Assembly (NCBI GenBank): GCA_025738555.1
Contig: JAOVFP010000018.1
Span: 992,001 to 1,056,000 of the forward strand
Length of the DNA stretch: 64,000 nt
Direction: 5' to 3'
Source of the DNA: Cyathus striatus
Lineage: Eukaryota > Basidiomycota > Agaricomycetes > Agaricales > Nidulariaceae
Below the pieces are notes generated by a model. That model made no database searches, was not told the DNA's origin, and worked only from the letters and a program-made list of their open reading frames with translations. Position numbers and translations under genes: made by a program. This document shows, piece by piece, positions 1 through 64,000 of this stretch; positions within the stretch are counted from its first letter, which is position 1; the number at the start of each line of letters is the position of its first letter.

Positions 1-180
1 TCTTAAGTACACCTTTCAACTGTTATTTTCATCAAGTTATAAGAAAGGTGGAATCCATGTGTACTCCACATGGTTCCATGTGAATTACACATGGAAAATG
101 TGTACTTTTTTCCAGATATGTGGATTCCATGTGAACTTCACATGGAAATGTGTACTACACGTGGAGTACACGTGTATAGG
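1..180. repeat. Cluster of short palindromic CCATGTG/CACATGG and ACACGTG motifs
   Basis: About 120 bases (roughly 50-175) hold many close copies of the motif TTCCATGTG, its complement CACATGGAA, and CACGTGGAGTACACGTG. Together they can form several overlapping short hairpins. No open frame is supported here. It could be the end of a larger element that begins left of the window, because the array starts near the edge. Confidence 0.45.
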
Positions 181-194
181 TGGGTGTGCGGAAA

Positions 195-745
195 GTACTG
201 GTAATACAAATATCCAATGGTGATCAAGTTGACATGACTTTACATGACTGTAATAATTATCCTAACCACTTCATAAAAATAACCAGGGGTAATTAGGATG
301 TTCAGAGCAGATAGTAACATTTCAGGATAGATTGGAATGATACACCATCCAACCACCAATGTAAACCATTTTTCAACTATAAATATATATCCAACACAGC
401 ATTAACTCTTATTAAAAATTTCATTAATTATTTGAATACTACTGGTACTAATAATAAATGAAAATTTTAATACTACTGGTACTAATACATATGAACTTTA
501 ATCTACACAACAATAATACTTACAATTTATTTGGCACACATACTGGGTAAAAAGATTTTTTTGGTACACCTTGACCCACTTTTTGCTAATATTGGTACAA
601 TTTTGAGATAAAGTCATGTCAACCTGCTCTGAACATGCTGATTAGCCCTGATTATTTTTATTAAATAGATAGGATAATTATTTCCATCATGTAATTCATA
701 TCAATTTGATCACCATTGACCATTTGTATTGCTACTAACCAAGAA
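195..745. repeat. Fold-back inverted repeat, MITE-like
   Basis: The stretch at about 195-315 is an imperfect inverted copy of about 612-745. Both arms contain the blocks CAATGGTGATCAA, AATAATTATCCTA and GTTCAGAGCAG in matching order when one arm is reverse-complemented. The spacer (315-612) is AT-rich and holds a doubled TACTGGTACTAATA motif. A decayed miniature inverted-repeat element is the simplest reading. I did not find a clear target duplication, so the exact ends are approximate. Confidence 0.5.
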
Positions 746-1690
746 TATCATGCTGAGCAGTGCTGATATAGTGGATGGGTAGATTATTAAAATCATGCCC
801 GGTTCATATCAGACCATATAACCCCCCCAGAACACTGATGACCTGATATTCCCTGACATGGGTATGTCTATACATATATTCTTATTTTGATTTTTGCAAC
901 ATACAATGAGTCATAGGCTCAGTTTAGTTAGTGGTGAAACAAGAATCAGGGCAGACAGTATTGAGTTGCTGTTTTTGATGAGTATTTTTACTTGATCTAT
1001 ACTTACTGTACTTAGTTGGCAATAGGGGAGTTCACACTTGGCCATTTTGTCATGTCACTACACATCAGTCGCTACAACAACATGACAATCCTACTGAAAA
1101 ACATGATTGGAAATTCAAGTGCTTTTCAATTCTTGGTATTTTACTCTCCTTTATATGTGGATGTTTCTGAAAATCTGAAAATTTTACTAATATCAATCCA
1201 TACAACTATACTATCTACTAATTTCCCAACTTTCTGTGAAGGTGGAGGATGTGTGTGAGTGCAATCTGAAATTTATGAACTCTGAACTGATCGCCGAACA
1301 TTAGGGATAGCTGTAGCTGTATCATGTATTGCCAAGATTGAACTCCCCTAATGTTGACAAAGGTAGTTCAATGTACTCCTTGATGCTAGCACCTTTATTA
1401 TTTCCATTGGATTATTTCCTACCTGACCAACCTCGCAGCATTGGCACTGTGGCAGTATCCCAAGAGATGCAATATCAGCCTTGCCACTTGTACATTGGTA
1501 CACTGGCTTTTGGGCCAGATACTTACCAGCCCTTTATATAGAAATCAAGAGGAAAACATTGAGTAAAGAAAGAGTATCGGAAGGTGCTCATGTACATGCA
1601 CAACATCCTATGTGTGCCTTTGTAGATGTAGTAAAAAGAGGGAAAGCAGCTGATATGTTATAAATTAAAATTAAAATAAGAAGAGGGAGC
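746..1690. other. No supported gene; one short LTR-like relic
   Basis: Short open frames here (for example 1016-1258 and 1329-1541) look like chance frames: no recognisable motif and no convincing splice partners. Around 800-900 a CCATATAACCCCCCCAGAAC block followed by a TGATTTTTGC segment resembles, in the same order, the sequence at 24,655-24,740. Both look like decayed pieces of one dispersed repeat. Confidence 0.3.
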
Positions 1691-2400
1691 AATATTATGT
1701 TTACAGCTGTTAGTTGGGATGACACCGAGGGTCAGCCTATAGTCTTCATCCATTGACTCTCCTTGAATAAGACAGCCAGATCCTACACGCACCATGAAGC
1801 TCCTTCTCATTCCCTTTCGTAGGTCTGATCATAGCGTATAGAGGGGAGACTGTACTAGAAATGGTCCAGGGGACACTCTGCATGGAGCTTGGGCATTGTA
1901 AGGGTGGAACTGGGGCATAAGGAGATGATACAGGAGTCACAAATGATGAACATTAAGTGAAAAGTGATCTGCTTCCCTATACACATTCTTCCTGCTTCAT
2001 GGTCAAAGCCACAGTGTGGTGGTTGAGATTGTGGCTATTGCCAGTATGTATTGAGGAGGGTTGGGTGCAAGGAGTGAATGATGAAGATGTTGAAAGGCTC
2101 ATTGCATACATGAGTGCAACGTTAGGGTTCTTGTCCTAAACATGCAGAAGGAGCTGTAGTGTCTATAGTTATCACCCCAGATCCATATCTTGAGCATGTA
2201 TCCCCTTCCACTCCAACAGGGCCCATGGTACCACCTGCATGAACTACTAAAGCTCTATTCCAGTAGTCCCCTTCAAAGTGCTCGCTGAGGAGAAGGTAGT
2301 GAGTGTAAACATGCCAAGGAATAGGCTAGAGATGTGCTAAGTGAAGGAATCTGCTTTGTGAGAGGCCTAGGGACCTAGGGGAAGAATAAAGTGTAGGCAT
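1690..2400. repeat. Copy of a degenerate dispersed repeat (also at 17-18.8 kb)
   Basis: The block CAGCCTATAGTCTTCATC near 1734 matches CAGCCTACAGTCTTCATC near 17,102. The series 'CTTGAGC-TGTATCC-CCTTCCACTCCA' near 2190, followed about 120 bases later by 'AATAGGCTAGAGATGTGCTAA', matches the same series near 17,605-17,745 and again near 17,890-18,040. The spacing is similar but the sequence is diverged. No open frame is conserved between copies, so this is treated as an old interspersed repeat of unknown class. Confidence 0.5.
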
Positions 2401-2933
2401 TGGAAACAATGGGATAATGTGTGGTGTACCAGCTACTTATGATGTGTAAGGCCTTAAGGTGTAACAGGAGATGGTATTCTACACTCTCAAATGTGCATGG
2501 TTATGTGTGTTCTACAGCGAAAGTGCAGGCTTGAGAATAGGGGAGCAGCAAGAGTAAACTAAGAGGGACAGCACTTACTACCAGTGAGCTGGCACTTAGT
2601 AACAACACATCTTGCTGCACCATCATCTATGGCTCAAGTTGCAACACACCCATTGAAGATCATGATGTCAAACTAGCATGTCTTCTGGCCTTCTTGGGTG
2701 TTTTTAATGGGATGCATATATCAACAGCTTGTAAATTTTGAGTCTTCCATTGTTCAGTATGGAAATAGGAGTGCAATGGTCAAGTGGTAAGGTTGCAAGG
2801 TTGCTTAGGGAGGTTGTTGTTAAAAATGGGCATCATCATCAAATGTGCTGTGTGCCAGTCGACATCAACAACGTTGAACAGCCCATCACATGGTAAATAT
2901 TCCCACTACCTTTTAAGGTAGTTGGGTTATAGG

Positions 2934-3625
2934 TAGTGTTGCCACCGCTCAGCTCAGCTCAGCTCAGCTCCTGCTTGGCTCAGGGTAGCTTTTCTCAATA
3001 TCAGCTCAGCTCATTGTAACTCCACTTGATGAGCTGCTTGAGCAGCCACTCAAGCACAAATATAAGTGGGGTGTTGAAAAGTAATAGGCTATGAAGTAAT
3101 AAACTGTGTTTCTTTTGTATATACCTGTAAAAATAGCTAGCAATATATTATACTTCACAGAATGTTCAAAATTATTGTGCTAAAATGATTTCAGTGGTAG
3201 TGAGATAGCTATCTAGCTGAATTATTTGGAAAGAGAATACAAAAATAAGTGCTTATGTAGTAACATCTTTATTAACTGTCACATCAAACTTTTCAACCCT
3301 GAAGGCCTGACATTCCTGATGGTCATTGATCATTCTGACTTAATTTGTCTCTAGTGCATAAGAGTGCATAGCATTGTTCCATTAATCAGGGAGAATCACA
3401 TAGTGTTTGTTTTTAACAGAATACTTTGCAAATATTTGAAGAATTGCTATGTAAGTAGTAATAATACTGTTTTCAGGTTGAATTTTCATATAAATCTGTG
3501 TGAGTGGCAGCTTAAGCTAGCTCAGAACTGACATGAGTGGTGAGCGAAAATGCCTGCTCAGCTTGCTCAATTTACCGCTCTGCTTAGCAGCTCAGTGGCT
3601 TGGAGCTGAGCCAGTGGCAACACTA
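2934..3625. mobile_element. hAT-type miniature (non-autonomous) element
   Basis: The element starts TAGTGTTGCCACCGCTCAGC and ends GCTGAGCCAGTGGCAACACTA, so its termini are inverted repeats. It is flanked by a perfect 8-bp duplication GTTATAGG (2926-2933 and 3626-3633). TAG-type termini and 8-bp duplications are the hAT hallmark. The subterminal regions are dense in AGCTCAGC/AGCTGAGC repeats, as expected for hAT transposase binding sites. At 692 bp with no open frame it must be moved by a transposase encoded elsewhere. Confidence 0.85.
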
Positions 3626-3636
3626 GTTATAGGGTG

Positions 3637-4442
3637 TAGTGTTGTTGTGGCTCGGCTTGAGGAGCCATAGCTGCTTGAGCTGAGCCGGCCCAGCTATTAG
3701 CCGTAGCTGGTTTCTACAGCTAACAGCTTAAGCAGCTAACTGTACAGCTAAGAGTATTAGCTGATCTTTTTCCTAATTAGGATAACAGCTCTGGTCTTGA
3801 TGTCATCACTCCAAGTCAAATTACTCTTGCTACCAATAATTCGTGCATATTTAATTTAATTTCAATTGTTTATTCTAGTTGAAACTCTCAATAAATGTAT
3901 ATGTATCTTAATGATGGTCATTCCAATTAATGACATAGACCACTGTATTTCAAGTTTCAATATCCACATTGTTTACTAGTAGTTTACTAACCATCACATT
4001 ATTGCTCAGGCTCAAAATGTGAAATTTGAAACATTAAAAATGTTGCTGTGCTTTCAGAAGTGTTATTGTCCTCATGCATTTGATGATGTTTACTTCACTG
4101 GTGAGTTCTTTTATAATACTAAGCACATTACAGTCCATAGCAACTGAAAATGACTACTAATGTCATTTAAACTTAGTTTAGACACATTCTCATATTATAA
4201 TATAGATTAATATGTTACTTCAAATTAAAGTAAAAAGTTCTTAGAAATAACTAGTAGAACTTCAAGCATGTGCAGTGTACACCAAGCATACACTGCAACA
4301 TAGGTATGCTAATGTACTTGTCCATAAGTGGTAATGTTAGCTGTGGCTGAGCCAATTAGCCAAGCTGGTCTTAGCTGAGTTTCTCGTTTAGCTGCGATTA
4401 GCTGAGCCAAGCTTCGCCATATTCAGTCATTTTACATCACTA
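3637..4442. mobile_element. Second hAT-like miniature element, immediately adjacent
   Basis: It begins TAGTGTTGTTGTGGCTCGGC and ends TTTTACATCACTA. Both subterminal regions are rich in AGCTGAGCC/TTAGCTG repeats like those of the neighbour at 2934. The flanks ATAGGGTG (3629-3636) and ATAGGGCA (4443-4450) agree at the first six bases, consistent with a decayed 8-bp target duplication. The terminal repeat is weaker than in the neighbour, so the right end is less certain. No coding capacity is seen. Confidence 0.55.
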
Positions 4443-4450
4443 ATAGGGCA

Positions 4451-5365
4451 GTTTGGATTTCCCTTTAAGGAAATTTCAGAAATTGGGGTCGGGATCTCAC
4501 TTTCAGGAGATTTGATTGGCTGACACCCTAAAACCCTTTGCCCTGTGAGGCCGTGACCAGTGTGACATGCCCCCATAATTCTTCAACAGTTAGTTTATAT
4601 TATACATTTGAGTTACCTTGTCTGTGTGACACACCAATAACTACTTCTATTTAAAAAAATTGTATTGCTCCAGTGACTATTTAATAAATTCCCTTTCTTT
4701 CCTACTCTTTCCTATTATCTTCCTGTAACATTCTTTATCAGTACCCCCACCCCTACACCACCTATCCACTATCATTCATTCCTCTTTTCTACTCCTGTAT
4801 CTTTCCTCATCAGTACTCCCACCCTACATATTCATAAAATATTTGCTGTTATTCATTATGAAGATCTGAGTATTCAATCTGTCATGTACAAATCTTTTCT
4901 TGCCACATTATTTTTCTGATGTTATTTCTTTGCAGGGCTTCAACTATTCAGGATGTGGAAGAATTCATAGCATCCCACACTTGGAATTGCCATTTGGGCC
5001 CTCTTTCAAGTACTGAATAATTACAAGTAGGTTACTCAGTAGTATTCTAATCATATCTATATTACTAAAATATCTCCACAGCACAAGTTGCTGTTTGGAA
5101 TTGTAAACCATCTGTCTCATTTATCAATCATTTGAATTATATATTGAATAATCATGGCATTGCCACCAACCAAATTATATCATTTGTTGATCTTTGAATC
5201 ATATATTTCTGGGAGAGTGCTTTACCAACTCAATGGGAGATTTGCACACTAGTTATGTTTCAGTTTTCCCTTCTCCCTCTCATTTGAAACTACATTTTTT
5301 AGAAATAGTGGTGTAGTCAACATTGTCTATTCACAATCTTTCATCTATTTCTGGTCACATTTCTT
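4451..5365. other. AT-rich intergenic sequence
   Basis: No open frame with recognisable motifs, no paired splice sites with coding between them and no clear repeat boundaries were seen. Confidence 0.4.
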
Positions 5366-5750
5366 TTGAATGTACTATGTCTTACCTATACTATAGCTCT
5401 TTATTCTCAAACTGTCTGGTCTCAAATTTACATTGAATATAAAACTATACATTCTGCCAACAAGTATTTTAGCTTAGCAGTAGATCCAAACCTCCATAAT
5501 GTGCTTATGCACATCAGCATTAGTTTATACCCACACTTGTTTACATCACACTTCCTTTGAATGCACTATGCCCTACCTATACTATAACTCTTTATTCTCA
5601 AACTGTCTGGTCTCAAATTTACTTTGAATACAAAACTATACATTCTGCCAACAAGTGTTTGTATCTGTTTTAGCTTAGCAGTAGATCCAAACAATTCTAC
5701 AGGCTACATAATGTGCTTGTATGCATCAGCATTAGTTCTTACAGTGATCA
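5366..5750. repeat. Tandem duplication, about 192-bp unit, two copies
   Basis: The segment from 5366 recurs from about 5558 with few changes. Both copies carry CAAACTGTCTGGTCTCAAAT, ACTATACATTCTGCCAACAA and TTTAGCTTAGCAGTAGATCC in the same order. The second copy has small insertions. No coding function is evident; the 64-aa open frame in copy 1 is not kept in copy 2. Confidence 0.8.
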
Positions 5751-5934
5751 CAGGGCATGAACATATTCATTAAGGCTAAACTTATTCAGTCTCTTGCCAA
5801 ACTTCATGGTCCAGGGTACTTTCTTTCAGTAATGTTTAATCTTTCATGAGTGTTAGCCAGAATGATCATAAAAGTGTAGTGTTTTATGATTGCGGCAATC
5901 ATCTATCTCATGATTGCCTGTTTCTAATGTAACT

Positions 5935-6542
5935 ACTATATGCCTATTACAATTATAAATGGTGATCATATGCAATCATTGGTTAGTTTGAAGTGTATAT
6001 TACTATTGTAGACCTATTATAAATGGTGATCATATGCAATCATTGGTTAATTTGTAGTGTATATTACTATTGTAGGCCTATTATAAATGGTGATCATATG
6101 CAATTATTGGTTAATTTGAAGTGTATATTACTATTGTAGGCTATTATAAATGGTGATCATATACAATCATTGGTTAATTTGAAGTGTATATTGCTATTGT
6201 AAGCTATTATATATGGTGATCATATGCAATCATTGGTTAACTTGAAGTGTATATTACTACTATAGACCTATTATAAATGGTGATCATATGCAATCATTGG
6301 TTAACTTGAAGTGTATATTACTACTACAGACCTATTATAAATGGTGATCATATGCAATCATTGGTTAATTTGAAGTATATATTACTATTGTAGGCCTATT
6401 ATAAATGGTGATCATATGCAATCATTGGTTAATATGAAGTGTATATTACTATTGTAGGCCTAGTATAAATGGTGATCATATGCAATCATTGGTTAGTTTG
6501 AAGTGTATATTACTACTGTAGGCCTATTATAAATGGTGATTT
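5935..6542. repeat. 64-bp minisatellite, about 9.5 copies
   Basis: The core GGTGATCATATGCAATCATT recurs starting at 5961, 6025, 6089, 6152, 6215, 6279, 6343, 6407 and 6471, with a truncated copy at 6535. The period is 64 bp (63 twice). Copies differ by only a few bases, so the array was amplified or homogenised fairly recently. Each unit contains TGATCA and CATATG palindromes. Confidence 0.95.
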
Positions 6543-6776
6543 GTCACATCATTCCTGCTCTCCACATACTTCCCGCACACTACATTTGTCACACATCCAC
6601 ATGTGTCACATTTGTCACATCATTCCCGCGCTTCACATATTTCCCGCGCATCACACTCGTCACATATGTCACGCTTTAACGCGTTTGTCACGCTTTAATG
6701 CGTTTGTCACGCTTTAGTGCGTTTGTCATGCTTTGGAAGGGCATCACATATGTCACATGTGTCACATTTATAAGGA
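6540..6776. repeat. Short CACAT/CGCTTTAACG repeat tract
   Basis: This directly abuts the minisatellite. It consists of repeated TTGTCACAT and TTCCCGCGC motifs, then about three copies of a 19-bp unit GTCACGCTTTAACGCGTTT (near 6668-6730). It is GC-richer than its surroundings. No gene is supported. Confidence 0.7.
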
Positions 6777-7871
6777 GTGTCATACATTTCAAGCACATCA
6801 TGCTTGCATGTGTGTCATGATTGTAACATGTTGATGGGATTCCAGCAAGTCTATAATGAAAATGTTTGTATACTTTTCACAGATCCTGTCAATAACAATA
6901 CTGCACATGACTATGGAGAAGTAACAGTAAGTTGTTTTAGGCAAGAGATACAAGTAAAAAGATGTGACATTGCCCGTCAATAAGCACGGAAAGATCGAAT
7001 TACATAGTTACAAACCATATACCCCAAATTATGTATACTGCAGTAGACACTTAAGAGCCGGGCTGAGTGCGTGTGGTGCAAGATCCAGTATTGGGATCAA
7101 GACTAAAAGTAAACCTGTAACTGTCTGCTACCTTCCCTTCACCACCTTGACTGCATACATTTGCAATATTGTTTAAGACTAGTTCACAGCTATTTGGATC
7201 TGGGGGTCCAGCGGAGTCGATGGAATTATAGGCAGTGAAATCACCTATTAGGTCAAGGAGTCAGAATCACATCATGTACTTAAGAGATTTAGAGTGAGTA
7301 AATGAACAGCGATATCCGTTGGTGTTGAAGCATCTAGCTCCATTGTCACCCGGGTTGAACTTATGCGAACTTGCATTAGCGAGGGTTATATGGGTATTTC
7401 AGAGGGCATTACCTGAGATAAAGATACATTGGCACAAAAGATGCTAATGAAGTCTGAGCAACTACTTGCTCCAGTTATTCCAGCATTATAACACGTAGGT
7501 AATTGTTGAGCGAATGCAGATGGGGCTACAGTCAGTCCAAGCAGAACAACAACATACTATGATAGCTATCAGATATGAAAAAATAGCTATGACCAATGTC
7601 ACATACTGTGAGTTTCATTGCTGTTAGATAAAGGATGTGTATGGGTGGGATCCTGTTTTCCCTACTCATGAAGGTGGCCTATTAAATAGCTTTGAATCGA
7701 CTGATAAAGTCTCCGTTGACCATCTGGTGAAATGGCACATGTCATGAAAACCAAAATTGTCTTGCAAGATCTTAAGCCTTAATTCTCCTGGTAATATATT
7801 GTAAGGTAATTGCAAGGCACAGGTAATGACTTCTCAATACATGTACAAGGCATTATAAGATCCAAATAGCG
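6777..7871. other. No supported gene
   Basis: Several frames of 60-70 codons occur on both strands but overlap each other, lack recognisable motifs and lack convincing splice partners. The segment is simply the left flank of the large transposon that starts at 7878. Confidence 0.35.
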
Positions 7872-7877
7872 CACAAG

Positions 7878-8414
7878 TATGGAAAGCCGGACAACCACGC
7901 TCAACTAGATCAAAGCAGTTGAACTCCGACATTCGGCAAAACGGCAGTCGCTTAGATATGTTCTTAGGCGCATCTTGTTCAGCCAAAATTTCGGTTAACC
8001 GCTTAGTCCAAGCTTCAAGTCCTACTGTATTCGGATGCAAATGTAAGACTTGGTATTACAATAGAGTACTATAGCATGTGTCGTTACTAATTATTTTGTA
8101 CATTCACTTAAGTTCAATAGATACAATTGAGAAATAAGATGTTAAAAAAGTGTCTATGTTGTATAAATCTAGCTTTGAGATGAGACTCGTAACCTGAAAA
8201 AGCATACAGAGTGCAGTAGCATATATCTACTGCTATTTTTCTAATGAGTTGTTGGAATAGGGTTGATCATGTCTGCAAGAATAGTCCACTGAATTTGTGT
8301 GTAATAGCTTGATGCACACAGCAGGAGTTGAACTCAAGATCGAATGCGTGGGAATTTATCACGTGACATAAAAGTCACGAGCGTCGTTTCCTCCATGGAA
8401 ACGACGCTCGTGAC
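7878..8414 (+). repeat. Left terminal inverted repeat, ends in a perfect hairpin
   Basis: This is the reverse complement of 14669-15205. Its inner end is a palindrome at 8374-8414 with 18-bp arms starting GTCACGAGCGTCG and a 5-base loop. The loop reads in opposite sense in the two repeats, as expected for true inverted copies. Indistinguishable repeats imply recent insertion or recent gene conversion. Confidence 0.93.
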
Positions 8415-8653
8415 CTTTATAACAATTAATTTTTCACCAAGTACCATCTCCATTAATATTATCATTCAGTAATGCATTGTTTAGAAATTGCACAATTCAC
8501 TGAAGGTACTATAGATTGTTTCAAACATAGTAGTAGATAATTGACCTATTTATGGAGTGATTCTAATCAAAGTACCTACAAGCTCATATAAAAAGGTCAT
8601 ACAGATCCTTAACACGACTCCAAATTTGTAACAGCATGCAAGACACTAGATTT

Positions 8654-11472
8654 TTATGCTGTATTGAGAGTTGTTAAGTTAAACCATTCACAGTAATTGT
8701 TGCAAATATGCTCAGATGCAAAATTATTGAATGCAGAACCCACATTCCCCTGGCCAAACAGGGCGGCATCATCTTCAAGTGATCTTAATTGAAATGTTAC
8801 TCTATCTCTTTGAGTAGCTGAAAAATAAACTCACGGTGCGGTCATTATTTGTGGGTCAGATAAAAGTGTGGCACTCCCTGTATTATAAAAAATTATATAA
8901 GAACACTCAAAATAAAATGGTAAAACTGCACACCTTGTAGATCTGATACATATACCAAGGAATCTGTTTTTTCATACTGAATATGCTGCATGAAACAGAG
9001 AAATTCTGCGATGGCATAAAGTGGATCACTTCCATCTAGAAGAGGACGAGCAGAACCATTGTGAATGAATTTTATGAAGTCATTTCCTTCATTCTCAATG
9101 AACTCTTCTAGCAAGTAGACATTGCGCATCGTTGCTGACTTTCCACCAGGCTTACTACCAGCAGTGTCATGAACAATGCCAACACCAGCCTTCACAAAGC
9201 GTATCTCAGGGATTTTGAAAGGAGGCTCTCCTTTGGTTGATATCACCTGTGAGATGTATGAATATGAATAAGACAGTAGAGATGCTGCCCAGTAGGTAAC
9301 ATTGGCCTCGACTAGTGTCTTTGTCAGCTCTGAATCAATTGCAAACCGTCCAATTGATAGTCCTGTCTGAGAAGAGCTATTTCTTGTACTTTTTCTATCA
9401 TCCCGAAAGTAAACTCGCTTTACAGCAACAGGCTGGTTTAATGTATCTCCAAGGCCAGATTCCGCTATTGGAGTGAGTGTAAGGAGCCCTTTATGTGCAG
9501 TTTTACAAGCTCCAATACCAATAGACTCAAGATGATTGATGGTTAGTGTACCAGGACATGGGTCCATTAAAGAGAAAGACTTTTTGGTATTTTCAGCAAG
9601 AAGCTCTGCCAGACCGATCTCAGGAATTGTATAAAACTGGATTTGCTCCACTCTGTATTTTGCTTATATGAGTGTTAGTGATTTTGTATGCATAGTTATT
9701 ATGTGAATAAACTGCTTACCAGAATTAGCTTGTATATTAGCTGATAGTCCACCAACTTTTAATGCTTCACGGATCTTAAGTCTATCTGGAGATTTATATG
9801 GAATTGAAGTGTGTATACGCTTCTTTAATGGAGCAGATGTTGGTGATAACTCCAAGGAGCTTAGTGGATTCTAGGAATAAGTTTAGATGTGCTGCTGCAT
9901 ACATAATTAATGAGTATACATACTGTACGAGTTCGTTTCTTTGAATCAAATGACTTCTTTGGTGTCGTAATAGCTGCAGTGCTGCCATTCAAGCTAGTTG
10001 AATGACTGGTTTTTGCATTGTTCAGAGTACTACCAGAGTCTACATTGACCATGGAATCAAATTGGTCAGATATACCAAAATCATTGGACTCATTTTGCAA
10101 CTAGGAAATGCATGTCAGCATCAATAGAACTTGTCTATACAAATAGACATACTTTAACATCCTAAATAAAAGCAATATAAGATTAGCTTGAATATAAACA
10201 AACTAGTAGTGCTTCCTACCTCCTGAGCAGCGACATAGTCCAAGCTTTCTTCCCACAAATATGCTGGAACAACAAGCCCTAATATAAATGGCTTTGAAGG
10301 TATCTTGAATACATTCTTCTTGTCTTTGCCTCGTCCTTGTCCAAGACAGCGATTATAGAAATATGGCTGGTCTTGTTGCATGCGTGCAAGATCTGTCCAA
10401 TTACAAAGCTCACGAATGGTAAGTGACTTGGTTTGAAATGGAAACCAATGCATCGCCTTCCGAAGTTGAGGTAGCATTGTATCCTCTACCAATTTGATTA
10501 AGTCCCGAGGTGTAATCATGGCTGGGATATTCTGGTGGCCTTCTTGTAGATTCTACTCAAAGTATATTAGCAATAGTGTTCACAGTAAAATATAATTTAG
10601 TTACAAACCGAAATCAACTCAGGCCTAGTTTTACCAGAAATCTCACGGACTGCCTGAACTATAATACTAATTGTTTCAAATTGGCGTCCCTGGTAACTAA
10701 ATCGCTGGTACTTGTCCCGCTCTGTCTTATAGAGTGAATGTGAACCAGAGTACCCTGAGGAAGTAATTTGTTGAGACACTGCATAGCTTCCACCATTTGC
10801 TGACCATGAACTTGGTATTCCCACAGCTGGCAGTTGACGAGTAGAATCAGGTGTATGTGACCATCGCTGCAGTACTGCTGAGGGAAGGCTATTTGGAAGA
10901 TGTGTAACCTTTCGTGCAATGAAACTGGAATCTAAACAAAATATCAAAAAACATCACAGTTAAAATATTTAATTACATACCTTTTCTTTGAGCCTGGTTT
11001 ACAGAAGCTCTGATAGACTGTACATCAACAGTACTGGATCGTGAAGCCACTGAATTCTGTTCAGAAATTTCAGAACTGAGCTGATCTGCAATTGCAGGGC
11101 CTAAACATCAAGTATATTAGTATATTATTGTTAAATTAAAATATAAAAGACATACTTATGATAGAGTCCGTGGGTAGTTGTCGATTTGTACTGGATAAGC
11201 GACTTGCAACATCAGGCCCTATCTGGTGTGAGAAAATTTTCATCATATACTAATAATAATTCAGACTTACTCAGAAGTGTATCTGGTTTCTTTGCATAAT
11301 ATTCAAAGCACCCATCACAAACAAATTTACCGCGAGTACCACCTGCAATATAGTGCTTGCTGTCACCAGGCTGGAGAATGATTGAGCAGCTGCTTCTACC
11401 ACATGGGATGGGTTCACTTGCATGTGTATCTTCAGTGAATTTAGCAATAGCTTCGGCATTACCAAAGTTCAT
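8654..11472 (-). CDS. Alpha-type protein kinase (fungal alpha-kinase), ten exons, transposon passenger
   Basis: The exons on the minus strand are 11472-11271, 11218-11156, 11100-10981, 10931-10609, 10552-10220, 10100-9924, 9870-9720, 9650-8934, 8877-8835 and 8783-8654. Splice phases agree throughout, giving a 752-aa protein with no stop. The N-terminal part has a cysteine motif (IPCGRSSC ... FVCDGC) that may bind zinc. The C-terminal kinase domain shows PVAVKRVYF (candidate ATP-binding lysine), KFIHNGSARPL, VSDLQG, LSDPQIM and the zinc-binding end EHICNNYCEWF. That order is the alpha-kinase (eEF2-kinase/TRPM7 class) signature: Ser/Thr phosphorylation with a Zn-stabilised fold. An upstream in-frame ATG at 11541 would add 23 residues. 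It lies wholly inside the transposon, divergent from the transposase, sharing an intergenic region. The substrate is unknown. Confidence 0.9.
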
Positions 11473-11638
11473 GTTGATAGCAATGAAAGAGTGAAAGTGG
11501 TGGGATAAAAGGTGCTGCTGAGAAGATACGATGAATTTCACAAGGTATTTATATTTTTAGTGAGATCATGTCTTGTATCATAAGTCAGATATTCTGAAAT
11601 CATGACAATTCACAAATACCTCATGTGTGATGTCGCAT

Positions 11639-12136
11639 GGTAAGATATTAAATAAACAAACGTAAATTTTACCCAGTGCATATGTTTTGGATGATCATGA
11701 AGTGGAATATAGATAGTATAGTGGAAGGCAATGCAACAAATATTAAAAGGATTTGACCGATTTTTATGTCATTTGCCATACTAAGACTCTCAAGAGCCAA
11801 GAATGATCAACTCTGATTACTCTTATTCAATATAATTACAAGCAAGCAGTTACTTGACCATAATATAATGTGCTTGATGTTGAGCACGGTAAGATGTTAA
11901 ATAACCCAAATGTAAATTTTGCTCATTGTGTATATTTTGAATGAGTGTGAAGCGAAATAAAAATAGTATAGTCGAAGGCAATGCAGCAAATATTAAGAGA
12001 TTTTGACTGATTGTGATGTCATTTGTGATACTAAGACTCTCAAGAGCCGAGAATGATCAACTCCAATTACTTTGATTTAGTATAATTACCAGCTAGTGGT
12101 TACCTGAATGTAATACAATGTGCTTGATACTGACAG
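11639..12136. repeat. 249-bp tandem duplication in the shared promoter region of the transposon
   Basis: The block starting GGTAAGAT at 11639 recurs at 11888. Each copy contains TAGTATAGT-GAAGGCAATGCA, ACTAAGACTCTCAAGAGCC and AATGTGCTTGAT near its end. The copies differ at many bases, so the duplication is older than the last terminal-repeat homogenisation. It lies between the divergent starts of the alpha-kinase (11472) and the transposase (12515) and probably carries their regulatory sequences. Confidence 0.85.
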
Positions 12137-12514
12137 GTTGGCCAGAGTAATTATCATGAAGTGCGATAAAAGACTCCTGGTAAGGCATGAGGAAACTAAA
12201 ACAATGGCTAATATTAAATATTAATTACTTCCCATTGTGTGAGTATGAAATTGGAACTTGGTAGTAGGATCTTCACTTATTAGACTGAGTAATCATTAAA
12301 TTTGTAAAGATACAGACTGGTAAAGTGCTTATGTTTTATGTAATGTGTAGCACATTTATTTTACGTAGATTTGCTATGCACAGCTGCCTTGCAAAGTATT
12401 TTTAGAGAAGATTGACAATATAAATACTTTGGGGTACAGTAAAAAATCGAATCAACTGTTTCTTCATTCACTCACGTGTATACACTACTTGCTGTCATTA
12501 CCAACATCGAAATT

Positions 12515-14456
12515 ATGGCTAGAACAGAACGCAAAAATCAATATAATCCTAACCGTAAGTTTGGATTCATGTGTACTTATTGTTTTACCATTGTTAATTT
12601 CTCTATGCCATAGCTCCTATTGATGACATCGCCCCACACATACTTAGGTACTGGAAAATGCGTCTCACTGATAAGAACATACTTCATTACTTGAGGACAA
12701 AGCACATGGATAATACTCATTATGGATTAGGGTAAGTTGTGTAACTTTGTGTTCACTATTATTCACATTAGATATCAAGCTTACACTTATTAAATGAATA
12801 GTTTGACCAGGCTTATTGAAATGCGTGAGAAAATGGGGCTTTTTCGAACTCGGAAGCAAAATCATGATGTCGAGAGCATCCGGCCAGCAATGATTTGCTT
12901 ACGAACTCAGTATCCAAAAGCTGGTGCTCATGAGATGGTGAGTTTGCTATTTCATGAGGAGAACATGGCAGTCTCTAGGTCTGTTTATGTTATTGATGTC
13001 AAATTTTTCATTCACTTACTATTATGAATTTCAGGCGAATTGTTACATCATACTTTGCTCTCTATGAGCCTGAGCTTGTTCAGCAGCGGCGTGCACAAAG
13101 GCTGCGTCGAAAGAGGTGGTGGGCTGCTGGTGTGAATGATATAATTGCAGTGGATCAGCATGACAAGTGGAAATACAAATTTAGTCTGGGTTTACATACT
13201 GGCATCGACCCATTTGCTGGAAAGATTCATTGGTTGAAGGTTTGGCATACTAATAGTAACCCTAAACTTATTCTTGCATATTATCTTGAAACTATTGAGA
13301 ATCTTGGTGGTAAGCCTTTTAAAATTTTGTTCAGATTGGCCATTATTAATAAATATATGTAGCAATGCCTCTGGTTACTCAGAGTGACCCTGGCTCCGAA
13401 AATTTTGGACTTGCCAATGGACATACATTTCTTCGTCACCTTCATGATCCTGCACTTCAGGGAACACTTCAACACCGCTGGATGCGATCAAAGAAGAATG
13501 TTAAACCTGAGATAACATGGTCACAGCTTCGTCGAAGGTTCACTCCTGGATTTGAAGATATCCTTGACAGGGGCATTAATGAAGACTTGTATCACCCAGA
13601 CCATACTATTGAAGTGTTCGTAATTTTCTATAATATAAAATATATTTATTCTTACAAGTTATCACAATAGCATGGTATTCCGATGGGTATTTATTCCTTG
13701 GCTACAGGGCGAGCTTGATGGCTACAAAGACCGGGTTAACAATACAGCAAAGCGTGCTGATCGTAACAAAGTGCTTCCTCATGGTATACCTAATGACATT
13801 TTTGAAAATCCAAATGAATATGGTGTCTTAGATTTCAAGGTGAGTTATCATTTTTATAAATGATTTCTTATGCTAACAGTATGCAAGATACCAGTCAATA
13901 TGGAGGCTATTCAGGAAGCACGTGCATTGTTTTCACCACCTAATGATCCTGTATTCCAGCTAGTACCAGAAACATTTTCTAATCTGGCTCAGGACATATA
14001 TTCACGGCATGGTTCACCAGTTATTACTAGGAACAATGTCTGGGATATCTACTTGTTAATCCTTAATGATATTCAGTCAGGAATTGACATTCCACCTGGC
14101 ATTCAGGATATCTGGACTGAAATTATTAGGACTTCACTATGTGATCATCATGATACCATGGATTTATTACCTGGCCTTTCAGAGTTAGAAGGAGGGATTG
14201 AAAATGCTACAGCAGAGGGATTGTATTACATGGGTGGTGTGAACAATGGGAGGGGAATAGGTAAATGAAAGTATTCAATATATATACTTCACTTTCTGAC
14301 AAATTGCTGTGTCCAGATGAATCTCATTCAGCACAGCTTGATGCTATGATGAATGCAGACCATCCAGTTATTTATGAGGAGCATGAATTTCCAGAAATTG
14401 AAGTTAATTTCACTTCAGATGAGGATGACTCAATCAACGGAGATGGTACTTGGTGA
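12515..14456 (+). CDS. Integrase-core (rve-fold) DDE transposase, eight exons
   Basis: The exons are 12515-12554, 12614-12731, 12802-12978, 13035-13309, 13363-13615, 13671-13839, 13888-14260 and 14317-14456. Phases fit exactly, giving 514 aa. Residues of about 1-110 form a likely helical DNA-binding region. The catalytic core shows AVDQHDKWK (first Asp), GIDPFAGKIHWLKVW, VTQSDPGSEN (second Asp) and KPEITWSQLRRRF (probable Glu), followed by MVFRWVFIPWLQ and RVNNTAKR. It belongs to a widespread basidiomycete family annotated as 'integrase core domain' and should cut and join the element ends at 7878 and 15205. It is intact, so the element may be autonomous. The acidic tail ends NGDGTW. A piece of the region around this stop is repeated in inverted orientation near the left terminal repeat. 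Confidence 0.9.
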
Positions 14457-14668
14457 AAAATTAATTGATATGCTGGTTATATGTACTTGCAGATACTTCA
14501 ATTAGAATAGCTCTGTAGATAGGTATTATTACCACTTGAAACAATCTACAGTACATCTATTGAAATATGCAATCTCTAAATGAACATAAACAATGATGTA
14601 TTTATAATATGAATGAAAATCAATGTGCCAGTGTTGTAAGAAATGCACCTGGCTCAACACTTGAGTAA

Positions 14669-15205
14669 GTCACGAGCGTCGTTTCCATGGAGGAAACGAC
14701 GCTCGTGACTTTTATGTCACGTGATAAATTCCCACGCATTCGATCTTGAGTTCAACTCCTGCTGTGTGCATCAAGCTATTACACACAAATTCAGTGGACT
14801 ATTCTTGCAGACATGATCAACCCTATTCCAACAACTCATTAGAAAAATAGCAGTAGATATATGCTACTGCACTCTGTATGCTTTTTCAGGTTACGAGTCT
14901 CATCTCAAAGCTAGATTTATACAACATAGACACTTTTTTAACATCTTATTTCTCAATTGTATCTATTGAACTTAAGTGAATGTACAAAATAATTAGTAAC
15001 GACACATGCTATAGTACTCTATTGTAATACCAAGTCTTACATTTGCATCCGAATACAGTAGGACTTGAAGCTTGGACTAAGCGGTTAACCGAAATTTTGG
15101 CTGAACAAGATGCGCCTAAGAACATATCTAAGCGACTGCCGTTTTGCCGAATGTCGGAGTTCAACTGCTTTGATCTAGTTGAGCGTGGTTGTCCGGCTTT
15201 CCATA
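14669..15205 (-). repeat. Right terminal inverted repeat
   Basis: Inverted copy of 7878-8414, with the hairpin at 14669-14709. The outer part holds an open frame of about 54 codons reading outward to the element tip. That frame is of unknown meaning, since the same sequence exists at the left end. Confidence 0.93.
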
Positions 15206-15211
15206 CACAAG

Positions 15212-17040
15212 GCCAGTTATGACAACCAGGGTGTATCACAGTTGATTTTACAACTTTCATAATCTTAAGTCTACCTTTCAACATTAGGATAATATTACTT
15301 ATTCATTGTAAACCCTCGTAGTATTAGCCCTGTAGCTGAGCAACTTATTTACTCTGTTTTTCTTTACCCACCAATATCGCTACCTATCCTTGACCTATCC
15401 ACCGCAATATCGACAATATAACCCACAAAATATGAACTAATATTGTTAATAGTTTTTCTGTATAATTTGCTTGTTTGGAACACTGGCTGGTGCAAGGCTG
15501 GTACGTATTGTTGATCAACAACCAGTGGGGAGAAAGTGTGGATATAGACCAACAAAGACCGAATCTGGATTGACCAGGATAAAGATCTCGTCTAGACCCA
15601 GAACTTGCAGCATGCATGCCTAGACTGTGCAAGATCCAGCTTCAAGCTGACTAAAATGACCACCAGAGATGTATAAAAGAGCGACAAAACCTCTATTTGT
15701 TGTCACCTCAAGATTAGTAGGTTAGAGTTGTACTTGTAAGTAAGAAGCCAAAAAGGTAAGATGGGTAGGTGATTCAATGTAATGTATATACTAACGTAAA
15801 AATAAGTGTAGTATTACTAGTTACTAGTCATAGTCATGTACCACATTATAGCACTGTATCTACATTGAATTCAAATAGAATGTCCTGCAACTGGCCTTTA
15901 TAAATCATTGAGTTCTATGTGTAAAATGAAAGGAATGAAAATTTCATCATTTATTAGGCAATAATATTATACATAATTAAAAGTCATTGTATGGTGTGTA
16001 TTTATTGTAAGACTCTGCAGCAAGCCTTACAGTTCATTTAAGTATATATGACATTTACACGGTATTTTAAGGCTCTCCGCGAAGCTGTAAAACACCATTT
16101 AAGGATCTGTGTTCAACAATATGCCTTGCGAGGCGAGTGATGCCTTAAGGCCTTACAATGCACCTTAATCAATTGTGTGGCAAACTAGGTTTTCATGACA
16201 CAGCAATGTGCAGATCCCTCAGTGCGAGGTAATGAAATTCCATATCAAAGAATTCTGGAGTTCAGCTGGCACTGTGAGTGAGTGCCATGTAATTATGATA
16301 GATGGCTATTTTTATTAAGGACATATCAAAGAACTTCTTTTAAATGGTATCATCTCTCAGTAGCTTAACCATTTAGTTTGATGCTATCTCTCTAAATTTG
16401 AAATTTGAAATTAAATTCAACCTAGATGATGCACTGCAGCTACTCGAGACACATACCTTTTCAGAGAAAATACTGGGTATGTATGTGATCCACCATCAGA
16501 ATATGTTGTCCAATTGCAGTCAAATATTGAGGACCGAACGCAAATTAATGACCAGTGTAGCTCGTGTTTTCCTTTAAAGTTTGGCTCACTTAATCAGACT
16601 TCGATGCTCATAATAATATGTGCCATAATTGGAACAGTATGTGCAAGAGAAGGGAGCAGAACCAGATTTACAGTAGACATTTTGATTTAGAAGCACAAGG
16701 TCGCTTGTTGTACATATGCTCAACAAATCTCTTGTTCCGACCATGCAGGAGAACCTGTTCGGATGTCATACAAAGTAAGGAATATCCGAATGCAGTACAC
16801 ATAAAAAACCCCGACCGTTCGACCACCAGCTGTAAGCAAAAAGTAAAAATAAAACAAGGAGAAGATACCGTAGTTCTTGTATCAGAGTCCCTAAGACTTC
16901 CGCCTTCCTAGATTCTCAATCTGCCGCACCCAATCCACTTTATCACTGCGGTTCGTCATAGAATGCTTTCCACGTTGTAGAGACAGTAATGAGTGTATTC
17001 CAATGATTGTTGATGGTATAGATGCCGTTTGCCATTAACT
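15212..17040. other. No supported gene
   Basis: Short frames on both strands lack motifs. A weak fold-back is visible near 15,990-16,180, with ATTGTAAG at one end and CTTACAAT at the other and TTTAAGG/CCTTAA blocks between. It could be a decayed miniature element, but I saw no target duplication. Confidence 0.3.
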
Positions 17041-18780
17041 GTGAGTGGTGTTCAGAGGGAGCAACACGTAACAATCGTCAAACAAGACGGAACCGAGGAC
17101 CAGCCTACAGTCTTCATCAAATCTCGAGCCTAGAACATCGACGCTTCTTGCTCCGAATGATATGACCGATAATTTCCAACAGATAACATTAACTACAATT
17201 GTCATTACGATCTCACAGTCCGCTTCGCAGTCATCGTAGCATAAAAGGCAGAGATGGAACTGGAGATGGGCCAGCCTGGAGTGCTCTACATCAAGCCATA
17301 GGTGTTGCAAGGGCGTACAGAAGGGAGTACCAGAGTTGTCAACGACACCGTATGCACATGCTATATAGACAAACTTCCTTATCCATAAAGTCTCGCGGTC
17401 AGACTCACAAGGGGTGGCTCAGACTGTGGTTGTGTGTAAGTCTTGAGGAAGAATGATAGTCGTGATGCATATAATATAGATGCGAAAGGGCACTCAGTTG
17501 AATAGGAACAACGTTTAGGTTTGCTTCGTGAGCGTGCAAAAGGGGCAGGGAACGCTGTCTGTCATCTTGAATAGAACACGGTACGTTGTCCTCGTCTTCG
17601 TATCTTGAGCCTGTATCCTCCCTTCCACTCCAGCCTGGGTACTCTGTACTAAGAATTTATCCACACAATCCCTTTGAAGGGCCAGCCGTAGGCGTAAATA
17701 GGGAGTAGGGACGCGGCAAAAAATAGGCTGGAGATGCGCTAAATGAGGACGTAGGTGTGGTGGGGGGCTTGAAGACGTTCAAGAACTCCCACATGAATAG
17801 GCACATCATTGAGGCGTGCTTCGTGAGCGTGAGGGAGCAAGAAAAGCTGCCTTTCATCATGAATAGAATACAGGAGGATATCTTTGTGTCTTAAGCTCCT
17901 CCCTTCCACTCTAACCAGGGCCCTCAGTCCGCCCGCACGAGGTACTAAGCATCTATACGCACAATCCTTTTGACGGGACATCGTAGGTGTACATCAGGAA
18001 CAAAGATGTAGCAAAGAATAAGCTGGAGATGCGCCAAGTGAGGGGGTAGACATTGTGGGGGGCTTAGACGTAGGGACACAAATGGTATAGACTTCCGAAG
18101 CGATGTGTGTAGTGGTAAGTATAGAGAAGGGGAGAGTGTCGAAAAGAATGATGTACCAGTCGCATCCGAAAGGCTGCCAAGTCAGAGGTCCAATCCTATG
18201 CAGATAACTGAGTTGATGTTCAAGAACTCCTGCTTGAATAAGCACAATGTCAAGGTTTGCTTCGCGAGCGTGCAGAAGGAGCAGAAAAAGCTGGAATAGG
18301 ACATGGGAGCAATATACATTGTCATTGTTTGCCTCTTGAGCCTGTATCCTCCCTTCTACCCCAACCAGTTCTCTCGGTACCACCCACGCGAACTGCTGTG
18401 GAGGAGGATATTTGCTTGGCGGTATCCTCTCGACAAAGAAATATGCGAGTGGGAGGCACATCCGTCCATCCCTTCAGATCCAGTGAGCACGCATTTGAGA
18501 GAGAGAAAAGGGGGAAATGCGAAGCTAATATTCACAAAGCGTACATACAACATTTATGTAGGTAAGCAACACGTAATGATGAGTAAACAACAGTATGTGG
18601 GAGTGAGGTAATGGAGATGAAAAACGCATTTTTACCATGCAGGCAGAATGCCTGCTCTACACTGCTAAGATTCTATGTGATCTATGCACATAATCACTTT
18701 GAAGGGCTCGCAGGAGGCATACATAGGGAGTAGAAACGTGCCATTCTGGAGACGCGCTAAATGAGGGAGTTAGCAGTACA
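17040..18780. repeat. Degenerate dispersed/tandem repeat family
   Basis: The block GCTTCGTGAGCGTG (or GCTTCGCGAGCGTG) recurs near 17,523, 17,818 and 18,259. 'CTTGAGCCTGTATCCTCCC' or variants follow near 17,607, 17,892 and 18,338. A closing segment 'GGCTGGAGATGCGC-AA-TGAGG' lies near 17,727 and 18,023, with a variant near 18,750. Units are about 295-440 bp. On the minus strand each closing segment reads as a proline/serine-rich peptide, but frames are interrupted, so coding is not claimed. The 1690-2400 segment is another copy. Confidence 0.6.
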
Positions 18781-19391
18781 GAAAGTTGGAAGTCCGTTCC
18801 GTCCATGGGGGTAATTGAGTTCATTTTGCAGCGGTAGGGCAGCATAAAGAATGTAACAATCCTATGAGAAGAGGAAGAGTTGGTGATCCATGAACGAAGA
18901 GTCGATGAGCTGAATGGGAGTGTAAGCACGAGCAGGGAGGCCTTGGAAGGAGAGGCAGTATTTACCAATGAGCCAGTGATACCCAACATATCCTGTTCCA
19001 CCCTTTCTTTCCCCTTCTCTGTCTTCAACAACAATAGCTACTGATGTTCAACGCACTCAAGTGAGTCGCCGCGCAAAGCAATCTGGTGACATCAAAAGAG
19101 GGTTATTCTGGTCTTGTAGGGTGTATAAAACGGTACGTGCATATCAGCATCTCATAGATATCGATACTTTCAGTTGTAAAATATGAGAGGAATGCTAAAC
19201 CAGTAGGTTTGTGGTAGGGAGGTTGTCGTTGGGCATCGTCGACATGAGAGTGTTGATCACAGTGACACTGTGACTGAGACTCTGGGAGTCGGCACTAAGT
19301 CACGCTATGATGATCTAATCTTATCGACTGCTGAAGCGGGATGGTTGTTTGATAAGCCGTGACCATCACTTTGGTGACGCTGATACTTATG
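18781..19391. other. No supported gene
   Basis: The minus-strand frame at 18,657-19,034 overlaps the end of the repeat family and has no recognisable motif. Confidence 0.3.
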
Positions 19392-19990
19392 TGTGACGCC
19401 CGGATTCGACCCAGATTTCGATATTTCGTGGACCCAATGTCGGAAAAATCGAAACCAGCTGATATGGTGCTTGCGCTTCTGATGGGGTTATAACTCCTTA
19501 TAATATTCCGCAGGTATCCTTATCAGCATGCTTGTCAATGAGTATATGTACTTGTACAAAATATCAATACTTATAATTCATGGTGTTGCTACCTATCATT
19601 ACTTATCACACCCTATAACATCTGGTAACTCTTTGTGGATAACAATATAACCTCTTATTATCCCTTATAACTCTTCACCAATAACCATATATACTGTTAT
19701 AACTTCTGGTAAGCCTGCGCAGGGGTTCTGATCAGGGTGCTGATCAGGTCTGAACAATGTGTGAAAACCCTCAGTGAACATATCAGGGTCTTGTATGTCA
19801 TTATAGTACATATACTACTATAACCCAGTGTATTACTTATATTTCAATCTATCTCATTTATTTTGTCTTTTATTTACTATTCAATACTTCTACTTACACA
19901 AATACTTATTTTATTCATTTTATTAGCTTACTTTGACCTCACGAAGTGTTGCGCAAGCACACTTTTACTATTCCTTCCTGTTTTTCTTCA
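19392..19990. mobile_element. Possible solo LTR of a Gypsy-type retrotransposon
   Basis: The segment begins TGTGACGCCCGGATTCGACC and could end TTCTTCA, giving TG...CA ends and a flanking TATG on both sides. Inside, TATA-rich sequence near 19,800-19,825 could be the LTR promoter. A piece resembling its start (TCGGAAAAATCGAAA) lies in reverse at about 24,730. No primer-binding site, gag or pol was found. A 4-bp match is weak evidence and the right end could lie further on. Confidence 0.3.
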
Positions 19991-22060
19991 TATGTGGACT
20001 TAGAGATGCGGCGCGGCTTAACCAAACATTGGGAAGCCGATGCCAAACACCACGTGACTCCGCCTGTATGCTGTTGCATCTCGCTAATGCTCTCAATGCA
20101 TCTCAGTTATCCTCTTCTTTACTCACTGCTTTCCTTTTCCTCTATCCTCTCGCTATCTAGGCCTCAAGACTGTGCAAGATGACATTTAGATCTTCTTGGC
20201 AAAATGCGCCTCTCGGACTGCTCAAGACGCTAGGGCTTAGGGTTTTACACCCTTTCAAGACCCCTCTTTCATCTTCAAGCTTATCGTCTCATCCTCAAGA
20301 CTGGTGATTCCACTGCAGAGACACGGTGACCAGGTTTTTACCATCGTTGTGCTATGCTCCAATTGGTGGAAGGACAGGGAGTTGGGTCAAGGCATGGGGA
20401 TAATTATATTCTGTTTGTATTCATTTCAATTTATTCTCAGACTTTGATTCTCCTGCCACTGTCTGATGACCGAGCACCCCACCACCAACCACATGTTGTC
20501 GAGCATGTAGCCTAGTCCACTGCACCGCTACTTTGGGGAGAGTAGCCTACTGTCATCTCCAATGTTGTGCGTTCAGTGGTAATGTCAAGAGAGAGTCGCT
20601 GTCGTTGTGCATCAGTTTGATGAGTACTGGGAGTGGTAGGCTGTTTTGTTCATTTGTTGTGATCTAAACACGGTCTCTCTTTCATTACTATACATCTGTT
20701 ACCTTACCATTTCTCTTTCCATTGTTATATTTCTTTCTCTGCCTTCAATTTCATGTAATTTCTTTTACTTTACCGATTCCCTGGGCTCTGGCAACGTCAG
20801 AGCACGCGTGCACTATTCCCTTTCTATTGCTGCTCATGTATATACCTTGAGTTAGGACTCAAGAGGAATTTCACCTCCCTTTTTGACTTTACTTTGTGCA
20901 TCCTATTGAGTCCTCTAAGCTATAAGGTCTATAGGAAGTGTCAACATCAGAACACCAATTCAATCTAGCTAAGTCTTCATTACCCTTTACCTTACTAACT
21001 ACTCTATTCTAGGATTGTTGAACTAGTCCATTTTTTGCGAAGTACTGCACTCAGAAGTGTCGACGTTGTCGACGAAAACCTTGCTTGCGGTTATTTGAAC
21101 AGGTGAATGATGGCGTATATTTAGTTTATTGCTGTGTAATTTAAATTGTTGGATGAAAGTTTAGATGAGTGAAGGATGGTAGTTGAAAGGATGCCGGTCA
21201 GGGAGCTTTAATGAAAACAAAACATTGTTTGGCACAACACTTGGAAGTAGGTTGAGGAAATTATAAAAATATTTATTGCTGTTAGGAAACAAGAACGGCT
21301 GTATGCAGAACTTCAATATAAACACAATCTCCGACTCAGAGAAATGAGAGAGCGCTAATTTAATAGCCTCGAGGGACAGCAAGTTGAAGGGGCTTAGTGG
21401 AGTGATTGTCTAATCTGAACGTCAGTCGAGGAAATAAAGTAGATAAGTTCAAAATAGGACGGAAAAAGCGGAAAAGTGAATAAACGAAACAAAAATGGGA
21501 GCACACGCACCGAAAAGCTGACCAAATGTCCCAGTGTCACCTTTGCGCTAATCTTCATATTCTTAAATTAACTTTCCAACAATAATGAGAAGGGCATGGA
21601 TGTGTACGTCTACGGGGCTTGGTGTAAAGATGCAAACGAGAAGATGACTATAGATATAATACATCAGTACTTGTTTGACACAGATAATGACACTGTCAAG
21701 TGAAACATACTATATAATTCTAAGCTTTTCAGGTAATGGAGGCAGTTAGGAAGCATCTTAATGTTATGGTTGAAAGTAGATGCGGCTTGGAGGTTGACAG
21801 TACTACTGAGAACGGTGCTGCCTGATGGACATGCAGAAAGGATAGGATGGAAGTGTTGTCGCAGTTCCAGAAGTATTCCAATATACTATATTTGTCCATA
21901 TGATCCTCCAGTGTCCACTCTCGTTTCAATATGCCATTAAACCTGACATTATTTAGTAAGAGTGGTGGAGCTGGCTAGAACTTTATGTAGGCAAGGAGAC
22001 AAATATGATAAAAAAGAAAAAAGGGACTTAATTAGGTGTGAATGTAGCACTTTTTCTTGT
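19991..22060. other. No supported gene
   Basis: Pyrimidine-rich stretches and short open frames only. Overlapping frames at 19,933-20,182 are low-complexity serine/leucine-rich and lack motifs. Confidence 0.3.
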
Positions 22061-22074
22061 TGCTGACATGAAGA

Positions 22075-22765
22075 CTTGCATCCACGCAACATTTGATGAT
22101 ATCAAGGTGTTGAGCATGGGAATATATGCAGAATATGAGTGTGCTACAGTGACAAATAGTGGGATGAGAGGCCTACTTAGCACAGGAACTACACGAGGTC
22201 CCCAATCATGGCAATCCACAAGCATAGCTTTCCATGTTAACTTTGGAGAGAACCTCCTTGTGCAACATTTAACGATATCAAGGTACTGGGTAGGGAAATA
22301 TATACAAAATATGAGCGAGGATGCCATCTACTCAGGTCAATGTTAGAACGACGAATAGGGGAATGAGAGATGTACCTAGCACATTCAACACTTTGTTTTT
22401 TAAGATGACACTGAATGCAACCAAAATCAGCCTTTACTGTCTTAAAAAGAAACAAATGAATACTACCAACACAACAGTGACGTCACAAACCCATATACTA
22501 TGTTCATTCAAGAGCTCTCAACTGGCAACAATTCAGCCAGGTGAAGGGTAATGAGTAGAAATAGGGAAGAGGTCGAGACAAGGTTGAAACATAACACTCA
22601 ATTTATGAAGACCGAGAACCAAACGAACATAGAGAACACACAAACTATGAAAGGAAGCATGTTTTAAGTGAGGTCGAGGCAATATTGAAACCTAGTGAAC
22701 AATTTCTGAAGACTGAAAACCAAACGAGCATAGAGCATATGAGCAAAAACCAAACTTCAAAGGGG
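22075..22765. repeat. Two local degenerate duplications
   Basis: Near 22,089 and 22,266, matching segments contain GATATCAAGGT followed by a related GGGAATATATGCAGAATATGAG sequence; the copies are about 180 bp apart. Further on, GAGGTCGAG...TTGAAAC...GAAGAC-GA-AACCAAACGA occurs at 22,569 and again at 22,670 (101-bp spacing). Neither pair keeps an open frame. Confidence 0.55.
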
Positions 22766-24400
22766 CATGGATGCCTCTAAGCACCCAGGTGGAAGGAATG
22801 GATAGAGCAGGTGACCAAGGCCAATCGAACCAAATTGAACAGAAAGTTAACAGCAGCAACCAATCCCGGAAAACTAACAGTCTCCAGCATGAGAAAAGGC
22901 GAAAAACAGTACATACTGAGTTACAAATGCCAAACGGGCCACCAGCCACCTGGGCGCTGACAGAAGACTATATCTGGGGCCTCGTTCTCCTCACAGAACC
23001 CTCTCATATCTCCGTCTCCTGTGGATCTCCTAGCAGGAGTGAACAAGATTAAACTGGACCTCACATCCAATTATCTGGAAAATCTTGGGGAGACTTTTAT
23101 GAGCTGCCAGGTGACGATGTTGATTCAACAGAATGGGAGGGATGTAGGAAGTTATGTTCCCCTTGGGTTTACTTGGAGGAATGTGTCGAAGGTGGAGAGG
23201 TACAATTTTAATGTGTTCATGGTTGCTACTCCATAGGTTTGCTAACTGATTGCAACTTATTCTCTCATTTTGTTTCATTCGCCCATATTGTATTATAACC
23301 TTACCCATTTTCATTTTTGTCTTCATTTTGGACACAGACAACACAGGATGTCGCACGTTATTGTGTCACTGTATCTGTCTCGCTCACTGACTGCATGTAA
23401 TTCACTAAGCTTTGTTCATTAACTGTATAAAAATACATTTGTTCTTGTGAACTTTGGTGTGAATCATACATCATTAGAAAAAGGTATCGTAAAGTGAAAT
23501 TAGTGCACAAAGCATGAAGAGCATAAATAAAGTGTGCAAGGGGTATTGGAAGGTGAGTACGAATAACTTGCAAATAACACAGCGGAGGCATGAAAGCAAA
23601 TGCAAAGTAAATAGCAGAAGAGCTGCACATATTCCAAATGTTCAGACATTTAGTAAGACCGATGTCGGTGGAGGTGACAGTGGTGATGGTGTCTTGACTC
23701 TTGAGCTAAGGATATGGATAACTGTAGGTTGTTGGGTGGAAGAAGGATCAGGTGACTGCGGGAAACATCACGTGTGTAACAAAAAGTGCAACCCATTTTA
23801 ACTGAGGAGAAACCTTGCTTTTGCAAGCAAGGTAATGTGACAAATGCCTATAGAGCTTTAGCACTCGGGCCGGCTCGACTCCAAGGTTTGGAGTTTACGA
23901 CGTCAGTATTGCATCAGTGTCTCCACAGCGCCACTGACCACAATTGCATAAAAGGCCCGCAATTCCTCGGATGTATGATACACTCACTACCCCACTGGAC
24001 CAAGTCTGAACGTGACCCCTGAGCTTAAACGAATGGTAGATTTGTGGTATGTTCAGTGCTTTGCTTGCCTACTTGAATTTTTTCTTCATGCTACTTACCT
24101 ACATCTCTAACCCTTTTCGTAGCACAGTATTACACTTGTGGGATGCATTAGTAACTACATTATTCTTAGTAGGTGGTAGTACTACCATTTGGGTAATGTA
24201 GTGGAGTGCTTTTTGCAATGATAAATTGTTGAATTGTAAATTCTGTTGTCTGCCATCGTAACGAGTTAATCATCAACATATTTTATGCATGTGATTAGAA
24301 ACAATCAGTATTAAGCCTTAGAACAACTTGCCCAGGATGTAATTACTTATCAGCAGAGTAAGGATGTGATCACCTGTATCATACATTTTAAGTCTGAAAG
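22766..24400. other. No supported gene
   Basis: Frames of 70-110 codons on both strands overlap each other and show no family motif or coherent exon series. Confidence 0.3.
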
Positions 24401-24655
24401 TATTTTTTGGGTGATTTCTAAACCCATATAATTATTTTCATGGCTATCTTGCTTTTACACTGCTGGTAATGCTTAGCATGATGATCAAACTTATATTCAA
24501 CTGATACTTCGTATAGTATTTTTTGGGTGATTTCTAAACTCATATAATTATTTTCATAGCTATCTTGCTTTTACACTGCTGGTAATGCTTCGCATGATGA
24601 TCAAACTTATATTCAACTGATACTTCGTATAGTATTTTTTGGGTGATTTCTAAAA
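24401..24655. repeat. 116-bp tandem repeat, 2.2 copies
   Basis: TATTTTTTGGGTGATTTCTA begins at 24,401, 24,517 and 24,633. The first two units are nearly identical and the third is cut short. Directly after it lies an inverted piece resembling the start of the putative LTR at 19,392 (about 24,660-24,760). Confidence 0.9.
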
Positions 24656-24769
24656 CCATGTAACCCCCCCAAACAGCTGATGGACTGATATGGCCTGATA
24701 TGACCTTATCTGAACAGATATGCCGATTTCGATTTTTCCGACAAACTGCAAGTCTCCAACCAACTGAGC

Positions 24770-26317
24770 GTCCTGAACAGTGAACATCAATGTTCTCTCC
24801 CTCTCCCTCTCCCCCCTCTCCACTACTGGACCTGGTGCATATACAGATATGTAATTAATACACAACTTTGGCCATATCACGGAGGAGCGATTGAGGTATA
24901 ATATTTGGTGCTGGCAAACCTACCAGCGGACAATGACAAGTACCTCAGGCTGAAGTTGCGTTCTAAACCTTGCTTTCCTTGACTTCGTACGCATTGCTGT
25001 CATGCTCTATATCCCTGGAGATCTAGAACGCAGGTGTTTTCTGATACTCAAAAGCTTCAAACCTCGATGGCCAATCAGCCCAGTACTTATCGTATCATAG
25101 GTCAGCACACAGGGAAACTTTAGGTTTGTTGCTCCAATGACCTCACGGCCTTGCCATCAATAACGCCCGTCTTGTGCTATCGTCTTCGAGCTCAGATTAC
25201 TGCCAGAGGGCATGCCTGGGACTCAGGAGGGAAGGCACCCGAGGGAGCACACTGCGTGAATCCTTCGGGCGCTTTTCGTTAGACCAACCTGCATGTTACT
25301 TCTCGACCACTTTCTCGCAAAATCGGCACGGAATGCTTTTGTGCTACTTACTTTCCTCAATGTGCTTTTATCAGTTTCAAGCCAGCCGTTCCTTCCGTCA
25401 AGCTATTTCAAGCACATTCTGCTAATTCTGCTTGTGGAGTAAAAATGACCCTCAGTCGTAGACTTTTACGACTGCGTGCATGAGATTGGTATTTCAAATT
25501 CTCTTCTACTCTCACTACTCGATGCTTACGCCTGCACCTACACTGTAGCATGAACATAACTATACTTGTTCGAGAGGTGTATTGAACTCTCTCCTGTTAA
25601 GCCTTACGCATAGGTACTGCCCCTACTAGAACAGGAAATCGCGTATGGAGCGGGGTTTTCACTACATGCTATCGCATCGCTTCCATCGCCAATACTGTGT
25701 TCGTTCCCTATCCCCTCGAAATGCCTACGGCGAGACCTTCAAAGGGCTAAACGGATGTGGAAGAAAATGTAGAGTGGTTCCAAGACAACACTGGACAGCT
25801 TTTCCCAGCTCCTTCTGCATGCTCACGAGACAAATCTGAAGGTTTCACTTATTCAAGCGGAAGCTCTGGAACGTCTGTATCATTCACAAACTACCTCCTG
25901 TGCTATGCCTACATTTCTATGGTACACGCATAACTATGTTCATTTGATGCGCGTACTGCACCGTCTCCCGTTACACCTTTTGCGTACGAACCAACTACCG
26001 GAAGAGAAAACCACGTACGGAGCAGTTGGTTCGCCACACTACCCCAGCTCCCAAGTCTCCGACGCCTACACTGTTTAGTCCCCTATACCACCTTCAATGC
26101 CTATCCCTTCACATAGAGGGTCTCCAGCCTATTCTTTAGGACGTCTCTCCTCTCTGCGTACGCTATTAACATGCGTCAGTGGTGTTGTGGGCCATGGGAT
26201 AGGGATGCAATGTTCCTCATGCCTACTCTTGATATGTACATATGGAGAAACAGGTTCTTCACGTGGACCTTGTTATCTTTTGAACATGCTATTAAAAAAC
26301 TTTTCTTCTCACATACA
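24770..26317. other. Intergenic; contains one copy of a dispersed 340-bp repeat
   Basis: The segment 25,122-25,460 resembles 28,700-29,045. Shared blocks include ATCTTCGAGCT-type sequence, CCCGAGGGAG, TTTTCGTTAGACC/TTTTTGTTAGACC, CTCGATGTGC-type sequence and a final AAATGGCCCCCAGTCG-type stretch. Both are in the same orientation. No open frame is conserved and no gene is supported. Confidence 0.4.
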
Positions 26318-26319
26318 TA

Positions 26320-27476
26320 CAGTTGGGGCCACATGAACACCACCAACTTTTTTCAACTTTTTGGCTGATTTTTTCCCACACCCAAAATGCCTTCTGACCT
26401 CCGAAAACCATTGGAATAGCATATTTCAAGGGTCTGCTTTTGATTTCCACGAGCCGATTTCGCTCAAACTGATTTTTTGTATTTTTGACCCAAAAATTTG
26501 GCGTACAGCCGAAAAAAACAGGTAAAATCTCGGAAATTTCATTTTTGGCATCCTTTCATTAATCTAGTTATGATTCTGTTAAAATAATTCCCGCCGGAGT
26601 ACTTGTTCCAGTGCTAAAAAAAGCCTAAGTAGCTGGACATACCTGTAGTATACATTGTGAAAAATGCTCAAAAATTCTATAAAATGTATTAAATCTTGCT
26701 CAAATGTTTTCTAGAATAACACTGTAACAACAACAGCATAAATCTGAAAATTTAGCAGATTTCATGTGAATACTAGGTATTATACTACACTATTAAGTGT
26801 GTAACTAATTAGTACTGCATACTAATTGCTACAAACTTTAAAGCAATATTAGACAACTATTTAATTCTTGACAAGTCATATATAGCTTCATTGTAAATAC
26901 TATACTGATGAGGACTTTGCAACATTGATAAAATTCTAAGCCTTGAGGTGCCTATCAAGAATACTGAAGCAGCAACTAGTGGAGTAGGCCAATTGTAAAT
27001 GCATATATTCCCCTCTGTAGGGGTTCAGCGCATACCAAGCTGATAGCCTTAGTCAGCAACCTCTGATGCATCAGCATGGAAGCATTTCTTTGTTTGGTGC
27101 TTACTTTAAAGAAGAATGCTTGTAATTGGCTCGTAAGTGCATACATTACTTATTATGTATGTAATTTTACATTTGAGTACATAGGTTCAAGCCATTTTTG
27201 AGCCGAAAATTGAGTTTCATGAGACGTTTCAGTTCCTTCCTATGCCGTGAAAGGTTGGTGATAGGGTCCACGTCCTAACTCAGGTAGATTAGGACCCTGT
27301 AACATGTCGATTTTTTGGTCAAAAATTTTGGCGCGCCTATTTTCTCGTGGGAATTTCCTGAAAACATCGTTTTTGGACATTTCTGACATTGCTGATTCTG
27401 AATCTGAAGTCTGTTTGTGCCCAAAATTTCCCATTGTCGAGATATAAGATTGGTGGGGTTCATGTGGCCCCAACTG
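26320..27476. mobile_element. Non-autonomous Tc1/mariner-type element (TA duplication)
   Basis: The ends are CAGTTGGGGCCACATGAAC at the left and the matching complement GTTCATGTGGCCCCAACTG at the right, flanked by TA (26,318-26,319 and 27,477-27,478). CAGT termini plus a TA duplication are characteristic of the Tc1/mariner/pogo superfamily. The 1157-bp body is AT-rich and encodes no recognisable transposase. Runs of TTTTTGG-CAAAAATTTTGGCG near both ends may be subterminal repeats. It ends about 105 bp upstream of the NTF2-like start codon at 27,581. Confidence 0.85.
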
Positions 27477-27580
27477 TAGGTGATGGTGTGCAACGGAGGC
27501 GAATAACGGAGGTTCACTTAAACCCTCATCACGTAGGTTCCTGAGTATCCTTACTACTGCCCCACGTCGCAGCTTCACAA

Positions 27581-28205
27581 ATGTCCTCAGAATCCAAGCA
27601 CTGGAAAACTATTCTCAATCTATGGAAGATCCTGGATGCCTGCAGTTACACACAGCTTGACGACATTCTGACAGAGGACTTCAGTCTAACAATTCTCCCT
27701 GCATCTATGGGATTGCTGGCTGCCCGCGGCATAGATGAAGCAAAGAAGTTTTTAAATTCTCTAGGTAGAAATATTCAGGATTTGAACGTGAGCTAATCAT
27801 GAATTTATGCTATTAGATGCATTTTTGATGTGTTCTATTAGCTCGAAGCGACTGAAGTCATCGAAATGGGTGATGTTATAGTTACACACATGAGTCTTGC
27901 TGTTTACCAAACATAATGTTGCTGATTCCTAACTATAGTACCACTCAAATGGGACGCTTGTTAGTGGTGGTCCATACAAGAACGAGTATATTGCGATTTA
28001 TCGATTTAAAGGAGACCTCCTGTTTAGTGTGGTGGAAATGGTGGATTCAGAATATTTGTCGGAGATTAGGAGTCAAAAAAAGAATGGTGTGAAAGGTGTA
28101 GGAAAACTTAGAAACACATGTAGTGGTGGTCCATATGGCGGACGTTCACCTGACCATTCACGAGGCAAACCTCATTATCTATTATGGAAGCACTGGCGTG
28201 CGTAG
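27581..28205 (+). CDS. Small NTF2-like / SnoaL-fold protein
   Basis: Three exons (27,581-27,787; 27,842-27,901; 27,939-28,205) give 177 aa with consistent phases. The second intron is only 37 bases, with a plausible CTAAC branch site. The N-terminal helix region WKTILNLWKILDACSYTQLD, a middle strand VIEMGDVIVTHM and the later strands NEYIAIYRFKGDLLFSVVEM match the cone-shaped NTF2/SnoaL fold. That fold serves as a ligand pocket or small-molecule enzyme in many fungal proteins. No catalytic residue set can be assigned, so the substrate is unknown. The tail after about residue 135 is rich in Gly, Arg and Lys. A mariner-type element sits just upstream and could alter its promoter. Confidence 0.6.
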
Positions 28206-29562
28206 GATCTTATTTGTGAAAGTTATACCATCTTGGGAGCTTTTCAATTTATTGTTCAAGTTGTTGATGAAGAGGGGTCGAGATTCGACGTTAGGGAGTC
28301 GATGATGATTGTAAGCTGATCCTGGGTGCCATCTTCGACAGGGTTTGTGTTGTGCTACCTACACGTTACTTACGATGTGAACGCCAACCAATCACGATGT
28401 TCAATGTCCCACAGGATACATTAGATCATCTTATGCAGCATCAGTTTATCGGGATGGTTGGAATGGGACCCTGTGGCCATGCAGGTACAGCTAGTGCATT
28501 AGATTATCTCACTCCGCCTGATGCTTATGCCCACAGTTGTCTTTGTAGGGCGCATACAACCACGATTGTCCAACTATGCCTTACACATACTCACCAGACC
28601 AGAGCTCTATGGTTATTCTCTGAGGGATAATAAGCGTAGGACAAGTTTTCCGTATGTACATATAATCCCTTAGTACTTACTCTTAAACTGGTTTGTCCTT
28701 TCAACGAGCCCATGACCTTACCGTCAACAGCATCCGTCTTCTCTTATCATCTTCGAGCTGGGATTACTGGAAGGCACGCTTGGGAAGGAATGCTCCCGAG
28801 GGAGTTCGCTGTGGGAATCCCTCGGACACTTTTTGTTAGACCTACCCCAGGTTCCTAAAACCATCCAGGAGCCTGGACCTACCCACACATTGCTTTTCGA
28901 CTGCTTCATTGCAAGCACTTTCGCATTACTTGCCCTTCTCGATGTGCATCTCTCAGTCTAAAGCCAACCGTACTTTGAACCTTCTACCACGCTATTTCAC
29001 ACAGTCTGCTTATTCTGGTCTTCAAGTGAAATGGCCCCCAGGTCGCGCTATATTTCCTCATTTCTCAACCCAACGACGTGCTATATGACTTTGTACATCC
29101 TCTGCTCATGCTACCTGTTGCTAAGCTTGTACTCTGATATGACTACACATATAGAAGACAGCTCACATGCTTGCTACTACGCAACCGCACTTCATGTTGG
29201 CCTTAACTCAGTGTTATCATTTATGATATCGAAACCTAACCAACTTTGTCGTTTTTATGCTGCAGCTTGTACTTATGCTTGCATGTGCTGTAAACATCAT
29301 TCTTTTATGCTAAATACCAAGAGAAATGTAGTAAGTCTAAAAATATCATGTTGCAAGCTTTGAAGACGAAGTGCGACATTTGATATGTATGGATTATTGA
29401 TACATATCATCGTTTGAACACCGTCGTGAGTAAGGTGGACAGGAGTCAAGATGATTCAGCTTTCATGTAAGAAGTGCATATGTGTAGTACTTGATGAGAA
29501 TACATATCTTGGATATAGAGAGAAAACATAGGGTATATAAGTATGATGTAATCAATCGAGGA
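28206..29562. other. Intergenic; second copy of the 340-bp dispersed repeat
   Basis: The segment 28,700-29,045 matches 25,122-25,460 in direct orientation. The pair therefore brackets the mariner-type element and the NTF2-like gene. Frames at 28,352-28,630 and 29,031-29,363 show no motif. Confidence 0.35.
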
Positions 29563-31779
29563 TTAAGCATTGTCATCTCCTTGTTTACTTCTCCCTCTCC
29601 CTAGCCCACCCATCCTCTTCGGCTCCTCAGCAAACTTGATTGGAGCCTCCCCATACCCCTTTCCTAACCCAAATCCATATGATTCCGACCCGCCCTCTTC
29701 TCGCACATCCAAGTCTATCCTCCCCATTTTTTCACCAGTCCGCTTAGCAGACTTCGTCCCACGCATTGCCAACCCCTCAGGCTCAGCACTGGTACCCACA
29801 CTATCCTCACCCTCAACATCGTTATCATCATACAAAACTTGTGAGGTATGGCCAGTGCCACTTCTGATGACTCTTAAGTGCGTCACTTTTTCCATCTCAA
29901 TGGAAACCTCATCATCTCCAAACTCGGGAACATCGGGTTTCAAGAGGAAGCCTCGGATGTTGAGGACAACACGAGAGCCGATGGTTCCGTAGACTGCAAC
30001 TGTAGGGCTATTTTATGAATGTGTTGAAGATAGGATAGTGTTGTGGAAGAGGGCCGAAAACAAAGTCGGGGAAGGGTACAAGAACAAAGTGTTAGTGGAC
30101 AGCCTAAAACAAGAAAGAGGAGACACTCACGGAATCATCATCTGGCTCAACGTAACCCTAGTTCTAGTAAGCACCACCACCTGCGAAACTGTGAACGCCA
30201 GCACCCCAATAAACCAGAACAGTCCATCTCTAAGGAACAACCTAATAACAGGCATCCCCCTCCACTTGTACCGAAATAACAACATGAAAGTGTTGTACAC
30301 TGTCAGAATGAACATGATGAGGGCGATGATGAGCATGGTCACGACATAGAACTTGAAGTAGGGCGGGTTCGCCTCTATGAGTCGTACAGCTCTTTAGGTT
30401 CGAGTACTACATGAAAAAAAGGAGACGGGCAGACCTGTCGGGAAACACCCTGGCAAAGATGGTCTGAGCATTACAAACAACAACCGCCATCAAATTATGA
30501 ATAGATCTATGAAGAGAAGGAGACGAACCCGATGTGTATGAATGCTACACAACCCGTCAGCATTGAGTACATGATTGGGGAACTAGGAGAAGAAACCTTA
30601 CTTTTAATCGAATTGCTGGAAAGAATACTTAATGTGTTTCTAAAGTTCTGTTAGCTTGGTATAGACGGGTACGAGGGGGGCGGGGAGTAGGGGATGGGGA
30701 GGGTACTTACACTACCACACATTCACCTGCAATATTAGAGAAAATGTCAAAACATGAGCACAGAGAGGAAAAGAGGCTAAAATGAAGTTGAAAGATTAAG
30801 AAGGATGAATGGCCACAACTTTGACTAGACTGAGGATGTTCCGGGGAACTAAAAGAGGGAATGGGAAATAAGAAAGAAAGATGATGAACCGGCTACCAAA
30901 AAAAGAAGGAAATACAAAAGTGGTTTGCTCTTCGCATACAGGATCCACAGACTACCAATGAACACTAGTCATTTTCCGGATTGATATATGTCAAAGGTGA
31001 AACATACCGATAAACCAGCATGATATCCACAGTGGTAGTTATAACAGCAGATGACACTCCTGACATTTCCAGGAATCATACACATTCCTGCACATTCATT
31101 CATCAGTACCCACTGCACGATCGAAAGAGAACCATAAAATGAACCTTATCATCTTTCATCTCCCGTACCATGACTGTCCAGGGTTCAGCAGGTTAGGAGG
31201 TTGGTACCAAGGGGAGGAGGAAGAGGGGGGCATACAGGTCGCAGACGATCTATTAATGCATGGTTAGGTATAGAATGAGGGGAGTGGAAACTGGCGTACA
31301 TAAGAGCAACCATACTTGCATATCTGTTCCACATCTGATACCGCAGGTTGAACGTTGAGAGCCAGTGTGTAGACATACTGAGAGGTAGGAACGCACGTAA
31401 AGATAACTAGTAAACCGCCATCTGCGTTTCCATATCAATTCGACCTACCTTTCTCGTCAGCTTCAATCGTGAATTGAAATGGTTAGGAAATGGCATACTT
31501 CCTCCGGCAACGTAACCAGATAGTCGTATCTGGTCTCAGCGTCAGTTAACACCATCTAAGTATACGAGGGGGGGGGGGGATGTACACAAGCAGCGAAATT
31601 GCCACGACTAGTGAAGCAAAAGGACCATTTTCAGTGAAGAGTTTGTTAGGAAGGAGGGAAATAGACGCACACATAAGACAATTCGTCAACCTCGCATCCA
31701 ATACAAGCTGAACAGGAGAGGCTACTGATGCTGCAGCCTCCTCATCAGTGGGAATGGGGTCATCCTCCTTTGACATCAT
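29563..31779 (-). CDS. DUF6533-type seven-transmembrane protein, multi-exon
   Basis: The gene starts with MMSKEDDPIPTDEEAAAS at 31,779 and ends with TAA at 29,563-29,565. Candidate exon pieces in order on the minus strand read VVAISLL, YDYLVTLPEE, VELIWKRRWRFTSYLY, MWNRYASMVALMYASF, SAVITTTVDIMLVYR, VWILYAKSKPLLYFLLF, a helix MTMLIIALIMFILTVYNTF, MPVIRLFLRDGLFWFIGVLA and finally GTIGSRVVLNIRGFLLKPD. 'EVELIWKRRW', 'NRY' and the closing FLRDG...GSR-VLN-RG are the features I associate with the basidiomycete DUF6533 membrane family (receptor-like, function unknown). The last exon is a long hydrophilic cytoplasmic tail rich in Gly, Glu and Lys. Exact splice points in the first half are uncertain, but no disabling change was seen. 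Confidence 0.7.
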
Positions 31780-32616
31780 GTAATGTTTGAAACAAGCGAA
31801 GTAGAGTCTCTACTAGTGTGCGCGTCGAGGGCAACTACAGTTGCATAAGAGAGTGTATAAGCAAAAGGAATGTGCTAAAGCCCCAAAGTTGGTTAGTTGA
31901 CTGAGTTAATGTAGTCCAAGCCTTGAGCATGAGCGAAGGAGAAAGAGACAGACGGTGCCATGGTGGAGACTAGTGGAGAGGTTAAGTAATTAAACACTGC
32001 TACGTGTGAAAAGATCGATCGCCTTTTCCCGTCATTGTTTCATGTAGATCTTTGTCTTCGATCGGAGGGTTGAAGCTGTTGAAAGCCGAGTGGATGGATG
32101 GAATAGGTGAGACAAGTCGGTTGGAGCCATTTTAGGGCCAGCTGCTGTACTGAGCACCAGGAGGCACCAGGAAGGAAGTAGTACCAAAGATGCACTCCAC
32201 ATAAAAGAACATAATCTGACGCTATACATTTGTTGAGATCTCGATATGCTTTCTTATATTTCCAACGATTTCCAGTTATATCAAATGTTGGAGATGTGAA
32301 AATTTTGTAGGTGTACGAGGAATGTAGGGAGATCGAAACAGGGAAAAGCAGCGAAGAATTGCATCCAATTACACACTTTACTCACGCGGAGGCATGGCAC
32401 ACAATTCGGATGGTCTTCAGGAGTCTTCAGATCGTCTCAGCAAATGAATGCCCCTAATATACAGAGGATATATGAATATGAACTAACTATTGGAGAGGCT
32501 TGGAGTCTCTTGGAGTCCGCAAAGGATTCCTTTCGATCGTGTTACTCCTGTCAATCCCGCAGGCCGCGAGCGAGGATCGTATGGAAAGTCTAACGACCAC
32601 GCTCAAATGCATCAAT
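31780..32616. other. Upstream region of the membrane-protein gene; nothing further recognised
   Basis: This probably contains the promoter of the minus-strand gene that starts at 31,779. Short frames without motifs were ignored. Confidence 0.3.
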
Positions 32617-33041
32617 TATAATTGAGCTCCAGTGTCCAGCACCGCAGCTTCTCGGTTAGATATTACAATCTCTGTTTCAGAATTTCACCTATGTAAGCGA
32701 GACTGAGCGCTTACTAACTTAGGCGTGGTCGTCTGGTACGCAGTACGGCAGTAACTATGTGTGCTCAACCAATTATTTAGTTCTTTACAGTAAATAGAAT
32801 AATTTGCCTATATGTATGAGCTTTGATATAAGTATTTGTGTCAACAGTGGCTTACTAAGGTGAATTTGTAGTCAAATTGGATGTGCGGAAGTGATTGTAT
32901 TACCTTCACCTTCAACAAATGTAGGGACCGTTTCACCAGTGTGAATTTGGGAAATTTTGTCATACTTAAGCTTGCAAATTCGTTTCTAACTTTCCACTTC
33001 TCTTGAGTATCCTCTGGCTTTTTGGTAAGCAATCTGATCCA

Positions 33042-33362
33042 TTATTGAGCTCTCAAATTCGTTTTTAAGCTCTCTGTGTCGTCCTTAATGTCCCTGCTTT
33101 TATATAATGCTCTCCGGGTGGTTATTGTGCTCTGTAGGTTGTCTGTAAGGTCTTCACTATTATACATTTCTCTGTTGGTTGTTCTTGTGCTATCTGGATT
33201 GTCTTTAACATCTCTACTTCTATATAATGTTCTCTGAGTGGTTATTGTTCTCTGTGGGTCATCTATAAAGTCTTTGCTATTATACATTACTCTGTAGGTT
33301 GTTCTTGTGCCCTCTGTGTCATCCATAAGATGTATGCTTATATATAATTTTCCCTTTGTCAT
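33042..33362. repeat. 60-bp minisatellite in 120-bp higher-order units, open in one frame
   Basis: On the minus strand it reads as a 106-codon open frame built of 20-residue repeats. Alternating units resemble RTTNREMYNSEDLTDNLQST and ITTRRALYKSRDIKDDTESL. The alternation makes a 120-bp higher-order period. Because 60 is a multiple of 3, an open frame can persist in such an array without selection. Degenerate copies of the same wording continue toward 33,660. It lies inside the non-autonomous element. Confidence 0.85.
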
Positions 33363-33876
33363 TCTTAAGCTTTGTGCTTCATTTTTGCATCGTCTGCATC
33401 GCTCTTTTATAGTTTACTTCATTCCTATAGCCTATAAGCTTCGTTTTGGCATTCTATTTCAATCTCTGGAGTACTATACTTGCTCTACTTCAATATTGTG
33501 CTCTATTCTTTCGTTTTGTACCCTCTACTTCACTCTGACATTTATTACTTGTTCTAACTAATTATACTTCAATTTGTGCTTTCTGCTATCATGTCCATAT
33601 AACCTGCTTTGTTATGGTGCTCTTTACATGTTCTACTTCAATCTATACTCCATGTTGTTGCTTAACATAAGACAGACGGCATAAGGTCAGGTATAATAAT
33701 TCATTATTAACACCTCCCACGTAATATGAGTCATCCTCTGTTTGTATCAACATAAATTATTTGAACTTGAGACTCGGACACGTTGAAGGACATTGTAACA
33801 TGCATTCGGTTCACTTAATATGTTACTGCCGTACCGGACGACCACGCCTAAGTTAGTAAGCGCTCAGTCTCGCTTA

Positions 33877-34603
33877 CAGCGCTTTGCATATCGATATAGA
33901 CTTAAAATTTCATTAATATACATCGGAGTTATACGGCCATCATTGCCGGATCCACAGCCAAACCACTGGATCTTGGCTGCCCCGCTGCTCTCCACTGCAC
34001 TACCACGTTGCAGTGTCCCAACCACTACTTGTCTCTTCACCCATCCTGCACCTAGGCAGGGTTCAATTCTGGGTCATGAAGGTCGTGAATGATGGGCCCA
34101 TTGGCCTGGAGAGCGTAGTTATGAAACATGGCTGGATTAAATGGGAGACATTGTTCGTGGTGGTGAAGAAAATGAGGCGGAACAAATTGCTGATAAGGTT
34201 GCAGGATGTGGGGAGGTGAATATCGGAAGAGATGTTGTGTTTCTGGAGAATTATGGGCATAATAAGGAGGATATGGTTGTACAGGATCTTGAGGATGAGC
34301 TGGAGGTGGTCTTGGATTTGGATAGTGCTGATTGCATTATGAGACATATGGCGGCATTCTCAAACCCTCGGTGCTCATCGTTTCCAACGACTAAGGGACA
34401 TCCTCACTGTATATTGCTTGAGACCGCCGCAGATAATTGGCAACTGGCACGTCGAGCATCATACAGTAAGCATCCACGGCGTCCTAACCCTTTTAAGGAA
34501 TAGCCTGTGGATCCTACCAACAGACTGGCTCGGATCATGCTGCTGGTGGAACTCAGATGTGTACTAAGAAAATCGTAGGTCTATATCGATATGCAAAGCG
34601 CTG
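33877..34603. mobile_element. Nested 727-bp TA-flanked element
   Basis: It begins CAGCGCTTTGCATATCGATA and ends with the complement TATCGATATGCAAAGCGCTG. It is flanked by TA (33,875-33,876 and 34,604-34,605). Removing it and one TA restores continuity of the host element's right terminal repeat when compared with the left one. An internal frame (34,141-34,503) has no transposase motif. Its terminal CAG and TA duplication are Tc1/mariner-like. Confidence 0.88.
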
Positions 34604-35022
34604 TAAGTGAAATTCTGAAACAGAGATTGTAATATCTAACCGAGAAGCCGCAGCGCCGGACACTGGAGCTCAATTATACACGGCCAATGCAAAAATACGC
34701 TTTCAACATGTGATGTGAGAATAAGTGATCAGGATAGGGTTGAATCTATGTACAGCATGTTCTCATGCTAAGTTGAGTGTATTCGACCAATAATGAACTG
34801 AGTGCAAGCATGATCATTACCTGAGCTCATGAATAGCTGCGGAGGGATCCGAACATTGGATAACAAGCTTACAAATGCATTAATCGCTTCGCTTCCCAAA
34901 TCACCCTCAGATCGACTGTCATCTCCCATGCTGATTATGCGTACCATGTACCAAGTACCTCCTCAACGACAATCACTAAAGCACCCAGAAGGTATTTCAT
35001 CACATTAATCAATGGAACTTGT

Positions 35023-38000
35023 GTGATTTATGTTATATGTGAAGTCTGGAGCACTGTTGCACCAAAAAATGATCACAATGATAAGATATGGGTATGTGGG
35101 GTTTGTCCCTTTAAACCAATGCCAGAAAGGCATTGTATTCGACATGAAGACACTATGAAACATTTAGAAAACTATGAGAAATGGACAATGGATCATGTTT
35201 GTAATGAACATTCTCCATTAACTAGGTCCTATAATGTGGCCAATGCACAAAGCAGCACCAGTGGGGTGCTTACTGCAGTTCTGCATGAGCTTGGCTATAG
35301 AGAAAATATGTTGGAGGGTTCATCCACACCTGAGCAAGATAATGACCATGGTCCTATGAGTTTTGGTTTATCTGGTAGTGATGATAGCATTGGATTTGAA
35401 GATAACAACATGATTGATGCATTTGATATTCAAGAATCTCTTGGTGATTTGAATGCTGCACCAGTGGATGATCAAGTCAATCAGATTACAAATAATTTAG
35501 ATTCATGGCTTGAAGATCCTTCTCAAATTTTGTATGAAATGCACTCTGATGAGGAATCAGCAGAAAGATCAGATGATAACTGTGAGGAAAATGAGGAAAA
35601 TATAGATGAATCAGGTATGTTTCATGGATTGTATTTCATATATTTTATTCAATAATCCACAAAGTAATTGTTAATCCTTTTCATTTGGAGACAAATCCAA
35701 GATGGACCAATATAGAACTAGAGCTGAATGAGGATGAAGAATGGTTTCCTTGGCCAAACAATGCTGTATGTTTGAGAATTTCAACCAGTAGGTGCACAAC
35801 CAGATTTAACTTGACTGTAGACTTGCATTCTTGATGTTTTACATCACCTACCACGCTCAGCATTTTCAGAAGCACAGATGTCACTTATTACATGGTCCCA
35901 TCAATTTCTAGGAAATGAAGGTGTCCCAAATAGATCAACAATGAAATCTGTAGAGCGCTTTCTACAAGAAATGTGTGGAATCAAAACCATTCGGTATAAT
36001 GGTGCATTTGGTCACATATATTATGTCAATGATTTACATGCAATTGTGGCCCAGGTATGCATTTATGTATTCTAGTTACTCAGTTTAAATTCATTTGCTA
36101 ATATATGCAAAGGAAATGGCAAACCCTATTGTGCACCAACACCTTGAATTTTTTCCTGAGGACAGTACAGGATATTTCTGTAATGCAAATCAATTTCAGC
36201 AGTGGAGACATGAGCTTGATGCAGATTTGACAACACCAATGATTTGCTCTCATAATCATGATTTTTACATTTATGAACCAGCTTTACTTACAACTGGTCA
36301 ACTATGTGTTCCACATTGTTGGTTCAAAAGAAATGGAAATTTCTTTGGAGATACTTGGGCAATGTCTCAAAATATACAAGGCCAAATGGTTGGGTGGTTT
36401 GTTCATGAATATGAAACAATAGAGGTTGCACTTTCAGAATTCTTGGTCTCTTTTCCATATCTTTGTGATAGCTATGTTCAATGAGACATACATAATCCAC
36501 AAAATATTCTTGGTTTGTTTTTAAATATCATTGCACTGTGTATATTCTAATGATTTTTTAGGCAGTTATAAAACAAAATCTAATGCTATTTATCATATAT
36601 ATAGCCCTTGGACATACACTGACCCTATAGAGGGTAATCATTGGCGAAAGAAAGCAAAAGGACATAGGGTTTTAGCATTCCCTATATGGTTATATTGTGA
36701 TGATACCTCTGGAAACACTTCTAAGTGTTGGAACAAGCATAACAGTTTTCTGTTTACTGCAGCTGGGCTCTCTCATGATCAAGCACATCTTGAATATCAT
36801 GTTCATTTTCTATGTACATCAAATACAGCACCTCCACTAGAGATGCTAGATGGAATTGCTGAACAGGTATGTTTTTAAATTTAAACAAAGTCAGTATTTA
36901 TTTATTGGGTGATTTATAATATAAAAAGGTACAAGATGGACAGAAAAATTGTATATGGGCATGGGATTGCATTTTACATGAGGTGGTATTGATTATCATC
37001 TCTATTCTTGCTGTTCTTGGTGATAATCCCATGCAGAGTGAGCTCTCCTGCCACATTGGACTTCATGGAAAGTTCTTCTGTCGATGCTGCTTTGTTCAGG
37101 GACAAGCAATTTCAAAGGAACAAAACAATGAACAAGAATTAGGTACCACAACTCACTCAGATAGTGATGCAAGTCAAAGCAGCATGGTATCTGAGTCTTC
37201 TTCTGTAGCGGAGGCCATTAGTAAAAGGCATGGGGGAAAGAAGTTGGAAACTGCAATGGAAATGAAAGATCATGTTGTGCGATTCATGAAGGTATATACA
37301 ATGTAATATTGATTTACTTTGTTGAAAACTTCACATATGCTCCTTCCACCAGACAGGAAAGTTCAGAAGTCGTCAAGACACACTAGATAATCTCCATACA
37401 ATATTTACAACAGCCAGCAAAGTTGGTGGAAAGACAAACTCCAAGAAATTAAAGACCCAGTTTGGAATTAAGGATATGTATCAAGATCATTTTACTGACA
37501 TGATATTCAGTATGGCTCGTAAATTGTCTGGTTCATTTCAGCAAAAGCAAGAAAAGATTAATAACTTTATATCAACATTACCAGAACATCTTACAAGTCC
37601 AATATGGCAAATACAAGATGATCTTGATCCACATAGAGATACTCCAGTTGAGATACTTCATGTAATCTTGCTTGGATTTGTGAAGTATCTTTGGCGTGAT
37701 GCTGTGGCCTGAATTTCAAATAATGAAAAGGAATTGCTCACAACAAGACTCTCTTCAATCAATGTAAATGGACTTAATATACCCTGACTTGCTGGTCAAA
37801 CACTTGTAAAATATGCAGGATCTCTAACTGGACGAGATTTTCGCATAATTGCACAAGTAGCTCCATTCACCCTTTATGATCTTGTGCCAAAACCCTGCTT
37901 TGATACTTGGATCTCACTCTCAGCACTGATTCCATTGGTGTGGCAGCCTGTAATTGATGATATTGATACTCATGTGGTATGAATTATATCTAATAATAAG

Positions 38001-39369
38001 TATAGATGTACACTGATATATGATTATAGAATGAAGTTACATTGGCAATCAATAATTTTCTACTGTGTACTGCTTGTTGGACCCCCCGGTGGTTTAACAA
38101 GCCCAAATTTCATATTGTCCTACATCTTCCTGAACATATCAAGTGCTTTGGACCACCAATTCTATTTGCCACTGAGTCATTTGAGTCTTATAATGCACTT
38201 ATACATGCACTCAGTGTTAATAGCAACCGCCAAGCTCCTTCAAGGGATATAGGTCGTGGATTTGCTGCAGCTAATCGCATTCGGCACCTTCTAAGTGGAG
38301 GTAGATTTGTTAAAAAAGGCACTTACATGAATACACCTGTACCTGAACTATGTGAAATTTCTCGAGATAATGTTCGAAAACCTGGACCTGGACCAGTAAA
38401 TCTCATAAAGAAAGATGTTATTCTTCGCAATGCATTGGGATTTCCAATGGACAAACTCTCAATTCGTATGTATTCTTAATTATTCATTGTAAGGGATGAA
38501 GACAACTAAATAATTACTTAATAGACAACTTTAGTCTACGAGTTACCAAGCCACATCCATGGAATAAAACTCAAGCTTCTCAACAACTACCTTCTGATAT
38601 AATAGAAGATAGTTCTGCAATGAACAATATGTATGGATTTTGTGAAAGTTATATCACAAAAAATGGGGACAAGTACAAAGCTGGTTCATTTGTTATTGTG
38701 AAAATCAACACCACAGCAATAATAGGAAAGGTTGTTGAAATTTTGAGTGTCTCTTCATCCACTGATAATTCACTGAGCCATATTAATGTGGAGATGTACT
38801 CAACAGGTGCTATGTCGAGCACTTACAATATGCCAAAGCTAACATCTCAGAACATATATAATATGCTGGAGCCTGATGTAAGTCTTATGATTTTATATTT
38901 CTGTTGTGAATGACAAGTACATGGAAAATTATAGGCTATTATATGCACAGTCAATGTTCAGCACAATTGTGCAGCAAATAGATGTTGTACAAGTCAAACT
39001 CAACCTCAGTGGCAAGAACGCGAAATGACTACAACATATTCCAATGAGATAAAACATTTACCATCAAATGACACAGACTTGATTCTTAATACTGCACAAA
39101 TGCGAAACTCCATTCATTTGCATAATTTCTGTGCAAAAATTGTGAACAATTCAGATGAAGACCGGCTTTTTGCAATTGACCAAGGAATTGCTGCTGAAAT
39201 TGTATCGCAGAAGCAAACAAAAAAACATAAAAAGCAGCATGGACAATCAGCAAGCAGTCCTGCACAGCAGATACACTCCAACTTGGTTCATGGAACTTCA
39301 AATCTACGAAATATTTTGAGAGGAGGTCAAATGTCAAGTCGCACCGGCTCATCAGAGCCGAGTGCTTGA
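35023..39369 (+). pseudogene. Large Agaricomycete DDE transposase, inactivated by stops
   Basis: The exon series reads CGVCPFKPMPERHC...H (zinc finger), WFPWPNNA, LDVLHHLPRSAFSEAQ, TIRYNGAFGHIYYVNDL, FPIWLYCDDTSGN, APPLEMLDGI, LGDNPMQSELSCHIG, TPVEILHVILLGFVKYLWRD, KPKFHIVLHLPEHIKCFGPP, FATESFESYNALIHALS and NRQAPSRDIGRGF. This is a repeat-encoded family common in mushrooms; I place it near the CACTA/KDZ-type RNase H-fold transposases, with the exact clade uncertain. Candidate catalytic acids are in YCDDTSGN, LGDN and the ATESFES segment. Two in-frame TGA stops (37,710-37,712 and 37,785-37,787) interrupt otherwise continuous homologous sequence. The element termini were not found. The C-terminal exon ends SSEPSA-like at 39,369. 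Confidence 0.8.
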
Positions 39370-39577
39370 TCTTGGCACTGGAAGCAACCAAACAATTGTC
39401 ACACAATTCACCATTGACCACGCCACAACTCTCAGTCCACTTGTTTCACCATTGACCTTGCCGTTCAAATTCATTCCTCTCGCCCCCCACCCAAAAAAAT
39501 TTCCGAACCAAGATTTTGCAACTCAAAGTTATCGAACCATGCAGTTTTTGGCCATATTTTGAAGAATTAGGAGATAC

Positions 39578-39587
39578 TATTTAAATA
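39578..39587 (+). promoter_or_regulatory. Possible TATA box of the 39.6-kb gene
   Basis: TATTTAAATA lies about 45 bases before the ATG at 39,631, a short but workable spacing for a fungal core promoter. Judged from sequence only. Confidence 0.35.
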
Positions 39588-39630
39588 CCACTGGCTCAGG
39601 TGAGTAATTTTCTGTTCGCAATACACTCAC

Positions 39631-42600
39631 ATGGATGCTGGTTCCTCTCGCCATCATCGCTCTCGATCAGATTTGCCTCACAACTCCAACCGTGACAGCC
39701 ATGCAGCAGGAAGTTTACCAGAACCACAGCTCTTTGTAGATACCCTTGCAAACCGATATGGGCTGGAGTCTGGCCAGGTATCAGACCTTCATTCAATGAT
39801 TTCTGTGCGTACATGACCAGCTTGCTTCATTGCTTTTACTAACTAATATGTATTTCAGCTTGGGAGCTCCTTGGATAGAGGTGATCTGTTGCTTCGTCTC
39901 GCCAATCAAGCAGCAGCCTACCATAACATGAACACCAACACCGAATTACTAAAGCTAGCAAAAGAAACAGTTGAACGACTGGAGGCCGTTGAACGAGAAA
40001 CACTTATTGACTGGAAACCTACGTGGATACAGAAGGTAATGTCTTGGGTTGATTCATAAAGTGCGCATTTTGCTGATATTTTATGAAGGATAAAATTCTT
40101 GCTTGCACGAAGGATAAACTCGTTGACCCAAGTCTAGGCTCATACGTACAGCTCTCAATAGTAGTCCTGGTATGTTTATAGATTGTCAGTATAGCCCTCG
40201 CTGATGATGGATTATAGAAAGCACTGCAAATGGATTCCGAAAAAAAATTTCAGTTATCAGACGTATTTTCAAGGATCGAAGCATTGCAAGTACTCGAGAA
40301 GCTTGTTCGTACCAACACACGGAGCATGTTGAATCAAATGAGAGCCCATGTATGTTGCAGGTGCCTGCTTTTACCGATCACTCACACTCCTTCGTCGCAG
40401 ATCCGAGAAAGCGTCGAGGATAAATCAGTCAAGCTCGAGTCCCTGGCCCAGGAACTCTGGAATAAATTCAAATCAAGCAAGTTTGAAGAAGTTCCTCGCT
40501 CGTTCACGGTCAGAGTTGCAATTATGGTGAGCAATACTGCTACTTGAATTGTAGTAGGGCTGCCAACCGTACCGTAACGGTTTACGGCCGTATAAAGTAA
40601 ACCGTTTACGGTACGGGTTTTAGCCGTAACCGTACCGTACAGACATTTTTTGAACCTTCTACGGTACGGTACGGGTACAAATACGGCCGTTTACGGTTTA
40701 CGGTTATGATAAATACTGAATTACTTCTGTAAGATCCGAAATTTCCACTCAACAGGTATAATATGCACGAAATATATAACACACATAATGCATAAGTAGA
40801 ATAACTAATAAGTTTTAGTTATACATAAACTACCTCGAGTCACTGGCCACCTCAGACTCTTTGAAGCTTGCAGTAATGTTTTACGATCATAATGCTGCGA
40901 ATCGTCTCCGGCTTGAGACTTGCGCAATGGATAGATATAGTATCGCATCCCCCAGAAAAGATTCGCTCCTGCAACTGTAGAGCCTAAAAATAGATAGAAG
41001 TCAGTGAGCTGTTATTAATATGCAAACGTTGAAATTGAACTACCAGGAATCCCAAATAAATTGCACGCTAAACGATATAATGCAGGGAACTAAAAGCGGC
41101 GGCTAAACTACCACTCCAGAGGATTGCAGGAGTCGAAATCCTCGGGTGGGAGCTTGAAATAATCACATAGCTCATCTGCAGTGACATGTAGCTTGCGAGA
41201 ATACCTTGTAGTAAAGCCGCTGTTACCTGAGACCCCAGTGCCGGTGACAGATATAGAAAAAAATGTGGAGGGGGTGTTTAAATCGGAGGTATCAGGGCAC
41301 CTAGTAACATAGTTCTTCTGAAATTAATCTTCAAACTTCTGTTTCGAATTTTCGAGGTATGTTAGCAAAGTGTTGTCGTTGTAAAAATCGTACTTCAGCC
41401 CTTCATATGAGATACGCGGGTCCAGTACTGCATTAAAGACAATAAGTTTATATTTCTACATATTAATAACGTTTAAAAGCGAAATAAAACATACATGCAG
41501 CCCATGTATAGTGGTGATATTGTTATCAACTTAGACTTGGAAACTTCAGATCGATCCAATGAGAGCGAAGTTTGTCTAGTATTGCTAAAAATTACGACAG
41601 ATTTGTGGAACGCTAGAAAGATAATCCTTGATGAAAGTGTGATAGCAGTGAAAAAGACGAGTACAGGAGGCCGAGGAGAGTTGCAAGTCATAACATAGAG
41701 GAGTCCAGAATGTATGCGGTATGCCTTGGGAGAACAAGAGCATAAACGAAGTTGACAGACTACTTACTAGTACTTAAGGTATATCTTTAAGCATTCACGC
41801 GCATGGTTAGTTTATCATCATTGATTAGTTTTAGGCGATATGCAGACAACACGTCGCAACGGTAAGCATTGTTTGCTCATAGCCTGGAGAACAAATAGAT
41901 GTACTCAACTAAGCCGTATATACGGCCGTAAACGGTTATACGGTACGGTTAATTACGGGTGAAAACCGTCCCGTACCCGTACCGTATGAACAATTTATTT
42001 TGCTCATACGGTACGGCAATATATACCGTACCGTACAAGCCGTAACCGTTTTGTACGGTTACGGTTGGCAGCCCTAAATTGTAGTTGATGTATCAAATAC
42101 TTCCAGCGTCGGTTCGCATTCGAGAACCCAAACCTCACTGGCGAGGATCAAGATCCTGCAGCTGCAAGTGACAGCGAAGATGCCAGCGAGAACACCGATG
42201 AGCCAGCCAGCAAAAGACAGCGTGGAAACAACGGAAAGCGAACACTCAGGAAGACTGGGAAGTTTGGGTTTTGGAAGGCTTTCGATGCATTTATGAACCG
42301 TTTGAGGAAGGATTTGGGGACAAGCTTGAATAGTGAAAACTGGAAGAGGTGCGCTGTTATACTCATATGTGGATGTGGTGCATGGCTTATACTCCTATAG
42401 TTATGTTGCTGAAACGATTCAAAACGACCGTGATCGTACATCACGGCCAAGTCGACATAGAGGTCCAATATTTCCACTCAACAGTGCGAATGCCGGGCGT
42501 GGTGGATATTGGGAAGATGACACCACAAGCGCACCAGAGTCCGTTGCACTCGCCTCCTCACCAGAGCCCCATTCCTCGCCTGCACCTGCACATATACACC

Positions 42601-42956
42601 TTCACAGTAATACCCAGCCTACGAATTCGTCATCAGTAATTCGTCGTTCAGCTACTCCCTCGTCGACAGCAGCACCAGATAGTTTTGGGGCCCGACGTCA
42701 AACATCATTTTCAGCACAGGTTTCTCGTCGAGCTGGCATACAGCTTCCTCCTGTGGAGTCATTCATCAGTCAGCCAAGTACACGTCATTCGCTGGCTGAA
42801 CCGTACTCTACGAATACATATAATGCGAGAAGTGTATCAAGTCCTTCTCAAAGGCCGTCATCAGCTGCAGATAGGACAAACCAGCGCAACGAGCCCCCCT
42901 TCCCATTTGCTTCTTCTGACCAGTATAACCACAGGGACCGTGAACTTTGGAACTAG
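39631..42956 (+). CDS. Seven-exon gene of unknown function, carrying a hAT element in intron 5
   Basis: Exons 39,631-39,804, 39,859-40,035, 40,089-40,169, 40,218-40,349, 40,401-40,526, 42,107-42,348 and 42,401-42,956 join in phase to a 495-aa protein. The first half is helical and charged (LHSMISLGSSLDRGDLLLRL, LAKETVERLEAVERET), suggesting coiled coils. Then comes a short conserved-looking stretch FTVRVAIMRRFAFENPN and a basic segment KRQRGNNGKRTLRKTG that could be a nuclear signal. The last 185 residues are low-complexity Ser/Pro/Arg. I do not recognise the family. It starts about 260 bp after the transposase pseudogene in the same orientation, so it may be a second gene of that element rather than a host gene. 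Confidence 0.65.
40555..42076 (-). mobile_element. hAT transposon relic inserted in an intron
   Basis: The termini are TAGGGCTGCCAACCGTACCG and its inverted counterpart GTTACGGTTGGCAGCCCTA. The flanking 8-bp duplication AATTGTAG is perfect (40,547-40,554 and 42,077-42,084). Subterminal regions are packed with GTACCGTAACGG-type repeats. On the minus strand, remnants of the transposase C-terminal half are readable: DPRISYEGLKYDFY, ELCDYFKLPPEDFDSCNPLEW and the dimerisation end ERIFSGGCDTISIHCASLK ending at a stop. The N-terminal half is missing, so this is an internally deleted, inactive copy. Its minus-strand order is opposite to the host gene. Confidence 0.92.
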
Positions 42957-44445
42957 AGTTCAACGTACCTACTTCGTCAGTATTTACAAGCTTCTTTATT
43001 CACTCATAGTATACATCTTGTCTTTCACTATAATACCCTTAAATGCATTCTATTGCTTTCTATTCATTGATCTACTTGAGCGAGGACCAGGAGAGTGACT
43101 ATCGAGATCTCGAAAAGGCAGCAAGAGGGGCCTCCCTTCCCATCAGGCCCTGAGCAGACTATGTGTTGAACACCTCCGGCACCCTATCCTCGGTTCATAA
43201 TCGCTCAATAGTATTCAGGATCCAAACGTCGAACGGATGCGCGATACATGCATATCGTTTACTCGGTACGTAGGAGCTAAATGCATAATCCGAACATGCC
43301 TTAGTGTCCCCCGTGTAGTTGAAGCATTTGAGCTAGACTTTCCATAGGATCGCAGCATGGTATTGAAATAGTTCTGCACGATCGCCGATCTCGCGAGGTC
43401 TCGCATGGTGTCAGCGAAATGACAAATCAGGTTTGACTTTATGCCTTGTTATTCCTGTTATTCCCCTGACTTAGGCTGACTTAGGCTCCTTAAACATGCA
43501 TAATTTTATAGTAAGTCGTAAATAAAATAGGCTCCAACGATACCTTAAGAGGCTTGAATTCGACTCCGTCAGACGTCTCAATCTCCAATGCCAAAAGCTG
43601 CTGATGCATGATGCATAATGCTCAAGCTGCAACACGTATGATATCGAACTACCGTGTCATCTGGTTTCACGGGTTTTTTCGACGGGCCTTGCTTATTAGT
43701 GGTTTGTAAATGTGGCATTTCCGGTGTTCAGTTGGTAGATAGGAGCGGGATGGCGAAGCAGCCGGCCGTGGTTGGCAAGGGTTGGTATCGTCAGTTTTAA
43801 GCGCCTTCCCTGCCCTAAAGAGTGTCTTCAATTTGTTTATTGTCCGCAGATCAGAGAGTCGACTGCCAGTATTGGGCCAAGTCCAAGTTCTTGAGTCAAG
43901 TTATATAAATCTTGGTTCAGCCTGATTTCATCGCCTCAAATAACTGCTTCAGCTTGGTTTCAGCGAGTGAGTCTCAGTTTCATTCATGAATTAAAGCAAT
44001 AAATTCTGCACACGAGCACGCCTGTTGAATTGATGCACCTGGAAAACGTCAGTGAAAAGAAAGTATCGTGTTACTGTGGCACTGAAGTGTAGCGCTTACG
44101 ATGGATCCGAGGTATAATGATATGATCAATATTGGACGCCGGCACCGGCGTTGATGCGGGGGTGAGGGCAGCAGTGGTTCATTTGGTTTTGGCGGTTCAG
44201 GTGTCTCTTGAAAGCTATGTTCAAAATTTGAGAATAGAGACTTACCTATAGCTACACGTCCCAATATATTATGCAGCACTTATATAGTACTTCTTCAAGT
44301 CATTTATGCACATTGTTAGTATTATTTACGGAAGCGCATTACGAGCACGTGGTTAATGACTCGTCAATTTAATGCGCGCCCACAAAGTTCATCAACTGTC
44401 CAATTCAATAACCGTTCCTTCCTTTCCCGCTTTCTTCCTCCTACA
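42957..44445. other. Intergenic, nothing recognised
   Basis: The minus frame 44,049-44,279 and other short frames have no motif or splice partner. The last few hundred bases should contain the promoter of the F-box gene; several ATG codons precede 44,446, including one in frame at 44,356. Confidence 0.3.
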
Positions 44446-47009
44446 ATGGCACGCAGATCATCACGCCTTAAGTCGTCGCTCCCCACAAAGGAACCCAAAT
44501 ACGAAATTGAGACCGGCTCTGACGATGAGTTAGTCGTGAAGCCGCCGCGCAAGAAGCAGAAAGCCGCCATGTCTGCCAAGCAAGATGGGGACTCGGGCAG
44601 GAGCTCTACCGTGATGAAGAAAGTTAGAGGACGCCGGGGTGCATTAAAGCAGCTCCCCGAAATGCCATTGGATATTCTTTACGAGGTGAGGATTACCACA
44701 TGGCTGTTTCGTCAAAACACAACTAAAGTATCACTCAGATTCTAGGACAACTGGAACCATTGGACCTAGTTCAGTTAACGCGCACCTCTAAGGCGTTAAG
44801 GAAGATCCTTACGGAAAAGTCTACTATTTTCATATGGAAACAAACTCGTTCCAATGTGAGTAGTATTCCTGACTGTCCAGAAGACTTGAGCGAGCAAGCA
44901 TATGCTGCTCTAATCTTCGACACTCACTGCATCGGGTGCCAATCATCAAGGCACACTATCTTATATTGCTGGGAGTTCCGTGCTAGGTGGTGCACGAAAT
45001 GCATTTCGGAAGATCCTAGGTTTATATTTTCAACTGTTAACTGTGACACTACTCACTACTTACAATATAACACCAGGTTCTTCCGATCTAACAGATTTGG
45101 CATGCAAGGTTACGATTACAGTGTATTACGAACAAGTCCCAAAATGGTTATAGAGTGTGGAACAAAACGTATATCTTTACATGTGTCTTATTGTCGAGTT
45201 CTAACTGAATACATTATGAACACAGGGAATCGAAGGAATCAAGAGTTGTATTACGAACCTTTCTTGAGGAAGAGCCAGGAGCAATACAGCCAGCTGGACG
45301 AAGCTGGAAGGAAAAAGTGGCAGGTTTCTGAAACGAAAAAGATTGAAAGGATTCGAGCGGTAAGTGACTTGATGTTTCACATGTACGACTGGGTACTTAC
45401 ATTAGATGTAACTAGCACGGAGCACAATGTCAAAGGTGGATTGAAGCTCGTGCGGAACGGCGTCTAGATATGCGCAATGATCTTCGTGCCAGGCGGGTTC
45501 AAGAGTACGTACTCACAATATTCCCATGACCAATAAACTAAACTATATACTTACCAGGATCACTAATCGACTCTGTGCTTTAGGATGGGCAGATGAAATC
45601 AACAGTTTACCATTAAAGAGCCAACTAGATCGCCATCCTCTTATACGCCCCCAGAAGGAGCTCACCGAGCGAAGTACGTAAACACAGTCTACTTGCATCC
45701 AATTTACATTGATATCCGGATAGATTGGCAAAATATCAGACCTCAGCTCATCGCCTTCCTCGAGGACGAGAAGCAGAAACGCATTAACCAGCTTGAGCTT
45801 GACAGATTGCTAATGCATCGCAGTGCTCTCCTCGAGTTCCACGAGCAACTCGCAAAAATGAGACCTATCAATGCAATCATCCCGCCTCCGGTACACCTAT
45901 TCGCCTTTGAACCATTCCGCCGCCTTATCCTCGACACTCCCATCTCATCCGATCTCACAGAGAATGATTTTGAGAATATACAAGAAGGGCTTGACACGTT
46001 TTTCACCGAATGGAAACAAGAAAAAGACCACTTGCTACTGCGTATGGTCCTCGGTGGACCAGTAAGCCAAACGGATCTATCGAACGCAGAAGCCATTCTA
46101 ACACGCGCAACGACTGCGTTCCACTGCAAAATGTGCTCCAAAGGGTCGATTCACTACCCCAGAATTTTGGTACACGAACATGCGGCGCATCCGTATGCGT
46201 TTGGTTTGGACGCGCGGTTCCCGCTGCATTTACGCAAGGCATTCGATAGGCTCGCGTGTGGTACTTCTGAGAATGCCTATAATGCTATGATCGAGTACCA
46301 TAGGTGCTATAATAAAGCTGCTTCGCTGGTAATCACTACGTGTGGCCTTGATCCTGCTGTGGCCACTGTAAAGGATATGGATGACATTGATCCTATTCTT
46401 GAGTATCATCATGAGCATGCAGAGACTGGTAAACGGACATTTGTAACTTGGAGGTCAGCGGTATGTGATTACCCGTGATTATTATATGACAATGACTTAC
46501 CGGCTTTTTAGATTGATAAGTTCGTTTCCCACTTCAATTCACCCCGCAAGGTAGCAGAAATTTGTGAAGTCGCGGACGAGGCGATGTCTCGAGCTATAAA
46601 GCATCGTAGATACGAAGATTCCATTCAGGAAAAACAGGAAAAAGAGATTCGCCGAAACTGTCACGACCGATACGACTCGCATTCGCATTCGGAATCGGAC
46701 TCTGAATCGAACTCGAACTCGGATGACGACGACGACGACGAAAAAGTTATGGAACGCTCATTCCATGTGTCCTATGTATGTACCCTGTGTCGTTTCCGTG
46801 ATGTCGCATCTGAAATGAAGAAACATCTATTGAACGAGTACGTATTTAGTCAAGATTCTTATTTTTGACGTACATTGAAAGAACTTTTTAGGCATAAGCT
46901 TAAGAATGTCACGAAGGACGATATTGTCAGGCATATTGATGACAATGAGGCCTACTTTGAGTATTCATTTCCAATAGATCACCTTGGGCTTGATATTTGT
47001 ACTATATAG
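44446..47009 (+). CDS. F-box domain protein, seven exons
   Basis: Exons 44,446-44,685, 44,739-45,359, 45,416-45,504, 45,558-45,673, 45,724-46,460, 46,512-46,837 and 46,892-47,009 give 748 aa with every phase matching. The start MARRSSRLKSS was chosen over the in-frame ATG at 44,356 because it matches the usual beginning of these proteins. The N-terminus is basic. At about residues 70-110, LPEMPLDILYEILGQLEPLD...LTRTSKALRKIL is an F-box, which docks to Skp1 in SCF ubiquitin ligases. A cysteine-bearing segment (CIGCQSSRH...CTKC) follows, typical of the Agaricomycete F-box family. Later comes an acidic Ser/Asp run (residues near 640-660) and a C-terminal C-x2-C segment (YVCTLCRF). The substrate is unknown. 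No disabling mutation was seen. Confidence 0.88.
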
Positions 47010-47023
47010 TATGTATGTATGGG

Positions 47024-48355
47024 TATATCTGTGTGCGAACGAATTGTAAATGTGACTGTAACTATGTTCGGCTAAACAAAAAACGACAAACCAAACCAAC
47101 CCCACAGCCATCAAATAGATCCCCAGACTTCCCACCGACCCATTCGGCAACAACACAATCTTCCCCACCGTCCGATTAACGCACAAACAACACTTCCACC
47201 TACAACCTCTGGAGCACTCGCATAAAGGAACGAACTTATTATTAAACCTACCAAGAGAAAGTATAACGCAGCTTGCGTGGTATTACCGCACTGCTTTTTC
47301 TGGTCTGGGATGTTCTTCTGAAGAGTTGAACGGGAGAGGAAGTGTCCATGTTACGTTTGCTGAGGCACATGAGGAGAGGGTAGATGGGAGGGGGTTTCAT
47401 CTTGTTAGGGATAGTTGGGTATGTGAGCCGCCCAGTGGGTGGATTGGATCATAGAATTTTCCGTACTATCAAGGTGTTCGTTCAAACTAGAGGGGAGATT
47501 TGGGGAAAGATAGGTGACTGACCTCTAGTCCGTATAGGTAGGAGGTGCCGATCGATTGAGGGAATACGACAGGGCAGAATACGAATAGAAAGCCGCGGTT
47601 CGATACGCCTCTGCCTGCGATCTTCAGGGTATCCACCACTGCATCCACTTTTTACCAACCATGAATAACAGAAATACGAGAGGAGGAAGGAACGTACGGA
47701 AGACCCATATGTGTAAATCATCTCTAGTCCCGCCTCCCACGTTCCTTCCCGCAAATACCCCAGACGAAAAAGACGTTTTAGCATACCAGAGAAGCAAAGA
47801 ACAGTTTCCATAAGACGATATCGACCACCAAACGGAGTGGATAACCTGGCGTTTCAACCACCTCCTGTTCCTCGACTTCCAGTAATGCTTGAGATTCCAC
47901 CACGCATTCCTGCTCCGCCACGACCAAACCCACCACCGCTTCTACGCCTGAATATGCTGCATATGGAGGTAGAGTGTGTCGAGAGAAAGGGGACATACGT
48001 GGTGTGATATTGTGGTAGCCGCAAGGCGGTTGGTTGTTGGGCTGTAGAGTCACTTCATTGAAGTGTAGTGATCCGTGTTGGATCCGTGGTGAAGTAAACG
48101 TTGTACTACGCAGGAGTTTAGCACCAGGGGGAAACTAGAAGCAAAGGATTTCAGACATGTACAATCATAGTGGTACCGGGATGCTGCAAGTGCACACTTA
48201 GTTGGGAAGGCAGTGAGTGAGATGGGTCGTGGTTGAAGGTTTTGAGAACGGAAGTGGATTGGTGGAAGACGGAACTGGATTCTTCGGAATGGGCCGAGTG
48301 ATGTCACGTGGTAAGAAATTGGTCTGTGCGGCCTGCTTCGAATTTGCGGTGCTTG
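47024..48355. repeat. Segmental duplication, copy 1 (uninterrupted)
   Basis: This matches 53,540-54,782 plus 57,842-58,010 in direct orientation at moderate identity. Shared blocks include GAACGAATTGTAAATGTGA, CCGTACTATCAAGG, AGGTGACTGACCTCTAGT, GCCACGACC/GCCAGGACC proline-glycine tract, GGTACCGGGATGCTGCAAGT and GATGGGTCGTGGTTGA. The copy begins just after the F-box stop codon. A further weak fragment of its end recurs near 49,130-49,200. Confidence 0.8.
47119..47454 (+). CDS. Open segment of unrecognised protein, possible exon
   Basis: This frame is open for 111 codons. It reads PTDPFGNNTIFPTVRLTH, LLLNLPRESITQLAWYYRTA, GSVHVTFAEAHEERVDGRG and ends WIGS-stop. The corresponding frame in the duplicate at 53.66-53.97 kb is recognisable but broken by stops and shifts, so protein-level homology extends across the duplication. 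No ATG is well placed, so it would be an internal or terminal exon, or a remnant. I do not recognise the family. Confidence 0.35.
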   Translation: MPRLPTDPFGNNTIFPTVRLTHKQHFHLQPLEHSHKGTNLLLNLPRESITQLAWYYRTAFSGLGCSSEELNGRGSVHVTFAEAHEERVDGRGFHLVRDSWVCEPPSGWIGS

Positions 48356-49780
48356 CAGTCCTTCGAACAGAGCAGTCGATGCTAACTAGAGTTCAAATAT
48401 GCGATTTAAGACGACTGAGTAATACCGGTTATGACCTAAACTTCGTTGCATCCATTGTAAAATTCTCATCTTGTCTTCTTCCGTTACCAGCTCCACTGGC
48501 CACTAACTGGCCACAGCTCTCCTTCACATGGTACCATCGTATCCTGTATTGCTACATTAGTCAGAAACCAAGTTTTGAGGACCCTTTCTATATGAAATGT
48601 GAAATATCTCCTCTGGGTCAGAGGGGGGCATAACTGAACGATTGAACGACAGGAAACTGCGCACATAGCTGGAATCATGAACGTTTTTCGTGCCAGTACC
48701 TTATGCGTAGGTAGGCATGGCCGGGCCGGAGGATTGAGGGGATACAATGAGGTCTAATGCAAATGAGATGCCACGGTTTGACACACCGCTACTTGCGAGT
48801 TATGGGTATCTAATTCCGTATACTCTATTGTGTAAGTGTAAGTGGCTTGAGCACGAGACAATTTGTTCATTTCACATACCAAGGCCCACCCACTTCACTC
48901 TCCCCCCAGACAAAATTGAGGTTTTAGGTATACCAATGCTATACGAAGACGTAGAGAACAATGTCCCCTGTATAAAATCCATCCCTAGCAGTAAGAAGTT
49001 GTCGACGCATTTGACAAGTCCAGTACTTCATTGAACATAGTAACGGCGGGAAACGAAAAACCTGTATTTAAAGCAAAAATATGCTGTATGGTGCTTGAGG
49101 AGATGAGAGGGTTGAAATTTTTGGGAGTGGGCGAAACTGGATTACCGTGACGTCATGTGTCCAGGAGTTAGTCTGTGCGGCTCACCTTGCGGTTCTAGGC
49201 TAACTTGAAGTAAATTGACCTTCAAGCAAGTGATATACAGACTCGATTAGACCACTTTAATATTTTATACAAGTAATGCATTACTTCAGTAGTGTGTCAG
49301 CGTGTTTGATTCCTGACATCCTCATTACATAACCTGTCGTAAGTACTAGTAATATTTATAGATCCGTATGTAGATTTTGCAGTAATTCAGTGACGATGTA
49401 CAGTCAATGGTGATTAATGAAGTGGTAAGTGCAAGAAAACGGCGAGTACTCCGAGTGAAAGCAATACTGTAACTGGCAAAGTCGATCACGTAGACTAAAC
49501 ATATGTCGACGACGTGGATATATTTTTGCTTCTTGAAAATTTCCAACACGCCCATTTAACCATCTTTGGCATATTTCTCTGCATCTTAAGTTCAATCAAA
49601 AATATCGGAGAAAAGGTGGTGACATGCGCAAAGTGCATGTTTGAGTTGCGGCGTGTAATACTGGAATTGCCAGTGCCGATAAATAGCGTCCTCTTAGTAA
49701 CTAACCTTTCACTGCTTTGCTCCTCTTTCCCTCAATCACATATTTAAGATAAACATTCACTGACACATTGTTTATTCTAC
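48356..49780. other. Intergenic
   Basis: Small frames on both strands lack motifs. A fragment near 49,130-49,200 resembles the end of the duplicated segment at 48,270-48,350 (GTGACGTCATGTG / GTGATGTCACGTG followed by GTCTGTGCGGC). Confidence 0.35.
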
Positions 49781-51897
49781 ATGGAACCTGACTTAGACAA
49801 TGCAATCCGGATACCAACTCCAAGACTTGTATCTGTATTCGGCAACGGCGAGAACAATGTTCTCAACAACAGCACAATTGTGTGTTCAACTGGAGACGTC
49901 ATTTTCCAAGCCTGGAACCCCCAGCGGATCGACGACGGCACGACTCCGGAGGCACTTTCAAGATTTACGTCTTTTTTTCATCGTTACAAACCTCATCTTG
50001 TATCTTCGCAAATCAACAGCGCACAGCCAACCCCAGCTCTTTCTCTAGTTTGCCAGCATCTTGGAGTTAGCTTTCGTCCTCTTCGCACGATTATTAATTA
50101 TCTGATGCATTGGCGGTCTTGTCGATGCGCTGGGAATATATGTTGTGGATATAAAAACGTTGGTTCCAAAGACGAGATACGTGTGAGCTTGGTAAGTCCA
50201 TACGATGTGCTAAAATCATACCATGTCTAAAACAAACGTTATAGACACCTAGTTATGTTCTAGATTCAACTCAGGAAGATACCTTATCAATAGGCGTTCA
50301 TAGTTCAGACTGCCAACTTTATATCGAAAAGATGATATCGCGTGATCATGGCTACCCGTTATATATCCCTCAGCCACATCGCAGCCTCCCAATTGAATAT
50401 CGCCTGCAAGATTTAGCTATTGGAGACGTCGGTTTCGTAACACCAAACGGTGCCTTTGAATTTTTATTCAACATTTGGAAACCTGTCCTTGGTCTATCAA
50501 ACAGGGCTCATTGCCCCTCGCCCTTAAACTTCTCAATCCCACGGATACTTGATCGAAGAACTACAATTTCCAGCATATCAGAGCTTGAGTGGGAACTTAA
50601 CCCACATACAAGGCATGTTCATTACAATTTAAAATCTAGTTAAGGATAGTTCTGACTATTGTATAATTTTAAAGGGATGTTTTTTACTCATTTGAAGACA
50701 AGGATAGCGGCGCCATACTATCTATGCCTCATGGAGCAACCGATGAAGACTATACAAATTCGGATAATTTCAACCTTATGAAGTTATTCATCGCTGAAAA
50801 CGCTGAGAACTGGTACAGATATGCTCTGCAACTAGGTTATGCCGTTAACCGCCATTCCTTATATCTGGTTAGTGGATGCATGAAGTCAAAAGCATGGGGT
50901 ATTGCAACCTTCTGTGGCAAGGCTGCATCCAGGCACAAGAATACTCCTGTCATTGGCCAGTCATATCACACAGATGATCCTGCTTATATTTGGAAGCGAT
51001 CTGGAATGGGAGGAAAATGCCGAACTGGCCCTCTTCCAAGAGACCCTGGCATGTTAGATACTGAAACTCGATTACCCGATAAGGAGAATCAGTGTCTTTT
51101 CCTACGTGGATTCAAGATATCCTTATCAGAAACAGCCTGGCAAGACATACACCCACTTTCTGTCGTGTCTACTTACAAGTCAAAGCTGTCATCCGATTCA
51201 AAAAATTCAGAGAAGTCTAGTGACAGTAGTGGCTCAACTCAACACACCAACAATACTGCTCCCCAAGAATATAAAAACTCAAAGTTTAATTTATATCAGA
51301 GGAGAATCACTGGTGCAGCCAAGTTGAAATCTAACAAACTTGAAGTGAGTATATCAAGTCCACTGCAGATATATGTTTGAGCTTCATCTGTCATACGATA
51401 GCTGTTTCATCCTTTAAATGTTATAAATGAGATGATTTTATCTCAGGTACATATCGCCTATTATTAAATCTATCTACTGTACATATGTCTGATGAACTGA
51501 TTTAATATGTAGGTTCCAAAAGCTCGCATTGCAATAACCCATGACAAACAATGGCAAATGATAAGTTGTAATAGCAAAGGCAAGGTCAGTACTGTATACC
51601 ACAACTATTTAAGGCATACAGAGTTATATTTTATACATACAGAATCAAGGAATCCGTGATATCCACAAAAGCATACAATCCCAGTTTGTTGTATGCTACT
51701 TTAAAGGTGACTTCATTATCAAATAAAAACAATCTGTTTGATGTAACTAAGGATTAGAAACCAAATCATGCACATTAGAATCAATAAGAGATGAGGTCGA
51801 AGAAATTAGGGCTGCTACAACCCAATTTGATGATTCAGAATGCGATACAAATAGTGAAGGATATGATCAGCATTGTCCAGGATATTACCAGGGATGA
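49781..51897 (+). CDS. Agaricomycete protein of unknown function, six exons
   Basis: Exons 49,781-50,191, 50,245-50,612, 50,675-51,344, 51,513-51,584, 51,643-51,706 and 51,758-51,897 join in phase to 574 aa. The second intron appears to use a GC donor (GC...AG). Readable segments are GDVIFQAWNPQRIDD near the start, MISRDHGYPLYIPQPHRSLP, IGDVGFVTPNGAFEFLFNIW, DSGAILSMPHGATDED, AENAENWYRYALQLGYAVNR, SLYLVSGCMKSKAWGIATFC and NQCLFLRGFKISLSETAW. From memory, this series is shared by a large, uncharacterised mushroom family in which the 'SLYL-TGC-K--SWG-A-F' and 'CVF-RGFK' strands recur. No enzymatic motif is assigned. It has no transposon features and looks like a host gene. Confidence 0.75.
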
Positions 51898-52222
51898 TGT
51901 AACAAGATTTTCTTTTCCATTTTTCTGTCATTTCTTTTCCTTCTTCTATGTCATTTCTTTTCTGTTCTCTCATTTCTTTTCCTCTTCCCTTATTCTTTTC
52001 TATTTTTTCTATATTTTCGTTATGTGCTTCTTTTACTTTTGAGTCCTTGCACAGATGCCTAAATAATTATTGGTATGAAATGTTGTTAATTTTGGTACAT
52101 TCGTCGATGGCGTGCATACTAGATGTCTACTGTTTTTTTCTAAAAAAACACTTTTTTAATAGGGTTTTGTAATCTATACGTATTAGTATGTGCCTTTCCG
52201 GAGAAGAACAAAGAGCCTGACA
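51898..52222. other. Pyrimidine-rich 3' flank
   Basis: A strongly T/C-rich stretch (about 51,905-52,035) follows the gene's stop codon, then AT-rich sequence. Hydrophobic open frames here are low-complexity artefacts. Confidence 0.4.
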
Positions 52223-52740
52223 TCAATCTTGAAAAATGGGAAGGAGAAATGGTAACTGGCATCGAAGTCCATTCCAGTCGCTCCATCTGACATAGAAACT
52301 TGTGTCTTGTAGCCAACGAGGCGTCGCACCAGTAAAATATGCACATATGTTACCAACGGTGCCGAAGGCACTCATAAATGCCCATGCGAGGCCTGCTGGC
52401 CCTCTTGTCCTATAGCAGAGCGATACGATAATGCACGATCCTATGAGCGTTGTGAGAGCTGTGATTTCGAGGAGTCCATTTTCAGGAATTATTGAGGGGA
52501 CGGTGAATTGAATGAAGATGTCGAGTTTTCTGCGATGACGAAGAACGTAAATAGAGTGTTACGGTGAGGAGGGGAGACTGTGCGACTAACCATAAGCTCG
52601 GGTTTTCGATCGGCCAACTATCAAATATCAGACAGGTGACATTCGCGCATAGGTCCCAAGATGTAAGAAAGAGAAAGTAAGTATAATTGCTTGCTTAGTG
52701 ATGAGCGCTGCAAGTTAAGGGAGATCATCTGGGACCATAT
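52223..52740 (-). CDS. Fragment or 3' part of an unidentified membrane protein
   Basis: On the minus strand, an exon near 52,715-52,600 reads TYFLFLTSWDLCANVTCLIF, then DSWPIENPSL. A second, near 52,520-52,223, reads TVPSIIPENGLLEITALTTL, IGSCIIVSLCYRTRGPAGLA, WAFMSAFGTVGNICAYFTGA and TPRWLQDT before a stop. Together they suggest at least three hydrophobic helices. I do not recognise the family and did not find a start codon, so it may be a truncated gene. The overlapping minus frames in other registers are less hydrophobic and less convincing. Confidence 0.4.
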
Positions 52741-53539
52741 TATATTTAGTCCTGGGTGCCTTAATTATGTTGTAGCATGTATCATGCTATTAGTGGAATA
52801 CTGCTAGACGTTGACCCTCAATGATCTATGTAGGTTTTATCGTTTTGTGTCTCTGACCGTGTATAAGTTGTAGGATGGGAAGAGAAGACGAGATAGAATA
52901 ATCGTGGCCCGTACCGGAATTTCTATGACACTGTAAACGACATCAAGTTATTTAAAGGGCATATTCTGGTCGGATATTCTTCGGAGTATGATGTTTGACC
53001 TGACGATGGATGTCTGGGAAAATCGATCTCCTGGCTATTCTCAACACTCAGCTGCTGTACTACGTGAATAAAGGTAATAACTAGGTAAGAGGATTATCAA
53101 GAAGAACATATCACTTATTCGCGTTATGTATAAGTAAGAAGGTCCGATATGTAGCGTCTTCAAACACGCAAGACTGGATATAACACGGAGGGAAGCTCAC
53201 GATTAGATACGCCAGGACTAGCAATATCTGATTGAGAGCAACCAGTAAATACAACGAATGCAGCACAATGAGATTGAAGCGAAGAACCAAACATTCTGAA
53301 TCAATAGTAAGCAGACGCTCTGAGAAGTCAGGTGAAATCCCTCAAACCAGTGCCGTTGGTAAACGTATAAGCTTAACTGAAATTCGAGGGTAGCCGAATT
53401 GAGCGGCCTGTGATCGTCATTAAGTTCAAGCAAAAGTTGGAAACGGGATATACCCGAAGTAGGGACGTCAACATTTCGTATGTCAGAAGACCAAAATATG
53501 AACGCTCTGCCAGTAATGGCGATAGTCCCATTGTGTATA
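52741..53539. other. No supported gene
   Basis: Short frames only. If the membrane-protein gene on the minus strand is real, its upstream exons or promoter would lie here. Confidence 0.3.
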
Positions 53540-54906
53540 TCTGCGATGAACGAATTGTAAATGTGATACAGTAACTATGTCCGACAGTATCAGAAAACAA
53601 TACGGTAAAAAAACAACAAACCAAACCAACCCTACAACCATCGAATGCATTCTAACACTTCCCATTGACCCATTCGGTGACAGCATTTATTCACCCCTAC
53701 CGTCGGATTAACACATAGCACAGCATTCTCATCCACTCCGTCCAGAACACAAGCATAAAGCAACGTACTAGCGTTCGTGCTGGACACCACACTATTAATA
53801 GACGCGTCGAGAGAAAGCACGACACTGGTTGCGCGGTAATACCACAATGCCTCTTCTGGTTTTGGGTGTTCTGAGGAAGAGTTGAACGGGAGAGGTGGGA
53901 TTCGTGTTATGTTTGCAGAGGCACATGACTCGAGAGGGCAGATAAGAGGGCGGTGATGGTTGTTTCATATCATGCTATTCGGAGGTAGGATGAGCTTAAG
54001 CAGGTTAGAGGGCCGCCTGGGCGGGTTGGATCATTGGCCTCTCCGTACTATCAAGGGGTTAGTTCGAGTTAGAGGAGAGATTGGGGAAAGGATAGGTGAC
54101 TGACCTCTAGTTTGTATAAGTAGGAGGGCCTAACGATTGAGGGAATACGATAGTGTTGAAGACGAATGGAATGCCTACGTCTCTGCTTGCGATTTCAGGG
54201 TATTCGCTCCCATATACACATTTTACAAACCATCAATAGCAGAAACACAAGAGGAGAAAGCAACGCACGAAAGACCCACATACACCATCTCTCGTTCCAT
54301 CGTCCCATCACCCCACGTCCCTTCCCGCAAATGCCCCACACGAAATTGACGTTTTAGCATACCAGCGCGAGATGGAGACGCAGAGAACAGTTTGCCAAAA
54401 GACGAGATCGACCACCAAACGGGGTTGATAACTCCAAATTCCATCACTTGTTGTTCCTCGACAGTAATGCTTGTGCTTGAGCTTCCACCGCACATTCCTC
54501 CCCCGCCAGGACCACCCCCACCACCGCCTGTACAGCAGTACGCCCGACTTGGCCGCGTAGGGAGGTAGAGTGTATCGAGAGGATGGGTATGTTGTTGTAG
54601 CGGCAAGGCGGTTGGTTGTCGGGCTGTGGAGTCACTTCATTTGCAGTGTAATGATCCGTGTTGGATCGTCATCCATGGTGAAGTAAACGTTTGTAGGAGT
54701 TTAGCAACAAGGGGAAACTAGAAGCGAAGGATTGCAGGCATGTACAACCATAGTGGTACCGGGATGCTGCAAGTGCGTGTTACAGCCATTTGCAGAAATC
54801 ATGGCAGTCGCGTGCCATTTTCGGCAATTGTAGGTAGACCTAACCCTAGCTAAACCCTAGCGTAATTATTTGTAATCATACCTAATTCTTACGCAAAATC
54901 ATCACT

Positions 54907-55977
54907 ATGGTTGGCCGTAGCATCAGCCGCGATGTCAAACTAGCAGCTATAAGGCTGTATGAACGTAATCTTCTCTCATTGGAAGACATTCTTATCTGCT
55001 GTGACTTCTCAGAGCGTACCTGGTATCGTATTTTGAAGCTTTGGCGTGAAACAGGTGATGTTGTCAAGCATCAATGACCTCTTCGTGGACGTCTGCGTCT
55101 ATTAGACTTTGATGATGTGAATTATCTTTTACTTCTAGTCCGAGAGAACCCTGATTACTTTCTGGATGAACTACTTGGTCTCCTTGATCGCAACCGCTTC
55201 ATTGCTACTCACTACTCCACTATTCACCGGGAGCTTCTTCGAGCTGGTGTGTCATACAAGAAACTCAAGCGCATTGCTCAAGAGCGTAATGAACCTCGAC
55301 GTGCTGCATTTATAGCCCAGATGGCACAGTATGCTCCTGAAGAAATCGGATTTATTGATGAGACATCAAAGGATGAGCGCACTGTTGGGAGGAGATATGG
55401 ACGATCTAGCAAAGGACACCGAGCAGAGAAGAGTCAGCCATTTGTTCATGGGCGTCGAACATCTACAGAAGCACTGCTTTCACTTGATGGGATTGTTGCA
55501 TGCACTGTTGTTGAAGGTTCAATGACAAAGGTTCTCTTTCTTGATTGGCTAGAGCATGATGTGGTATGTTCCACTACTTTATACCTCATGCCGTTCTGAT
55601 TTTGTTCTAGCTTCCTAAATGCAGTGCTTATCCTGGTCCACTCAGTGTTATTGTCATGGATAATGCCAAGATTCATCATGGTGACGAGATAATGGAGCTC
55701 TTTGATCGGTTTGGTAAGTGATTGCTTTATACTCTGAGGTTAACCACCTGACAATCAACTATTTTCAGGAGTTCGTCTTGTATATTTGCCACCTTACTCT
55801 CCAGACCTCAACCCAATTGAAGAAGCCTTCTCAAAAATCAAGCATTTTCTTCGTCGTCATCAAGAGTACTATGGTTCCACTGTGGATGATGGAATTCTGT
55901 GGGATATGTATGAAGTCACAGACATTATCACTCCAGATGATGCAGAAGGTTATTTTATTCATGCGGGTTATTTCTGA
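54907..55977 (+). pseudogene. IS630/Tc1-like DDE transposase with one in-frame TGA
   Basis: Exons are 54,907-55,563, 55,611-55,714 (approximately) and one from about 55,770 to 55,977. The N-terminal helix-turn-helix reads SISRDVKLAAIRLYERN...SERTWYRILKLW. The catalytic triad is visible: GFIDETSKDERT, VIVMDNAKIHHG and PYSPDLNPIEEAF. A TGA at 55,075-55,077 falls in VVKHQ-stop-PLRGR, where an arginine codon (CGA) would be expected from the family. Translation could otherwise run without a break. Apart from this change the transposase looks complete at about 320 residues. If the stop is real the copy is inactive; a single edit or sequencing error cannot be excluded. Confidence 0.88.
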
Positions 55978-56058
55978 TATGATACTATAATTACATAGAA
56001 TCATTGTAAAGAATGTTTGATAATGCAATTACATGGACGACCATGCATCAACTGCGTC

Positions 56059-57713
56059 TCACACAGCTGCAATCTCACCTAACAGAAATCCCATGTCCAT
56101 CAAATTACCATGAGTAAGGTAGCATAAATGCTTTGCGTCTCGAAATCCATTTGCTACAAACTTCTCAAGAATACCGTCATCAAGTTTATAAGCACTACAG
56201 AAGGTTTTGATGGGCATAGTGCTGCCAGGTGTACAAGAAATTGAGAGAATACGAGCAGACTTGTTAGCAAGAGAGTCATCAGGCACAGGTGCAGGCGTAG
56301 CAGAGGTGAATGGGTCAGAAGCAGAGGAAGCAGGAGTATTTGAATGAGAAGCTGGGTGGGAGTCACGAAGAAGGCTGATAAAGTCGTTACCAATCTGAAA
56401 ATTGATGGTAGGAGATGGTGGCTGCGCACGGTCCCGGTTTTGTGCATCAAGCCGTCGCTGAAGAACAGGGCTGCGTGATGATGGAGTACCTTCCCTTGGG
56501 AATAAATGGTGATTGGGTGGGGACTCCAGTGTGCCTTCAGGATCAGCCTTGAGCTAGTATAACTTAGAAAGTGCACGAGATAAGCTGATAAAGATCACGT
56601 ACACTATACGACGCCCAGCAATCCACTTGTTCATGGCTCATCGGAAAGTGACCATCAAATCCAGGCCCTATGTAGCAAGTTCCGCCAACGCACTGTGCCA
56701 TTTTATTAGGACACTTCCATTTTGCACGTATAGCCAGTATCCGTTCCGCCTTTGCGACATTTCCAGGGAGAAGTGCAGGATCCCGCTGATAATGATACAT
56801 GTATGAGATTCAGAAAGCTAGTGTAAAAGAGCCTGGATGTGTGTACTCACCCTTGCTTTCTTAGCCTTCTTCTTCTCCTTATCCAACTCATCACTGTTCT
56901 CCTTGTTCACCTCGGAGTCATCGGTATGTATCATTTCTTCAATGAGAACGTTGACAAGGGGATCCATGTTGCGATTTCCAAGAAGGCGTTGAACAAGCAC
57001 CCCATAGTCCACATCAGATGCAAGGGGAATCCCTGGTTTCCCAATAACGCGAGGAACTGTAGCAGTGATCTTGTAGTTGCGAAAGGTAAGCACATCGGGG
57101 TTGAGTAGGTCAGATATTCTTGCAAGGATTTGCGCCTTCACGGTATCCCAAGGCTCACAAGTGGATAAGTGCAACGTTGAGCTTTTTGATGTGCACTTGC
57201 CAGCCGCTTTTTGAAGCTCCTTGGCACAGTAAACCGTTAGAATATATATCACCTTCTTGCGAGACACCTCAGTGTGCTCAGCAGGACCTAAACAATGATC
57301 TTTCAGCCAAATAAACATGATATATGGTGTATATACTCACCTTTCTTCTTATTCCCATCATGAGAGCACTTCTGAGGTATCAAGGTTGGCAGCTGGGGAG
57401 AGCCTATCACCATAATCTCCTCCCCTTCCTCCTCCTCCTCCTCCTCCAACTCAATGATATCTTTCTCCTCCCCATCCCTCCCCTCTTCCTCCTCTTCCTC
57501 CTCCTCCTCCTCCTCTTCATAATGAACATTATACATACCTTGTAGTTGGTCAAGATAGTCAAAGCTTCGAGATACATTGCTGTCATGCTCAAGTTCAATA
57601 GAGTTTGTTGTCTTGGTTGAGCTATTAGCAGTCTTGGAGGCTGGGAGAAGTATTTTGAGAGACTTTGGAGGCATAGTGAGATAGTGTATCGAGTGTAACT
57701 TAGAACAGGGCAA
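56059..57713 (-). CDS. Second gene of the IS630/Tc1-type element: acidic, SAM-like accessory protein
   Basis: About four exons on the minus strand. Exon 1 (from 57,713) starts MPCSKLHSIHYLTMPPKSLK and contains long glutamate runs. Exon 2 (from about 57,289) reads VSRKKVIYILTVYCAKELQ, LARISDLLNPDVLTFRNYK and VLIEEMIHTDDSE. Exon 3 (near 56,775-56,600) holds a Cys motif, KMAQCVGGTCYIGPGFDGHF, then PMSHEQVDCWASY. Exon 4 (from about 56,557) starts LESPPNHHLFPRE, has a Pro/Ser linker and ends ILEKFVANGFRDAKHLCYLT...MDMGFLLGEIAAV, which resembles a SAM-type helical bundle. The CF...H-PL-H--LD-WA plus PPNH-LF pairing recurs in other basidiomycete repeat proteins. It presumably assists transposition, for example by DNA or partner binding. 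Exact splice sites are approximate. Confidence 0.7.
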
Positions 57714-58010
57714 TGTACATGAAAAGCAGGTGAGAGCAGAGAGGCGCGCTACACTAGAGCTGGCTAGGGTTTAGCTAGGGTTAGGTCTACCTACAACTGC
57801 CGAAAATGGCACGCGACTGCCATGATTTCTGCAAACGGCTGTAAATTGGGGAGACGATGAGAGGGATGGGTCGTGGTTGACAACGTTGAAGGTTCGAGAA
57901 CGGAGGCGGCATAGAAAACGGAACTAGAATTCGGAATTGGCCGGAATTGGATTTAGGAGATGTTACGTGTTTAAATACTGGTCTACGCGGCCTGCTTCGA
58001 AATTGTGGGT

Positions 58011-59505
58011 TGTGGTGCGGACTGAATTAGCAATATGTTATTGTAATACATTGCGTCACTGGTGTATCAGTCTGTGCGTTACTAAGTATATATATGGCAC
58101 GTACTTACAAGCGAAGTACCGCCGACTAAGCGCCTGCCTGCCCTAAAGTCGTGTGCTGCGTGTCAGCGCCATCAAAGTTCCAAACAGGATATTCCCTGAC
58201 TCTGTCGGCTTGCTGTCGGCCTCCTTGTAAATGGACCACCACTATCCTCCTGCTCGCTGCTGCTTTTCGTTCTTTCCACCACCAGCTCCTCAAATACCAG
58301 GCTGAAATCCTCGAGAATTGCGTCGATGAACGACGATATGGAAGCGTCGGGCCCGCTGATGACGCTATGCGTGCGCGGAGCAGTCGTGTGGGAGAGAGGA
58401 TAGGGTGAGTACTTTCGTTTGGCGCATACTTGCTTCATAACCACAACCTCTACAACGCTGCGCAGGTTATCTGTCCGTATCTGCGTCTCTTCTTTCCCCC
58501 GCATCTGTCACGTTTCAGCCCAAAGCGTTTTCCGTTCTCATGTACGTTTACGACCTAACTACCCTCACGAGTTGAACAAGTGAAGTGGCGGGACACCTCG
58601 GATGGTCGAGATGGCAGCTGATAACAGGCGCAGCGACGTATCCATGTCACAGATGCCACGAGGCTTCACTGTGGGTACAGACGCGCTAAGTTAAGGTCGT
58701 GTGGGCGCTTCTGCGTGAGTCCGGCGGTTACCCTCTTTGCTTTTCTGGGGCCTCCTAGCGCCTCCCGGCGTTCGACGCCCATAGTGTTCCCACATGTAGT
58801 GATGAGCTGGATGACTAGAGGGCAGCAGTGATGGATATATCGTAGATACACTGGACCTACGAGTGGTTTATTATATATTGTGCTTTTGCCTTTTCTTTTC
58901 CATTGTCTGCTGATATGAGTGCTCGTAATTATCGTTGTGCGCCCCGCTTAGCTGGTGGTACTTGGTGAGTGGCAGTCACCTCTTGTTGCGGTTGATGGCT
59001 GAAAGCCCTTTATAGACGTCATGGACTTACACTATGGTAGCCTCGGTAACTGTTAGTACTCTGTCTTGCTATATCACCTATATGTAGCGTCTATCCATTG
59101 ATGCTTGAGCATATTTTGTTCTTACTATATAGCTGTGTCTTTTACAGCCTCGCCAACACGCCTTATACTAGAGTTTATTGGTATTATTATTACACAAATC
59201 GCTCAGGTCTTCGCAGACGGCTACACATGATGCGTAAGTGCACCCTCGTATTCTCGTTCCTTGATTTATGAACAAAAACACTGTATGTACATAGCGCGTA
59301 CAATATCAATAGCAAGTATGCCTTAGTCGAAGCCTATGACCATAAACTCCTGGCCTCAGGGACTAAAAGAATCCCTCATGCCGTGCAACTGAATTACAAC
59401 TCTTTGAGAGACGCTTTCGTCCAATCATATCGAATAATTATATTATGACATATCTACATCTAACTGAACAGATCCTGCATGTTCTACACTTTTAATAGTG
59501 ATGTA
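58011..59505. other. No supported gene
   Basis: The frame 58,151-58,408 and the opposite frame 58,172-58,504 overlap and neither shows a motif. GC content is higher around 58,100-58,800, which may indicate an old host sequence, but no exon series could be built. Confidence 0.3.
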
Positions 59506-60034
59506 GAGGATCTAAATTAATGAGGTAGAAGTGGTGCATGTAGACTGGATTTCCCTTCACTGATGGGATGTGCCATATGCAGACAGAAGTGATATGCATG
59601 GGATATTTGTTTTCCGCGTTCTGAAAATGGCAGATGCATCGGAAATTTAAACAAGCGCAACGAGACTAGATTCCTCTCATCTTGTGAATGTGGTGGAAGG
59701 AGGCAAGATTTAAATTTTAAATTTTTTACATTTATTTGTGCATTATGGTGATCTATCATATGAAATTCAAAAGGCTACCGACTCTCCTATGTTTCTAACG
59801 GTGAAATAGATGATCTACATTAATGAGGTAGAAGTGGTGTGCGTAGACTCAATTTCTCATGATTCATGGGATATGACATATGTAGACAAATATGATAACC
59901 ATGTTATTTTATGCTTTGAGATTTCACACATCAACTGATGAGTTAGCATTTGGAACGATCGCGACGAGACTATCTTCCTGTGATCTCAAGAAGGTGGCGG
60001 GAGGAGACAAAATATTCTACCTTTATTTCATGAT
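59506..60034. repeat. Tandem duplication with 303-bp spacing, two diverged copies
   Basis: GATCT-CATTAATGAGGTAGAAGTGGTG begins at 59,506 and 59,809. Later shared blocks are TGCAGACA/TGTAGACA, GCGACGAGACTA and GTGG-GGAGGAG-CAA. The copies differ at many positions. No frame is conserved. Confidence 0.75.
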
Positions 60035-60103
60035 CAGCACTGTACAGTAGACATGGTAGACAACATAATGCGATACAATGACATTGACGACTAATCTCCT
60101 TTA

Positions 60104-61141
60104 GATGCAGTAATCACTCCTCGACCATACCACTTTCCATTCCGGAATTGGTCTCTTCCAGTCATCATGCATCTCCATCTGGTCAAACCTGATTTGGAAT
60201 AGTTCAAATCCCATTTTGCTACAATTACCCCATCCTGAAGACGTTGTTTGAGTCGATGGAGGCAATGGCGGCAATGTCATGTTTTTCTTTGATAGGTTCC
60301 TCCAGAATACCTCCAATTCATTCTCACAGGGCAATTTTCATAGAAGGGATGTGATGTTGTCGCCCCATGTCTTAAAATCATCATAGTTGAAATGTGAGTC
60401 GACGATATTGTTCATTTGTAGTGACTCCAAGCTTCCAACCATGCGTATGTGGTTAACTAAAGACAGTACAACAATTTCGATAAGATAATGAGTGTATCGC
60501 GTGGCTTTGTAATGCGTGTACTGGAATCATGCAATCTGTGGTGGTATCCTGTACTTGTTTAAAACAAGGATATCTATGTAATTTCATGTTAATATCTGTG
60601 GTAGTAACATGAAAGAAACCATATGTACTTTTAACATAATGTTTTAAACTCTTCGCAGGTAGAAAGTCCATTTCTGGAATCCAGCCATCTTCCCCCAAGC
60701 AGTTCTCGCTGTCACCCTCGATTTGCACCTTTCACAGGTCAGGCCAAGATTTCCAAAATCCATGACACAATAAGCATCTATGAGCATATGTTAAGTAAAT
60801 ATTGTCACATTTAGAATATAGGATTTCCATACTGTTGGTAAAACAATCTTTGCATATATATTTGTTGAGGTAATCTTCTATTTCCTTCACCTCGCGATGT
60901 AACTGTGAGGTAACGATTGCATCCTCGTTGGGGTAGTCGAGGCCAAAAAGGCTTACTGGAAACTGAAAACCGTGAGTGTGAGATTATACATACTCACAAA
61001 ATTAACTTACTTTCATGGAGTTAATGATATATGATCTCAAGGGACCGTCGGACATTCCTACAGCATAGAAGAATGCCCTTGCATTTTGGAACTGGCTGCT
61101 GGACATGTCAGGTATGAGCAAAAGATTTGGAGGTGGGGGAG
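60104..61141 (-). CDS. Unrecognised cysteine-bearing gene, multi-exon
   Basis: Minus-strand exons read LLIPDMSSSQFQNARAFFYA, VGMSDGPLRSYIINSMK; then FPVSLFGLDYPNEDAIVTSQ, LHREVKEIEDYLNKYICKDC, EILYSKCDNIYLTYAHRCLL, CHGFWKSWPDL; then VQIEGDSENCLGEDGWIPEM, DFLPAKSLKHYVKSTYGFFH; and finally NIVDSHFNYDDFKTWGDNIT and the exon ending 60,104 with IPEWKVVWSRSDYCI. The second piece has several Cys/His residues that could bind a metal ion. The series ends at stops near 60,104. A frame break near 60,340 suggests either an intron or a defect. It lies between decayed transposase sequences, so it may be repeat-derived. Confidence 0.4.
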
Positions 61142-61430
61142 TAGTTTGATAGAAATTAATAAAGGACACTGACGAGTGTTTTATAAAAGTACATGACAGA
61201 CTCAGTTGAATATGTCCATGTTTCAGGGATAAGAGTTAAGAAACAGTGTTACATACTACTACCAAATAAAAATTTGCGTGAATCAGTACTCCCAAACCTT
61301 ATGCAGGATTTGCATGGTGACGTAGTGCACTTCTGTATGATAAGGTTTCTCTGTAGCTTTTTCTCATTAGAAGTATGTATGTTTGAGAGCCAGCGGGTGC
61401 GATCGAAGGTACATTACCTTATTAGCCCCA

Positions 61431-61610
61431 TAGCGACATACATGCATGTTACCAGAACAACAAATCCGCATTTCGGATTATTCCGGATTATTTCTCTTGA
61501 GAATCATTGGAGTCATCAAAGTAGCGACATACGGGCATGTTACCAAAATAACAAATCCGCATTTCGGATTATTCTGAATTATTTCTCTTGAGAATCATTG
61601 GAGTCATCGA
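61431..61610. repeat. 91-bp tandem repeat, two copies
   Basis: TAGCGACATAC starts at 61,431 and 61,522. Both units carry AACAAATCCGCATTTCGGAT and TTGAGAATCATTGGAGTCAT and differ at only a few bases. The open plus frame across them (61,193-61,591) is a by-product. Confidence 0.92.
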
Positions 61611-61679
61611 ACACCGTCATTTTCTCTTTTCTGGTTATAGCTTAAAGTCCATTATCATTTTGTTATCACCCATTATTTT

Positions 61680-62045
61680 ATCTTTTCTAGGTATAGCTCC
61701 GAATTCAACTCACAGAACACCATTATTTTTTCTCCTTTGACATATCAACGCCACATTGCTGGCATCTTTTTCAATTTCTTCAGATTTTTACACCCTTGAT
61801 GGTACATATTTCTTACACAGTGCCTTTCTGATTACATTTTTCATGTTGTTATCATATTTTTTCCACGTACAGCTCAGAATTCAAGTTGATTATTTATTTT
61901 ATCTTTTTTGGCATAGCTTAGAGGTCAGCTCACAGAGTGCCGCATTGTAACCCTTTTGACATATCATCAAGATATCACCATCATCTTTTCAAATTTTTCA
62001 TATCTATGCACCCTTGGCACACATATTTTCTTCAGTGCCTTGCAA
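61680..62045. repeat. Diverged direct duplication, about 218-bp spacing
   Basis: 'CATAGCT…CTCACAGA…CATT…TTTGACATATCA…CACCCTTG…CACA-ATTTTCTTCAGTGCCTT' around 61,911-62,040 repeats an earlier, less exact series at about 61,690-61,825. No coding. Confidence 0.55.
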
Positions 62046-62105
62046 ACGGCTAATCAAATTATTTAATTGTCCATGTCAACAGATTACTACAATGAAGAAT
62101 AGTAG

Positions 62106-63981
62106 TATTCTTAACTACTATTATGCATTGCATTATATCCAGCGAGTTTTTGCATTTTGGTGCGGTTCCAGATACAAAGAAAAGTCTTCATGTACAATGT
62201 AGCACAGTATTGCCCCATGTAGCTGACTGACTTGCAGATACGCGCCATCACTGAGTTACCACACTCGGCGGCGCTCGAGTTGAGACCTTTTAATCGGGGA
62301 TCTGCAGTAACAGATCATTTCAGAAAGCAGGCTGTTGAACATTTTTTGTGACCTGCGGCATGGAAGTGGTCAATTAGAAACTTAGTCTCAGAAAAAAAAC
62401 CCCCTTCTCACGTCATGCAGTAAGGACCCAGAGCACAAGCAAAGTCATAAATCACCCACTTTGGCGGAACTCTCCATCATGTATAGAGAGCCGAGAAAAC
62501 ATCATCGCGACCTTCGCTGCTTGGCATAGAATGAAAACCATAGCATATGGAATGTGTACACCAGGTGGCCATGATTCCTCCAGTCAGGCATTGGGGCGAG
62601 TACTGAGCATAGTACTTCAAACACTCAGCACCCCAGTCTTGTCCACCTTTGTCTTGCGACCTATCGTGTTTCAACCCAGGATAGATTGGCCTATGTCATA
62701 TCTGCGGCATGCTGTAGCAACTACCTGTCTAATATTACAGGTCACAATGAATGAAAATGATTAAGCGAAAACAGACACTTACCAATTTCCAGTCATCTTT
62801 TGGAGTTTCCGAAACAGGACTAGATTTAGTAGACAGACTTTGCGCTATAAGCTTATCCAACGTCTCATGTGCACGGCTTTCTATCCAGATGCAAACATCA
62901 ATTAGATCTTCCGAACAAGTGTTTTCTTTGGTATATTCATGTCGCAAAACCAGATAGATTGATGGAATGTTTACCAATCGAGAGAGGGTGTCATCACTTT
63001 TCATGTGATTGAAATTTCTAAGGGCTTCATAGCCAAGCCTGTTCACCATCTGTACAATCGATTCTTCTGCTGCTATCTGTTGAAACAATAGTTAATATCT
63101 AAATATTTACTGGAATAATAATATACGAACCTCTGAAAACAAATAGACATAACTATCATCGGCCAAGTGTCTCCCATGAATAAATGTGCCGCCAGACATC
63201 CCAATGCCAGATTGACGTCAGGTAGTTGCAGAAGCATACTTTCTTTGTCATCACCACGAATGAAAGAATTATTAAGATGTGTTTTTTTGCACATGACGGT
63301 ACATATTAATTTCCATAGTTTACAGTCCAGTATGAGCTGCTGCTTGCTGACATAAGATACTTTGTCTTTTCATTCCGAATGTGGTGATATAGTGGTCGGT
63401 GGTTTAATGGAGGAATGAAGCTGCTTGCGGCTGAATGAGATGGAGACACCATCAAAAATTACATTATCTGGAGCCGGACCACAGATGTGACACCGCATGT
63501 CATTTTCTAAACATAAGAGATCAGCATATGTGAACCAAGCGGCATGGAAGATGAAATCATTGATGAAAGGGATCCCGGTTCCATTGTCTGCGTAACCACA
63601 ACTGACTTCCAAAACGAAAGCCATGAAAGGAGTAGGAGAAATGGTGTAAGCCGATGTATAGTGCTCCAGAAGCTCGTGTGTAAATAAGTAACGGTTATTA
63701 AGATTCAGGATTTCGATATCTCTGCAGTCAGGACCGATGAATCGGTCTGAGCAAAGACAGTTGTTACACTTCTGAAGTTGAATTTTGGTCACATGTGCAC
63801 TGCTAAGCCCATACACAGTACATGATTTGATCACCATTGGTCCTGAATTTTCAAGTCCAGAACCACATATACACCACATATGTTCACCTAATTCAATAAG
63901 AAGAGGTGGTGGAGGTAGTGGCCTTGGCTTTTTATGGTAGAGCTTGGTGTCTGTTTCCAAACGTGCCCAGCTAGGGGGCAT
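62106..63981 (-). pseudogene. KDZ-type transposase with cysteine cluster, decayed, runs toward the right edge
   Basis: Read on the minus strand: MWCICGSG...LQKCNNCLCSDRFIGPDC, NLNNRYLFTHELLEHYTSAY, CHICGPAPDNVIFDGVSISF (63,981-63,370); then an exon with LPDVNLALGCLAAHLFMGDT; then QMVNRLGYEALRNFNHMKSD and SRAHETLDKLIAQSL; then LTGGIMATWCTHSICYGFHS, SEGRDDVFSAL, YDFACALGPYC, FLIDHFHAAGHKKCS and LNSSAAECGNSVMARICKSV. This order matches, from memory, the large basidiomycete family linked to Kyakuja-Dileera-Zisupton transposases with CxC-type cysteine clusters. Two TGA stops lie at expected arginines (ALYT-stop-W near 62,487 and YCMT-stop near 62,413) and another stop follows ACFLK, so the copy is dead. 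The true start lies in or beyond the first exon near 63,981. Confidence 0.75.
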
Positions 63982-64000
63982 TATCGGTAGATACGATATC

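Follow-up and report, generated by a model that had tools for sequence, protein, structure and literature searches.

Alpha-kinase genes have been described in a group of DNA transposons, the TET-carrying IS3EU elements of rusts and Tuber indicum, in which they lie divergently to the transposase gene (Kojima 2025, PMC12730594). The rust families of this group create 6-bp duplications, end in TAYGG..CCRTA and possess inverted repeats of more than 30 bp (PMC12730594). The preliminary description of the locus studied here was not aware of any described carrier of this kind, a view that the report by Kojima makes obsolete. The text of that report on these families contains no test of selection on the kinase or of its co-descent (PMC12730594), and the word alpha-kinase does not occur in the main text of the paper on the IS3EU/GingerRoot superfamily (PMC10045372). 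Alpha-kinases have been reported as highly expanded in rusts (PMC4469406, citing Duplessis 2011), and PF02816 figures among the families tabulated as enriched in wheat rusts (PMC5295586).

The window, the whole stretch of 64,000 nucleotides that was analysed, contains at 7878..15205 a 7328-bp DNA transposon of the IS3EU kind with TATGG..CCATA ends, which is structurally complete and appears to be recent. As initially described from the letters, it is bounded by long inverted repeats and a 6-bp duplication: the left terminus (7878..8414, plus strand) and the right terminus (14669..15205, minus strand) are identical at 537 of 537 positions, and CACAAG is found on both sides (7872..7877 and 15206..15211). 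In the inverted-repeat listing of the window, the arms 7877-8414 and 14669-15206 are 100% complementary. Palindromes with 24-nt arms (8368..8420) and 20-nt arms (14667..14711) mark the inner edges of the left and right termini, respectively. An empty target site is present at C12:4070100-4070850 as an uninterrupted copy of the target repeat, 98.6% identical over 438 bp with six mismatches, no gap and a single CACAAG. At least 19 two-ended copies were identified in the genome when the 40 best of 240 candidates were scored. The copies and the precise empty site mean that the element is real and not a chance arrangement; it was inserted here in the past. Among 16 elements with both exact ends, 11 have an exact 6-bp duplication, and an interrupted copy on C14 is flanked by an AGTTAT duplication. 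A search of a plasmid collection with the element gave no match, as expected.

The transposase gene (12515..14456, plus strand) consists of eight exons (12515-12554, 12614-12731, 12802-12978, 13035-13309, 13363-13615, 13671-13839, 13888-14260 and 14317-14456), which are joined across GT-AG introns into a stop-free reading frame of 514 residues, the length first given for it. The protein matches the PF24764 integrase core in Pfam (E 4.1e-10) and carries an acidic Ser/Thr tail, VNFTSDEDDS in the window copy. D155, D212 and E253 are invariant in an alignment of 24 transposase sequences and are read by us as the putative DDE catalytic triad. The element is designated IS3EU-like on the basis of its termini, its 6-bp duplication and the PF24764 match rather than a tree against Repbase IS3EU proteins.

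The divergent alpha-kinase gene (8654..11472, minus strand) is full-length, as the preliminary description held, although the protein comprises 756 residues and not 752. Its ten exons (11472-11271, 11218-11156, 11100-10981, 10931-10609, 10552-10220, 10100-9924, 9870-9720, 9662-8934, 8877-8835 and 8783-8654) follow our own splicing, as do those of the transposase. A spliced aligner reproduced the same exons of both genes, but with their own predicted proteins as queries; much of the kinase splicing is independently backed by P0001, a Cyathus striatus protein 84% identical to it. The kinase has an N-terminal module of four cysteines (C24, C29, C52, C55), a long linker and a C-terminal alpha-kinase domain. 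Its PF02816 match (E 2.4e-14, 54.3 bits against a curated cut-off of 21.3) spans residues 609-745 and positions 71-185 of the 185 of the profile, with the N-lobe unmatched. VAVKR at 535, SDLQG at 696, LSDPQ at 705 and HICNNYC at 739 contain all the residues originally noted as kept, namely the Lys, which we take to be that of the ATP site, DLQG, DP and the HxCx3C residues, presumably zinc ligands; judged from these motifs, the catalytic domain appears complete. A structure model of exon 8, built from the piece and two relatives, had a mean pLDDT of 35.4, too low for a fold to be read. The genes are separated by 11473..12514, presumed to act as a two-way promoter, within which 227 nt are directly duplicated (11657-11883 and 11907-12133, 81%).

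Kinase sequence is present in all 19 two-ended copies and the whole 2.8-kb gene in 13 of them, so the possibility raised at the outset, that no other copy contains one, does not hold. The pair also extends beyond the family of the window. Located on DNA, a divergent kinase and transposase occur at nine further loci (L029, L030, L031, L035-L039 and L043), adding about five families. Of these, B and D likewise end in TATGG..CCATA; their termini measure 865 and 312 bp, and their 6-bp duplications, GGGGAG and CGTTGT, are exact. In this genome the link was not seen to extend to PF24764 integrases in general: none of the 27 other PF24764 loci listed, taken as a control, had an alpha-kinase match within 12 kb. 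Among database proteins, the pair is likely carried by Tephrocybe rancida, as suggested by the gene tags DXG01_005694 and DXG01_005695 on contigs of equal size, and by Cyathus striatus, both proteins of which come from contigs of 111,327. The protein search yielded 504 transposase relatives but two kinase relatives and the profile search one kinase relative; these low numbers do not prove absence, because scoring was confined to the candidates with most words in common and a relative found by the first search was missed by the second.

The comparison of trees proposed at the outset was made with 14 rows for the kinase and 14 for the transposase. The main groups are common to both trees, each of which places the C1_7766 element closest to that of Cyathus striatus and so points to an agaric host near Cyathus; branching inside C11/C12/C1_6687 differs, without strong support. 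Kinase and transposase distances are correlated in a Mantel test (r 0.65, p 0.0004; nine rows, some of one family). Most of the locus copies compared contain stops or frameshifts, the L042 kinase model having eight stops and six frameshifts, and L041 and P0112 cover the transposase incompletely. Neither tree includes L029, because the start of its transposase failed to align; its transposase was restricted to residues 101-514 in the dN/dS contrast and used whole in the Mantel test and its table. The kinase-tree row C10_123 is meaningless, since the L044 model behind it has only 148 residues, placed against a wrong region of the query.

Selection was assessed in three between-family contrasts chosen for usable synonymous divergence (pS 0.44-0.55). 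The kinase dN/dS values of 0.21, 0.22 and 0.21 (95% bootstrap limits within 0.16-0.28) indicate purifying selection, in agreement with the early suggestion drawn from the kept motifs; the transposase values were 0.10, 0.15 and 0.09, and the kinase evolves about twice as fast. Within-family dN/dS was rejected as the main test since CpG>TpG change in dead copies dominates it: values among decayed members of a single family were 0.65-1.03, and the pooled comparison of the window with 11 copies (kinase 0.55, transposase 0.99) reflects decay and does not test the active lineage. On these sequence comparisons, the alpha-kinase is supported as having descended together with the transposase under purifying selection.

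The gene was initially called a passenger. The presence of a full-length alpha-kinase in an intact IS3EU-like element stands, whereas the origin of the kinase as a captured host gene does not: the divergent pair in several families, the trees agreeing on the main groups and the purifying selection leave the captured passenger unsupported, and the kinase behaves as the second gene of the element. A host gene caught by chance and carried along neutrally is very improbable. A donor pool for such a capture exists in the 11 of 35 alpha-kinase matches unlinked to elements (for example C12:2361608, C19:2133684, C19:2368027 and C6:4539215; near a further match, C4:1073823 or L055, no window-type transposase was found in the 5 kb of DNA covered). 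Broken kinases are also held by the kinase-only 2.95-kb derivatives L023, L028 and L034, which match the leftmost 1.7 kb of the window element at 93%, 93% and 91% identity and encode a truncated kinase, each with an in-frame stop, a frameshift or a deletion; as internal-deletion derivatives they were rejected as a sign of selection for the kinase. Neutral carriage is nevertheless at odds with the between-family dN/dS, with the same divergent layout and the nine kinase introns of the window copy recurring in L029, L031, L035 and L040, and with the common tree groups, the four-Cys module kept in 12 of 12 kinase models and catalytic motifs mostly kept among them.

The purifying selection, like the seemingly complete catalytic domain, would also fit a cargo that benefits the host and is maintained by selection at the host level. 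We consider this unlikely, as the kinase follows the transposase tree and is damaged in 15 of the 16 family copies examined (L019 was left out of this scoring), both genes being undamaged only in the window copy. The kinase search listed 53 matches, from the best 40 of 72 candidates scored; those fetched lie within element sequence, and among them no intact window-family kinase was seen outside an element, several matches being unfetched (including C2:896387, C7:701229-702230 and C8:975173-976337).

The most likely view is thus that the kinase is an accessory gene, old and under selection, of an IS3EU-like sublineage, probably trans-acting in the spread of the element itself, an overall reading to which we assign a probability of roughly 0.78. 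Acting on the long inverted termini, the DDE transposase would mobilize the 7.3-kb unit and leave 6-bp duplications behind. The trees and dN/dS support the divergent alpha-kinase as an old second gene of the sublineage rather than a recent capture, one that selection preserved in working order during the active life of the elements. Tethered by its four-Cys module and linker, it would phosphorylate either the transposase or a factor of the host, in the step of transposition or of silencing. As the target, the transposase itself or the transposition complex is slightly favoured, with the VNFTSDEDDS tail as a candidate site. Action on host silencing or repair factors instead of the transposase, an anti-silencing role as proposed for transposon TET/JBP genes, is possible but clearly less probable. 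It would accord with the strong decay of the remaining copies, in which 1013 of 3710 CpG positions have undergone CpG>TpG change, consistent with methylation of dead copies, and with the position of TET/JBP genes in TET+ IS3EU families, where they separate the kinase from the transposase (PMC12730594); against it, a TET gene is not visible in the window element. The small remainder falls to other roles.

Across the genome, IS3EU-type elements account for 24 of the 35 alpha-kinase domain matches. The idea of a mobile carrier as a mechanism of expansion is therefore supported here: the copies spread the kinase, transposition is a real source of alpha-kinase "expansion" in this genome, and such expansions may need to be re-read as transposon content. 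Whether the kinase of the fungal IS3EU sublineage is a dedicated transposition or anti-silencing factor, and many expanded alpha-kinase families of mushrooms and rusts are transposon genes and not host signalling genes, we regard as evenly balanced. With an element-encoded kinase selected beside its transposase, the part that phosphorylation plays in eukaryotic transposition becomes open to testing with just two proteins and a mini-element.

Among known alpha-kinases, those of solved structure (1ia9, a TRP-channel kinase; myosin heavy chain kinase A; eEF2 kinase) differ from the window kinase in their N-terminal parts and align with it over about the last 85 domain residues only. The DLQG/DIQG, (L/Y)(S/T)DP, FGxxNxG and HxCNxxC stretches of 1ia9 and myosin heavy chain kinase A align with the window kinase, the 1ia9 and 3lkm alignments reaching the C-terminal motifs alone. 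An accessory role has been proposed for a protein similar in outline, the zinc-finger/kinase protein encoded beside the transposase of the Oxytricha TBE elements (PMC4724952), the genes of which are reported to be under purifying selection with dN/dS 0.1-0.3 (PMC4724952). TBE elements are Tc1/mariner transposons of a ciliate with three genes, and provide a parallel and not a family. Co-expression of the zinc-finger/kinase protein left DNA binding profiles in E. coli unchanged (PMC12242761), an observation that counts against an accessory-kinase reading of the window element.

With the IS3EU/GingerRoot superfamily the element shares TA..TA termini and the usual 6-bp duplication (PMC10045372), and with the TET+ IS3EU elements the divergent transposase and alpha-kinase genes; its duplication and TATGG..CCATA ends fit the TAYGG..CCRTA of the rust families (PMC12730594). 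It differs in residing in an agaric, with 537-bp termini, rather than in rusts or Tuber indicum, and in having a 1.04-kb gap without visible TET where those families carry TET/JBP between both genes (PMC12730594). No TET/JBP gene was found among ORFs of at least 90 aa touching this gap, the only such ORF (11541-11212) being the frame of kinase exon 1, begun at a GTG further upstream; a Pfam search of the genome with PF12851 (TET/JBP) gave no matches and is uninformative, because its controls gave none either. New in comparison with the described systems are a mushroom lineage without a visible TET gene, the co-descent of kinase and transposase, the selection test, and the residence of 24 of 35 kinase matches in elements.

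The window element is an intact, newly found transposon of a kind that is already known. It occupies 7878-15205 (7328 bp) of the window, which corresponds to C18:992001-1056000, and is bounded by 537-bp inverted termini that are identical at 537/537 positions, with CACAAG abutting both ends. A transposase gene (12515-14456, + strand; 514 aa, 8 exons; Pfam PF24764 integrase core, 4.1e-10) and an alpha-kinase gene (11472-8654, - strand; 756 aa, 10 exons; Pfam PF02816, 2.4e-14) diverge from a middle stretch of 1.04 kb. The exon models are our own splicing, and identical exons were returned by a spliced-alignment script queried with our own protein model. Between the divergent genes lies a direct duplication (11657-12133; 227 nt, 81%), and at the inner edge of both termini (8368-8420, 14667-14711) a strong palindrome, GTCACGAGCGTCGTTTCC plus complement, with a short spacer in either orientation that varies with place. 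The flanks of the element are part of a repeat. Joined around a single CACAAG, they align gap-free to 438 bp of contig C12 (4070100-4070850) with 6 mismatches, and this is the empty site of the element; the junction is also spanned by ten more copies, among those listed, at 86-95%, the base-by-base alignment being that of the C12 copy only. The host repeat (7740-16200; about 1.1 kb without the insertion) has the inverted ends TGTCATGAAAACC and GGTTTTCATGACA, a portion of its sequence recurs at many genomic positions, and inspection by eye revealed no duplication of its own. Upstream, at 6539-6734, are short tandem repeats of TGTCACGCTTT-like units.

The preliminary description viewed the kinase as a passenger of the element. 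That it is carried by the element is borne out by a search for further termini in the genome (107.5 Mb, 24 contigs), in which 40 of 240 candidates were scored and yielded 40 long matches, comprising 18 pairs and four single ends. Since the partner of one single end (C14:1615677) is located in locus L028, the family has at least 19 two-ended elements, a count that includes the C2 and C11:302384 elements, which have lost part of their outermost termini; outside the list of terminus matches, L034 also has both ends. Kinase sequence is present in all 19, as the full 2.8-kb gene in 13, as parts in four and in a kinase-only form in two. A search for kinase DNA, with 40 of 72 candidates scored, placed it near the single ends C9:1549292 and C10:257753 and found none at C3:3962712. 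Exact 6-bp duplications flank 11 of the 16 elements with exact ends, and an interrupted 16-kb copy on C14 has the duplication AGTTAT.

Judged against the window gene model, only the window copy among 16 examined has both genes free of stops, frameshifts and lost splice sites. Relative to it, the 15 other copies together show CpG>TpG at 1013 of 3710 CpG positions, compared with 963 other transitions and 239 transversions at 102,932 non-CpG positions; at 191 positions the window copy itself seems to be the CpG loser. The excess is consistent with methylated, decaying copies. Three 2.95-kb non-autonomous derivatives (L023, L028, L034) contain both termini and part of the kinase domain only, the kinase being broken in all three. 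DNA matches at C18:2413925, C7:5029628, C4:6398558 and C8:2991708, with the same kinase start position, are further candidates.

At least 35 PF02816 matches occur in the genome. For 21 of them, a listed window-type transposase or terminus is no more than 12 kb away; zones of this kind make up at most 1.9% of the genome. With C6:2836599 (L034, with element termini), C17:975111 (L033, about 95% identical to window element DNA, with no termini seen) and C23:210859 (L054, next to a transposase), 24 of the 35 belong to IS3EU-type elements. The other 11 have no such link. Short stretches of six of them were read (L001-L004, L006, L055), and four, L001-L004, are alpha-kinases of another kind that are related to one another. 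Two of these unlinked loci, L002 (C19:2368027) and L003 (C19:2133684), are 99.8% identical, in opposite orientation and about 234 kb apart. No alpha-kinase match was found within 12 kb of 27 other PF24764 integrase-core loci among those listed.

With the window proteins as queries, and within the DNA examined, divergent kinase-transposase pairs were found at L029, L030 and L035 (family B), L038 and L039 (another single family), L036 and L043 (close kin), L031 and L037; L040/L041, separated by nearly 7 kb, and L042, which is badly decayed, would fit such a pair. The L031 kinase, 57% identical to that of the window, has no stop and nine introns, and its exons are of similar length to those of the window kinase. 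Nine introns also occur in L029, L035 and L040, and eight over the portion present in L030; in L036, L037, L038, L039, L042 and L043 introns are merged, missing or interrupted in the kinase and/or transposase models. Family B (C18; termini 865 bp, duplication GGGGAG) and family D (C10; 312 bp, CGTTGT) both start with TATGG and end with CCATA. Just one end of the C12 element was found, and the outer ends of the C17 element lie beyond the stretch examined. In a distant IS3EU-like family, L044 (C10:118800-124600) and L054 (C23:205800-211400), identity to the window counterparts is 48% for the transposase and 35% for the divergent alpha-kinase domain. This family is probably very young, because the two copies, on different contigs, share 99.6% identity across 5.6 kb.

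On the evidence, the kinase is better described as a co-inherited, selected, putative accessory gene than as a passenger. Three contrasts that do not overlap on the transposase tree (window/L029, L036/L037, L031/L038) had usable synonymous divergence, and in them dN/dS was 0.21, 0.22 and 0.21 for the kinase and 0.10, 0.15 and 0.09 for the transposase; the alternatives L030, L035 and L039 gave kinase values of 0.19-0.20. Every computable between-family kinase ratio was 0.14-0.22, with dS saturated in many, compared with 0.65-1.03 for both genes between decayed copies of one family. Stop-containing codons were omitted, and because decayed copies make up most of the rows, the ratios are, if anything, raised. 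The kinase and transposase trees, of 14 sequences each, the comparison suggested earlier, agree in their main groups: window, C1_7766 and Cyathus (support 100/99 and 81/89); C14 and C17; these five as one group; C10_1503, C2_1106 and C2_378; and C12, C1_6687 and C11. Conflict arises inside the last, where C1_6687 pairs with C12 in the kinase tree (86/88) but with C11 in the transposase tree (83/83), which alone adds C8_2264 (91/94). Placement of row C10_123 in the kinase tree is not reliable.

The C-terminal motifs of the window kinase align with 1ia9 (3.3e-07) and MHCK A, and eEF2 kinase was also among the structure matches. Motif residues, which we take to have zinc-binding and catalytic roles, are lost in some decayed kinases (e.g. 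L035, L039, L040, L042). Four N-terminal cysteines (C-x4-C and C-x2-C) occur in 12/12 models, and L044/L054 have a similar motif. The transposase ends in an acidic Ser/Thr tail (14400-14456, including VNFTSDEDDS), similar in aligned transposases of other families; it is a possible target of the kinase.

Protein searches returned 504 transposase relatives, the named sources among the 120 listed being agarics and boletes, and two kinase relatives, from Cyathus striatus (P0001, 84% identical) and Tephrocybe rancida (P0002). The low kinase yield speaks against general pairing, though less strongly given how limited the search was. The Tephrocybe transposase (DXG01_005694) and kinase (DXG01_005695) have consecutive tags and a contig size of 56,483 for both, and in Cyathus this size is 111,327 for both the kinase (P0001) and the transposase (P0112); we infer that the genes are neighbours in both species.

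The only paper found that names both alpha-kinase and IS3EU is Kojima 2025 (PMC12730594). Its accessible parts contain no statement that we could find on kinase selection, kinase co-descent or TET-less agaric families. They describe TET+ IS3EU families in seven Pucciniales species and Tuber indicum, all with a TET/JBP gene that separates the transposase gene from an oppositely oriented alpha-kinase gene, those of rusts having 6-bp duplications and TAYGG..CCRTA ends. Oxytricha TBE elements offer a functional parallel to the window element; co-expression of their accessory proteins is reported to have left DNA binding profiles unchanged in E. coli (PMC12242761).
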